From the IMG/VR virus record IMGVR_UViG_3300023179_000220, positions 1 through 41,009 of that record: a stretch of DNA of 41,009 bases; one strand, written 5' to 3'. How positions within the stretch are numbered: position 1 is the stretch's first letter; each line of letters opens with the position of its first letter. This document shows positions 1-41,009 of this stretch, one piece after another. Source of the DNA: a virus. The notes beneath the pieces were generated by a model. The model did not search any database and was not told the DNA's origin. It was given only the letters and a program-made list of their open reading frames with translations. Made by a program: the position numbers and the translations under genes.

Positions 1-1
1 T

Positions 2-106
2 CAAACACTCGCCTACGAGATCCACTGTCCGAATGAAGGCTGGTATGAGTTGGTCGTAGACACTCGTGACTTATATGCTATTGCCGACGAGCTTGAAGCC
101 CAGTAG
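2..106 (+). CDS. C-terminal fragment of a hypothetical protein
   Basis: An open frame enters from the left edge and ends at TAG 104-106. It gives 34 residues finishing in IADELEAQ. The start lies outside the window. The fragment is hydrophilic, with a Trp/Tyr-rich stretch (GWYELVVD). I do not recognise the family. It sits 17 bases before the next plus-strand gene, so it probably belongs to the same transcript. Confidence 0.55.
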   Translation, partial: QTLAYEIHCPNEGWYELVVDTRDLYAIADELEAQ

Positions 107-123
107 CCATTCCAACTAACACC

Positions 124-351
124 ATGAACATTACTGAAATCGAATCCGCCTCCATGGAATCAATCGAAATGCTGCCAACTGATTTTGCATTGGCCTATAG
201 CGTGCTTTCTAGGCGCATGGCTGCCATTGACGCAATTTTGAGTAGCAACCAATGGACAGAGCACTGCTTAAGAAAGGTGCGATCTCAAGTAGATGCAGCG
301 ATGTCTGCGATTGAACAGGTAGAGACTGTTCGATTTGTCGTCAAGCCCTAG
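124..351 (+). CDS. Small hypothetical protein (75 aa)
   Basis: The ATG follows the preceding stop by 17 bases. The product is a mostly helical, acidic-to-neutral protein with no Cys, no membrane segment and no motif I recognise. The ATG at 124 is the first in frame. I support it mainly by its coding-like composition and its place in a compact plus-strand run; its function is unknown. Confidence 0.55.
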   Translation: MNITEIESASMESIEMLPTDFALAYSVLSRRMAAIDAILSSNQWTEHCLRKVRSQVDAAMSAIEQVETVRFVVKP

Positions 352-411
352 TAGTCGCTTTCACTTCTACTTGTTTTCTCGATAAATGCCAACTATCGGG
401 AATCCAAGTAG

Positions 412-621
412 TCAAGAACCTGCAGAGATATAACGATCAGCACTTTCTAAAAATCTCCACATATCATCTACATATTTAGGTGGTTCAGGTTTTACAACAC
501 TTGGTACAAAATTACGCACCGCACGGGCAAAATCCAGCACACCCTGCTCACTGAATTGCACGCAGCTACTGAATGCTGTGGCATGTTCATACATCAGATC
601 AATAATCTCGTTGTCAGTCAT
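412..621 (-). CDS. Small hypothetical phage protein with FARAV motif (69 aa)
   Basis: A 69-residue minus-strand gene begins MTDNEIIDLMYEHA and contains GVLDFARAVRNF. The MTD(N/E)EI start and the later FARA(I/V) motif recall short accessory proteins found in many phages, which have no assigned biochemical role. It is the only minus-strand gene between 1 and 4 kb and is read divergently from the tail-fibre-assembly-like gene, so it must have its own promoter in the 50-base gap or beyond. It could be a recent insertion (a moron), but nothing in the sequence proves that. Confidence 0.55.
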   Translation of the reverse strand: MTDNEIIDLMYEHATAFSSCVQFSEQGVLDFARAVRNFVPSVVKPEPPKYVDDMWRFLESADRYISAGS

Positions 622-623
622 AC

Positions 624-639
624 CGTTTAGGCGTTTAGG
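624..639. repeat. Tandem CGTTTAGG x2 between divergent genes
   Basis: CGTTTAGG occurs twice, directly abutting, at 624-631 and 632-639. It lies in the short gap between the minus-strand gene starting at 621 and the plus-strand gene starting near 672. The placement fits an operator, but two copies of an 8-mer are weak evidence. Confidence 0.35.
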
Positions 640-671
640 GCTTAAGGAGTCTACAATGGAAATAAGCTTTT

Positions 672-1187
672 ATGTCAATCATGTTCCTTCTTGACGGCAA
701 ACCGCTTAGCCCAGACTTAGCATTTACAGACCCAAAAACAGGTACTCAGTATCCGGCTAACTGGTTGCGTTTAGCTAGCCCTGAAGAGCGGGCTGCAATT
801 GGAATTACTGAAGAGCCCGATCCAGCGCCTTATGACCAGCGCTTCTACTGGGGGCCAGAACTACCAAAAGACCATGAGCAATTGGTGGAGCAGTGGATTG
901 CTCAAACACGCACCACAGCAAACACGCTGCTTGCACCTACTGACTGGCAGGTGATCCGCGAAGCTGACAACGGCAAGCCCATGAGTGCTGAAATTAAAGC
1001 TGACCGCCAATTTATCCGTGATGCGGCAGGTGGTAAGATCACAGCGATTAATGCCACCACTACTACCGCTGAACTGGCGGCGTACATTACGAGCAATGCG
1101 TACAGCGATTGGAATCCTATCCCTGAGCCTGCTCCTACTGATGGGGTGGTGCTTTTTAGCAATGGCAGCACTACAGCAGGGTTCTGA
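672..1187 (+). CDS. Tail fibre assembly-like protein
   Basis: A 171-residue protein. Residues about 70-140 hold the pattern LLAPTDWQVIREADNGKPMS...RQFIRDAAGG. This resembles the (T)DWxVIR...G...P...R...IR segment of phage tail-fibre assembly chaperones and DUF4376-like proteins, which help fibres fold or attach. The N-terminal half (FLLDGKPLSPDLAF...YPANWLRLASPEERAAIGI) is typical of fibre-linked accessory proteins. The start is uncertain between ATG 672 and ATG 681 (giving MFLLDGK). A strong AAGGAG at 644-649 instead fits ATG 656, which opens a 12-codon frame ending at 694. The position near the lysis genes agrees with the late region of a lambda-type phage. Confidence 0.7.
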   Translation: MSIMFLLDGKPLSPDLAFTDPKTGTQYPANWLRLASPEERAAIGITEEPDPAPYDQRFYWGPELPKDHEQLVEQWIAQTRTTANTLLAPTDWQVIREADNGKPMSAEIKADRQFIRDAAGGKITAINATTTTAELAAYITSNAYSDWNPIPEPAPTDGVVLFSNGSTTAGF

Positions 1188-1220
1188 GCGGCTAGACTAG
1201 GGGCAACATTAGCCTGAGCC

Positions 1221-1460
1221 GTGGTCGAATTAGTCGCTGCTATTGCTGGCGCATCCATCAGTGCGGCTGCGATGGGCGCGATGGGATTTAGCCGTCGTAA
1301 TGATGAGGCTCGCAATGCAGTAATCAGGCTCACTGCTGCAGTGGAACATATTGCTACCCAATTAGAGGTGCTTCATACAGACATTAAGGCAGATCGCAAG
1401 GAAACTTTTATGCGCCTTAACCAAATCGAAAACAGAGTAAGCAAACTCGAGGTTAGATAG
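1221..1460 (+). CDS. Membrane-anchored coiled-coil protein, possible lysis accessory
   Basis: A GTG start gives 79 residues. The N-terminal 22 residues (VELVAAIAGASISAAAMGAMGF) form a small-residue-rich hydrophobic segment followed by SRR, a likely membrane anchor with the rest in the cytoplasm or periplasm. Residues about 30-79 are charged and heptad-like (LTAAVEHIATQLEVLHTDIK...LNQIENRVSKLEVR), a coiled coil. One membrane segment plus a coiled coil just ahead of the endolysin recalls XhlA-like and other holin-accessory proteins, though the order of the parts is reversed compared with XhlA. The role is inferred from position. Confidence 0.6.
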   Translation: MVELVAAIAGASISAAAMGAMGFSRRNDEARNAVIRLTAAVEHIATQLEVLHTDIKADRKETFMRLNQIENRVSKLEVR

Positions 1461-1497
1461 CAGCTAGACTGAGTGTGACGTTCGCCACAGTTTTCTT

Positions 1498-1638
1498 GTG
1501 GACTTCCTATCTCACCCAGCTTTTTGGATTGTTGTTACAGCAGCATCTGAATTGATCGCGCTGTCACCACTGAAATCCAATAGCATCATCCAATTGGTAT
1601 TCCAAATCCTTAACCTGTTGCATACAAAAAAGGGCTGA
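1498..1638 (+). CDS. Small membrane protein (46 aa), holin candidate
   Basis: A GTG start at 1498 opens a 46-codon frame that ends ...HTKKG at TGA 1636-1638. It has one hydrophobic segment (FWIVVTAASELIALSPL) followed by KSNSIIQLVFQILNLL, an amphipathic or second hydrophobic helix. Its sequence style (LSHPAFW, SELIALSPLKSNS) matches small proteins I associate with cyanophage lysis regions. It lies between the coiled-coil membrane protein and the endolysin, which suggests a holin or a holin regulator. Its last codons contain an A AAA AAG slippery heptamer in the correct register, so it may also be made as a longer fusion. Confidence 0.65.
   Translation: MDFLSHPAFWIVVTAASELIALSPLKSNSIIQLVFQILNLLHTKKG
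1626..1632 (+). other. Probable -1 ribosomal frameshift site A AAA AAG (lysis cassette)
   Basis: Six A followed by G are read as ..A AAA AAG in the frame set by GTG 1498 (codons aca, aaa, aag, ggc, tga). This is the canonical X XXY YYZ heptamer used by dnaX, with the zero-frame stop only one codon further on. The -1 frame stays open from 1614 to 1874 and has no ATG, GTG or TTG near its beginning. The palindrome GCTGATCAGC (1634-1643) starts directly after the site. A longer pairing of AAAGGG with CCCTTT is possible but would overlap the slippery bases, so no stimulatory structure is secure. Confidence 0.65.
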
Positions 1639-1874
1639 TCAGCTTTGGCACACCCCTTTGGCAGCAACGTCTTGAATTTGCCATCCGTCAATGGTGGTTT
1701 GAAAAGACGTTACCAGCCAAATTGGATAAAGCCGAAGCTGAATGGCATAAAGCACAACCATTGCCGCCACCGCCAATCGTAATAGAACACCCTATTAACG
1801 ATGAGTTACAAACAGGCGATAGTCGCTTGTTAGGTGGTGAAATTTCAATCCATGCACCCTATAAGCGCTCATGA
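1632..1874 (+). CDS. Frameshift extension of the 46-aa membrane protein (about 80 aa)
   Basis: Read in the -1 frame from the slippery heptamer, the extension is about 80 residues: an aromatic, charged helix (FGTPLWQQRLEFAIRQWWFE), KTLPAKLDKAEAEWHKAQ, a proline run (PLPPPPI) and a polar tail ending APYKRS. The fusion product would be about 125 residues with an N-terminal membrane segment and a long soluble C-terminus. Without frameshifting, the only candidate start at its beginning is CTG 1635, which overlaps the previous TGA as CTGA; an in-frame TTG lies far inside. The TGA at 1872-1874 overlaps the ATG of the endolysin (ATGA). The frame is probably coding; which mechanism expresses it is inferred. 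Confidence 0.6.
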   Translation, partial: GLISFGTPLWQQRLEFAIRQWWFEKTLPAKLDKAEAEWHKAQPLPPPPIVIEHPINDELQTGDSRLLGGEISIHAPYKRS

Positions 1875-3010
1875 ATTTTTTAGCAGCGGCCAAAGCAACA
1901 ACAAAGCCGCCGTTGCCACATCAGCAGGCGGCATGGACATGGGCATGGGAACTGTTAGCACCAGATGAACAAAAAACATTCCTCGATAAATTCAGGGCTG
2001 ACCCAGCGCCAAAACCCACATTGGCATGGGAGCCTGCGGCGAAACTTATACGCGAATTTGAAGGTTTTAGTGATGTAGCATACATTTGTCCTGCCGGTGT
2101 GCCAACCATCGGCTGGGGCACCATTAGATGGCCTGATGGCGCAGCAGTAAAAATCGGCGATACCATCACACGCGATGCTGCTGATGGGTTGCTGGATAAT
2201 ATGCTAGAAACTCAGGTTGTACCGGCGTTAGCAAAAACAATACCAGGCTGGAAAACATTATCAGCGCATAGGCAAAATGCGTTGATCTCGTTTGCCTATA
2301 ACGTAGGTTGGCATTTTTGCGGTAGCGCAGATTTCGTAACGATTAGTAAATGCCTCCGCGAGTCGGATTACGACGCAGTGCCAGCGGCATTGATGTTATA
2401 CATAAATGCTGGCACACCAGCAGAACCTGGCCTCCGCCGTAGACGTGAAGCCGAGGCAAAACTCTGGGGCATCAGCCAAAAGGCAACATCAGTGTTACTG
2501 AAAGTGCCCTATGAGGCGCAAAATGATAACAAAAGCGGCACTGGTTATAGAGAATGTTTCTCCAGTAGTTGCGCGATGATTGCTAAGTTTTACGGCAAAG
2601 TAAAGAGCGATGATGAATATAATTTGATTCGGGCCAAGTTTGGCGATACGACCGACAGCCAAGCGCAACTTTCAACACTGCGTTCTTTAGGTTTACAAGC
2701 CAGATTTGCGACCAACTGCGCCCCAGGGTTGCTGGAGCTTGAACTACGTGCTGGGAGGCCTGTAGCGGTGGGTTGGCTGCACAAAGGGCCTGCGCAGTCA
2801 CCTAGCGGTGGTGGACACTGGAGCGTCGTAATTGGGTTTACTGCTGAGCATTGGATTCTGAACGACCCAAACGGTGAGGCTAATCTCGTTAATGGTGGCT
2901 ATGTCAAAAATACCGGGGGTGCCGGTATTAAGTATTCGAAAGAACGCTTCAATCGCCGTTGGATGCCAGATGGCGTTAGTACAGGCTGGGCGCTGTTGGT
3001 GAAGCCATGA
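1871..3010 (+). CDS. Endolysin: GH24 lysozyme fused to C39-like peptidase
   Basis: A 379-residue modular lysis enzyme. Residues about 52-200 are a phage lysozyme of GH24: IREFEGFSDVAYICPAGVPTIGWGT carries the catalytic triad positions E64, C73 and T79 with the E+9 and +15 spacing of R21/P1-type lysozymes. This domain should cleave the glycan MurNAc-GlcNAc bond. Residues about 208-379 look like a peptidase C39-like domain: VPYEAQ (Q217), ECFSSSCAM (C229 as nucleophile), GGHWSVVIGF (H316) and LNDPNG (D332), which may cut the peptide stem or a cross-bridge. There is no signal peptide, so it needs a holin. The ATG overlaps the preceding frame as ATGA. Each domain looks complete. Confidence 0.9.
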   Translation: MNFLAAAKATTKPPLPHQQAAWTWAWELLAPDEQKTFLDKFRADPAPKPTLAWEPAAKLIREFEGFSDVAYICPAGVPTIGWGTIRWPDGAAVKIGDTITRDAADGLLDNMLETQVVPALAKTIPGWKTLSAHRQNALISFAYNVGWHFCGSADFVTISKCLRESDYDAVPAALMLYINAGTPAEPGLRRRREAEAKLWGISQKATSVLLKVPYEAQNDNKSGTGYRECFSSSCAMIAKFYGKVKSDDEYNLIRAKFGDTTDSQAQLSTLRSLGLQARFATNCAPGLLELELRAGRPVAVGWLHKGPAQSPSGGGHWSVVIGFTAEHWILNDPNGEANLVNGGYVKNTGGAGIKYSKERFNRRWMPDGVSTGWALLVKP

Positions 3011-3882
3011 AATGCGAAGTAATCCGCCACAGCCCAGAATTAACTGAAATACGAATCCCCTATACCTCAACTACAACGCAATATAATTTCTTTCTTGCAT
3101 CCGACATTCACCTAGATAATCCAAAATGCGACCGTAAGCTTTTCAAAAAGCATCTAGATGAGATGAAAGAACGTAAAGGTAAGGCGCTTTTCTTTGGTGA
3201 TGTAATGTGCCTAATGCAAGGCAAAAAAGATAGACGTGGCAGCAAAGGCGATATAAGGCCAGAACATTTAGGCGGTAATTATTTTGACCTAGTATTTAAC
3301 GAAACTGCAACCTGGCTGAAACCGTGGCAAGATGACATCTTAATGATGTCAGACGGTAACCATGAAACAGCAATCATTAACCACAACGAAGTTGACCCAC
3401 TTGGTAACGTAGTGCGCATCATGCGCGACAGCGGCAGCCCTGTACAACACATGCGTTATCAGGGCTTTATTTGGTTTACGTTTTACCAAGAAGGTAATAC
3501 TGGCGCACAACAAAGACAAGAAAAAATTAGGCGTTTAACGCTTGGCTTTCACCATGGCACTTGGGGCGGCGTAATAACTAAGGGGACTCTTGGCGGTGGT
3601 CGCTATGCCAGCATCATGCCAGACGCTGATGTTATTGTTAATGGTCATAACCACGAACGTACAATTGTTGCTCATCCTTGCTATCGTATAAACAACAAAG
3701 GGGAGCAGCGTATAGAACAACGATGGCATATCCAAACGGGCACTTATAAACAAGAATTTAAAGGCGGCGGTGGATTTGCAATTGAAAAAATAGTAATGCC
3801 AAAAAGTTTAGGAGGCATTTGGTTAAAGCTAAGACCACGCAATAGTACCGGCGTCGAAATTACCTGTGAGCCTGCAACATGA
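3007..3882 (+). CDS. Calcineurin-like metallophosphoesterase
   Basis: A 291-residue protein with all five signature blocks of the metallophosphoesterase fold: SDIHLD (about residues 33-38), FFGDVM, DGNHE, LGFHHG and NGHNHE. These residues bind a di-metal centre that hydrolyses phosphoesters. The substrate cannot be read from the sequence; phage relatives include phosphodiesterases and DNA-directed enzymes. Its ATG overlaps the endolysin stop (ATGA), so it is cotranslated with the lysis cassette although its role need not be lysis. Length is normal for a stand-alone enzyme. Confidence 0.88.
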   Translation: MKCEVIRHSPELTEIRIPYTSTTTQYNFFLASDIHLDNPKCDRKLFKKHLDEMKERKGKALFFGDVMCLMQGKKDRRGSKGDIRPEHLGGNYFDLVFNETATWLKPWQDDILMMSDGNHETAIINHNEVDPLGNVVRIMRDSGSPVQHMRYQGFIWFTFYQEGNTGAQQRQEKIRRLTLGFHHGTWGGVITKGTLGGGRYASIMPDADVIVNGHNHERTIVAHPCYRINNKGEQRIEQRWHIQTGTYKQEFKGGGGFAIEKIVMPKSLGGIWLKLRPRNSTGVEITCEPAT

Positions 3883-4076
3883 ACCGCTACCTAGTCGAGA
3901 TAAGCGCCATGATGGTCGTAGATAGTGAGTACTCATCAGATGATGTAGCAATCGGCATCGCAGCCAGACTCGAAGAGATCGCACAATCAAACGCTCACCT
4001 CCTTGATTATGAGGTGCTTCCCTACGAAATGCCGGAGCCTCATGAATCATCACATCAACGAGACCGAGTTAGTTAG
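3879..4076 (+). CDS. Small acidic hypothetical protein (65 aa)
   Basis: The ATG overlaps the phosphoesterase stop (ATGA). The 65-residue product is acidic, with the pattern YLVEISAMMVVDSEYSSDDVAIGIAARLEEIA. An initial beta-strand followed by a helix recalls small alpha/beta phage proteins, but I cannot name a family. Its last 35 bases overlap the start of the HNH gene in another frame. Confidence 0.55.
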   Translation: MNRYLVEISAMMVVDSEYSSDDVAIGIAARLEEIAQSNAHLLDYEVLPYEMPEPHESSHQRDRVS

Positions 4077-4383
4077 TCGTAAGGTAACTAAACACAAATT
4101 TCGCAAATCTATTATTGAAGAATGGAATAGTTGTTGTTATATCTGCGGCGAACAATTTGATAATATAACACTTGATCATTTAGTGCCAAAAAAGAATGGC
4201 GGCCATACCAGTAGGGCTAACCTAGCGCCGTGCTGTAGTTTACACAATCGCCAAAAAGGCCATTCTGAACTGTGGAGCTGGTGGACTAATCATGATTTGT
4301 GGGATCTGGACCGTGCAATAAAGCTTTTAAGTTACTTACGTCGTTGCGGTAACATTCCATCGCCTGATGATAAAATATCATAG
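4042..4383 (+). CDS. HNH endonuclease
   Basis: I start it at ATG 4042 (MNHHINETEL), which removes 13 unlikely residues and gives 113 residues. It holds the HNH core: CYICGEQF (first CxxC), LDHLVPKKNGG (the D-H of the beta-beta-alpha-metal fold), and NLAPCCSLHNRQKG (the Asn and final His, with a further Cys pair). Such proteins nick or cut DNA with one metal ion. In many cos-type phages an HNH protein sits beside terminase and helps cos cleavage; here it lies outside the terminase cluster, so it could be either that helper or a homing-type nuclease. The C-terminal WSWWTNHDLWDLDRAIKLLSYL helix is intact. Confidence 0.85.
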   Translation: MNHHINETELVSRKVTKHKFRKSIIEEWNSCCYICGEQFDNITLDHLVPKKNGGHTSRANLAPCCSLHNRQKGHSELWSWWTNHDLWDLDRAIKLLSYLRRCGNIPSPDDKIS

Positions 4384-4486
4384 CCTGCCATGACTGGCTA
4401 TGTTCCCTGCACAAAGAATTATACGTTACCTGCCATATATAATTGCCGTTGTTAGATTTGATGCGCTTGATAGTTGGTGTTTCCAT
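4286..4486 (-). CDS. Possible small protein antisense to the HNH gene end (66 aa)
   Basis: A minus-strand frame begins METPTIKRIKSNNGNYIWQVTYNSLCREHSQSWQAMIFYHQAME, which reads like a real beta-strand-rich phage protein (alternating strand, GNYIWQV, HSQ.WQA). Its last 98 bases run antisense through the end of the HNH gene, where the sequence becomes less convincing. It could be the last gene of the leftward operon, about 240 bases beyond the sigma gene. I cannot name it. Confidence 0.4.
   Translation of the reverse strand: METPTIKRIKSNNGNYIWQVTYNSLCREHSQSWQAMIFYHQAMECYRNDVSNLKALLHGPDPTNHD
4379..4402. repeat. 7-bp inverted repeat at the HNH gene 3' end
   Basis: CATAGCC (4379-4385) and GGCTATG (4396-4402) pair perfectly around a 10-base loop, directly at the HNH stop. 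No T-run follows on either strand, so it is not a standard rho-independent terminator. It may shape mRNA 3' ends or simply be part of the antisense frame. Confidence 0.4.
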
Positions 4487-4515
4487 TGTTAGAATGCGGA
4501 TAACTGCTAAATGTA

Positions 4516-4758
4516 GTGATGATGGAGTGGATGGTGGTGCAGCTCAGTCTAGAGGAGCAGCTTGCACTCGAAGGCCAGAGCAGAATCGCCTTGAACTGCC
4601 CTGACCGTGAACAGGTCGCTAAATTATGCAGTAACTTAATAAAACAAAACGCACATCAATCTAAATTAATAAAGCAAGCTGTACATCATATAGCAGCTTT
4701 AGAAGCTACTTTATATCTTCAACAATCAAGACGCCCGTGGTGGAAACGTATATTCTGA
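4516..4758 (+). CDS. Small hypothetical protein, SLEEQLALE type
   Basis: Up to 80 residues; the core is QLSLEEQLALEGQSRIALNCPDREQVAKLCSNLIKQNAHQSKLIKQAVHHIAALE, an all-helical protein ending with a basic aromatic tail (RRPWWKRIF). The pattern QLSLEEQL...LC..LI.QN..Q..LI..A..HI..LE recalls a family of small proteins I associate with cyanophages; its function is unknown. The start is ambiguous: GTG 4516, ATG 4519, ATG 4531, GTG 4534 or GTG 4537. GGAG at 4524-4527 favours 4534 or 4537. Its last 33 bases overlap the end of the convergent sigma gene. Confidence 0.6.
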   Translation: MMMEWMVVQLSLEEQLALEGQSRIALNCPDREQVAKLCSNLIKQNAHQSKLIKQAVHHIAALEATLYLQQSRRPWWKRIF

Positions 4759-5592
4759 CATCATCTTACCTAACTTGCGATGCGCACTTGTCATCTTTTG
4801 CCTTATACGTTCGCGGCATACGTTATGATCCTTTGCAATTGCCGTAAAAGTTAAATCTTCATTGTAGCGTTTGTTTATTATATCTTGCTCTATATCAGTT
4901 AAATAAGATAACGCAAGCTGCACGTGTTCCTTGCTATGGTCCAAATCAAAATCAATATCCACCTCAGGGCTAGCAATTAAATCAAGCAATGAGTTGCCAT
5001 CATCTGTTATCAGTTCGTCTAAACTAATATGAACGCTATTGCAATCGACTAATGCTAATAATTGCTCTATTGTTAAACCCATAACTTGAGCTAATTCTGT
5101 TTTGCTTGGCTTGCGGCCATGTTCTTTCATGTATTCTGTTTCAATCTGTAATGCCTTAAACGTACGGTCTATCATATGAATCGGTATTTTTATCATGCGC
5201 TCCTTGCTATCAATAGCACGTTTCAATGATTGCCTAATCCACCAGTACGCATAGGTCGAAAACTTATACCCACGTGATGCGTCAAATTTTTCTGCTGCAC
5301 GTTGAAGGCCAATATTACCCTCCTGGCATAAATCCAACATATCCATTGATTTTATCCTTCCTGTATAACGCTTGGCAATATGCACAACCAAACGTAAATT
5401 GCAGTTTACCATGGTAGCCCGTGCCTTAAGGCCAGCTTTTATCAGCCGTTGCTCAGCAGGTGTTGGGCTAGTGTTATCGCGCAGCTCCATGTACTGCGCG
5501 ATTTTACGTGCCAACTGTATTTCCTGCTGTGTCGTGAGCAACGGATACCTAGAGATGGCCTCTAGGTAGTCGCGCATTGCATCAGCAGTCAT
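4726..5592 (-). CDS. Sigma-70 family RNA polymerase sigma factor (group 2-like)
   Basis: A 288-residue protein with full sigma-70 architecture: region 1.2 (residues about 6-36, MRDYLEAISRYPLLTTQQEIQLARKI), region 2 (about 60-130, with NLRLVVHIAKRY, DLCQEGNIGLQRAAEKFD and YKFSTYAYWWIRQ for core binding and -10 recognition), region 3 (about 132-200) and region 4 (about 225-280, with LTFTAIAKDHNVCRERIRQ as the -35 helix-turn-helix). There is no long region 1.1, as in group 2 factors. It should direct host RNA polymerase to a set of promoters, perhaps late ones. It is the last gene of the leftward operon, three bases after ssb, so it would be made with the early proteins. Complete, no missing region. 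It resembles a host-type sigma more than T4 gp55. Confidence 0.93.
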   Translation of the reverse strand: MTADAMRDYLEAISRYPLLTTQQEIQLARKIAQYMELRDNTSPTPAEQRLIKAGLKARATMVNCNLRLVVHIAKRYTGRIKSMDMLDLCQEGNIGLQRAAEKFDASRGYKFSTYAYWWIRQSLKRAIDSKERMIKIPIHMIDRTFKALQIETEYMKEHGRKPSKTELAQVMGLTIEQLLALVDCNSVHISLDELITDDGNSLLDLIASPEVDIDFDLDHSKEHVQLALSYLTDIEQDIINKRYNEDLTFTAIAKDHNVCRERIRQKMTSAHRKLGKMMSEYTFPPRAS

Positions 5593-5595
5593 GGG

Positions 5596-5946
5596 TTAAA
5601 AAGCGTCGAGTTCGTTCGTATTATTAGCAGCCCGTGGTAAAAATTCAAACCTGCTAACACTTATTATATGTTTACTACGCTTTTCACCTGTTTGCTTATC
5701 TGCCCATTCCTGACGCCGTATGGTGCCAGTAACTTGAATGCTGTCACCCTTTTTGCATTTATCGCATATTAATTCAGCCGATTTGCCCCATATTTCGCAG
5801 TCGATACCATTGTTAATGTATTCTCCATTTTTATCTTTGCCCTCACCGATACCACCGAACAGGTTAGCAACTTGCGTGCCATTATCAAACGTGCGGATGG
5901 TGGGTTGCGTGATGATACGAACAATGCCGGTAGCAAATAAACTCAT
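5596..5946 (-). CDS. ssb: Single-stranded DNA-binding protein
   Basis: A 116-residue OB-fold [37 protein letters not shown], then DCEIWGKSAELICDKCKKGDSIQVTGTIRRQEW, then SKHIISVSRFEFL. It has the usual variable loop and ends in a short acidic tail with a terminal aromatic residue (NELDAF), the partner-docking tip of SSBs. It coats ssDNA during replication and recombination and probably works with the RecT-like protein of the same operon. It is shorter than bacterial SSBs because the linker is missing. Its ATG overlaps the upstream HTH gene stop (ATGA). Confidence 0.92.
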   Translation of the reverse strand: MSLFATGIVRIITQPTIRTFDNGTQVANLFGGIGEGKDKNGEYINNGIDCEIWGKSAELICDKCKKGDSIQVTGTIRRQEWADKQTGEKRSKHIISVSRFEFLPRAANNTNELDAF

Positions 5947-6155
5947 GGTTCTAATGGGGTGATGTTGTGGGCGGCTTCAAAAGCCAGAATTTGTGTTAGC
6001 AAATAGCGAACACGCGGAGCACCAAGCGGTGAGGCTAGGCGTTCAGCGGTTTCATACGGTGGGCCAACCCCACGCGCACGTTGAGATTTTAAGGTAGAGG
6101 GCCGCAGCCCCCACCTAGCAGCTAACTGGTCAGTAGTCAGGTGGGGCTCAGTCAT
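5943..6155 (-). CDS. Helix-turn-helix (HTH_17/MerR-like) DNA-binding protein
   Basis: I start it at the ATG at 6155 ([10 protein letters not shown]), which overlaps the Bet gene end by 8 bases; the longer frame to 6194 lies inside bet. The 70 residues read [55 protein letters not shown], the winged HTH_17 pattern (LTT.e.A..lgv...Tl..wR..g.GPpy....g..vRY....v..fe). Such proteins act as excisionases, AlpA-like activators or recombination directionality factors. With no integrase in sight, a regulator of this operon is the simpler reading. Confidence 0.78.
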
Positions 6156-6912
6156 CAGCGAATGGGTCAGCCTCTTGCCGGGTTTCCATAGCATCTTCTT
6201 TAGTTACTGCCATCTGCAATAACTCCTGATACTGCTCAGCGCTCAGGTCGTTTTGGCGTGCCTCTAGCCGTTTGGTAACAACTTCTAGCTCGTCTAACGT
6301 GCTGCATTTAGCAATCGCTGCTTTACCAGCAGCAAAAATCTTGGCATCGCCAGCAGGTGCAGCAGGTGCTAACGCTGGGGGAGGTGTTGCAGTCACAGTC
6401 ACCGTCTCGGCCTGTTCCATTTCGTCTGCTGTATACAGCGACGACATATCAGCAGGGAATGCCTTCCTGAGCGCTAATGCTTCCGAACATTTGGCCAGCA
6501 TTGCAGCAGGCATCTTGGACCACAGCCCCTGCCCTGCGTTGTAATCCTGGAAACGGGCCACTCCAACAAATGGATGGCTGCTGCCCTTGCGGTAAACAAT
6601 AGTCTTGGCAGCGGCTGGTGGTGTCTTGCCTAGCCATACATCCTTCCAGTCACCTTCCTCACCGCACCAGTAGGTTTCACTCCCATCTAGCTGGCCAGTA
6701 CGCTCGGCGATACTGCGCAAGCCATCAATGCCCACTTGTATGCTCATCTTGCCCCCGCGCTTGATGGCGTAGATCTGTTTGCTAAATGGATCTAAACCTG
6801 ACCGCTGGCACGCATAGCTAAATAATTTGAGCTCATCTGCCGTACAACCTGGCGCAATGGTGCTCGAGATCAGTTGCGTTTGCTCTTGGGTCCATTGTGT
6901 AATGGCGCTCAT
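6148..6912 (-). CDS. bet: RecT/Bet-family single-strand annealing protein
   Basis: I start it at the ATG at 6912 ([15 protein letters not shown]), where AGAGGA lies 7 bases upstream and TAATG overlaps the previous stop. This gives 254 residues. The core [56 protein letters not shown]...WARF...[23 protein letters not shown] is the lambda Bet (phage recombination protein Bet) signature. It anneals complementary single strands. A Pro/Ala-rich linker (about residues 175-195) leads to a C-terminal helical tail that may bind SSB or the exonuclease. The partner nuclease is the gene just upstream. Confidence 0.93.
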
Positions 6913-7703
6913 TAGAAATCCTCTGATGTAATGGTTGTTTGGTCTTTTAATGCCCAGCCAGGAAGCTGTAGCGTCTGGATGCCGTCGGTAAAGCCCGGCC
7001 ATTCGCCTATAGCCCGGCAATCTTGTATACGTTGCAGCGCATTGTGGCGGGCAATGCTGCCATGAACTAATGCTTCAGCGTCAAGCTCATAAACGCCAAT
7101 CCCAAATGGGTAGGTTTTCTCTACCGCAACAAAAATAAAGCGTTTGGCCAAAGTGCCCGCCAGGTAGTGAGCGGCTTGCAATTGGTAATGAAACGCTGCC
7201 ACCGCCTTGCCAAATCCTGCGGGTGATGCGTCCTGGCAGGTCTTCAGGTCAACAATTAGTTCACCATCAAACCAGTCGGGGCGGCATTTACACCGCAGCC
7301 CAGTTGCTATGTCATCCCACCAGTGCGAGGTTTCTGCGGCGCCATTAGCCAGCAATAAACCTGCTGTCGGGTGGCTACGCACAGCCGCTGCCATTGATAA
7401 TGCCTGCTCAAAATCACTAGCGCTAACTGGCTCGATGCCATCAGCAAGCATCTTCTCAGCCTTTGCCTTACCCTCCTTAGTACGCCTGTCAGGGCCTACG
7501 GCATACCGTTGCAGCAATTCCTTAGGCTCCAGCACGGCGCAATGCACAAGGCTGCCCAAGCGCATCGCAGCAGTCGGTTCTGATGGTGATCTATCAGGGT
7601 CAACGTACCGTTTCCAATAATGAAAAGGGCTGCGGCCAATTTCCTTTAGCTGGCTAGCACTAATAGCTGGGTCAGCGTGATAGTCGGCGTTACTGATGGT
7701 CAT
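6912..7703 (-). CDS. RecE-like PD-(D/E)XK exonuclease (DUF3799 type)
   Basis: I start it at the ATG at 7703 ([20 protein letters not shown]), preceded by GGAGG and overlapping the previous stop as ATGA; this gives 263 residues. The N-terminal [23 protein letters not shown] is typical of RecE/DUF3799 nucleases. The catalytic core is visible as [15 protein letters not shown] (D143, D152, K154) followed by the [10 protein letters not shown] helix (Q174). The enzyme degrades one strand from dsDNA ends, producing 3' ssDNA for the Bet protein. It is next to bet, as in the RecE/RecT and Exo/Bet pairs. Confidence 0.88.
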
Positions 7704-8014
7704 TGTGGCAATGCCTCCAGTGCGCGGCGGAGGCAAGCCAGATCGCATTGCAGATCCCAACGCTTTTCCAAACCAGTCACTACTTCAAGCGCCTGCTCCT
7801 TCAAGCTCGGCGGCTTGGGGCGGCGGGCGGTGCGAAGAGGGTGGTCTGCTCGTGGGTAGTTGTAGTTGCGCTCTAGCCACTCGCAACACGCCTCCAGCTC
7901 CTGGTCAGCGCCCCATTGAGCGGCGCTGGTAAATACGGCTTGGTCCGTGCTCCAGGCTAGCTTGTCTGCCCATTGCTGTACCAGATCCGGCGGTGGGGTG
8001 ATTGGATGAGTCAT
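7700..8014 (-). CDS. Hypothetical protein, TPPPxLVQQW / RPKPPSLKEQALE family
   Basis: 104 residues: MTHPITPPPDLVQQWADK, then QWGADQELEACCEWLERNY, then RRPKPPSLKEQALEVV and [10 protein letters not shown] recognise this arrangement as a small protein family seen repeatedly in cyanobacteria and their phages, with no known function. The paired CC and the acidic helix are conserved in my memory of the family. It overlaps both neighbours by 4 bases (ATGA). Confidence 0.78.
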   Translation of the reverse strand: MTHPITPPPDLVQQWADKLAWSTDQAVFTSAAQWGADQELEACCEWLERNYNYPRADHPLRTARRPKPPSLKEQALEVVTGLEKRWDLQCDLACLRRALEALPQ

Positions 8015-8205
8015 TTAGGATTTCGCAATAGTTGATGTAAACCTTTTGACGGGCCGTAATGCTCAATCAGTTCATGGAACTCATTAAGTATCCGGCGCTT
8101 GTTTTGTGTGTCAGCAGCCAAACCAGCATCAGCTAGCCGTTGCCAAAATGATCCGCCATATTTACTAGCAGATACAAAAGTCCAATAAATGTCGGAATCA
8201 GTCAT
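8011..8205 (-). CDS. Small hypothetical protein (64 aa)
   Basis: MTDSDIYWTFVSASKYGGSFWQRLADAGLAADTQNKRRILNEFHELIEHYGP is helical, with an aromatic N-terminal half. The ATGA junctions at both ends place it firmly inside the leftward operon. No family recognised. SFWQRLADAGLAAD.QNK.RI...F...I..YGP has the look of a conserved protein, but I cannot assign a role. Confidence 0.68.
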   Translation of the reverse strand: MTDSDIYWTFVSASKYGGSFWQRLADAGLAADTQNKRRILNEFHELIEHYGPSKGLHQLLRNPK

Positions 8206-8318
8206 GAAGGATAAACAACAGGAACAGGATTTGCATACGGGTAAGGCTGGCTGCCAACCTCAGTTACCACCAAATAGGCAGTAGCTGCAACAATCGCAAC
8301 GCATAAAAATCTAAGCAT
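8202..8318 (-). CDS. Very small membrane/secreted protein (38 aa)
   Basis: A 38-codon frame from the ATG at 8318 to TGA at 8204-8202: MLRFLCVAIVAATAYLVVTE followed by a short proline/tyrosine-rich tail (SQPYPYANPVPVVYPS). It has one hydrophobic segment with a positive residue before it, so it is either a single-span membrane peptide or an exported one. It overlaps the upstream gene by 8 bases and the downstream gene by 4 (ATGA), and it exactly fills what would otherwise be the only gap in this operon, which is the main reason to believe it. Confidence 0.6.
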   Translation of the reverse strand: MLRFLCVAIVAATAYLVVTEVGSQPYPYANPVPVVYPS

Positions 8319-8538
8319 TGATTAACTCCATTTGCTCAAGGTAAGCTTCAGCTTCAAACAACACATCAGCTAACGGATGGTTTTCAGCAAATGATTCCAG
8401 TTGTTCTTCTGTAATCTCATCAGCCATCAAGCGATAAGATTTTACCAATTCGATTAGCGATGAATTAAGCTCGTCGATTTGCTCAAGGGTCATAGCAAAA
8501 AAAGCAAAGGGATAGCGCCGGTGTCCTTCGGCTCGCAT
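8311..8538 (-). CDS. Small acidic helical protein
   Basis: The convincing part is MTLEQIDELNSSLIELVKSYRLMADEITEEQLESFAENHPLADVLFEAEAYLEQMELINA, an acidic all-helical protein. Starting at that Met gives 8311-8493 (60 aa). The longer start at 8538 has a TAGGG-type ribosome site and is only 10 bases from the upstream stop, matching the tight packing of the operon, so I keep it as the outer limit. No family recognised; such acidic proteins may be DNA mimics or inhibitors, which is only a guess. Confidence 0.6.
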   Translation of the reverse strand: MRAEGHRRYPFAFFAMTLEQIDELNSSLIELVKSYRLMADEITEEQLESFAENHPLADVLFEAEAYLEQMELINA

Positions 8539-8548
8539 ACCCTACACC

Positions 8549-8902
8549 CTAAGCCTCCCCTGTCAACCCTAGTTGTTCACAATCTGCAACACTCCTGGCT
8601 ACGGCTGCAATGCCGCCTGCAGCCTGCACTGCATTAAGCCATTGCTGTTGTTCTGGGCGGATCCTGCCGGTTGCAGTCTTTACCTCAATGCTGGTGAACA
8701 CCGCCACCTGCTGACCCACCATCTCAGGTGTAATGGTGCGGCTAGTCCAGCCGATCAGGTCGGCGCTGCCTTTGCAAAGGCCGAAGCTGACCGGGCGGCC
8801 ATTCTTATCTGGCAATGTGCCGGTGTTATTCCGGAACAAACGGCAGTCACCTTTGCTACACGCAAGCCTAATATGTTGCTGGATTGTTTGCTCACTTGTC
8901 AT
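8549..8902 (-). CDS. VRR-NUC domain nuclease
   Basis: I start it at the ATG at 8902, which overlaps the helicase stop as ATGA (117 aa). The sequence follows the VRR-NUC plan: EQTIQQHIRLAC, RLFRNNTG, GLCKGSADLIGWTS, VFTSIEVKTATGRIRPEQQQWLNAVQAAGGIAAVARS. The E, the D of SADLIG, and E-V-K (IEVKT) form the PD-(D/E)XK active site, with the Q of PEQQQW. Stand-alone VRR-NUC proteins cut branched DNA; here it probably resolves replication or recombination intermediates with its helicase neighbour. Confidence 0.88.
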   Translation of the reverse strand: MTSEQTIQQHIRLACSKGDCRLFRNNTGTLPDKNGRPVSFGLCKGSADLIGWTSRTITPEMVGQQVAVFTSIEVKTATGRIRPEQQQWLNAVQAAGGIAAVARSVADCEQLGLTGEA

Positions 8903-10395
8903 TTGACCCATGGCGGCTCAGGAATGCCAGCTTGTTTCATTATCTCAGACATATTAAACTTACGGTATTTAACTGGTTTGGCTGGTGGCTTCCATTCAGC
9001 TTGCGATATTTTTGCTTTACGTTCTTTCCATGCAATATGTGCCCAGCCAGGTTTATAACCCATTAACTTGCCAATTTCAATAAAATCTTCTAAACACGTA
9101 GCTTTCGCAATAAGCTTTCTTCTATCATGTTGTGTAGTTATATTTTCATTTTCTTCTACTTCCACTAAATCAACATTTAACACAACGTTTGGTTTTTCCT
9201 GTGGCTTTTCCTCTGGCCAATGCTCATGGCCGCAATATGGACAAATTACAGGCCATTCAGAAGATTCCCTTTCAAAAACTGCATAACAACTTTGACATGT
9301 AAAAACACTTGGTGACTTGTCTTTTTTAGGTGTTCCTTCCAATGACCAATCCCTATCTTGTTGCGGCATCCCATGTTTTTGAACATTACCAACACAATCA
9401 ATAATAAAAGCAAATTCTTTATCAGGTGCTGGCCTTAATACCCTGCCAACTTGCTGCAAATATATTGTTAAAGATTCTGTTGGGCGCAATAATATCGCCG
9501 TTGTAACAACAGGAATATCAGTGCCTTCTGAGATAATATCAATGCTAGTAATAACGTCTAAATTGCCATTACCTAGATCTTCAATCATTTGCGCTCGCTC
9601 AACAGGTCCCACGCCTTTAGACACTAAGGCTGCTGCTTTATATCCAGCTTTGATAAACCTATCAGCCATTTGTTTTGCATGTCTTATGTTGCAGCAAAAT
9701 ACAATTGCTGGCTTGTTTGGACATCTTTTAGTGTACTCAGATATTGCGTCACCATTTATGCCAGCGTCTTCTAGACTTTGCACAGATTCTTCAAGGTCAA
9801 AATCTTTGTTTTTTATTTTTATCAAGCTACGTGATAAAGCAAAAGGCAATGTATATACTTTTAAATTAGATAAAAAAGAATTTTGTATTAAAAATTTTAC
9901 TGTTGGGCCTTTTACTAATAAATCAAAATGCTCTTCAAGCCCTTTGCCATCCAATCTTTCTGGCGTAGCTGTAACACCTAAAAGTTTTGCTTTGTCATAA
10001 TGTAATAATATCTTATCCCAAGTAGACGCAACAGCGTGATGTGCTTCATCAATAATAATTAAAGATGGATAAAAATCAATAATACTCAATCTTCTAGCTA
10101 AAGCTTGGACAGACGCAACTTGTATGGCAGCGTTATTTTTTTTGTACCCTGGAGCCATAACTCCATGTTCAAGATCTAGCCTTGCCAATGCTTTACTGGT
10201 TTGAATTATTAATTCACGCCTGTGAACTAAAATCAATACATTATTCCCTTTTGCTGCTGCACTTTGAGCTATATGACAGAAAATTATAGTTTTGCCGCCA
10301 CCAGTAGGTAGTTGCAACACAGGTGCTCTAAAAGCACTTTTAAAAGCAGCTCTTAAATTGTCTACTGCTTCCTGCTGGTAAGGGCGAAGGTTCAT
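8899..10395 (-). CDS. Superfamily 2 DNA helicase (DEAH type) with C-terminal zinc ribbon
   Basis: 498 residues. N-terminal Q-like motif LRPYQQEAV (3-11); Walker A LPTGGGKT (29-36); VASVQAL; Walker B DEAHH (116-120); GVTATPER (140-147); motif V TDIP; motif VI QQVGRVLRP. After the two RecA-like lobes comes a zinc ribbon, CQSCYAVFE...CPYCGHE, then an acidic linker and a basic tail. This is the phage helicase pattern of the SSL2/RadD type, which unwinds forked or branched DNA with ATP. It is coupled to the VRR-NUC gene and to the small gene upstream by ATGA overlaps. Codon use is more A/T-rich than in the neighbouring RecE-like gene, a possible sign of separate origin. Confidence 0.93.
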   Translation of the reverse strand: MNLRPYQQEAVDNLRAAFKSAFRAPVLQLPTGGGKTIIFCHIAQSAAAKGNNVLILVHRRELIIQTSKALARLDLEHGVMAPGYKKNNAAIQVASVQALARRLSIIDFYPSLIIIDEAHHAVASTWDKILLHYDKAKLLGVTATPERLDGKGLEEHFDLLVKGPTVKFLIQNSFLSNLKVYTLPFALSRSLIKIKNKDFDLEESVQSLEDAGINGDAISEYTKRCPNKPAIVFCCNIRHAKQMADRFIKAGYKAAALVSKGVGPVERAQMIEDLGNGNLDVITSIDIISEGTDIPVVTTAILLRPTESLTIYLQQVGRVLRPAPDKEFAFIIDCVGNVQKHGMPQQDRDWSLEGTPKKDKSPSVFTCQSCYAVFERESSEWPVICPYCGHEHWPEEKPQEKPNVVLNVDLVEVEENENITTQHDRRKLIAKATCLEDFIEIGKLMGYKPGWAHIAWKERKAKISQAEWKPPAKPVKYRKFNMSEIMKQAGIPEPPWVK

Positions 10396-10628
10396 GAATC
10401 GGCAGCAACAGATTTGTCGTGCCGGTCTACGACAAATTTTACAGCTTCAACCAATGCAAATGTGTCCTTAATGCCAAGGCCGTCTAAACCAAGTTTTACT
10501 GTGCTAAACGTATCAACAACATCAACAATTGGTTGACGCCATTCCTCAGGCACATGTTTTAATTGTTGATTAAACGGCAATGAGTTTTGATTTTTTTCAA
10601 AAGCATCCAGCAAATCTCTAGTAGACAT
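10392..10628 (-). CDS. First gene of the leftward operon, hypothetical (78 aa)
   Basis: I start it at the ATG at 10628 (MSTRDLLDAFEKNQNSLPFNQQLKHVPEEWRQPIVDVVDTF). The frame is open upstream to 10868, but that part is the antisense of the RHH gene. The 78-residue product is helical and ends with VEAVKFVVDRHDKSVAADS. The stop overlaps the helicase ATG (ATGA). It leads the operon, so its promoter should lie in the 70-base gap to the divergent gene. No family recognised. Confidence 0.65.
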   Translation of the reverse strand: MSTRDLLDAFEKNQNSLPFNQQLKHVPEEWRQPIVDVVDTFSTVKLGLDGLGIKDTFALVEAVKFVVDRHDKSVAADS

Positions 10629-10666
10629 GGCGCATAAATTGGTGGGCTTGCCAACCATAACACTAT

Positions 10667-10707
10667 CCGCTAGGGTCTGCAAGTAACCGCTAGCGACCGT
10701 GACCCTA
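10667..10707. promoter_or_regulatory. Candidate operator between divergent early genes
   Basis: The gap 10629-10698 separates the leftward operon from the RHH gene. It holds CCGCTAG twice as direct repeats (10667-10673 and 10687-10693, exactly 20 bases apart) and TAGGGTC (10671-10677) facing GACCCTA (10701-10707) as a perfect 7-bp inverted repeat. TTGG...CCAA (10640-10654 area) adds a smaller inverted repeat. Ribbon-helix-helix proteins usually bind short repeats beside their own gene, so autoregulation is plausible. No clear -10/-35 pair is seen. Confidence 0.4.
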
Positions 10708-10848
10708 TCCCATCCATTAGCAGTGCAGTTCACGCCAGAGCAGGTAGCGTGGCTGGACAGCCGCCGCGTAGCAGGTTTAACCCGTAGTGCCGTAATACGC
10801 CTTGTGGTTGAAGAAGCCATGCGGCAGGCCAAGCGCACACAGAAATGA
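10699..10848 (+). CDS. Ribbon-helix-helix (CopG/Arc-like) DNA-binding protein (49 aa)
   Basis: A GTG start at 10699 opens a 49-codon frame ending at TGA 10846-10848: VTLSHPLAVQFTPEQVAWLDSRRVAGLTRSAVIRLVVEEAMRQAKRTQK. The N-terminal strand (LAVQFTP), helix EQVAWLDSRR, and turn GLTRSAVIRLVVEEAM match the RHH fold (strand, helix, G.(S/T)R(S/A)..IR.....A). It should bind DNA as a dimer through the strand and act as a repressor. Its stop overlaps the primase ATG (ATGA), so the two are cotranslated. Opposite to it is only an antisense frame. Confidence 0.75.
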   Translation: MTLSHPLAVQFTPEQVAWLDSRRVAGLTRSAVIRLVVEEAMRQAKRTQK

Positions 10849-13283
10849 ATATTCAAGAACTCACTCAAGGCAGGTGGCCTGACCTGCTAATGCAACTTGC
10901 TGGCCTTACGCCAAATCAATTAACTGACAAGCACCAGCCATGCCCTTTATGTGGTGGTGAGGACCGCTACCGATTTGATGATCTAAATGGTACTGGCTCC
11001 TGGTACTGCAACCAATGCGGCGGTAAAGATCAATCCGGCGGTGCCGGAAGTGGTATGGATATGCTAATGCGTCGCACGAGTCTCACTTATCCTGAAGCCT
11101 GCAAGCTCATCGAGCAGCACTTAAATATCAAGCCTGAGCCGCCAACTAAAGGCGCCGAATATATTTGGCATTACTCCAGCACATTTATTGTTTGCCGCTT
11201 CCCAGGTAAACGACTCCGGCCTTTATGGTGGGATGGCTCGCAGTGGTTATGGAAAGCACCACCTGCACCGCGCCCGCTATACAACCTTGCAGCTATCGCC
11301 GCCAAAGTTGATGCACCTGTACTAATAGTTGAAGGCGAGAAAACCGCAGATGCAGCCGCCAAACTGTTCCCCTCAGCAGTGGCGATTACATGGCCAAGCG
11401 GTTGTAAAGCTATTGACAAAGCAGACTGGGCGCCACTAATAGGTCGCAACTGCACACTATGGCCTGATGCAGACGCCCCTGGCATCCAAGCTATGGATAA
11501 ATTATCAGCCAAATTACTTAAACTCGGCGCCGCTCAGGTGCGCATTGTCACACCACCACCAGACGTGCCTGACGGATGGGATCTAGCTGATGCACACTGG
11601 TCAATCGCAGAAGCCGCTGCATACCTTAAAGCCAACCGGTCTGCACTAACGGCACAACCGGAACTTGCACCGGAAGCCGCATCGGAACTCGCGCCAGTGA
11701 CAAAGGCAGACAAACTACCATTCCGTTGCTTAGGTTTTGATCGTGGGTCTTATTTTTATTTACCAACAAACGGCGGCCAAGTATTAGAACTTACCGCTTC
11801 ACAACACACTAAACTTAATCTCCTAAATCTTGCACCTCTTGGCTGGTGGAATGAAGCATATAAAAAAGGTACTGGCGCTGATTGGGATCGCGCCGCAGAT
11901 AGCCTTATCTCACTTTGTATGCAACAAGGCGTTTATGATCCAGATCGCGTTCGTGGACGCGGTGCTTGGTATGACAAAGGTCGCGTCATCGTTCACCTTG
12001 GTGATCGCCTAATTGTTGACAATAAAGAGCATCGCATTTGCTCACCACCACCAACTAATTATTTTTATGAACAAGCTAAAGCGCTTGATGGGCCAGACAA
12101 TAAGCCGCTTTCAGATGAGTTAGCTACCAAAATACGCAATATCGCTATAGGTTTTCGCTGGGAGATGCCTGTTAATGCTTATTTCCTTTTAGGTTGGACC
12201 GTCCTAGCGCCCGTATGCGGCGCCTTAGACTGGCGCCCACATGCCTGGATAACAGGTGCTGCTGGTACTGGGAAAACCTGCATCCTAAAAGATTTCCTTA
12301 AACCATTAATGGGTGGTATCTACCAAGGCGCAACAGGTGGCACCACTGAAGCTGGCCTCCGTGGCACATTATGCTCTGATGCAATACCTGTAATATTTGA
12401 TGAATTTGAACAAAATGATCAACGTGATAAACAAATTGTTCAAAATGTATTAGCACTTGCACGTATTGCATCATCTGAAGGTGGCAAAATTTATAAAGGC
12501 ACAACCACAGGCGGCGCTAACGCTTTTGAAATACGCAGCATGTTTTGCGTATCATCTATAAATGTTGCATTAATACAAAAAGCTGATGTTGATCGCTTTT
12601 GTGTCCTAGCACTTCGTAAAGACACCATACAAAAGCAAGAATGGACTGCCTTCGAGGCTGAAATAAAAACTACAATTACAATGGAAACTGGACGCCAATT
12701 AATAGCTAGAACTATACAAAATATACCTGTAATTAGATCTAATGCTAAAATATTAGCCAGGGCACTTGCTATTACTTTTGGCCAGCGTTACGGTGACCAA
12801 TATGGCACCCTACTTGCAGGCGCATGGTCTTTATCTTCTGATGGCGGTAAGTTATTGAGCATTGAAGAAGCATTAGAATGGATTAAAACTTTAGATTGGG
12901 AATCTAACCAGCTTGATCCACAAGAAGCTGATGAAGTTAAGTGCCTTGATTATATCCTTAATACTATGGTTGTTGTTGACCATAAACGTATTTCTATACG
13001 TGAAATTTTCTTAGCTGCACGGTTAGGCTCGTCTATCGGTGATGAACCGGCTGATCTGGTCCTTGCCCGTCATGGCATCAAATACCACGAAGGGGGCCTA
13101 GCCATAGCTAACACCCATAGCATTTTGCATGGCCTGTTACGTGATACACCATGGAGCGGTGGTGCCCATAAACAAGCTTTACAGCGGGTCAAAGGTGCCG
13201 CAAAAGTTGGCCCGATCCGTTTTGGGTCACACACTATGCGATGCACGTTAATTCCACTTGAAAATGCAGGCATCATTTCCTAA
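10845..13283 (+). CDS. Primase-helicase (zinc finger, Toprim, P-loop NTPase)
   Basis: 812 residues in three parts. Residues 33-58: zinc-binding CPLCGG...WYCNQCGG (C33, C36, C55, C58) followed by GGAGSGMDMLM, the P4-type primase finger. Residues about 155-240: Toprim-like VLIVEGEKTAD (E163) and WPDADAPG (208-213). Residues about 440-640: P-loop NTPase with WITGAAGTGKT (Walker A, 471-478), VIFDEFEQND (Walker B, 516-520) and a conserved SS at about 570. It primes DNA synthesis and unwinds the template. It lies next to the iteron cluster and, as no polymerase is present, host polymerase is the likely partner. The linker at 265-290 is Ala/Pro/Glu-rich. Confidence 0.9.
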   Translation: MNIQELTQGRWPDLLMQLAGLTPNQLTDKHQPCPLCGGEDRYRFDDLNGTGSWYCNQCGGKDQSGGAGSGMDMLMRRTSLTYPEACKLIEQHLNIKPEPPTKGAEYIWHYSSTFIVCRFPGKRLRPLWWDGSQWLWKAPPAPRPLYNLAAIAAKVDAPVLIVEGEKTADAAAKLFPSAVAITWPSGCKAIDKADWAPLIGRNCTLWPDADAPGIQAMDKLSAKLLKLGAAQVRIVTPPPDVPDGWDLADAHWSIAEAAAYLKANRSALTAQPELAPEAASELAPVTKADKLPFRCLGFDRGSYFYLPTNGGQVLELTASQHTKLNLLNLAPLGWWNEAYKKGTGADWDRAADSLISLCMQQGVYDPDRVRGRGAWYDKGRVIVHLGDRLIVDNKEHRICSPPPTNYFYEQAKALDGPDNKPLSDELATKIRNIAIGFRWEMPVNAYFLLGWTVLAPVCGALDWRPHAWITGAAGTGKTCILKDFLKPLMGGIYQGATGGTTEAGLRGTLCSDAIPVIFDEFEQNDQRDKQIVQNVLALARIASSEGGKIYKGTTTGGANAFEIRSMFCVSSINVALIQKADVDRFCVLALRKDTIQKQEWTAFEAEIKTTITMETGRQLIARTIQNIPVIRSNAKILARALAITFGQRYGDQYGTLLAGAWSLSSDGGKLLSIEEALEWIKTLDWESNQLDPQEADEVKCLDYILNTMVVVDHKRISIREIFLAARLGSSIGDEPADLVLARHGIKYHEGGLAIANTHSILHGLLRDTPWSGGAHKQALQRVKGAAKVGPIRFGSHTMRCTLIPLENAGIIS

Positions 13284-13322
13284 TTTCCCCAAACCGCCAG
13301 CAGGGCAATAAGTCTCGGCTTT

Positions 13323-13656
13323 GTAACAGATCGTTGCGTGTTACACCTTGTTACGGTGCTGTTACGCTGAGATCCCTTGCGCTGCAACCGTTGTCACGAT
13401 GTTACGCCTGTTACGCTAAAAACAAAACACAACCCCATAGAGATACATATACACATCCCCCCTCTCACACCCTTAGAGACACCCTCTCTATATATATATA
13501 TTTTATTTTAAAAAAAATGTAACAACGTAACAAACGCTGCGCTGCAAGGATTTTGGGCGTAACACGGACCGTAACAGGGCGTAACAAGCGTAACAGGCTT
13601 TTGTTGCGCAATATTAAGCAAAGTAGACCTAACTGCACTTGCTGGTTAGTGTTACG
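13323..13656. other. Candidate replication origin: opposed TGTTACG iterons around an AT-rich core
   Basis: This gene-free stretch (13284-13673) holds 13 copies of GTTAC/GTAAC. The left cluster reads TGTTAC at 13339, 13349, 13360, 13400 and 13409 (plus GTAACA at 13323). The right cluster reads the reverse complement, GTAACA, at 13519, 13527, 13559, 13571, 13581 and 13590. One more TGTTACG is at 13650. Spacing within clusters is mostly 9-12 bases, about a helical turn. Between them are a pyrimidine-rich stretch and 30 bases of pure A/T (13489-13518). Iterons plus a melting element beside the primase-helicase fit an origin. Operator function is the alternative. Confidence 0.62.
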
Positions 13657-13673
13657 TTGCCTATGCTTATTAA

Positions 13674-13868
13674 GTGGTGCTTATTATTTCTGAACGCAAC
13701 CGCCCCTGCATCGACCGACTAGACGCATTAATGGCTGAAGCCGTGGCGGTAGCAAATGCCATCCGCGACAATGCCCAAGACGAGCAGCAACCCATACCGC
13801 CTGAACTGGTCTATAGCTTCAGCCGCGACTACGATAAAATTATTACCGCTCTATCGGATGCGTCATGA
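13674..13868 (+). CDS. Small hypothetical protein (64 aa)
   Basis: Starts at GTG 13674 or the adjacent GTG 13677. The product (ISERNRPCIDRLDALMAEAVAVANAIRDNAQDEQQPIPPELVYSFSRDYDKIITALSDAS) is a helical, acidic protein with no recognised domain. Its stop overlaps the next gene as ATGA, which argues that it is translated. It is the first gene after the origin candidate. Confidence 0.6.
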   Translation: MVLIISERNRPCIDRLDALMAEAVAVANAIRDNAQDEQQPIPPELVYSFSRDYDKIITALSDAS

Positions 13869-14620
13869 GTATTAGTTTTAATGGTCAAAAGCTAGATCGT
13901 GAGCTTGACCTTATTGTAAGAGTTCAATTACCATTTTTAGCTGCTGTTACCGTTAATCGTCTTGGCACCGTCGTTCGTCAGGCATTGCAGCATGAAATGA
14001 AAGATTCTTTTAAAAGCCTCAGTGCATTTACTTATAAATCTCCGCTATATCGCCATCTTGCAACTAAAGCGCAACCGTATACAACTATTTATTTACGTGA
14101 TGAAGCAACTAAAGGTCAGCCGCCTTCAACTTATTTGTTACCGCAAATCCTTGGTGGTATGGTATACAAAACTAGATTTCAAGAACGCTTAGCTTCACAG
14201 TTATCAAATTACAATGGTAGGTATATGTTCCCATTACATGAATCACCAGCAGCTAAGCGCAACCAGCAAGGTCGCATACGTGCATCGCAATACGTTGAGG
14301 CGTTATATGGCATCAAGGCATTTGAAGACATCAGGGCATCTATGCGACCTGGTAGATACCGCACTGAAGGCAGCCACGTCTACGTGCCCTATGTGGGGGG
14401 CAGGAAGGAGCTTGCAAAGGTCTATAGGGCTATCGGTAAGGGACAAATGCCTCAGCCGGGCATATACCGCGTTAAAAGCGGCAACCTGACGCAATTGTTC
14501 AGGCAGCTTGAAGCAGTGCCATCAGTGCAAAAAAGTTTTGATTTTAATTATGCTGCTGAAGTGGCGGTGCAAGCTAATGCGGGCGCGATATTTGACGCGG
14601 CAGTCAAACAATTTGTCTAA
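13865..14620 (+). CDS. Putative phage virion-associated protein, family uncertain
   Basis: 251 residues. The middle part FTYKSPLYRHLATKAQPYTTIYLRDEATKGQPPSTYLLPQILGGMVYKTRFQERLAS follows a pattern I associate with uncharacterised phage structural genes (T...SL...PATKA....V...D...KGTP.S.YL.PQI.GG....KRFE..L), later giving Y..P..ES...N..G.I..SQ. I would expect a minor head or tail component (tail completion), but it sits far upstream of the terminase and no experiment supports a role. It is coupled by ATGA to the preceding gene and followed by a terminator candidate. Confidence 0.6.
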   Translation: MSISFNGQKLDRELDLIVRVQLPFLAAVTVNRLGTVVRQALQHEMKDSFKSLSAFTYKSPLYRHLATKAQPYTTIYLRDEATKGQPPSTYLLPQILGGMVYKTRFQERLASQLSNYNGRYMFPLHESPAAKRNQQGRIRASQYVEALYGIKAFEDIRASMRPGRYRTEGSHVYVPYVGGRKELAKVYRAIGKGQMPQPGIYRVKSGNLTQLFRQLEAVPSVQKSFDFNYAAEVAVQANAGAIFDAAVKQFV

Positions 14621-14636
14621 AAAATTTTGGACTTGC

Positions 14637-14662
14637 AAGGGGTCGGTTTTAGGGCCTTTTTT
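14637..14662 (+). terminator. Rho-independent terminator candidate
   Basis: AAGGGGTC (14637-14644) can pair with GGCCTTTT (14653-14660) around an 8-base loop, using three G-U wobbles, and six T follow the GGCC (14657-14662). It lies 17 bases past the stop at 14620, the right place to end the transcript from the origin region. The wobbles make the stem weak. Confidence 0.45.
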
Positions 14663-14727
14663 ACACACGGCTGCAAGGTGGTTTAAGGTATTATTTTTCG
14701 ACGCAAATATATAAAAAAGTGGTCTCT

Positions 14728-14791
14728 AGTACTAACGTACTATAGTACATTTGTATCATAGTACACACGTACTATAGTACATTTGTACTAG
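14728..14791. repeat. Tandem 32-bp repeat built of eight GTAC octamers
   Basis: The gap 14621-15057 has no convincing gene. From 14728, GTAC recurs every 8 bases: 14729, 14737, 14745, (GTAT at 14753), 14761, 14769, 14777 and 14785. The eight octamers form two 32-bp units (14728-14759 and 14760-14791) that share a 21-base identical stretch starting ACGTACTATAGTAC. More GTAC pairs follow at 14847/14855 (again 8 apart) and at 14917/14931. Each site is a palindrome. This looks like a multi-site protein-binding array, maybe controlling the gene at 15058. It is not CRISPR: there are no spacers of the right size. Confidence 0.75.
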
Positions 14792-14804
14792 TGTTATAAC
14801 ATTA

Positions 14805-14849
14805 TACTATTGTGCCGTTATATTGTTATATAACAGTGCCGCAATAGTA
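14805..14849. repeat. Large interrupted inverted repeat beside the GTAC array
   Basis: TACTATTG (14805-14812) pairs with CAATAGTA (14842-14849), and inside it GTTATA (14817-14822) pairs with TATAAC (14829-14834), leaving an internal loop (TGCC against AGTGCCG) and a 6-base apex. The outer arm touches a GTAC site. It could form a hairpin in RNA or a cruciform, or be a composite operator. The remaining gap to 15057 also has a short AGCGC/GCGCT hairpin at 15015-15030. Confidence 0.55.
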
Positions 14850-15057
14850 CCAATGTACTAGTAAGAATGGTTCCCATTGTCAAGTCGGTGCGCCTATGCA
14901 TCGGCGCCTTTGAATAGTACACCTCCTATAGTACAGTTGGGCTATTGTTAAGAAATATAAACTTTTGGCGGCTAATTGCTAGCTATTGGCTGAATTTGGT
15001 CTATGTTGACGCCGAGCGCAATCCAGCGCTTAATTATTCCAACCGCTTTTAATTCAC

Positions 15058-15636
15058 ATGGGCCGCTACTTAAACCGCTGTTTAGTTGCCACTAAAAACC
15101 CTGCCGGCCACGGATTCTTAGATCATTCAGCGCCGGCCGCATGGCTAGGGCAGCACTTAGCAGTTACCCCGCCACCGGGCAAGGATTACCTGTTCGCCAC
15201 TGTTCCCGGTTGTTGGACTATTACCCACCGCGGTTGCGGTTGGGCATTAGCAACGCTTCGCTGTTCACTTAAAACAGCGGTAAAGCTTGCTAAGGAATGG
15301 GATCAACGGGCCGGCAGTATTGATCCTTTGGACTCTAAATCCTGGCAATATTGCCAGTTATGGGGTAAAGCGGTTCAAGCGATTAATTGCCCTTGGCAGA
15401 GTATTGATGCAGAGGACCACGGCGAGACCGCGGCAATATTGGCCGCCGACCGTGGCTTGTCTATTGATCAGGCTGGAAACCATAAAAGGATCCAATGGCG
15501 CGGTAAGTATTGGCCAGCCCCTACGGATGCAGAATTAGAAGGTTGGACCGTTGACAGCGTATGCGAAACCCCAGATGGCCGCATAGTTGAACCGGATAAT
15601 TCGGAGAGTTGGCTAACTATTCTCGGGTTGGTTTAA
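15058..15636 (+). CDS. Hypothetical protein, accessory module gene 1 (192 aa)
   Basis: 192 residues rich in Trp and Cys. The segment FATVPGCWTITHRGCGWALATLRCSLKTAVKLAKEWDQRAGSIDPLDSKSW recalls small phage and plasmid proteins of the type 'W.(I/V)TH...G......S...A...A..L......W', none with a known role. There is no ribosome binding site, as for many genes here. Codon use is slightly more G/C-rich than that of the helicase. It begins the short run that ends at the terminator 16875-16900. I do not recognise it. Confidence 0.65.
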   Translation: MGRYLNRCLVATKNPAGHGFLDHSAPAAWLGQHLAVTPPPGKDYLFATVPGCWTITHRGCGWALATLRCSLKTAVKLAKEWDQRAGSIDPLDSKSWQYCQLWGKAVQAINCPWQSIDAEDHGETAAILAADRGLSIDQAGNHKRIQWRGKYWPAPTDAELEGWTVDSVCETPDGRIVEPDNSESWLTILGLV

Positions 15637-15704
15637 ACCTGTGAACTATGCGGTGGTGATTTTTACTTAAACATTATTTAATCCAGCCTTTAATTATCTA
15701 AATC

Positions 15705-16427
15705 ATGATTACCAACCCAAACGGCCGTGTTTTGTATCACGGGCCATCGATGCTAGATGGTGCGCCCATTGTTGTTATAGCAACGGGCTTCAACGATTCA
15801 AGCGCTAACGACAAAACAGGCGCCATGATTCAAACCTGGATTATGCGTGCCGATATACCACCCCATCACGCGTTTAAATCAACTGAAGGTGAGAGTGTAT
15901 GCGGTGATTGCCCGCATAAAATAAACAAAACCTGCTACGTGATCTGGTATCAGGCGCCACTAGCTGTTTGGAATTGTTGGCACCATGGCTCTGGTTATGC
16001 GGCCGCTATGCCTAGTGATTTTCTCGACCGTGATCTAAGAATAGGCAGCGCTGGTGATCCGGCTGCCGTGCCTAGGTGGATATGGGAAGCTATCCTGCCA
16101 TCGGTCGCAACCCATACCGGATACACTCATCAATGGCGCAGGCCAGTAGGCGCCTGGCTGAAGGGCACCGTTCAGGCATCCTGCGATTCGCTGCAGGATT
16201 TAGCGGATGCTAAGGCGGATGGGTGGAACACATTCACAGTGTTACCAGTAGGCGCGCCGGATCCGGCCGGCACGGTGCATTGCGCCGCATCGGTGGAACG
16301 TGGCCACAAAACTAATTGCGCAACCTGTGGACTGTGTGACGGATCCTCGGCCGACGTTGCGATATGGGCCCATGGCGCTAGTAAATCTAAAGTTACCAAT
16401 TCACCTATCATCACGGTTCAATCATGA
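15705..16427 (+). CDS. Cys-rich phage protein with CGDCPH and CATCGLC motifs (240 aa)
   Basis: 240 residues. The pattern GPSMLDGAPIVVIATGFNDSSANDKTGAMIQTWIMRADIPP...SVCGDCPHKINKTCYV...PLAVWNCW..G...GDPAAVP...W......GYTHQWR...A....SCDS...A..A.GW.TF.V...CAASVERGHKTNCATCGLC recalls a widespread family of uncharacterised phage proteins (I think DUF7227). Two Cys clusters (CGDC...C and CATCGLC) suggest metal binding. The function is unknown. It is the middle gene of the module and overlaps the next one by 4 bases (ATGA). Confidence 0.72.
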   Translation: MITNPNGRVLYHGPSMLDGAPIVVIATGFNDSSANDKTGAMIQTWIMRADIPPHHAFKSTEGESVCGDCPHKINKTCYVIWYQAPLAVWNCWHHGSGYAAAMPSDFLDRDLRIGSAGDPAAVPRWIWEAILPSVATHTGYTHQWRRPVGAWLKGTVQASCDSLQDLADAKADGWNTFTVLPVGAPDPAGTVHCAASVERGHKTNCATCGLCDGSSADVAIWAHGASKSKVTNSPIITVQS

Positions 16428-16849
16428 CAACTCCCAAACAAGCATTCATCAACGCCAACCCAACCTATCAGCAACTGTATCAAAACTACTGCAATGCTAA
16501 TGATGCATTGAGTAGCCTTAACTCTCAGTGCTTAGATGCTAGCTATGCCATCCAAAGGCTACTTATAGCAAGGGATCTGGTAGACAATGCTAGACAATCT
16601 GCCGAGCATTGTGACACTTCCGAATCGAACCAAATTGAAGCTTTGACTGGTAACTGTTCGGATGGTTGGGATTCTGCTCTGTTCGCTACATACAAGCTAT
16701 TGTCTGAGCTTATATATACCAATTGCGAGGAGATCAGCTCGCATCGCCAGGCCATCCCACCGGCAGAGCAAAGCAGATCACAAGCGTTGGAGTTATTAGA
16801 CATTACAAGCCGACAATTAGGGGAGGAGTTTAACAATTTAGCAAGCTAA
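16424..16849 (+). CDS. Hypothetical coiled-coil-like protein, accessory module gene 3 (141 aa)
   Basis: 141 residues, largely helical, Ser/Asn/Gln-rich with five Cys. Helices such as YNYCNANDALSSLNSQCLDASYAIQRLLIARDLVDNARQSAEHC and ISSHRQAIPPAEQSRSQALELLDITSRQLGEEF suggest a helical bundle. Start ATG 16424 overlaps the previous stop (ATGA). No family recognised. It is the last gene before a good terminator. Confidence 0.6.
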   Translation: MTTPKQAFINANPTYQQLYQNYCNANDALSSLNSQCLDASYAIQRLLIARDLVDNARQSAEHCDTSESNQIEALTGNCSDGWDSALFATYKLLSELIYTNCEEISSHRQAIPPAEQSRSQALELLDITSRQLGEEFNNLAS

Positions 16850-16874
16850 TCTTAAGCTATTAACTTAATAACTT

Positions 16875-16900
16875 AGGCGGGCTAATTACCTGCCTTTTTT
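16875..16900 (+). terminator. Rho-independent terminator
   Basis: AGGCGGG (16875-16881), loop CTAATTA, CCTGCCT (16889-16895), then a T-run to 16900. The 7-bp stem has one G-U pair. It sits 25 bases after the stop at 16849 and separates the 15-16.9 kb module from the packaging region. This is the clearest terminator in the window. Confidence 0.82.
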
Positions 16901-16913
16901 ATTAGAAACAATA

Positions 16914-16961
16914 TTGCATTATCGTTATATAATTGTATTGCATTATCGTTATATAATTGTA
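16914..16961. repeat. Two perfect tandem 24-bp repeats, each with TATAAT
   Basis: A 24-base unit beginning TTGCATTATCGTTATATAAT is repeated without a gap (16914-16937 and 16938-16961), followed by a third start (TTGC) that breaks off. Each unit carries TATAAT (16928-16933 and 16952-16957). The TTGCAT boxes are only 8 bases before them, so a normal sigma-70 spacing is not met; -10 elements for another sigma, or operator sites, are possible. It lies upstream of the terminase genes. Confidence 0.7.
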
Positions 16962-16982
16962 TTGCCACAAAATATTAGGGTC

Positions 16983-17030
16983 CTTACGACATGCGGCGGC
17001 CCGGGTAAATTCGAAGCCCGTGTTTCAGCT
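16983..17030. other. Candidate cos (packaging) site: GC-rich island before terminase
   Basis: In A/T-rich DNA stands GCGGCGGCCCGGG (16993-17005), followed by a hairpin CGGGT/GCCCG (17002-17006 with 17016-17020). Lambda cosN has a similar GC-rich, partly symmetric core containing GGCGGCGACCT and lies just before the terminase genes. The large terminase here is of the lambda gpA family, which makes cos ends. The exact nicks cannot be read. It is not a tRNA: no cloverleaf can be drawn. Confidence 0.4.
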
Positions 17031-17097
17031 AGCGTCAGCCTTGAAAGTAGGTAAAGTTATATCACAATAATGTTATATTCACATACGGTCTCCAGCG

Positions 17098-17123
17098 GTT
17101 AAGCTGTGTTAACCACGCTTAAC
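17098..17123. promoter_or_regulatory. Palindromic operator candidate before terminase
   Basis: GTTAAGC (17098-17104) and GCTTAAC (17117-17123) form a perfect 7-bp inverted repeat with GTTAAC (17108-17113) nested in the middle. It ends 5 bases before the TTG start of the terminase small subunit, so a bound protein or an RNA hairpin would affect its translation or transcription. The rest of 17041-17097 is A/T-rich with TTGAAA at 17041 but no well-spaced -10. Confidence 0.45.
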
Positions 17124-17128
17124 GACCA

Positions 17129-17623
17129 TTGTTAATAACGTTTTCAGAATTAGCGGCAATTAAGGGATGCTCAAAAGCAGCAGTTACCCATGCGTGTAAA
17201 TCACGTATTGCAGCAGCAGTTGTAGAAGAAAATGGCAAACGCTACGTTGATAGAGACATGGCGCTAGAATTATGGAATCGTAATACACTAAGAACATATA
17301 GCGCAAAGGTAAGCGCACCAGACGACGTAAAGCTTAGCGACGATCAAATCCCTGAGCTTAACATAAGCAGGGAGCGGCGCGAGCATTACCAAGCAGAATT
17401 AGCAAAACTACAGGTTTCACAGCAACGTAAGGAGTTGTTACCAGCGGAAGATATTAAGAAGCAAGCATTTCAGCTTGGCCGTACTATCCGCGAGGCATTA
17501 GCTAATTTGGCTGATAGGCTTAGCCACCAGTTAGCTGGTGAGACTGACCCAACAGTGATCCATAAGTTATTGAGTGATGAACACCGTGCAGCACTGATGG
17601 AGCTAAGTGATGACGATCTATAG
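17129..17623 (+). CDS. Terminase small subunit (Nu1-like)
   Basis: 164 residues. N-terminal helix-turn-helix (ITFSELAAIKGCSKAAVTHACKSRIAAAVVEENGKRYVDRDMALELW) that would bind the packaging site, then a charged coiled coil (about 80-115, ISRERREHYQAELAKLQVSQQRKELLPAEDIKKQAF) and a helical tail (IREALANLADRLSHQLAGETDPTVIHKLLSDEHRAALMEL). This fits Nu1-type small terminases. The frame has only TTG 17129 near its start (TAA at 17120), so it probably uses TTG; upstream is a palindrome. It overlaps the large subunit by 14 bases. Confidence 0.83.
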   Translation: MLITFSELAAIKGCSKAAVTHACKSRIAAAVVEENGKRYVDRDMALELWNRNTLRTYSAKVSAPDDVKLSDDQIPELNISRERREHYQAELAKLQVSQQRKELLPAEDIKKQAFQLGRTIREALANLADRLSHQLAGETDPTVIHKLLSDEHRAALMELSDDDL

Positions 17624-19454
17624 AACAGCGTTCATGAATGGGTTGCGGCCCGATCCAGTGTTAACGGTAAGCGAATGGGCTGATGCTCACAGGAGGCTTA
17701 GCAGTAAGGCAAGCGCGGAACCTGGGCCATGGCGCACTAATAGGACGCCATATTTAAAGGAGCCGATGGATTGCCTTAGCACTAATAGCGGCATCCAACG
17801 TGTGGTGATGATGTTTGCTGCGCAGACGGGCAAGACTGAAAGTGGCAGCAACTGGTTGGGTTATGTGATTGCACATGCGCCGGGTCCGATGCTGCTGGTG
17901 CAACCTACGGTAGAGATGGCAAAGAGGTTATCAAAGCAGAGGCTGGAGTCGCTTATTAGCGAGACACCATGCTTAAACGATAAGATTGCACCGTCAAGAA
18001 GTAGAGATAGCGGTAATACGATGTTGGCGAAGGAGTTCCCAGGCGGCATGATGTTGCTGACTGGTGCTAATAGCGCAACTGGGTTGCGGTCTACACCATG
18101 TCGTTATATTTTTATGGATGAGGTTGATGCGTTCCCTGCTGATGTAGATGGCGAGGGTGATCCTGTTAGCTTGGCGGAAAAACGTGCTACTACATTTGCT
18201 AGGCGTAAGATTTTACTTACTAGCACACCAACGGTAAAAGATTTTAGCCGTATTGAGGCTGAGTATTTACGTAGTGACCAGCGGCGTTTTTATGTTCCAT
18301 GCCCTAAGTGTGGCGTAAAGGAATGGCTAAAGTGGGCACAACTTAAATGGGAAAATAATGATCCTAATACTGCGCAATACGAATGCGAGCATTGCGGTGA
18401 AAGATTTAGTGATATACATAAACCAATGATGTTACGCGAAGGTGAATGGCGAGCTACGGCACCATTTGATGGTAAAACGGCTGGTTTTCAATTATCGGGT
18501 TTGTACTCACCATTAGGGTGGCTTAGTTGGGCTGATATGGTTGACGATTTTTTACGTGCAAAGTCTGATGCACCAATGCTTAAGAGCTTTGTTAATACTA
18601 GATTGGCTGAGACATGGGAAGAAGATTATGCAAGCAAGGTAGATGCTGCTGGGTTAATAGATAAGTGTGAACATTATGAACCTGGCATTATACCAGCAGA
18701 TGCATGGGCATTGACCGTAGGCGTTGACGTACAAGGTGGTGGCGGCAGTATTGGCGACCGCTTAGCTATTAGCGTATGGGCGTGGGGCCGTGAGGAGGAA
18801 GGATGGTTGGTGCATCACCAAGAGATATTCGGTGATCCATGCCGTGCTGATGTATGGAAGCAACTAGATGAGTTGTTGTTACGTGAATGGCCACATGCTA
18901 ATGGTGGTGGGTTTAGGCCAGATGCAGTTTGTGTTGATAGTGGCGGCCATGCAACGGCTGAGGTTTATCAATATGCAAGAGAACGCGGCAGGCAAAATGT
19001 AATTGCGATTAAAGGCCAAAGCCAACGCGGTAAGGCACCAATTGGCAAGGCTGCTAAGGTAGATATTAATAGCAAGGGCCAACAATTAAAGCGTGGTGCA
19101 TTGGTATATCCAGTTGGCGGTGATACTATAAAAACAACATTATTTGCGCGATTAAAACATAACGAGGCATTGCATTTTCATATGGGTACACCAGCGGAAT
19201 ATTTTGAGCAGTTAACAGCAGAAAAGCAGGCGTTGAAGTATGTAAAAGGGTTCCCGGTACGTGAATGGGTAAAGAAGCCCGGTGCGCGTAATGAAGCGTT
19301 GGACTGCTTGGTATATGCGTATGCCGGTTTGAACTGGTTGTATCAGCGATATGACAGGCGAACAATATGGGATCAATTAGAGCGGCGACTAGAAAGCAAG
19401 CCAAAAGCCAAGGCGGTGCTAAAATCAAGCAAACCCTTTGTTAGTAACTGGTGA
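17610..19454 (+). CDS. Terminase large subunit (lambda gpA family)
   Basis: 614 residues from ATG 17610 (GGAG at 17599-17602; GTG 17607 is the alternative). N-terminal ATPase: QRVVMMFAAQTGKTESGS (Walker A, about 71-76), LLVQPT, MLLTGANSATGLRSTPCRYIFMDEVDAFP (Walker B, D170 E171). Zinc ribbon CPKCGVKEW...CEHCGERF. C-terminal nuclease: LTVGVDVQGGG and VCVDSGGHATAEVYQYAR, with NEALDCLVYAYAGL at the end. It drives DNA into the prohead and cuts at cos. Length and order are those of the gpA family (PF05876). Confidence 0.96.
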   Translation: MTIYRTAFMNGLRPDPVLTVSEWADAHRRLSSKASAEPGPWRTNRTPYLKEPMDCLSTNSGIQRVVMMFAAQTGKTESGSNWLGYVIAHAPGPMLLVQPTVEMAKRLSKQRLESLISETPCLNDKIAPSRSRDSGNTMLAKEFPGGMMLLTGANSATGLRSTPCRYIFMDEVDAFPADVDGEGDPVSLAEKRATTFARRKILLTSTPTVKDFSRIEAEYLRSDQRRFYVPCPKCGVKEWLKWAQLKWENNDPNTAQYECEHCGERFSDIHKPMMLREGEWRATAPFDGKTAGFQLSGLYSPLGWLSWADMVDDFLRAKSDAPMLKSFVNTRLAETWEEDYASKVDAAGLIDKCEHYEPGIIPADAWALTVGVDVQGGGGSIGDRLAISVWAWGREEEGWLVHHQEIFGDPCRADVWKQLDELLLREWPHANGGGFRPDAVCVDSGGHATAEVYQYARERGRQNVIAIKGQSQRGKAPIGKAAKVDINSKGQQLKRGALVYPVGGDTIKTTLFARLKHNEALHFHMGTPAEYFEQLTAEKQALKYVKGFPVREWVKKPGARNEALDCLVYAYAGLNWLYQRYDRRTIWDQLERRLESKPKAKAVLKSSKPFVSNW

Positions 19455-20020
19455 ACATTCCAGCACAGGTTAGGGCAGGAGACACGATTAAATGGCGTGA
19501 TGATGCGGCGGCTGACGGGTTTGGCAATGCAATTACTAGTGGTACATGGACGTTGACATATTATTTGCGTGCGAATGTAGCGGCTGAGGCTGCGACAGTT
19601 GTAGGTACAGCGTTTGGGTCTGGCTGGGAATTTACGATTGCTACTGGCACGAGTGCTGGTTTTGATGCTGGGCAATGGTACTGGCAGGCGATTGCGACTT
19701 ATAGCACCGAAAAGCTGACGTTAGGCGCTGGGCAATTGCAGGTGCAGGCTGCGTTGAGTTACACCAGCACACCTGGTGCATTTGATGGACGCAGCCAAGC
19801 GGAAATTGATTTAGATGCAGTAAAAGCTGCGATCAGAGCAATTGTGTCCGGCGGTGTGGTGCAGGAATATCGGATCGGCACACGTAATTTAAAGAAATAT
19901 GATTTGGTTGATTTAATTCAACTTGAAAGTAAGCTAAAGGCTGAGGTCAAGCGCGAGCAAGCGGCATCACTTCAAGCGCAAGGCTTGGGTAATCCACACA
20001 ACCTATTCGTGCGTTTCTAA
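19451..20020 (+). CDS. Head-tail joining protein (gpW-like C-terminus)
   Basis: 189 residues. The GTG overlaps the terminase stop (GTGA). The N-terminal half is beta-rich (AGDTIKWRDDAAADGF...TWTLTYYLR...WEFTIATGTSAGFDAGQWYWQAIATY), an Ig-like module. The C-terminal half ends VQEYRIGTRNLKKYDLVDLIQLESKLKAEVKREQAASLQAQGLGNPHNLFVRF, the gpW/DUF6148-type pattern (Y.IG.R.L..y.L.dL..L...l..ev.re). Its place, between terminase and portal, matches lambda W. A head-tail connector with an extra N-terminal domain is the likely reading. Confidence 0.72.
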   Translation: MNIPAQVRAGDTIKWRDDAAADGFGNAITSGTWTLTYYLRANVAAEAATVVGTAFGSGWEFTIATGTSAGFDAGQWYWQAIATYSTEKLTLGAGQLQVQAALSYTSTPGAFDGRSQAEIDLDAVKAAIRAIVSGGVVQEYRIGTRNLKKYDLVDLIQLESKLKAEVKREQAASLQAQGLGNPHNLFVRF

Positions 20021-21531
20021 TGGGCATTCGTTCTACGATTTTTAGCTGGTTGCAAAGTGGCGCTACAAAGCCACGCAGACGCATGTATCAAGGCGCTAAA
20101 TTTAGCCGTCTTACTGCTGACTGGGTAACTGGTAATACTAGCGCTGACAGTGAGGTATACGGGTCGGCGCAAAAACTACGTGATCGCGCTAGGCAATTAT
20201 GCCGTGACAATGATTACGCAAGGCAAGCTTTACGCGCTATTGAAGGCAATGTAATCGGGCAGGGTATACCGTTTCAATCACAAGTGCGGATGTTGCGCGG
20301 TAGCAAATTAGATCAACCTATTAATGACGCAATTGAATCATTATGGCATCAATGGTCATACGCGGAATATTGCCATACTGGCGGCAAGTTATGCTTTAGT
20401 GATATTGAAAGGTTGCTTATCCGTAGTATTGCAGAAAGCGGTGAAGTATTTGTGCGGTTAGTAAAGCAATCATTTAGCGGCTCACCAATACCATTAGCGC
20501 TTGAGATAATAGAAGCTGATCAATTAGATGACGGCTTGAATGGCCGTAGCTTGCAGGGCAATGAGATACGGATGGGCGTTGAGGTTGACCGCTGGGGCCG
20601 TCCCATTGCTTATCATTTTTTGGCTTATCACCCTGGTGACTATCAATTCAGTAATCAACAAATTTCTTCACAACGCCATAACCGTGTATTAGCGGCTGAT
20701 GTAATCCATTTATACCGGATGGACCGCCCAGGTCAAACACGCGGCGCTACATGGTTTGCATCTGCTATCCAGCGGTTACATCATTTGCAGGGCTATGAGG
20801 AAGCGGAAGTAATCCGTGCGCGTGCAGCTAGTAGCTTGATGGGTTTTGTCACTAGCCCGGAAGGCGAGTTGCAAGGTGATGATGTAATGGATGGCGAGCG
20901 TGTTAGCCAGTTTGAACCAGGTGTATTTAAGTATTTACAACCGGGTGAAACTGTAACGGTGCCGCAGCTAGATGCCCCAGACGGACAGTTTGAGCCATTT
21001 TTACGTGCAATGCTACGTGCAATGGCTGCTGGTATTGGCTGTAGCTATGAAACAGTAAGCCGTGATTTTAGCCAAACTAACTACAGCTCTAGCCGGTTAA
21101 GTTTGCTAGAAGATCGTGATCACTGGCGGATTTTACAAGATTGGATGATTAAAAATTTCCACCAACGTATTTTTGACACATGGATGGATATGGCGGTATT
21201 AAGCGGCGCATTATCATTGCAAGGCTATGAGCAAGCACCTGATCGGTTCAAAATGGCTAGGTGGATGCCACGCGGTTGGGCATGGGTTGATCCTGTAAAA
21301 GAAGTATCAGCGTATAAGGATGCGGTTAGGTGTGGTTTCAAAACACTAGGCCAAATTGTGGCTGAGCAAGGCGGTGACTTAGATGAGTTATTATTGCAAC
21401 GCCAAGCGGAGCTGCAAAAATTAGCTGATATGGGTATTGTGGTTGATACAGACCCAACACAGGTAGATGATGATGGTGCCATCCAGGTGCCGCCTACCGC
21501 CCCACCCGATGAGGATGACTCCGATGACTAA
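20020..21531 (+). CDS. Portal protein (lambda gpB family)
   Basis: 503 residues. RRRMYQGAKFSRLTADWVTGNTSADSEVYGSAQKLRDRARQLCRDNDYARQALRAIEGNVIGQGI is the start of the lambda-type portal (PF05136), followed by LWHQWSYAEYCHTGGKLCFSDIERLLIRSIAESGEVFVRLV, ADQLD, and GIGCSYETVSRDFSQTNYSSSRLSLLEDRDHW (the conserved YSS.R). The acidic C-terminus is short. It forms the dodecameric ring for DNA entry and tail docking. Starts at ATG in TAATG overlap with the previous gene. Confidence 0.95.
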   Translation: MGIRSTIFSWLQSGATKPRRRMYQGAKFSRLTADWVTGNTSADSEVYGSAQKLRDRARQLCRDNDYARQALRAIEGNVIGQGIPFQSQVRMLRGSKLDQPINDAIESLWHQWSYAEYCHTGGKLCFSDIERLLIRSIAESGEVFVRLVKQSFSGSPIPLALEIIEADQLDDGLNGRSLQGNEIRMGVEVDRWGRPIAYHFLAYHPGDYQFSNQQISSQRHNRVLAADVIHLYRMDRPGQTRGATWFASAIQRLHHLQGYEEAEVIRARAASSLMGFVTSPEGELQGDDVMDGERVSQFEPGVFKYLQPGETVTVPQLDAPDGQFEPFLRAMLRAMAAGIGCSYETVSRDFSQTNYSSSRLSLLEDRDHWRILQDWMIKNFHQRIFDTWMDMAVLSGALSLQGYEQAPDRFKMARWMPRGWAWVDPVKEVSAYKDAVRCGFKTLGQIVAEQGGDLDELLLQRQAELQKLADMGIVVDTDPTQVDDDGAIQVPPTAPPDEDDSDD

Positions 21532-23269
21532 CGGCAACGAAATGATGATTAGGTCACAGCCAGCAACTTTTGCTTTAGCTGATGACGAACGCACAATGGA
21601 ATTTCCATTTAGCTCTGAATATCCGGTATCACGTTATTTTGGCAATGAAGTGTTGAGCCATGATGCAGGCGCTGCTGACCTAAGCCGATTAAACGATGGT
21701 GCGCCATTACTGTTTAATCATGACCCAGATCGTGTTATTGGTGTAGTAGAACGCGGTTGGATTAATGACGATGACCGCCGTGGTTATGTATCAGTGCGCT
21801 TTAGCCAAAATCCATTTGCGCAAGAGGTATTGCGTGATGTAAAAGATAAAGTGCTGCGTAATGTATCTTTTGGGTATCAAATAAACGAAATGGAGCATCG
21901 TGAAGATAGCTTTGTTGCTACCAATTGGAATGCACATGAGATAAGTGTTGTTAGCATACCAGCAGACCCAACGGTCGGCGTTGGGCGTTCGCTCGACGTT
22001 CAACCACAACAACAACCCCAAACCATGGAGATTATGGACAACACGCCTGACGTTGCGGCGGTGCAGGAGGCTACTAAAGCCGAACGCAGCCGGATTTCCG
22101 CAATCACCGCATTATGCGACAAGCACAACATGGCTGACACTGCTCGGCAACTTATTGATAGTGGCCGCAGCTTGGATGAAGCCCGTGCTGCTGTATTAGA
22201 TAAGATTGGCGTCAAAGTAGAGCCAGTAGCTGAAAAAGCTGCTGATATTGGCCTTACTGTAAAAGAAAGCCGTGAGTTCTCTTTTCAGCGTGCGATCAAT
22301 GCATTGGCTAACCCTAGTGATCGCCGGATGCAAGAAGCTGCTGCATTTGAACGCGAGTGTTCTGATGCTGCTGCTGCTAAAGCAGGCAAAACAGCACAAG
22401 GCATCATGGTGCCTAATGATGTATTGCGCCGCGACTTGGTAGTAGGCACTGCGTCTGCTGCTGGTAACTTGGTTGGCGTTGATTTTCGCCCCGGCAGCTT
22501 TATTGAGCTGTTGCGCAACCGTTCAGCCTTAGCTGGCCTTGGCGTTGCATCATTAACCGGCCTTAGCGGTAACGTTGCAATCCCACGTCAAACTGGTGCT
22601 GCTACTGCTTACTGGGTAGCGGAATCTGGTTCACCTACTGAAAGCAACCAGACTGTTGATCAAGTCAACATGTCACCTAAGACATGTGGTGCGTTCACTG
22701 ATTACAGCCGTAAATTGATGCTGCAGTCCAGCATTGATGTAGAGCAAATGATCCGTCAGGATCTAGCTACTGTATTGGCACTTGAGATTGACCGCGTTGG
22801 TTTGTATGGTTTGGGTAATACCAACCAGCCTTTAGGTATCAAGCTAACAACCGGCATCAATACAGTTAACTTTGCCGGTGCAGTGCCTACATATGCTGAA
22901 GTGGTGAGCATGGAAAGTGCAATTGCTGCTGACAACGCAGACATTGGCGCCATGTCGTATTTGATGAATGCATCAATGCGTGGATCATTGAAGACCACAG
23001 AAAAAGCATCATCCACTGCTCAATTTATTTTTGAGCCAGGCGGCACTGTTAACGGTTATAACGCTGCTGTTAGCAACCAAGTAGCTAGCGGCGATGTTTT
23101 CTTTGCTGTGTGGTCTCAATTGATCATGGGCATGTGGTCTGGGTTGGATCTAACTGTTGATCCTTATACCCATAGCACAAGCGGCACTGTACGTGTGGTA
23201 GCACTACAAGATGTGGACTTTGCTGTTCGCCATCCTGAAGGCTTCTGTCGCGGCGCTGATACGCTCTGA
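21524..23269 (+). CDS. Prohead serine protease fused to HK97-type major capsid protein
   Basis: 581 residues from ATG 21524 (GAGG upstream; 8-base overlap with portal). Residues about 25-160 are a prohead protease (PF04586): LLFNHDPDRVIG (H66), LRNVSFGY (S115) and HEISVVSIPADP (about 138-149). Residues 160-300 are Gln/Asp/Glu/Ala-rich, with a helical stretch that may act as scaffold (delta-domain-like). Residues about 300-581 are the HK97 capsid: FRPGSFIELLRNRSALAGLGV, WVAESGSPTESNQTVDQVNMSPKTCGAFTDYSRKLMLQSSIDVEQMIRQDL, and ...VALQDVDFAVRHPEGF. A single chain carries both; autocleavage or an internal start (for example ATG at about residue 168) would release the capsid. Confidence 0.92.
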   Translation: MTNGNEMMIRSQPATFALADDERTMEFPFSSEYPVSRYFGNEVLSHDAGAADLSRLNDGAPLLFNHDPDRVIGVVERGWINDDDRRGYVSVRFSQNPFAQEVLRDVKDKVLRNVSFGYQINEMEHREDSFVATNWNAHEISVVSIPADPTVGVGRSLDVQPQQQPQTMEIMDNTPDVAAVQEATKAERSRISAITALCDKHNMADTARQLIDSGRSLDEARAAVLDKIGVKVEPVAEKAADIGLTVKESREFSFQRAINALANPSDRRMQEAAAFERECSDAAAAKAGKTAQGIMVPNDVLRRDLVVGTASAAGNLVGVDFRPGSFIELLRNRSALAGLGVASLTGLSGNVAIPRQTGAATAYWVAESGSPTESNQTVDQVNMSPKTCGAFTDYSRKLMLQSSIDVEQMIRQDLATVLALEIDRVGLYGLGNTNQPLGIKLTTGINTVNFAGAVPTYAEVVSMESAIAADNADIGAMSYLMNASMRGSLKTTEKASSTAQFIFEPGGTVNGYNAAVSNQVASGDVFFAVWSQLIMGMWSGLDLTVDPYTHSTSGTVRVVALQDVDFAVRHPEGFCRGADTL

Positions 23270-23469
23270 TGCTAATCCAGGTCACTAAGACCACAATGGT
23301 AGGCGGCCAGCTCGTAAGGGCTGGCTCCACTATTGAGGCAAGCAATGCCGATGCTCAATTATTAATTGGTATTGGCAAAGCAATTACAGCTACGATTGCT
23401 GTAGATCCAGAACCAGACCCCCAACCACCCAAACGGAGAACCCGCAATGTTATTCCAACAGACACTTGA
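23269..23469 (+). CDS. Small head-region protein (66 aa)
   Basis: 66 residues: a beta-rich first half (LIQVTKTTMVGGQLVRAGSTIEASNADAQLLIGIGKAITATI) and a proline/arginine-rich tail. The ATG overlaps the capsid stop (TGATG). 'VGG..V.AG...E....DA..LI..G.A' is a common pattern of small phage proteins placed after the capsid gene; it may be an accessory or connector. Its last 23 bases overlap the next gene. Confidence 0.72.
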   Translation: MLIQVTKTTMVGGQLVRAGSTIEASNADAQLLIGIGKAITATIAVDPEPDPQPPKRRTRNVIPTDT

Positions 23470-23821
23470 AAAGCTAGAGCATTTTACGCTTTTAGCTACA
23501 ACGACCATTACCGGTACAGGCAACCAGACTGGCGTTGATCTTAAAGATTATGACGGCGACATCCAAGTAATTTTGCTTGGCACTGCTGCTGGCTCTGCAA
23601 CTGATCTGACCTTCCGCATTGAAGAATCAGATGATAACAGCACTTATACAGCAGCTACCGGTGGCTCATTTACTGCTATTGCTAATGCTGCTTACAAAGA
23701 AGTGCTTACATTGAACCGTAACGCATTAAAGCGTTATGTACGGTTGAGCTGTACTGCCAGAACCGGCGCTGCATCTAGCTCCGTTACTTGCGTTGGTTAC
23801 GGTCTTAAGAAGTACGGCTAA
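23447..23821 (+). CDS. Putative beta-sandwich virion protein (124 aa)
   Basis: 124 residues: TGTGNQTGVDLKDYDGDIQVILLGTAAGSATDLTFRIEESDDNSTYTAATGGSFTAIANAAYKEVLTLNRNALKRYVRLSCTARTGAASSSVTCVGYGLKKYG. The pattern 'TG..VDL..Y.G...V.L...........l...IEES.D......A....F......A...........LKRYVR......G......V...GL.KY' is usual for phage virion proteins of the capsid-decoration type. Exact role is not known. Overlaps the preceding gene by 23 bases and the next by 1 (TAATG). Confidence 0.75.
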   Translation: MLFQQTLEKLEHFTLLATTTITGTGNQTGVDLKDYDGDIQVILLGTAAGSATDLTFRIEESDDNSTYTAATGGSFTAIANAAYKEVLTLNRNALKRYVRLSCTARTGAASSSVTCVGYGLKKYG

Positions 23822-24099
23822 TGGCAATAACTGAAAACCTACTTGGTTTTCTAAACGATTTCGGCGTCAGTTGTACTGCTGGCGCCGTTACCGGTTTAGG
23901 TATTCTTGACATGCCATCGCAAATTATTGCAAATGATATGGTATTAAGTACTGATTATATGTTGACGGCTCGTGCATCTGATTTTGGCAATTTAGTATAT
24001 GGCAATGCTATTACAGTTGCATCTGTTGCTTATACAGTGCGCGAGACTCGGTTGATAGATGATGGTTCTTTTGTTGAAATTGCATTACAGAAAACATGA
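23821..24099 (+). CDS. Head-tail joining protein (gpFII-like)
   Basis: 92 residues, all-beta: LGFLNDFGVSCTAGAVTGLGILDMPSQIIANDMVLSTDYMLTARASDFGNLVYGNAITVASVAYTVRETRLIDDGSFVEIALQKT. The pattern 'FL.DFGV..TAG....GI.D.P.......V....Y.L..R..D......G..ITV....Y.VR......DG....I.L' is the lambda FII type head-tail connector that caps the filled head and joins the tail. Position after the capsid and before a gpU-like gene agrees. Confidence 0.8.
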   Translation: MAITENLLGFLNDFGVSCTAGAVTGLGILDMPSQIIANDMVLSTDYMLTARASDFGNLVYGNAITVASVAYTVRETRLIDDGSFVEIALQKT

Positions 24100-24521
24100 C
24101 GACCAAACGCGAAACAATTATTACCGCAATACGTACAGCGCTAATAGGCACCACAGGTGTTAGCACTAGGATTTATCGAAGCAGGACCGAACCTATTACA
24201 CGCGGCGAATCGCCTGCAATTGTTGTTGAGCCGCTTACTGATACGGCAGCGCAAAACACAAGCTTGCCGACATTAGACTGGAGTTTAACTGTACGTGTTG
24301 CCGTAATTGTACGCGGCGCCATACCAGATCAAGTAGCTGATCCAGTTGTTGAAAGCTTACATGCCAAAATAATGGCGGATTTAACGCTTGGCGGTTACGC
24401 AATTGACATCCAACCAATTGGTGTTACATTTGATATAGTTGAAGCAGACCAACCTGTTGGGGTTGTGATGTGCGACTACCGAGTGCAATATCGCACCTCG
24501 GTTACTAATCTTGCAAGTTAA
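24096..24521 (+). CDS. Tail terminator / gpU-like protein
   Basis: 141 residues: KRETIITAIRTALIGTTGVSTRIYRSRTEPITRGESPAIVVEPLTDTAAQNTSLPTLDWSLTVRVAVIVRG..PDQVADPVVESLHAKIMADLTLGGYAIDIQPIGVTFDIVEADQPVGVVMCDYRVQYRT. An N-terminal helix then alternating strands and a long helix (RIY.SR..P......PA..V.P......) match phage tail terminators of gpU type, which end tail polymerisation and bind the head. The ATG overlaps by 4 bases (ATGA). Confidence 0.8.
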   Translation: MTTKRETIITAIRTALIGTTGVSTRIYRSRTEPITRGESPAIVVEPLTDTAAQNTSLPTLDWSLTVRVAVIVRGAIPDQVADPVVESLHAKIMADLTLGGYAIDIQPIGVTFDIVEADQPVGVVMCDYRVQYRTSVTNLAS

Positions 24522-24523
24522 AC

Positions 24524-24697
24524 ATGGCTATGATAGTGGATGAGTATTGGGGTCAAGGCGGGTCTTACCTGCTAGATCCTAAAACCGGTAAGCGTAAACT
24601 CATCGAGCGTACTGCCCCGGCTACCGCCAACACCGCACCTGAGGAACTGACCAATGCCATTACTGACTCGCAAAAGGCTGCTTCTAGCCAAAACTGA
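24524..24697 (+). CDS. Small tail-region protein (57 aa)
   Basis: ATG 24524, two bases after the gpU-like stop, gives 57 residues: MAMIVDEYWGQGGSYLLDPKTGKRKLIERTAPATANTAPEELTNAITDSQKAASSQN. The 'YW.QGGSY..DP.TG.R.L.ERT.P' pattern recalls a small protein seen between tail-terminator and tail-tube genes in similar phages; role unknown. Its 3' end overlaps the tail tube gene by 44 bases, and the stretch that would be GAGGAACTGACCA lies inside it and serves as the tube gene's ribosome site. Confidence 0.65.
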   Translation: MAMIVDEYWGQGGSYLLDPKTGKRKLIERTAPATANTAPEELTNAITDSQKAASSQN

Positions 24698-25589
24698 AGC
24701 TACCTACGGCACTGATCCGACACCAACTGGTGCGGCTAATGCTATATTGGTGCGCAATCTAGAAATTGTGCCATTGCAGTCAGATATTGTGCAGCGGGAA
24801 TTGATCCGGCCATATCTTGGTAATTATGAACAGTTACTAGCAAATACACGAGTGCAGGTAACTTTTGAAGTTGAATTAGCCGGTTCGGGTACTGCTGGTA
24901 CTGCACCAGCTTATGGCCCCGTGCTAAAAGCTTGCGGGCTAGCTGAAACTTTGGTAGCAAGTACAAGTGCTACTTATGCCCCGGTTAGCACCAGCTTCAG
25001 CTCTGTGACTTTGTATTTTTTCCAAGATGGCATTCGCCATATTGTGACTGGCGCTCGTGGAACATTTACGTTGAATGGCACGGTAGGTGCGATCCCAACG
25101 ATTGCATTCACAATGACCGGCATTTTTAATGCACCAACTGATACAGCGCTTGCGGCACCTACTTACACAAATCAATCAACACCTTTAGTGTTTAAAAATA
25201 GTAATACAACCAGTTTCTCGGCATTTAGTTATTCAGGTGCATTGCAATCAATTGACCTTGATTTTGGCAACGAAATTATTTACCGTGAATTGGTGGGCGG
25301 TACCAAAGAAGTTATTATTACTGACCGCAAGCCTGGCGGCACATTGCAAATTGAGGCAGTATTGCTCGCCGCTAAAAATTACTTTACTGTGAGCACTGGA
25401 TCGACTACTGGTAGCATTACGTTGCAGCATGGTACCACCGCTGGTAACATAGCGACGCTTACAATGGCTCAATCAGACCTAGCCGATGTATCTTATGCCG
25501 ACATGAACGGCATCCAAATGTTAAACCTGCCTTATGTTGCAACACCAACAGCGGCAGGCAATGACGAATTATCCCTTGCCTTTACCTAG
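24654..25589 (+). CDS. Major tail tube protein
   Basis: 311 residues; ATG with GAGG 9 bases upstream. LTRKRLLLAKTEATYGTDPTPTGAANAILVRNLEIVPLQSDIVQRELIRPYLGNYEQLLANTRVQVTFEVELAGSGTAGTAPAYGPVLKACGLAET is the tail tube pattern (PF18906-like, phage tube protein). Later strands IRHIVTGARGTFTLNGTVGAIPTIAFTMTGIF and the end LVNLP... are consistent. It assembles into hexameric rings around the tape measure. No C-terminal Ig domain is obvious. Confidence 0.9.
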   Translation: MPLLTRKRLLLAKTEATYGTDPTPTGAANAILVRNLEIVPLQSDIVQRELIRPYLGNYEQLLANTRVQVTFEVELAGSGTAGTAPAYGPVLKACGLAETLVASTSATYAPVSTSFSSVTLYFFQDGIRHIVTGARGTFTLNGTVGAIPTIAFTMTGIFNAPTDTALAAPTYTNQSTPLVFKNSNTTSFSAFSYSGALQSIDLDFGNEIIYRELVGGTKEVIITDRKPGGTLQIEAVLLAAKNYFTVSTGSTTGSITLQHGTTAGNIATLTMAQSDLADVSYADMNGIQMLNLPYVATPTAAGNDELSLAFT

Positions 25590-25594
25590 ACATC

Positions 25595-25939
25595 ATGGCA
25601 TTTGTTCTTGCTCAATCCGATAGCTACAGTTGGCCTGTTACTGTTGAATTTCCGGTTGATGGTGGCCGCTTTGAAAAGCAAACTTTTGACGCTGAATTTA
25701 AGCGGCTGCCACAATCACGAATTGAACAAGTAATTGAACGCAGCAACACAGACACCATTAAGGATGTCGAATTTGCGCGTGAAGTAATTACAGGCTGGAA
25801 AGGTGTTACAGATGCCAAAGGTGCTGATGTGCCCTACAGCAATGAAGCATTAGGTAAATTGCTTGATGTGCCATTGGTTTCAGGCGCTATTGTGCAAGCT
25901 TTCTTTGCTAGTCTGACTGGAGCAAAAAGAAAAAACTAG
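25595..25939 (+). CDS. Tail assembly chaperone (gpG-like)
   Basis: 114 residues: WPVTVEFPVDGGRFEKQTFDAEFKRLPQSRIEQVIERSNTDTIKDVEFAREVITGWKGVTDAKGADVPYSNEALGKLLDVPLVSGAIVQAFFASLTGAKRKN. The 'W.V....P..G......F.A.FKRL....I' pattern and the long helical end match the G-type chaperones, which hold the tape measure soluble during tail assembly. It starts 5 bases after the tail tube stop. Its last codons are the slippery sequence that yields the longer form. Confidence 0.88.
   Translation: MAFVLAQSDSYSWPVTVEFPVDGGRFEKQTFDAEFKRLPQSRIEQVIERSNTDTIKDVEFAREVITGWKGVTDAKGADVPYSNEALGKLLDVPLVSGAIVQAFFASLTGAKRKN
25930..25936 (+). other. Programmed -1 frameshift site A AAA AAC (G/GT)
   Basis: The zero frame reads aga aaa aac tag; the heptamer A AAA AAC occupies 25930-25936 directly before the stop at 25937-25939. 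The -1 frame is open from here to 26259. This is the conserved arrangement of tail-assembly chaperones in long-tailed phages. The efficiency is unknown. Confidence 0.88.
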
Positions 25940-26259
25940 AGGCCGCTGCTGAGCATTGGGCAAGTGGCGGCGTTATAGATGATACGGCAAAAGATGCGGC
26001 AGGATTAGGCATAAACAAGCCCAACTTGCCGCAGCAATCTACTAACTTTGAAGTATGGGAAGACAACTGGGGTACAGTTGTAATGTTTTTACGTGTGGAA
26101 ACGCAATGGCGTTTTGGAATGAGAGGTGCTACTGGGTTAGACTATAATGCGATCAGATGGGTGTTTGAAATGTACGGCGTCAGTGACCAACGCGAGATGT
26201 TTGAAGGCTTGCAGGTCATGGAAGCTGCTGCATTAGGAGCGATGAATAAAAATGGCTAA
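25936..26259 (+). CDS. T extension of the tail assembly chaperone (gpGT, DUF1799-like)
   Basis: About 107 residues in the -1 frame, giving a fused product of about 221 residues. Its C-terminal part, VWEDNWGTVVMFLRVETQWRFGMRGATGLDYNAIRWVFEMYGV, is the DUF1799 pattern (W..f..v.TQWR.G..Ga.GLDY.a.....). There is no good initiation codon near its beginning (TTG 26026 is inside), so it is made by frameshifting. The T domain binds the tail tube and recruits it to the tape measure. Its stop overlaps the tape measure start by 8 bases. Confidence 0.87.
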   Translation, partial: LEAAAEHWASGGVIDDTAKDAAGLGINKPNLPQQSTNFEVWEDNWGTVVMFLRVETQWRFGMRGATGLDYNAIRWVFEMYGVSDQREMFEGLQVMEAAALGAMNKNG

Positions 26260-29200
26260 TCCTGCAACTGAATTTACAATTAAGGCTCTAGTCAGTGGCC
26301 TTGAACAAGTTGAAGGTTTAAAGTCTGCTGTACGTTCTTTACAAAATACAGCGCAACCAGCAGCGGCAGATATAAATAAATTACGTGATGCAGCTAAATC
26401 TTTAGGTAATGCGGCTGAAGCATCAACAAGTGATCTGCGCACATCGGTAACAGTATTAAAATCATTAAAAGATCAAGTTGCACTTACAAGTAAAGAATAT
26501 CGTGATCTTAGTAATGATTTAAAAACAGTAGAAAATCGTTTTAATGCTGCTAATACAGCAGCTAAACAATTTAGATCAAGTGCTGGTTCAGTAAGTGGAG
26601 GGACAGCAGGTGCTGCCATCATGGGGCGTCCTGCTGAAAGGTTAGAACCTGTTCCAAGGTTAGGGTTCCAAACCAATGATCCTGAATATTGGCGCAGGAA
26701 ACAACAAAACATTGGTGGCCCACAATTGGGTCCGCAACAATTAGATTACGAGGCTACGACTAAAGGGTTGACAGGGCTTGAGTTAGCGTTAGACCAGATG
26801 AATAATATAACCAATAGAGGGCGCCAAGAGAAATTACAAATACAAGAAAAATATAATCAATTAGAAATTGAGCGGCAAGATGCTGCATTTAAGAAACAGC
26901 AGGCACAGCATCAACAACAGGCCGATATTGCTGGGCGTGACTTTCTCGACCGGGTTAATAATGCCGCATCAATTAGAGAAAAAGCAGAACAAAGAATTGC
27001 GCAACGCCGTCAACGACTTGCTACCGCAGGTCAAACTGTAGGTGCTGTAGCTGCTGCTGGTGTATTTGGAGGCCCTGAAGGTGCTTTAGGCGCGACCATA
27101 GGCGCTTTTGGTGGCCCCGGCGGTGCATTAGTTGGTGGTGCTATTGGCGCACAAGTTGGTATGTTAAGGCAATCCATAGGTGACACCGCAACCTATTCGT
27201 CTGAAATTACTAAATTAAATATTGCGTTAAAAGGCGTTACAAAAACGTCCGACGAATATGCGGCAGCACAAAATGCTATTAGTTCAATTAGCACATCTCT
27301 TAACGTACCGATCAAAGAAGCAACAGCAGGATTTACAAAATTATCAGCATCTGTTATTGGCGCTGGCGGTAATGTAAATGACGCGGAAATTGTAATGCGC
27401 GGGTTTACTCAAGCAATTAAGGCAACTGGCGGCGGAGCTCAGGAAGTTGCTGGTGCAATGACAGCATTAACGCAGATATTTTCAAAAGGAAAAGTTAGTG
27501 CTGAAGAAATTAATCAAATTGCCGAACGGTTGCCTGGAGCATTTACTGCCATCGCCAAAGCCGCTGGCAAAACCGGTCCAGAGTTGCAAAAAGCGCTTGA
27601 GAACGGAGAAGTTGGCCTTAATGATTTAATGAAGACAGCGCAATATCTTACGAATCAATACGGGGCTTCAGCCAACAAAATGGCGGCATCAACAGAAGAA
27701 TCTGGCGCACGCATGACAGTTGCGTTGGATAAAATTAAATTTGAAATTGGACAAGCGTTTCAACCTATTGGCTCAGAATTCCAGGAATCAATAACAAAAA
27801 TGGCCAACGCTTCAGTAGCTGCATTAAAAACATTTAAAGAAAAAATTGATGAATCAAATAAATCAATAGCTAATTTAATAGGCAATGACAATTTAAAAGG
27901 CATACAATCTTTCTTCCAAACAATTGTTTTAGAAACTCTAGCATCAATCGACCCATTAACTAGAGCTTATCTTTTATTACAAAAAATAAGGGGATCTATT
28001 CCTGAGGGAGATCCAAATCTTACGCCGCAAGAATTAGGCAAAACTGGTTATGCTGGTCGGTATCCAATCCCGGTTAAACCCCCATCAAATTTACCAGGCC
28101 CAAAACCAGATGGTGACGATAAAGCAGCTAAAAAAGAAGCTAAATTAAAACAACAGATAGAATTACAAAGAGAATTAAATGATATTGAAAATCAATTTAA
28201 TGCATACGAATTGCCGCGATTAAAAAACTTGCAAGAAACGCAGTTGCAATTAGCGGCTTTAGCTAAGGATGCCAACGTTGAAGCAAAGAAAAAATTGCAA
28301 TTAACAGCTAACGAGCTTGAATACCAGCTAGATGCTTTGAAAATCTCTAAACAACAAAATATAGAAATAGCAAAAAGTAAAACTATTGAAGATCAAAGAT
28401 TGCGATATGCTCAACTGCAAGGTATTGACGATAAAGCGCAGTCCGAACTGAAAAAACTTGGTTTAACGCGTGATCAAAAACGAAAAGCTATAGAGCAAGG
28501 TGTCACATTAGAATTAAAAGAGCGAGAAAAAGTAACAGCCAAGCAATTAACCGATTCGCAGCGTTTATTTGCGGTATTAGAAGACCAACTAGCAATTGCA
28601 CGCGCTACTACGCCAGAACAAAAAATACGCTTGGAATCACAAGCAAGAATTAATGAACTTAATCGTAGCGCAGTCGAATTAAATGATCAGCAACAAGACC
28701 AGGCCGTAAGGTTGCAAAATGCTAGAAATTTAGAATCACAAATATTATTAGAGCAAATAAATTTAAAAGAACAGTTGGCAGCGTTAGACCCATTGCAACA
28801 ATTTATAACTCAATCGACAACGCAATTAGAAAACCTTAAAGGTGTTGCTGTATCTGTATCTCAAGGTATTGGTGAAGCGCTAGGCAATTCAGTTAGTTCT
28901 GGCATCCAAGGTTTAGTTGAAGGCACTGCAAATGCAAAACAAATATTTTCTGATTTCTTAAAATCTATTGGTCAAATATTAATACAAGAAGGCTCAAAAA
29001 TGATTGCCACTTATACCGCGATTGCAATAGCAAAATCACTAGCAGGGTTATTTGGTGGTGGTGGTAATGGTGGTGGTGGTGCGAGTGCAGGATTTAAGAT
29101 GCCTGAGATAGCGCCAGGAGTAGGCAGTCTAGGCTCGCAAAGGATGTTTGCTTTTGCCGCTGGCGGCAATCCACCAGTTGGCAGGCCATCGCTGGTCGGC

Positions 29201-29551
29201 GAAAAAGGCCCTGAGCTATTCGTGCCACGCACCTCAGGCACTATTGTCCCAGCAGATGCTACGGCAGCAGCAATGGCGCGGTATCAACGCCGGAGTGGCA
29301 GTAGCGGCAGTAGCGGTAATAGCAGCAGTGATGCAATGGGCGCTGGCGCGGCGGCAACTCCTGTACTATCAATGAGCTTTGAAACAACTAGATTCCTAGG
29401 GCAGGATTATGTCAGCACTGACCAGTTGCAGGCAGCGATGATGGCAACAGAGAAGCGGGCAGCAGCGGCTGGAGCAAAGGCTGGTGCTGCACAAGTTACC
29501 AGTAAGTTGCAGCAATCACCGGCCTATCGCAGACAGGTAGGTTTAAGATGA
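26252..29551 (+). CDS. Tape measure protein
   Basis: 1099 residues, the second longest product here. N-terminal helices FTIKALVSGLEQVEGLKSAVRSLQNTAQPAAADINKLRDAAKSLG and LKDQVALTSKEYRDLSNDLKTVENRFNAANTAAKQF; hydrophobic glycine-rich stretch at about 262-310 (VGAVAAAGVFGGPEGALGATIGAFGGPGG); tape-measure domain at about 320-500 (TSLNVPIKEATAGFTKLSASVIGAGGNVNDAEIVMRGFTQAIKATGGGAQEVAGAMTALTQIFSKGKVSAEEINQIAERLPGAF); long coiled coil about 625-880; and a C-terminal FAAGGNPPVGRPSLVGEKGPELFVPRTSGTIVPA tip. At about 0.15 nm per residue it would set a tail of roughly 150-165 nm if not processed. Confidence 0.93.
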   Translation: MANPATEFTIKALVSGLEQVEGLKSAVRSLQNTAQPAAADINKLRDAAKSLGNAAEASTSDLRTSVTVLKSLKDQVALTSKEYRDLSNDLKTVENRFNAANTAAKQFRSSAGSVSGGTAGAAIMGRPAERLEPVPRLGFQTNDPEYWRRKQQNIGGPQLGPQQLDYEATTKGLTGLELALDQMNNITNRGRQEKLQIQEKYNQLEIERQDAAFKKQQAQHQQQADIAGRDFLDRVNNAASIREKAEQRIAQRRQRLATAGQTVGAVAAAGVFGGPEGALGATIGAFGGPGGALVGGAIGAQVGMLRQSIGDTATYSSEITKLNIALKGVTKTSDEYAAAQNAISSISTSLNVPIKEATAGFTKLSASVIGAGGNVNDAEIVMRGFTQAIKATGGGAQEVAGAMTALTQIFSKGKVSAEEINQIAERLPGAFTAIAKAAGKTGPELQKALENGEVGLNDLMKTAQYLTNQYGASANKMAASTEESGARMTVALDKIKFEIGQAFQPIGSEFQESITKMANASVAALKTFKEKIDESNKSIANLIGNDNLKGIQSFFQTIVLETLASIDPLTRAYLLLQKIRGSIPEGDPNLTPQELGKTGYAGRYPIPVKPPSNLPGPKPDGDDKAAKKEAKLKQQIELQRELNDIENQFNAYELPRLKNLQETQLQLAALAKDANVEAKKKLQLTANELEYQLDALKISKQQNIEIAKSKTIEDQRLRYAQLQGIDDKAQSELKKLGLTRDQKRKAIEQGVTLELKEREKVTAKQLTDSQRLFAVLEDQLAIARATTPEQKIRLESQARINELNRSAVELNDQQQDQAVRLQNARNLESQILLEQINLKEQLAALDPLQQFITQSTTQLENLKGVAVSVSQGIGEALGNSVSSGIQGLVEGTANAKQIFSDFLKSIGQILIQEGSKMIATYTAIAIAKSLAGLFGGGGNGGGGASAGFKMPEIAPGVGSLGSQRMFAFAAGGNPPVGRPSLVGEKGPELFVPRTSGTIVPADATAAAMARYQRRSGSSGSSGNSSSDAMGAGAAATPVLSMSFETTRFLGQDYVSTDQLQAAMMATEKRAAAAGAKAGAAQVTSKLQQSPAYRRQVGLR

Positions 29552-30012
29552 GCGTATTTGTTATTGGTAATTTTGTTACTTTTACTGATACCGCAGGTGG
29601 GATTACAAGATGGCAGAACTTTTTTTCTGAAGGGCAGGTTACCTTTGCAGGCAACATATATCAGCTATTGCCATTTAATTATCAAGGCGCACAAAAAACA
29701 AAAAGCGGCGATAACATATCTAGCCAGCTTACGTTACCGGCAAACCCATTAACTTTGAACTGGGTGCAAAGTGCAGTAAATACTGGCTGGCAGGTAAATG
29801 TGAAAACATATCAGCTTACCGACGCTTACGACCCATATTTATTATTAGGTGATGAAACCTGGATTGCGACTGGATTAACGTATAATACACAAGCGGTCGA
29901 AATGGAATTAAGTAGTGCGCTCGATGCAATTGGTGCGCAAGCGCCTAATTTACGAATCAGCCGTGAAGCCGTCGGCGCATTGCCAACCACGGGCGCTATC
30001 AGATCCGGCTGA
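29548..30012 (+). CDS. Minor tail protein (gpL-like, DUF2163-type)
   Basis: 154 residues; ATG overlaps the tape measure stop (ATGA). VTFAGNIYQLLPFNYQGAQKTKSGDNISSQLTLPANPLTLNWVQSAVNTGWQVNVKTYQLTDAYDPYLLLGDETWIATGLTYNTQAVEMELSSALDAIGAQAPNLRISREAVGALPTTGAIRSG: beta-rich N-terminus and a Pro-x-R end as in distal tail proteins that connect tube to tip complex. Lambda order (H, M, L, K, I, J) supports this role. Its end overlaps the next gene by almost 100 bases if the long start is used. Confidence 0.75.
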   Translation: MSVFVIGNFVTFTDTAGGITRWQNFFSEGQVTFAGNIYQLLPFNYQGAQKTKSGDNISSQLTLPANPLTLNWVQSAVNTGWQVNVKTYQLTDAYDPYLLLGDETWIATGLTYNTQAVEMELSSALDAIGAQAPNLRISREAVGALPTTGAIRSG

Positions 30013-30367
30013 TCTTATCGGGCTGCCATATCGTTTAGGCGCTGAGCCAGCACGGCATGGCGCTACAGACTGCATTAATTTATGCCGGTGGGTATTGGGA
30101 TGGTATGGGATTGAGGCGCCAGTACCAGCCCGCAGTTGGTATCGGCGTTTACATGCAGGTGATACCTCTATATTCAAGGAGCAATTAGACTTATGGGGAA
30201 CACCAGACGAAACTGGTATTATTGCGTTAGTGCAAGCTGTTGACAGTTTTGGACTAGCTGTTTTCTACGACACCGGATGGCTTCATTGCAGCGCTATAAC
30301 CAATCGAGTGGTATGGTCACCAGTCGTCAAATACGAGGCGCGATATTGCCATGGGAAAAGCAATTAA
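29915..30367 (+). CDS. NlpC/P60-like cell-wall peptidase of the tail (gpK-like)
   Basis: Up to 150 residues. The recognisable part is DLIGLPYRLGAEPARHGATDCINLCRWVLGWYGIEAPVPARSWYRRL, with DC of TDCINL as the catalytic Cys and a later WLHCSA holding the His. This is the NlpC/P60 fold of tail-tip murein peptidases that open the wall on infection. The start is uncertain: GTG 29915, ATG 29924 or GTG 29963; the last gives 134 residues and a shorter overlap with the gpL-like gene. The final His pair is followed by an unusual NRVVWSPV.KYEAR end. Confidence 0.75.
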   Translation: MRSMQLVRKRLIYESAVKPSAHCQPRALSDPADLIGLPYRLGAEPARHGATDCINLCRWVLGWYGIEAPVPARSWYRRLHAGDTSIFKEQLDLWGTPDETGIIALVQAVDSFGLAVFYDTGWLHCSAITNRVVWSPVVKYEARYCHGKSN

Positions 30368-33300
30368 TTGATACTTTAGGGCTGACGATAGAAGAGTATA
30401 ACTGGTACGCAAATCAGGTAGCTAATTACCGCCCCGAACGCGATCCAGCTTATGACGTAGTGCCGGAAGTGCAATGCACGGGATTTGAAACCTTCCTTGT
30501 AACAACAATAGTTGGCGCTGCGCTTAGTGTTGCATCGTCAGCAATGGCACCAAAGCCAAAGCTGCCACGTCAAACTGATCCAGCTCAACAGCAGCAGCAA
30601 GAGCAGCGTGGCGCGGATGTAAGTGGTGCCAGCGTTAGCGGCTCTAATCGGTTTACCAATGTTGATGGCTTTACTTCAGTACAACCGCTTGCACGACTTG
30701 GCGAGTCAATGCAATTGGTATTTGCTAATCGTCGCAACAACTACGGCGGTGTAAGAGTAGAAACAAAACTATTGTGGTCGCAACTATTAAGCCAAGGCGA
30801 TGGGCAGGAACTGCTAGCAATATTTTTGGCTAATGGTGGAGAGTTAGCATCACAACCAGATTTTGACGGGATGGGGATTGGCGATAGTTTATTACGTGGC
30901 TATCAAGCAAGTAAATTAGCAATATATTTCAGGAATGGAGATTCAACTAATCGCATAGGGATTAATAATAGAATAGTGCCTTCCGGCGTAGATGCAGCGG
31001 ATTTTTTGCAACCACGCAATACAAGTGATGTATTTCTAGCAGAATTAAAAACTAATAATAATCCGCAACCAATATTTAGCGGGGTGCGCATACCGTCTAC
31101 AATGTCAATATTTGGTATATCAGAACCGTTACGTAATGGGCAGCATTGGCAATTGCCATTTAAACGGGTACGTGTAATTAATCCCCCTGAAGTTGTATTT
31201 CAATTTAATTTTGAATTGTACGCTAAAGATCAGGAAGAATATAACAAGAAAGTAGCAACAGTTCAAGAGGCAGCACGTGAGCGGCGAAAAACATTGTCTT
31301 TTTATGCGCCACGTACAGGCTTAATAGCTGCACGAAATCCTGCGGGCACTTTACTGGCTCAACCAGCAAATCAGCAATGGTTAGATCTTGATATTGCAAT
31401 AGGCGACACAATTGAATTTGATGTATATGTAGGCAACTCGCCTAATTTGTTTGGTGATATAGGAAATCAAGACATAGCAGCAAAAGAAGATAGCATAAGG
31501 GAGGCTATAGATGATGTTATTATTGTCGGCGAAACATATCTTGTAGCTGGCGTGGAAGCTGTTTGCGTAGGAGAAAGTACTAACAACTTATGGAATATAT
31601 CAGGCAGCAAGAAAAAATTTACATTTAAAGCTACCCAGGCAGGCAAAACACGTCTAGTAAGTGAGGGGATAGTAATAAATGAACCTGTAAACAATATTGG
31701 AGGGCCTAACCAGTTTTTAAGTCAAATTAACCCATCGTCTGGGCCTACCGTATGCAAATTAGCCATTGCGCATTTTACTACAACAAGAAAACTAAACCAA
31801 GTGGAAATTGGGATTAAATCGCAAGTATTTAAACGTTTTAATGGTATTGCAAATTTCGCTAGTATACCTTCAGACTTGGTTTTAAATAGAATAGAAAGTG
31901 GCGGCAATAATTTTAATGTTGGAAGTTACAGCGAATATGGGCTACGGTATTCGTTCTTTAGGGTGGAAGTAAAAGAAAAAGGCGCTACCGAATGGTACAA
32001 TTTAAACCGTCAAGCAGGCGCACCTTTCTGCGTAAAAGGTCGTACACCTGTAAGCCAGTTTAATTTCATACGTTTAGCATTTCCAGATTTAGACAAACAA
32101 TACGAAATTAGATTTAGGCCCATTGCAGGTGGAGCATATTTAGCATATAATCATCCTCTGGGAAATCCTGTTTGCGTATTAGATGCAAGGACTGGGAGTC
32201 CTCAAGAGTATCCAGTGTCTACTCCTATAGGCGTATTTATTCTAACATTTAAAGGTTATTCAGAAACTATTAATAATATTGACGCAACTAATGATGTTTT
32301 ATTTTTACGTGGCAAACCACCAGGAGGCAATCCGCAAAAGATAACTCCTTCTGAGTTTGATTCAAGTGTTGAGATTAGCGATCAAATATTAGATCAACAA
32401 CTGGACGGAGGGAATGGCGCGTATGTCAAAATACCAAAAGTATTTAGTACATCAGGCGGCACAGGAACGGGACTTACTGTAAATGTACTTGCATTGCAAA
32501 GAAGCATCGCAACGCCTGTTGGAGACGTTGTAATTGGTTTGCAAACACGGTGGCTGCATCAGGGGATTATGGGTGCAGGCACTCCGCAATTTGACGGGGA
32601 AGAATTTACTAGCACGGTGCGTTTCACAAGGGGATCATATTTTGTAGATGTACGCTTTACTTTAAAAGCACGTAAGATAACTGATTACGGATATTTTGGC
32701 ACAGGATATGGGGTTAGCCCGCAAAACAATGAAGGTTGGCCGCACCCTCTGCTATGGCAAAATTTAAATACATTTCCATCAAAAGTTACAGTTATTAATT
32801 TTGATGGTTTTGATATAGATGTCAACGATAACCCATATGTTAGCTCTGGGGCTAATGGCATATACAAAGTAATAATGCCGCCTGGTTTCCCTACGCCTAA
32901 CAATAATAAAGTAGAAGCAGAAATTAACATTACATACGCCAGCACAAATCTAGTGTACAAAGGAACTATAAGTATAAAGGACGCAGGATCAAATTATAAG
33001 GCCGGAGATATAGTTGAAATAGTAGGTCTTGCCAACGCGCCAAGATTAGCACTTGGTGCCGTAACAGCGCCAGGGTTTGGCGCCAATATATTGGAACCAT
33101 TTGATGCTATAGCTGATGTATATATGAATGACGGACAAGAAGGCAGTCACCAGAATGGCCCAGAACATGCAATTGTTTATATCAACGAGCAACGCGAAAA
33201 CATAAAGCTTGATAGTGCTAAAAATCCCATAAAGTACGCTCCAGAATATAAAGATATGACATTATTAGGGTTGCAATTACGCAGCGGTAAAGAATGGAGC

Positions 33301-34425
33301 AGCTTTAATAACTTTACATATTATGCAAAGCAAGGCTGCAAAGTGCGCAAAATAGTAAATGCTGCCACAGGCAACGCCTACGACGTAACCAGTACTGCGG
33401 TTGAAGCTGCATCAAACTTATACCCAGAAATTTTATACCACCTTGTGGCTACATCTAGCTTGATGCCTACGACCATGATCGACTGGGATGGCTTTGCGGA
33501 AGGCTGTAAAGTATGCCTAGCAAATAACTTCTACTGGGATGGTGTGTTATCAGCACCAGTAAATATCAGAGATTGGGGCCATGAGAATGCACAATACTTC
33601 TTCTTAGATTTTATGGTGCTCGGCGGCAAGTTATCGCTACAGCCAACATTTCCGGTAGTGAAAGGGTCAGGTTTAAGCGGCTACACATTAGCTGGTGCGT
33701 ATAATCGCAAGCCAGTAATATCCGCTTTATTTACTGATGGCAATATTATCGAGGATTCGCTTAGCGTAAATTGGTATCCTGCGGAGCAACGTAAAGCACC
33801 GCAGATATTAGTTACGTTGCGTGATGAGGTGGAGAACGGATTTGCTGAAACTCGCAATATTTTAGTAAGTCGCGTTGGAACAGATAATCCACAAGTTGAG
33901 GCTATAGATTTCACAGGTTTTTGCACTAGCGCAGATCACGCCATACAATTTGCAAAGTTATTAATTAACATTAGATTCCATGTAACGCATGTAATAGCAT
34001 TTAAAACTTTACCTAGTGGTTTGGCCTTACAGCCAGGGCAATATTTTAGGGTGTCAAGCCAAGCCAGGCATGTAGAGCGATTCCAGAATGGTTACGTATT
34101 AGAAGATGGCACTGTGGTATCTAGCAGCCCAATGGCGGCTGGCACCTATACCGTTTATTTCTGGCGTTCCGGCATGATGCAAGTGGAGGAGCGGTCGATG
34201 GTAATTGGCGCTACAGGCAAAACAACGCCTGAATTTGCCAATAGTGTGTTTACGGAATATAATGACACGACCAGCAACCGTTTATACAAGGCAGAGCAAA
34301 TCGCTTATGATGAGGAGGGGATGGTGGAAATAACTGGTAGCCATGTACCACTGATGCCTGATGATGGCAGGATTACGTATTTAAACATGGACGACGCACT
34401 GTTTACGATACAAAACGAACAATGA
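30313..34425 (+). CDS. Tail tip / central fibre protein (gpJ-like)
   Basis: About 1370 residues from ATG 30313 (ATG 30277 is the alternative; both lie inside the preceding gene). N-terminal MVTSRQIRGAILPWEKQLIDTLGLTIEEYNWYANQVANYRP, then a membrane-like segment FLVTTIVGAALSVASSAMA and a Gln-rich linker. A beta-rich body follows, with YPEILYHLVATSSLMPTTMIDWDGFAEGCKVCLANNFYWDGVLSAPVNIRDWGHENAQYFFLDFMVLGGKLSLQPTFPV as in the hub of gpJ-type proteins. It should form the tail tip that contacts the receptor. The ATGA overlap leads into the next gene. Function inferred from size, order and domain style. Confidence 0.78.
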   Translation: MVTSRQIRGAILPWEKQLIDTLGLTIEEYNWYANQVANYRPERDPAYDVVPEVQCTGFETFLVTTIVGAALSVASSAMAPKPKLPRQTDPAQQQQQEQRGADVSGASVSGSNRFTNVDGFTSVQPLARLGESMQLVFANRRNNYGGVRVETKLLWSQLLSQGDGQELLAIFLANGGELASQPDFDGMGIGDSLLRGYQASKLAIYFRNGDSTNRIGINNRIVPSGVDAADFLQPRNTSDVFLAELKTNNNPQPIFSGVRIPSTMSIFGISEPLRNGQHWQLPFKRVRVINPPEVVFQFNFELYAKDQEEYNKKVATVQEAARERRKTLSFYAPRTGLIAARNPAGTLLAQPANQQWLDLDIAIGDTIEFDVYVGNSPNLFGDIGNQDIAAKEDSIREAIDDVIIVGETYLVAGVEAVCVGESTNNLWNISGSKKKFTFKATQAGKTRLVSEGIVINEPVNNIGGPNQFLSQINPSSGPTVCKLAIAHFTTTRKLNQVEIGIKSQVFKRFNGIANFASIPSDLVLNRIESGGNNFNVGSYSEYGLRYSFFRVEVKEKGATEWYNLNRQAGAPFCVKGRTPVSQFNFIRLAFPDLDKQYEIRFRPIAGGAYLAYNHPLGNPVCVLDARTGSPQEYPVSTPIGVFILTFKGYSETINNIDATNDVLFLRGKPPGGNPQKITPSEFDSSVEISDQILDQQLDGGNGAYVKIPKVFSTSGGTGTGLTVNVLALQRSIATPVGDVVIGLQTRWLHQGIMGAGTPQFDGEEFTSTVRFTRGSYFVDVRFTLKARKITDYGYFGTGYGVSPQNNEGWPHPLLWQNLNTFPSKVTVINFDGFDIDVNDNPYVSSGANGIYKVIMPPGFPTPNNNKVEAEINITYASTNLVYKGTISIKDAGSNYKAGDIVEIVGLANAPRLALGAVTAPGFGANILEPFDAIADVYMNDGQEGSHQNGPEHAIVYINEQRENIKLDSAKNPIKYAPEYKDMTLLGLQLRSGKEWSSFNNFTYYAKQGCKVRKIVNAATGNAYDVTSTAVEAASNLYPEILYHLVATSSLMPTTMIDWDGFAEGCKVCLANNFYWDGVLSAPVNIRDWGHENAQYFFLDFMVLGGKLSLQPTFPVVKGSGLSGYTLAGAYNRKPVISALFTDGNIIEDSLSVNWYPAEQRKAPQILVTLRDEVENGFAETRNILVSRVGTDNPQVEAIDFTGFCTSADHAIQFAKLLINIRFHVTHVIAFKTLPSGLALQPGQYFRVSSQARHVERFQNGYVLEDGTVVSSSPMAAGTYTVYFWRSGMMQVEERSMVIGATGKTTPEFANSVFTEYNDTTSNRLYKAEQIAYDEEGMVEITGSHVPLMPDDGRITYLNMDDALFTIQNEQ

Positions 34426-35051
34426 GCACCGCAGGCCCTAATTTCCCAAACCTTGTGCCTACAGCACGGTCAATGTCGCCTGGTGATTTTGCCAGTAAGG
34501 TTTTCCGTTCGCAAAGCGGTGTTGAATCACGAGTGCAATATGGCAATAAAGCATTTGATAAAACTTTAGATCTGGAATACAACAATATTGCTGATACTTC
34601 AGCAGCATTGATTCATGATCATTATTTAGCTTGTAATGGAACATTGTATTACTTTTTGTTATTAGAGCAGCCGAAGGCAGGGGCACCTGGCTTTCATAAT
34701 CCCAGCGGTAAGTTTGTATACGGCCAAGCTTATACCAATGTGCCAGGATTCCCTGGGACGTTTTATTTTGGTTTAGATACAACCAAAAATCCTACGGCAT
34801 GGTTTACAACTGCGCCACCAGTTAATGGTGTAGTGACACATCCAAGCTTGGGTTTGTCTGGTACATATGTAGATGCTTCAACATTAACCGGTTATTATCC
34901 AGACCCCAATCCCAATGCTTTTGCTAGTGCTAGGTATAGCGCCACACCGTTTGGGCTAAAATACCGTTATGCGGAACCACCGCAGTTTAATAGTGTGAAA
35001 CCTGGGCGCATGTCCGTTACGGTAAAACTGATTGGAGTGCTTGACTCATGA
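34422..35051 (+). CDS. Tail-tip accessory protein 1 (209 aa)
   Basis: 209 residues: GPNFPNLVPTARSMSPGDFASKVFRSQSGVESRVQYGNKAFDKTLDLEYNNIADTSAALIHDHYLACNG...LLLEQPKAGAPGF. 'P..R....G..A.K.F.S..G.....YG...fd..L.L...ni.d..A..i...Y' is a pattern I have seen in cyanophage tail regions. The end KPGRMSVTVKLIGVLDS fits a beta domain joined to a partner. Role likely structural in the tail tip. Both junctions are ATGA overlaps. Confidence 0.65.
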   Translation: MSTAGPNFPNLVPTARSMSPGDFASKVFRSQSGVESRVQYGNKAFDKTLDLEYNNIADTSAALIHDHYLACNGTLYYFLLLEQPKAGAPGFHNPSGKFVYGQAYTNVPGFPGTFYFGLDTTKNPTAWFTTAPPVNGVVTHPSLGLSGTYVDASTLTGYYPDPNPNAFASARYSATPFGLKYRYAEPPQFNSVKPGRMSVTVKLIGVLDS

Positions 35052-35443
35052 CTTATTACAGCGGCAAGGATGGCACTCTTACCTATAATGGCACTCAAGT
35101 GGCTAAGGTCAGCAACTGGAGCGTATCTGCTGCAGTTGATACACTTGAAACTACTGTACTAGCTGACAGTGATCGCAGTTATGTCCCAGGGCTTAGAACT
35201 ATAAGCGGCAATGCTACTGTATTTTATTATGATTCAGCGCCGGTTTCACTGCTAGAGCGTGTGGTAAAAACTGCTGTAGTTAGTGAGTCTGACATATTAG
35301 TAATTAAACTTGGCTGGGGCACTAAACTTATTCAAGGCAATTGCATTATTACAAGTGCAGAATTAAATTGTGCTGTAGGTGAAGTGATGCAGGCTAGCAT
35401 TCAGTTCCAATTTACTGGCGCACCAACAGGTATAACATTATGA
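35048..35443 (+). CDS. Tail-tube-like accessory protein (131 aa)
   Basis: 131 residues: YYSGKDGTLTYNGTQVAKVSNWSVSAAVDTLETTVLADSDRSYVPGLRTISGNATVFYYDSAP...LLERVV...SESDILVIKLGWGTKLIQGNCIITSAELNCAVGEVMQASIQFQFTGAPTGI. The strand pattern (G.l...G..va.v..wsvs.....le.T..gd....yvpGl.s.sG...v.yy...) is that of tail tube (TTP/gpV-type) domains. It may form a ring at the tail end or be a second tube-like protein. ATGA overlaps at both ends. Confidence 0.7.
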   Translation: MTYYSGKDGTLTYNGTQVAKVSNWSVSAAVDTLETTVLADSDRSYVPGLRTISGNATVFYYDSAPVSLLERVVKTAVVSESDILVIKLGWGTKLIQGNCIITSAELNCAVGEVMQASIQFQFTGAPTGITL

Positions 35444-36300
35444 CCGTTTATCTTGGCAATGCTGGTAATGTAGAACTCATTAGAGATAGTGGAGATATAA
35501 TTTCAGGTATCATAAAACCGTCAGACGTTAATGTCGATCTAGATAGATTTAGCTTTAATTTTAATTCTGGTGCATTTGTAACTGGTGACTTTGTAGAGTT
35601 TAGCAGTACATCTACGTTGTCATTTGTTTCTGGTTATGCTTATACTAAAGGTAATTGGTTTGTTAATGTAGACCAACTTGGCGGTTTGCGTTTATATCCT
35701 ACATATTCTGGTGCTATTGCTGGCGCACCAAACAACAGAGTGCAATTAGCAACACCTGGTTCAAATATTACAGTTAGTTGTAAAATTCTTAATTCAGTGC
35801 CTAGGTTATTAGCAAATATCATACGGTTTGAGTTATCAACTGATCGTGAAGCTGTTGATACTTCTAGTTTAGGCGATGAATTTAGAAATCAATACAGCAC
35901 TTTGATCACGGGTTCCGGCAGTATCGACTGTATTTTTGATTATGCAACCGCAGGCCAGACTGAAATTGCAGTTTATTTGCATAATTTAATCTTACGCCAA
36001 CAGTTTGGCAGTGATTTTAAAGCTAATCTTTATATCTTAACTGAAGGCCAAGCGCAAGGCGTTAACGCCAATAATGATTCTGTGTGGTATGAGATTCAAG
36101 GCATAATGACTAATGCCGCGATCCAATGCACTGCTGGCGATATAATTGAAAGCCGATTTACATTTGTTACAACAGGCGAAATCAAGCTAAGAGTGCAGAC
36201 CACCACCTGGGGTGACTTGTTACTCAATGCTAATGGTGATAGAATGCTTCTAAAGCCCGCTCCTTCCACGGACGTTCTCGAACTCGGAGAAGACTTGTAA
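35440..36300 (+). CDS. Tail-tip accessory protein 3, beta-rich (286 aa)
   Basis: 286 residues, beta-rich: VYLGNAGNVELIRDSGDIISGIIKPSDVNVDLDRFSFNFNSGAFVTGDFVEFSS, then FELSTDREAVDTSSLGDEFRNQYSTLITGSGSIDCIFDY..., then HNLILRQQFGSDFKANLYILTEGQ, ending with a strand-rich part and an acidic tail (STDVLELGEDL). The middle (DTSSLGDEFRNQYSTLITGSGSIDC) again follows the tail-tube 'D...lG......ySg...gsGslD' style. Probably interacts with the preceding protein. TAATG overlap with the fibre gene. Confidence 0.65.
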   Translation: MTVYLGNAGNVELIRDSGDIISGIIKPSDVNVDLDRFSFNFNSGAFVTGDFVEFSSTSTLSFVSGYAYTKGNWFVNVDQLGGLRLYPTYSGAIAGAPNNRVQLATPGSNITVSCKILNSVPRLLANIIRFELSTDREAVDTSSLGDEFRNQYSTLITGSGSIDCIFDYATAGQTEIAVYLHNLILRQQFGSDFKANLYILTEGQAQGVNANNDSVWYEIQGIMTNAAIQCTAGDIIESRFTFVTTGEIKLRVQTTTWGDLLLNANGDRMLLKPAPSTDVLELGEDL

Positions 36301-39125
36301 TGGCTGACCAGGTTATAGCTTCCCTAGGTGTTTTAGCAGCACCAGATACAGACGATGTGTTACCTATCTATTCCATTTCAGCTAGTGATACCAAGAAAAT
36401 TACAGTTAAAAATTTAGTACAGCAAGGCGCTGCCTTAGTAGATAATGCGTCAATACCAGTAGCCAAGGTTAATCTGAGCGGCATTAATGGCAGCAATATT
36501 AGTGCTGGTACGATTGCAGCTTCCAAACTTGATACTGCCACCATCCCAGCTACTGGTGGCGTAACAGTTAGTTCTAACAATTTGCAACTGGTGGCACCTA
36601 CCAGCCCGATTGTCAGAAATGCAGGTACTGGTAGCCTCGAACACGCAACAAGTGGTGTAACTGCTGGCACCTATACAAAAGTAACAGTTGATACTAAAGG
36701 CCATGTAACTGCTGGCACAACATTAGTTGGTGCTGATGTACCAGTTGCTACATCTGCTGTTATTGGTGGTGTATCAGTACCAGCAGCAGGTGGTTTAGCG
36801 TTAACAGGTGGTGGTGCATTATCCCATAGCAATACAGTTGCAGGTGGTGCCAGCACTCGCAGTGGCATTACATATGATGCACAGGGTCATATTGTTAGCA
36901 CTGTTGCATTAGTTGCGTCAGATTTACCTGTTGCCACTAATGCAGTAAAAGGTGCTGTTATAGCAGGAACTGGTTTAGCTGTTGATGGCAATGGCATTTT
37001 GTCTACTGCTGTTGCTACAACAAGTGACTTAGGCGGCATCAAGATTGGTAGTGAGTTTGGCCTAAATGGCAGCAACCAATTGCTGTTGGCGACACAGGCA
37101 AACGTTGCAGGTGGCACTGCATATCCAAAAGTTACTGTAAACAGCAAAGGTGTTGTTACCGCAGGGGCAGCATTAACAGCAAGCGATATACCAAGTCTTG
37201 ATGCGAGCAAGATTACAACTGGTAGCGTTGATATTGCGCGTATTGCAGCTAATACAATCACAGGTGCCAAGTTAGCTAATTACGCAGTATCTAAAATCGG
37301 CGATACGCAACCAACTGCTGATCATATTGGCCAGTTCTTTTTTAACCCAATTTCAAGAGATCTGTTCCTTTTCGATGGGAACGTTTTCCAGCCAATTGGT
37401 ATTTCAGTTGGCGAGATTGTATTTGCCGGTACATTTGATGCAAGTGTTGGTGGTGGCACAGGCCATGTGGCATCAGTTACAGCAGAAGGTACTGCTATTG
37501 GTTTAGTATCAGGTTCACCATTACCTGCCGCTGCTACTGCTAATAACCGTTACTATCTAGTTGTAAGCGAAGCAGGCACCATTACTAGCGGTAATGCACC
37601 GAATGTTGCTTTAGCACCGCCTGATATTATTTTGTCAACTGGTATTCAATGGACAGAAATTGACGTAAGCCAAACATTTACTAGCGTTAGTGCATCACAA
37701 GTTTCATTTTCACCAGAAGGCACAATTGCAGCTAATAACGTACAAGCAGCAATTGAAGAAGTAAATAATGAAAAGTTATCACTAACAGGTGGTACGGTAA
37801 CAGGTAATTTAGAAATCGGTACTGCTGGTAGCTTAAGTTTTGAAGGTTCTACAGCAAATGCTTTTGAGACAACATTGGCGGTTGTTGATCCTACGGCAGA
37901 TCGAACAATAACGTTACCAAATGAAACTGGTACGGTTATTGTTAGCGGCAATGCAAGCATTGTCAATGCTGATATTTCTGCCGGTGCTGCTATTGCGTAC
38001 AGCAAGCTTGCGACGTTAACTAGCGGCAATATTGTGCTAGGCAACAGCGCAAACGTAGCAACTAGCACCGCAGTAACAGGTGATATAACTATAAGTAATA
38101 CAGGCGTTACTTCTATTGCTGCTGGCGTAATTGTTGACGCGGATGTCAATGCCAGCGCAGCGATTGCAGACACTAAACTCGCCACGATCAGCACTGCCAA
38201 CAAGGTGGGCATCAGCGCCATCGATATTGACGGCGGCACTGACATTGGCGCGGCTCTTGCTGATGTTGATTTGTTTATTGTTGACGATGGCGGGGGCGGC
38301 ACCAATCGCAAGGCTGCTGCCACGCGCATCACTGATTATGCCTTTGGCAAAGTTAGTGGCGACATCACCATCAGTAGCGCAGGCACTGCAGCGATTGGCA
38401 GCGGCGTAATCGTCAACGCGGACATCGCCTCAGGCGCTGCTATCGCCGATACCAAGCTCGCCACGATCTCGACGGCTGGTAAGGTTAGCAATAGTGCAAC
38501 AACGGCAACCAACGCCAACACCGCAAGCGCAATTGTCGCTCGGGATGCGTCGGGTAATTTCTCGGCTGGCACCATTAGCGCAGCGCTCACCGGTAACGCC
38601 AGCACAGCCACGGCGCTGGCCACAGCCCGCAACATCCAGGGCGTGAGCTTTGACGGCTCAGCCAACATCACGGTGGTTACTGCTGGCTCGGGCATTTCAG
38701 TTGCTGGCACCGCAGTCAGCAATACTGGCGTATTGTCAGTTAATGGCAGCACCGGCGCGATCAGCAACGTCGCCGTTACCAACTCGGCGCAATCATTCAG
38801 CGCAGCACAGCGGGGGACAATCTCGGCGCTGACTGATGGGGCAACGATCACTCCCGATTTTGCGGCGGCGAACAACTTTTCGGTCACGCTCGGCGGCAAC
38901 CGCACATTGGCTAATCCAAGTAACCTGACGGCAGGACAAAGCGGTGCGATTTGGATCACGCAAGACGGCACCGGCAGCCGCACATTGGCTTATGGTAGTT
39001 ATTGGGATTTTACTGGCGGCACCGCGCCAACATTAACGACGACTGCTAATGCCCGTGATTGTTTGGTATATGCAGTGCAATCATCTACGCAGATTACAGC
39101 CACCCTTATTACCAATTTGAGCTAA
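36300..39125 (+). CDS. Tail fibre protein with Phage_fiber_2-type repeats
   Basis: 941 residues. The N-terminus (MADQVIASLGVLAAPDTDDVLPIYSISASDTKKITVKNLVQQGAAL) is the usual attachment part. The body has repeats of YTKVTVDTKGHVTAG and YPKVTVNSKGVVTAG (Phage_fiber_2, residues about 127 and 280), a middle globular part (LYSNDLFLFDGNVFQPI), and three copies of AIADTKLATIST-like units in the second half. The C-terminal part (AQSFSAAQRGTISALTDGATITPDFAAANNFSVTLGGNRTLANP) is a receptor-binding style domain. Base composition rises in G/C from about 38.13 kb on, which suggests a recombined 3' part. Length is typical of a side fibre. Confidence 0.88.
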   Translation: MADQVIASLGVLAAPDTDDVLPIYSISASDTKKITVKNLVQQGAALVDNASIPVAKVNLSGINGSNISAGTIAASKLDTATIPATGGVTVSSNNLQLVAPTSPIVRNAGTGSLEHATSGVTAGTYTKVTVDTKGHVTAGTTLVGADVPVATSAVIGGVSVPAAGGLALTGGGALSHSNTVAGGASTRSGITYDAQGHIVSTVALVASDLPVATNAVKGAVIAGTGLAVDGNGILSTAVATTSDLGGIKIGSEFGLNGSNQLLLATQANVAGGTAYPKVTVNSKGVVTAGAALTASDIPSLDASKITTGSVDIARIAANTITGAKLANYAVSKIGDTQPTADHIGQFFFNPISRDLFLFDGNVFQPIGISVGEIVFAGTFDASVGGGTGHVASVTAEGTAIGLVSGSPLPAAATANNRYYLVVSEAGTITSGNAPNVALAPPDIILSTGIQWTEIDVSQTFTSVSASQVSFSPEGTIAANNVQAAIEEVNNEKLSLTGGTVTGNLEIGTAGSLSFEGSTANAFETTLAVVDPTADRTITLPNETGTVIVSGNASIVNADISAGAAIAYSKLATLTSGNIVLGNSANVATSTAVTGDITISNTGVTSIAAGVIVDADVNASAAIADTKLATISTANKVGISAIDIDGGTDIGAALADVDLFIVDDGGGGTNRKAAATRITDYAFGKVSGDITISSAGTAAIGSGVIVNADIASGAAIADTKLATISTAGKVSNSATTATNANTASAIVARDASGNFSAGTISAALTGNASTATALATARNIQGVSFDGSANITVVTAGSGISVAGTAVSNTGVLSVNGSTGAISNVAVTNSAQSFSAAQRGTISALTDGATITPDFAAANNFSVTLGGNRTLANPSNLTAGQSGAIWITQDGTGSRTLAYGSYWDFTGGTAPTLTTTANARDCLVYAVQSSTQITATLITNLS

Positions 39126-41009
39126 TGCTAGTTCCAGGTTCCGCCAATCCACTACTACTAAAAAGTGCCGCTGCCGCTGGTGGATACCAGATTAGTAGAT
39201 CCCTCCGCTTCAATGCTAGTGACAGTGCCTACTGTGGGCGCGCTCCGGGGTCCGCATCCAATCAAAAGACCTGGACGTTTGCTGCTTGGGTAAAAAGAAC
39301 GCAATCCAAGTCTGGTTTTATTTTTGCGGCTGGCAATACCAATGATCCCTGGAACGCGACGGCGACCACATACTTTGGTTTTGGTATTCTTTCAGCAAGC
39401 CTAGATACATTTGATTTTTATAGCAACAGTACGTATTTAAGGGTTTCATCCCAAGTTTTCAGAGATTATTCAGCTTGGGGGCACCTAGTTGTTGCGTGCG
39501 ACACAACTCAAGCTACTGCAGCAAATCGCCTAAAAATCTACTGGAATGGAGTCGAAATAACGACTTTTGCTACTAACAATAACTTGGCGCAAAATACTGA
39601 CACCTATGTCAACGGGGCGCACAGTCATTTTATTGGTGGACAAGCAACAAATGTAGCCGGTTCATATTTGGCAGCTTACCTAGCCGACATCCACTTCTGC
39701 GATGGCACCGCATACGACCCCAGCAGCTTCACCGAAACCGACGCCACCACCGGGCAGCTCATCCCGAAAGCCTTTAGCGGTACATACGGTACAAATGGGT
39801 TCCACCTCGATTTTGCGGATAACTCGGCAGCAACCGCCAGCACATTAGGGAAGGACACTTCTGGGCTGAGCAATAACTGGACTCCGAATAACCTTTCCGT
39901 CACCGCTGGTGCAGGAAACGACAGCTTAGTAGACGTTCCCACTAATGGGGCGCAGACGGATACGGGCGTGGGTGGTGAGGTGCGTGGAAACTATGCAACG
40001 TTCAACCCACTTTCCACGACAAATACTGGCGGCTTAGCTAATGGCAACCTCCAACAGTCTGGGCTTACCAATTCACACGCAACGATTAGATACCCATCCT
40101 CAGGCAAATGGTACTTTGAAGTCACGCCTTCTCAAAAAACTGCTGGCTACGTCATCGGAATACAAGCACTTGCAATGCCTACTACTCCATCCACAAGCAA
40201 CACGATGGGAGTTGATGAAGGTGGCAACAGGTACAACGGGAATGGCACGTCAACAAGTGGTTTTCTGTCTGCTATTGGCGTTGGCGATACACTAGGCGTT
40301 GCAGTTGATCGAGACGCAAATACAATCAATTTTTATCGCAATGGCACAGCGGGAGCTAGCACCCTCAGCCCTTCAAATCTTGGGTCTGACATCGTTCCTT
40401 TTGTTCATACCAACGCTGCAACCGTTGACATTAACTTCGGCCAACGCCCCTTCGCCTACACGGCCCCCAGCGGCTTCAAGGCGCTCTGCACGGCCAACCT
40501 GCCCGCGCCAGTAGTCACAAAGCCTAATACGGTGATGGACGTGGCGCTTTACACGGGCAATGGCAGCACCAAGTCCATCTCAAATTTGGGGTTCAGCCCA
40601 GATTTTGTATGGCTGAAACGCCGAAACCTTGCTGCCAGTCACAACCTATTTGACATTATCCGTGGCGCTACCAAGTTTTTAGGCTCAGATAACACCAATG
40701 CAGAGCAGACCGGATCTGACAGACTGACATCGTTTGACTCCGCCGGCTTCACGCTGGGCGCTAACGCCGAAGTCAACAACAACAACGACACTTATGTCGG
40801 ATGGTGCTGGGACGCCGGAAGCTCCACCGTCACGAACACACAAGGCTCCATCACTTCTACGGTGAGGGCTAATGCGACGGCGGGGTTCAGCGTGGTTACG
40901 TTTAATAGCGGCGGTAGCAACGGAGAATTTACCGTCGGCCACGGTCTTGGTGTTGCGCCAAAATTTATTATTATGAAATCCCGCACACGCAGCGGCGGTC
41001 CTTGGTGGG
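39125..41009 (+). CDS. Fibre or spike protein, 3' end cut off by the window (LamG-like, SPRY-like domains)
   Basis: The ATG at 39125 overlaps the previous stop (TAATG). The frame stays open to the window edge (about 628 codons, no stop). Early part: SRSLRFNASDSAYCGRAPGSASNQKTWTFAAWVKRTQ...DYSAWGHLVVACDTTQA...LKIYWNGVE...YLADIHFCDGTAYDPSSFTET, a LamG/concanavalin-type jelly roll. Middle (about 40.04-40.46 kb): SGKWYFEVTPSQKTAGYVIGIQ...DTLGVAVDRDANTINFYRNG, SPRY-like. End: LGFSPDFVWLKRRNLAASHNLFDIIRGATKFLGSDNTNAEQT...DTYVGWCWDAG, a DUF7483-like pattern of cyanophage fibres. It probably binds host glycans. Confidence 0.88.
   Translation, partial: MLVPGSANPLLLKSAAAAGGYQISRSLRFNASDSAYCGRAPGSASNQKTWTFAAWVKRTQSKSGFIFAAGNTNDPWNATATTYFGFGILSASLDTFDFYSNSTYLRVSSQVFRDYSAWGHLVVACDTTQATAANRLKIYWNGVEITTFATNNNLAQNTDTYVNGAHSHFIGGQATNVAGSYLAAYLADIHFCDGTAYDPSSFTETDATTGQLIPKAFSGTYGTNGFHLDFADNSAATASTLGKDTSGLSNNWTPNNLSVTAGAGNDSLVDVPTNGAQTDTGVGGEVRGNYATFNPLSTTNTGGLANGNLQQSGLTNSHATIRYPSSGKWYFEVTPSQKTAGYVIGIQALAMPTTPSTSNTMGVDEGGNRYNGNGTSTSGFLSAIGVGDTLGVAVDRDANTINFYRNGTAGASTLSPSNLGSDIVPFVHTNAATVDINFGQRPFAYTAPSGFKALCTANLPAPVVTKPNTVMDVALYTGNGSTKSISNLGFSPDFVWLKRRNLAASHNLFDIIRGATKFLGSDNTNAEQTGSDRLTSFDSAGFTLGANAEVNNNNDTYVGWCWDAGSSTVTNTQGSITSTVRANATAGFSVVTFNSGGSNGEFTVGHGLGVAPKFIIMKSRTRSGGPWW

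Follow-up and report, generated by a model that had tools for sequence, protein, structure and literature searches.

The intergenic region directly downstream of the primase-helicase gene in the virus record IMGVR_UViG_3300023179_000220 is very probably a replication origin at which that primase-helicase acts as initiator, with rings loaded on both sides and synthesis proceeding in both directions; we put the probability of this reading at about 0.87. Two arrays of a short iteron, in opposed orientations, flank a pure A/T core, and the same layout recurs in dozens of relatives while the iteron word changes. Judging from the sequences of roughly 100 relatives, the helicase apparently recognizes its own origin through a simple, decodable code that involves one or two residues of its tail. 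The DNA analyzed, hereafter the window, is the entire IMG/VR record of 41,009 bp.

Mirror-image iteron arrays flank an A/T core

The preliminary description of this DNA reported at least five TGTTAC copies opposed to six GTAACA copies around a 30-bp A/T core. Exact positions bear this out, with five TGTTAC hexamers on the left (starts 13339, 13349, 13360, 13400 and 13409), six GTAACA hexamers on the right (starts 13519, 13527, 13559, 13571, 13581 and 13590), and a pure A/T run of exactly 30 bp at 13489–13518, the longest such run in the window (Table 1). Spacing, given earlier as mostly 9–12 bases, is 8–12 bp within clusters and is interrupted by a 40-bp gap (13360 to 13400) and a 32-bp gap (13527 to 13559), each filled by a conserved element, box B. 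The placement just after the primase-helicase gene also holds, with the first iteron 40 bp past the stop codon. The left copy of box B lies within an inverted repeat, I1, of 46 nt at 72%. Box B is a second mirrored element, one that the preliminary description missed, and many relatives retain it despite having a different iteron word.

The clustering of the heptamer is real and non-random. The exact sequences TGTTACG and CGTAACA occur 15 times in the 41 kb, nine of them inside 300 bp; among 20 simulated order-2 Markov genomes of equal length, the maximum number of copies of any heptamer per 300 bp was 4–6. The window contains only one dense cluster of the iteron word.

Table 1. Coordinates of the putative origin and of the probable initiator gene in the window
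Feature	Position	Strand	Remarks
Intergenic putative origin region, whole	13284–13673		From the primase-helicase stop (13283) to the next plausible gene; homologous region lies 3' of the primase in relatives
Outermost left iteron GTAACA	13323–13328	+	Direction opposite to neighbors
Left distal iteron cluster	13339–13366	-	TGTTACA 13339, TGTTACG 13349, TGTTACG 13360
Box B, left copy, GAGATCCCTTGCGCTGCAA	13369–13387	+	Present in relatives inspected; within inverted repeat I1
Left inner iteron array	13392–13415	-	Degenerate TGTCACG 13392–13398, TGTTACG 13400, TGTTACG 13409
Predicted melting core	13483–13518	+	CTCTCT, then 30 bp A/T; A/T core adjoins right pair in relatives
Right inner iteron pair abutting A/T core	13519–13532	+	GTAACA 13519, CGTAACA 13526; hexamer starts 8 bp apart
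Box B, right copy, inverted, GCTGCGCTGCAAGGATTTTGGG	13536–13557	-	Inverted repeat; also in relatives
Right distal iteron cluster	13558–13595	+	CGTAACA at 13558, 13570, 13580, 13589
Outlying TGTTACG, array membership uncertain	13650–13656	-	Opposite to neighbors; position not kept in aligned relatives
Primase-helicase gene, probable initiator	10845–13283	+	812 aa; Pfam, PHROG, structure model and PDB comparison
C-terminal winged helix, probable iteron reader	12912–13280	+	Residues 690–812; model pLDDT 93; weak VIA matches
Beta-hairpin wing, AKVGPIRFGSHTMRCTLIP	13200–13256	+	Residues 786–804; holds the columns that covary most strongly with each of the three variable word positions

The primase-helicase carries a SaPI/SCCmec-like helicase core and a C-terminal winged helix

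The gene upstream of the array encodes, in order, a zinc ribbon (Pfam PF08273, E 2e-13), a DnaG-like TOPRIM primase (residues 94–270 in the structure model), an AAA+ helicase with the Walker A motif GAAGTGKT, and a C-terminal winged helix; the protein matches the DNA primase family phrog_35358 (E 6e-120). Comparison of the model with PDB structures places the helicase core close to SCCmec Cch (Z 14.5 over 336 residues) and SaPI5 PriRep1 (Z 14.0 over 311 residues). The C-terminal model gives weak VIA matches, all below Z 8, to the SaPIBov1 Rep C-terminus (8tch, Z 5.2), TcpK (Z 4.8), Cch (Z 3.0) and PriRep1 (Z 3.0). A Foldseek search with the C-terminus alone returned no match at E below 0.001, and the P4 origin-binding domain is absent from the fold matches listed for this domain, which is evidence neither way. 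Within the C-terminal domain, P790 and R792 (codon 13218–13220) are the wing residues coupled to the iteron word. The preliminary description saw no initiator of a known family and left the binding protein unassigned; the Cch/PriRep1-like AAA+ core, together with a wing that covaries with the word, instead makes the primase-helicase the probable initiator.

Neighboring minus-strand genes encode a helicase, a VRR nuclease, an exonuclease, a RecT-like annealing protein, an SSB and a sigma factor, placing the array in a replication module. The RNA polymerase sigma-factor-like gene (window 4726–5592; phrog_351, E 3e-74) belongs to the minus-strand early block.

Relatives keep the layout and change the word

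The relatives comprise an initial 80 viral ones, followed by those from further scans, host genomes and named phages. Among close relatives, almost every one carries a dense repeat cluster within 700 nt on the 3' side of the primase-helicase gene, and the mirror layout directly 3' of the homologous gene is shared by most relatives found. In 57 loci aligned on the iteron pair beside the A/T core, the core adjoins the right pair, which lies at 0 and +8/9; one inverted copy lies near +50, the right-type copies occupy +60 to +85, and the left-type copies fall at -125 to -95. A pair with 8–9 bp start-to-start spacing beside the core is found in most relatives. This supports the earlier suggestion of a two-sided replication origin: dozens of relatives share the layout despite differences in the word.

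Words, assigned with orientation-aware calls, include GTAACA, GTGACA, GTTACA, GTCACA, GTAAGA, GTTAGG, GTGAGA, GGGACA, GCAACA, GTATGA and others. Their common form is G-T-x-A-y-z, with any base at x, C, G or T at y, and mostly A or G at z. The second base is altered in some lineages (GGGACA, GGAACA, GGTACA, GCAACA), as is the fourth in others (GTATGA, GTATGG). One locus, L335, has in the 330 nt that follow its primase gene a left array of GTGAGA, which fits its wing residues SIYF, and a right array of GTTACA; it is either an assembly chimera or the product of recombination inside the A/T core, and because its left and right words disagree it was excluded from the statistics.

Two cultured phages carry the array, Synechococcus phage S-H1 (GTTAGG) and Bdellovibrio phage phi1422 (GTAACA); a scan based on phi1422 returned phi1422 alone. 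An array beside the primase gene is absent in the named relatives ZRG1, PBb001, Dolphis, ST4 and Mwe-JY13. The origin can apparently move relative to the gene: in Acinetobacter phage Acjo_20 a GTTACA array precedes the primase gene (L089:1450–1950), and in Serratia phage MQ-4 a GTAACA array follows that gene at a distance of about 1.7 kb (L087:6200–6600). Host genome contigs with closer relatives are mostly from Cyanobium and Synechococcus, which suggests prophages or satellites in picocyanobacteria; some of these relatives (among L362–L402) carry arrays. The preliminary description also proposed GC-skew analysis. The window's skew minimum falls close to the array, at 14293, but the minima of S-H1 and phi1422 lie at unrelated places, and GC skew is thus uninformative here.

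Wing residues covary with the iteron word

Every variable protein column was scored for its prediction of bases x, y and z. The best column for both y and z is residue 792 and the best for x is residue 790, both on the wing. In a first set of 61 proteins, R792 occurs with C in 33 of 33 cases. In an extended set of 94 non-redundant proteins that includes remote ones, R or K at 792 occurs with C at the fifth base in 60 of 63, and W, Y or H with a base other than C in 31 of 31; W792 always occurs with G then G, and K790 with G as second base (8/8). Three remote relatives with 42% identity or less (L092, L404 and L417) break the R-to-C rule. Residue 790 explains x only in part, as L064 and L076 differ in x and have identical residues 790–793. 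An arginine opposite C faces the G of the complementary strand, and of all contacts between arginine and a base this is the most common.

Raw counts of this kind overstate the support, since related sequences on the tree share both traits, and word and wing might covary through shared phylogeny alone while another protein is the true reader. Several observations make this scarcely probable. First, the tree used only residues preceding 686, which kept the wing from shaping it, and along its branches the base changes 14 times and the residue 13 times. Nine independent contrasts give on average 7.5 in agreement, 1.5 without difference and none opposed (median p=0.0078). Second, columns that share the same phylogeny perform worse; agreement at 792 is 0.968, whereas among 264 helicase columns given an optimized split the highest value is 0.872. 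Third, pairs with nearly identical helicases differ in wing and word alike: L271 and L281 (helicases 94% identical) have GTAAGA with PTHF and GTAACA with PTRF, L048 and L078 (94%) have GTAACA with VTRF and GTCAGA with TVYF, and L034 and L066 (96%) have GTTAGG with AVWF and GTGAGG with SIWF. Fourth, loci held out of the first derivation obey the rule nearly throughout, among them L118 (Y, GTATGA), L128 (W, GTATGG) and L418 (Y, GTAAGA), the last with at most 43% identity to any earlier protein. On balance, we favor the view that in this phage family two to three wing residues set the iteron word, and that specificity has switched often among about 15 words in a manner that can be predicted from sequence.

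The covariation also bears on the possibility that the repeats are operators of a separate repressor, such as an omega/CopG-like ribbon-helix-helix (RHH) protein, and form no origin. Omega-type RHH proteins recognize heptads whether these are direct or inverted, and in 15 of the 94 relatives with an array (L028, L042, L070 and others) the first gene after it is small and RHH-like. However, an RHH-like ORF adjacent to the array is absent in the remaining 79, the window included, and the wing residues of the primase-helicase track the word better than any helicase column tested. Irregular spacing, a 30-bp A/T core and a SaPI-like layout suit an origin rather than an operator, and promoter-like matches in the 13284–13673 region are few and weak. 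We regard the repressor reading as very improbable, and an RHH protein as main reader was dropped on the basis of its poor linkage to the array. The next gene in the window (13674–13868) resembles the second gene of an RHH-headed block in relatives.

Comparison with known replication systems

SaPI and SCCmec origins already provide examples of both the layout and the mechanism proposed here. SaPI Rep and Cch2 bind, through a C-terminal domain, iterons just downstream of their own gene (PMC7581432). The SaPI Rep/PriRep origins share with the present system opposed repeats, an origin directly downstream of the gene and, probably, C-terminal specificity (PMC7581432, PMC9894130), and their opposite repeat orientations are proposed to direct two head-to-head hexameric helicases (PMC9894130), the scheme we propose here. 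The two-sided layout that the preliminary description set apart from typical iteron origins is therefore confirmed as to its opposed arrays, but it has a precedent in SaPIs. A classic one-direction iteron origin of the plasmid or lambda type was rejected, as the arrays are opposed.

Unlike SaPIs, the genomes studied here are tailed phages, environmental and largely aquatic; their primase is a DnaG-like zinc ribbon plus TOPRIM fused to the helicase, a mirrored box B is present, and the iteron words are different. SCCmec Cch and Cch2 share the AAA+ core and, probably, a C-terminal domain that acts on an iteron site just downstream (PMC7581432), but the iterons of Cch2 are three direct repeats of AAGTG and its primase-polymerase is a separate protein, in contrast to the two opposed arrays and fused primase found here. 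The window shows an AAA+ (D5/MCM-like) core, an origin-like region just downstream, and iterons flanking an A/T core in opposite orientations, as SaPI and SCCmec systems do. Sequence homology to Rep, PriRep or Cch was not detectable, as phmmer with the whole protein against all PDB chains gave no match at E 0.1; we therefore describe the system as one that works like those of SaPI and SCCmec and do not file it as a member.

The P4 alpha protein also has a zinc-ribbon primase fused to a helicase, and its crr element lies directly 3' of the alpha gene with type 1 repeats in both orientations. It is conceivable that the primase-helicase binds the origin here but that a P4-type, crr-like cis element, or host DnaA or some other opener, takes part in place of direct bilateral self-loading; the conserved, mirrored box B, which suggests that a second factor may bind, is consistent with this. 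We consider such an arrangement unlikely. P4 has a separate ori and crr, far apart and both with iterons, whereas the window has a single dense cluster and no second one. Moreover, similarity to P4 alpha by BLASTP is confined to the zinc ribbon (56% over 54 aa), with no significant match in the helicase, the C-terminus or elsewhere. Membership in the P4 type was accordingly rejected beyond the zinc ribbon.

Two further systems are informative. TcpK of plasmid pCW3, likewise a winged helix, places its beta-wing in the major groove to read tandem nonamers (PMC6137059), although it is an accessory conjugation protein that acts at oriT and has no helicase. Covariation between initiator residues and iteron bases has been described for the iteron-related domain of geminivirus Rep (Arguello-Astorga and Ruiz-Medrano 2001, as cited in PMC6669703), but that protein is a rolling-circle HUH initiator of plant ssDNA viruses, and protein and origin are unrelated to those considered here. 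The open-access literature searched contained no earlier description of this phage origin family or of a wing-to-iteron code.

Proposed mechanism and significance

The SaPI/SCCmec precedent and the covariation on the beta-wing, the part with which TcpK reads DNA, suggest that the primase-helicase serves as its own origin-binding protein. The C-terminal winged helix would read GTAACA through its beta-wing, where R792 probably touches the G paired with the fifth base, C. Primase-helicase molecules may take up opposite orientations as they assemble on the two arrays, and the A/T core between the arrays would melt. Two AAA+ rings could then load facing opposite ways, and the origin would fire bidirectionally, with synthesis started by the TOPRIM primase domains of the helicases themselves.

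This scheme predicts an origin and an initiator for many phages, including the cultured S-H1 and phi1422, and would extend head-to-head self-loading helicases from SaPIs to tailed phages. The relatives also form a natural data set of about 100 protein-origin pairs with more than 15 words for direct tests of the rules of origin recognition by a beta-wing, including near-identical pairs in which the proteins differ at one or two residues and the words at one or two bases. Frequent changes of word may avoid cross-talk between co-infecting phages. Alternatively, they may help to evade nucleases directed at origins; one of these, Odn, cleaves PLE origins at the iterons, and mutation of the origin lets PLEs escape it (PMC8263062).

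Other repeats in the window

Two other repeat loci lie downstream. At 14726–14945 there is a second, different repeat array of about five copies of a palindrome resembling TAGTACNNNNGTACTA, three of them 16 bp apart, within the gap that precedes the gene at 15058; it looks like an operator or a partition-type site for a dimeric protein. At 16912–16965, between a gene ending at 16849 and one starting at 17129, lies a perfect 24-bp tandem repeat, TATTGCATTATCGTTATATAATTG, in 2.2 copies.

Follow-up and report, generated by a model that had tools for sequence, protein, structure and literature searches.

Candidate host LexA operators in tandem ahead of the late genes of an uncultured cyanosiphophage

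Control of phage promoters by the SOS repressor of the host is known from GIL01, a phage of Bacillus thuringiensis, whose promoters P1 and P3 are under the control of host LexA together with gp7 (PMC4551915, PMC6182141). The late promoter P3 of this phage carries tandem LexA boxes that are used with gp7 (PMC6182141). In the CTX phage of Vibrio cholerae, LexA acts at PrstA (described in PMC9502458). In cyanobacteria, the LexA (SOS) box has the consensus AGTACWNWTGTACT and is located upstream of lexA, recA, uvrA, and ssb (PMC3091678). A literature search turned up no account of cyanophage promoters controlled by LexA. The cyanophage P-SS2 has an integrase and no identifiable repressor (PMC2784084), and the paper on S-LBS1 reports an integrase and does not mention a repressor.

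We analyzed the 41,009 nucleotides of IMG/VR virus record IMGVR_UViG_3300023179_000220 (positions 1 to 41,009; hereafter the window). The window is a siphophage genome, encoding a lambda-type terminase, portal, capsid, tape measure, lysozyme, sigma factor, SSB, RecT, exonuclease, helicase, and primase. The RecT, PDDEXK exonuclease, and VRR-NUC proteins are 61–73% identical to those of Synechococcus phage S-H1, the lysozyme, portal, and capsid proteins are 57–63% identical to those of S-CBS1, and the sigma factor is closest to those of S-CBS1, S-CBS3, and KBS-S-2A (39–41% identical). Protein identity places the window among the cyanosiphophages, as a relative of the Synechococcus phages S-H1, S-CBS1, and S-CBS3, and its host, judged by this kinship, is most likely a picocyanobacterium of the Cyanobiaceae. 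The sample numbers of close relatives suggest that the virus comes from freshwater, presumably a lake.

Between positions 14729 and 14788 the tetramer GTAC recurs in a strict 8-bp ladder (14729, 14737, 14745, 14761, 14769, 14777, and 14785, with GTAT at 14753), followed by a further GTAC pair at 14847/14855 and a direct GTAC pair at 14917/14931. All of these positions are as given by the sequence-only reading, whose claim that such a density is not random is borne out: GTACNNNNGTAC occurs 6 times in the window against 0.38 expected, a count matched by 0 of 100 dinucleotide shuffles, and a 62-bp stretch holds 7 GTAC in the array and at most 2 anywhere else. The two 32-base units that it described were recovered by Tandem Repeats Finder as a 32-bp unit present twice at 93% identity. 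The tetramer taken every 8 bp is not the actual unit, however. What repeats is a 16-bp dimer site, the inverted repeat TAGTAC-N4-GTACTA, present as four copies head to tail with a fifth 70 bp further on. Since 4 bp separate the two halves of each dyad and the TATA junction between neighboring dyads is also 4 bp long, the tetramer shows up at 8-bp steps. Relatives have differing junctions (AT, AC, CA, or ACT) but a constant 14-bp box AGTAC-N4-GTACT, which fixes the register of the dyad and rules out a polymer site built on the GTAC tetramer.

A LexA matrix was built from 48 published cyanobacterial boxes (PMC3091678) and used to scan the window. The five highest-scoring sites, none of which is assigned a strand, are exactly the five dyads: box 1 (14727–14742, TAGTACTAACGTACTA, 14.8 bits, aligned in contig L241), box 2 (14743–14758, TAGTACATTTGTATCA, 16.2 bits), box 3 (14759–14774, TAGTACACACGTACTA, 15.9 bits), box 4 (14775–14790, TAGTACATTTGTACTA, 20.2 bits), and, after a gap of 54 bp, box 5 (14845–14860, TAGTACCAATGTACTA, 16.3 bits), with counterparts AATACTAATGTACT in L005 and AGTACTAATGTACT in L241. 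They are the only LexA sites above 11.4 bits in the window, this being the score of the next best site. Box 4 is a near-perfect consensus and approaches the best published site (20.4 bits); one half of box 2 is degenerate, and this GTATC half is also found as half of some host lexA boxes, e.g., GGTACATCTGTATC. The direct TAGTAC half-sites on the + strand at 14915–14934, 14 bp apart, include a weak dyad at 14930 (10.6 bits). All five dyads fit the 14-bp LexA operator pattern (AGTACWNWTGTACT/RGTACNNNDGTWCB). Markov-simulated sequence yields 0.5 sites of at least 14 bits per 41 kb. When the matrix columns were permuted, none of 300 such matrices equaled the LexA matrix in the array region.

The presumed hosts carry both the protein and its sites. 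LexA domain matches above the family cut-off are present in 73 of 81 Cyanobiaceae genomes, and a GGTACANNTGTATT-like box was identified upstream of lexA in 27 of 33 loci and a CGTACGNCTGTACT-like box upstream of recA in 26 of 30, compared to 0% of the control windows in either case. These observations point to the host SOS repressor LexA as the binder of the array. No tandem LexA array was found in the 81 Cyanobiaceae genomes, so the dense phasing is phage-specific.

The array follows a minor-tail-protein-like gene (13865–14620, + strand, 251 aa, phrog_1924), which served as its upstream marker in relatives. The first annotated ORF downstream (15058–15636, + strand) encodes 192 aa of no assigned function and has homologs after the array in L005, L240, and L129. 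The small and large terminase subunits (17129–19454, + strand) begin the virion and packaging block presumed to be under control of the array. Between boxes 4 and 5 lies an AT-rich spacer (14791–14844, + strand; GTTATAAC/TATACT/GTTATATAAC), which, from its sequence, might act as core promoter for the rightward operon; a sigma-70 consensus scan gave 2 weak promoters against 1.4 expected, none of them convincing. Placement of the array ahead of the terminase and virion genes is conserved in relatives, where a promoter is likewise putative.

The sequence-only reading had proposed a search of relatives for the array, and this search shows that it is conserved in diverged relatives. Contigs L005 and L240–L244 were fetched by protein and not by motif, whereas the other array contigs come from a DNA-pattern scan of IMG/VR in which genes were disregarded, so that the latter set is biased towards the motif and not towards its position. 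In uncultured relatives at 26–98% amino acid identity, arrays with a 16–17-bp step occupy the interval from the minor-tail-like gene to the terminase genes, and in all six protein-fetched contigs the array adjoins the same minor-tail-like gene. It is kept in L005 (95% identical DNA) and in L241 (96% identity in the neighboring protein); between the window and L241, 0 of 50 positions in the box arms and 5 of 20 in the spacers have changed (p = 0.0013). Contigs L242–L244, found by a 70% identical neighboring protein, have six to seven boxes each. About 20 motif-fetched contigs encode homologs of window proteins, and where these are 26–38% identical the array is mostly located 110–200 bp past the stop of the minor-tail-like gene; a few contigs, among them L119 and L234, have it approximately 2 kb further on. 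Relatives with the same genes and free spacing had been named as evidence against a constrained site, but the box-to-box spacing in array-bearing relatives is 16 bp in 37 cases and 17 bp in 5. Four related array contigs, all motif-fetched, carry tyrosine integrases, and temperate members of the lineage therefore probably exist. In L228 and L234 a short XRE-type HTH reading frame directly follows the minor-tail-like gene; L234, with its LexA array approximately 2 kb further on, also encodes an integrase.

Phages related by primase at 71% identity or less mostly lack the array, and together gave 2 LexA matrix hits, where permuted matrices averaged 8, which rules out LexA boxes as a general property of the primase group. 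No array was found in S-CBS1, S-CBS3, S-H1, KBS-S-2A, P-SS2, or S-LBS1, nor in the first 50 kb of S-CBS2 and S-CBS4. The array is thus not essential to the wider group. In array-less relatives the minor-tail-like gene and the terminase lie within approximately 200 bp of each other, and a search after this gene for LexA sites of other types (CTGTN8ACAG, GTTCN7GTTC, and GAACN4GTTC) returned one single match. A blastn search of 14600–15700 against phage isolates yielded one chance hit only.

This arrangement is best explained by a silencing element on which proteins bind next to one another, as the sequence-only reading had suggested, and we consider it likely that the array consists of tandem host LexA operators at the presumed late promoter of the cyanosiphophage. 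We infer from the DNA a promoter inside 14727–14950, its binding by LexA, its repression, and its induction in the SOS response. LexA dimers would fill the five boxes, four of them abutting at 16-bp centers, and would hold off the rightward block from 15058 onwards, comprising terminase, head, tail, and lysis genes. Host DNA damage, or single-stranded DNA arising from phage replication, would activate RecA, upon which LexA would cleave itself and the late genes would be turned on. No LexA gene or tyrosine integrase was found in the record; no XRE/CI-type repressor was recognized among the window ORFs scanned, in a record that may be incomplete. With the virion genes lying immediately downstream, host LexA as the late-gene repressor is the simplest model. 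LexA sites occur only at the array, so the early genes would not be LexA-controlled, and a gate on the late genes is a likelier role than that of a classical full repressor. The virus probably reads the SOS alarm of its host to time the making of new particles.

We regard this locus as a putative variant of the host-LexA control already known from GIL01. Both have host LexA boxes at phage promoters, presumed in the case of the array and arranged in tandem in P3. Lysogeny of GIL01 is held by host LexA without a dedicated phage repressor, and likewise none was recognized among the window ORFs scanned; GIL01 does not integrate into the chromosome, in line with the lack of a detected tyrosine integrase in the window record. 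In P3, however, two boxes are spaced by about two helical turns, whereas the window has four abutting at 16 bp and one more, and the two differ in the phylum of the host, in the sequence of the box, and in the type of phage. The early promoter P1 of GIL01 is LexA-controlled as well, while no second LexA site was found in the window; and counterparts of the LexA-modulating gp7 and of gp6 are not named among the several small window ORFs without assigned function. CTX resembles the proposed system in that host LexA directly represses phage genes, as would be the case here, but it has its own repressor RstR too, the region concerned is a different one, and the host is proteobacterial. Each box of the array shares sequence, spacing, and dyad symmetry with those upstream of the cyanobacterial lexA, recA, uvrA, and ssb genes, where, in contrast to the phased phage arrays, one box per gene is predicted (PMC3091678).

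It is unlikely, in our assessment, that the dyads are operators of a repressor or activator encoded by the phage itself that shares AGTAC-N4-GTACT by chance. More than 100 viral contigs do have tandem pairs of this motif, the majority with no detected homology to the window phage, and the XRE-type reading frames of L228 and L234 would be candidates for such a regulator. However, neither the window nor 44 array contigs yielded a LexA DNA-binding domain, the window ORFs scanned contained no recognizable XRE/CI-type protein, and the exact match to the host lexA and recA boxes would have to be a coincidence. The sole small HTH protein of the window (5943–6194, 83 aa, a weak HTH_17 match) is ruled out as the binder since it is common to the array-less phages S-H1 and KBS-S-2A. 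Still less probable is that the array is a decoy, titrating LexA as phage copies rise and so freeing the host SOS regulon rather than controlling the phage. The array offers five strong sites in each genome, and relatives have as many as seven, with no other site above 11.4 bits in the window, which would suit such a sponge; yet a sponge could be placed freely, and the constant location just before the late genes of diverged phages suggests a local promoter role. The two roles are mutually compatible.

The phased repeats, the AT-rich spacer, the primase gene 1.5 kb upstream, and a cumulative GC skew minimum near 13–14 kb are also what one might expect of replication-origin iterons or of a partition site. 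We hold this to be very improbable: the partition site that the sequence-only reading had offered alongside silencing finds no ParB-like gene in Pfam and PHROGs scans of the window ORFs, and a stronger origin candidate is present at 13323–13594. There, directly after the primase gene, twelve GTTAC/GTAAC pentamers cluster around an AT-rich tract, with GTTAC mostly to its left and GTAAC mostly to its right; this DNA aligns in the array-less relatives L006–L010, L012, and L014 and looks like a replication origin by its sequence. Recent, functionless slippage of the 32-bp repeat, raised earlier on and consistent with the 93% identity of the two units, is scarcely credible. It is refuted by the relatives, in which dyad, position, and 16–17-bp step are kept at 26–38% protein identity with differing spacers and copy numbers, and by the conserved arms and variable spacers of the window and L241.

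Beside the tandem LexA operators that we favor lies a degenerate Zur/Fur-type box (14861–14883, no strand assigned, GTAAGAATGGTTCCCATTGTCAA), of which better, repeated copies are present in L005 and L241. A Zur box is known in cyanobacteria at znuA/znuC and bmtA (PMC9337993). Against its consensus NTNANAATGATNATCATTNTNAN the window copy has 3 mismatches, which equals background and is not significant alone, while the best copies have 2 in L005 and L241 and 1 in L137, L150, L229, and L236. Boxes resembling GAGAATGATTCTCATTATC lie next to the array in L005, L091, L137, L150, L212, L229, and L236 (best copies 1–2 mismatches), and those of L150 and L229 are interleaved with LexA boxes. At L005 4732–4800 and L241 1415–1460 there are 2–3 copies at 22-bp spacing. 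These phage boxes, whose role is putative, resemble those upstream of host znuA: in Cyanobiaceae, GAGAATGATTCTCATTATC-like sequences are found at znuA/znuC, a CobW-domain gene, and a ferritin-like gene, and 17 of 20 znuA upstream regions have a site with at most 4 mismatches to the Zur consensus. Fur and Zur boxes are alike, and the second box was first read as Fur; the host copies at these genes favor Zur, with Fur as the less likely alternative. That many relatives carry this box hints at a second signal from the host; the window retains a degenerate copy of the box.

We therefore raise, tentatively and as the less probable case, that the late promoter of this uncultured picocyanobacterial siphophage lineage is run by two host stress sensors, LexA for DNA damage (SOS) and Zur for zinc. 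If so, host proteins would decide on lytic commitment from SOS and metal signals together, with LexA and Zur boxes alternating in some members, and this would explain the control of temperate cyanosiphoviruses in which, as reported for P-SS2, no repressor can be identified. For quiet carriage versus lysis in cyanophages without a recognizable repressor, an operator array for host LexA would be a concrete and testable answer in this lineage. Under the LexA model, the late genes would be set free by UV or by replication stress of the host, which would couple damage from sunlight, and possibly also the zinc status, to the production of viruses by abundant picocyanobacteria. The array also provides a DNA signature for finding such phages.

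Several other features were observed in the window and its relatives. Just after the minor-tail-like gene, at 14628–14660, lies a GGGACTTGCAAGGGGTCGGTTTA element, of which 1–2 copies are present in the array phages L011, L174, L235, and L242–L244; it is possibly a terminator or a cos/pac-related element. A small hydrophobic ORF directly follows the array region in L005 (4974–5250) and in L241 (from 1635, starting MSPSFPPVDHALTLLPALLGAVLVIV...), and the 276 bp holding it in L005 are missing from the window. The gap 5' of the terminase small subunit contains a 24-bp tandem repeat, TATTGCATTATCGTTATATAATTG, in 2.2 exact copies (16912–16965). At 1871–3010, the phage lysozyme is fused to a C39/C70-like papain-type peptidase domain.
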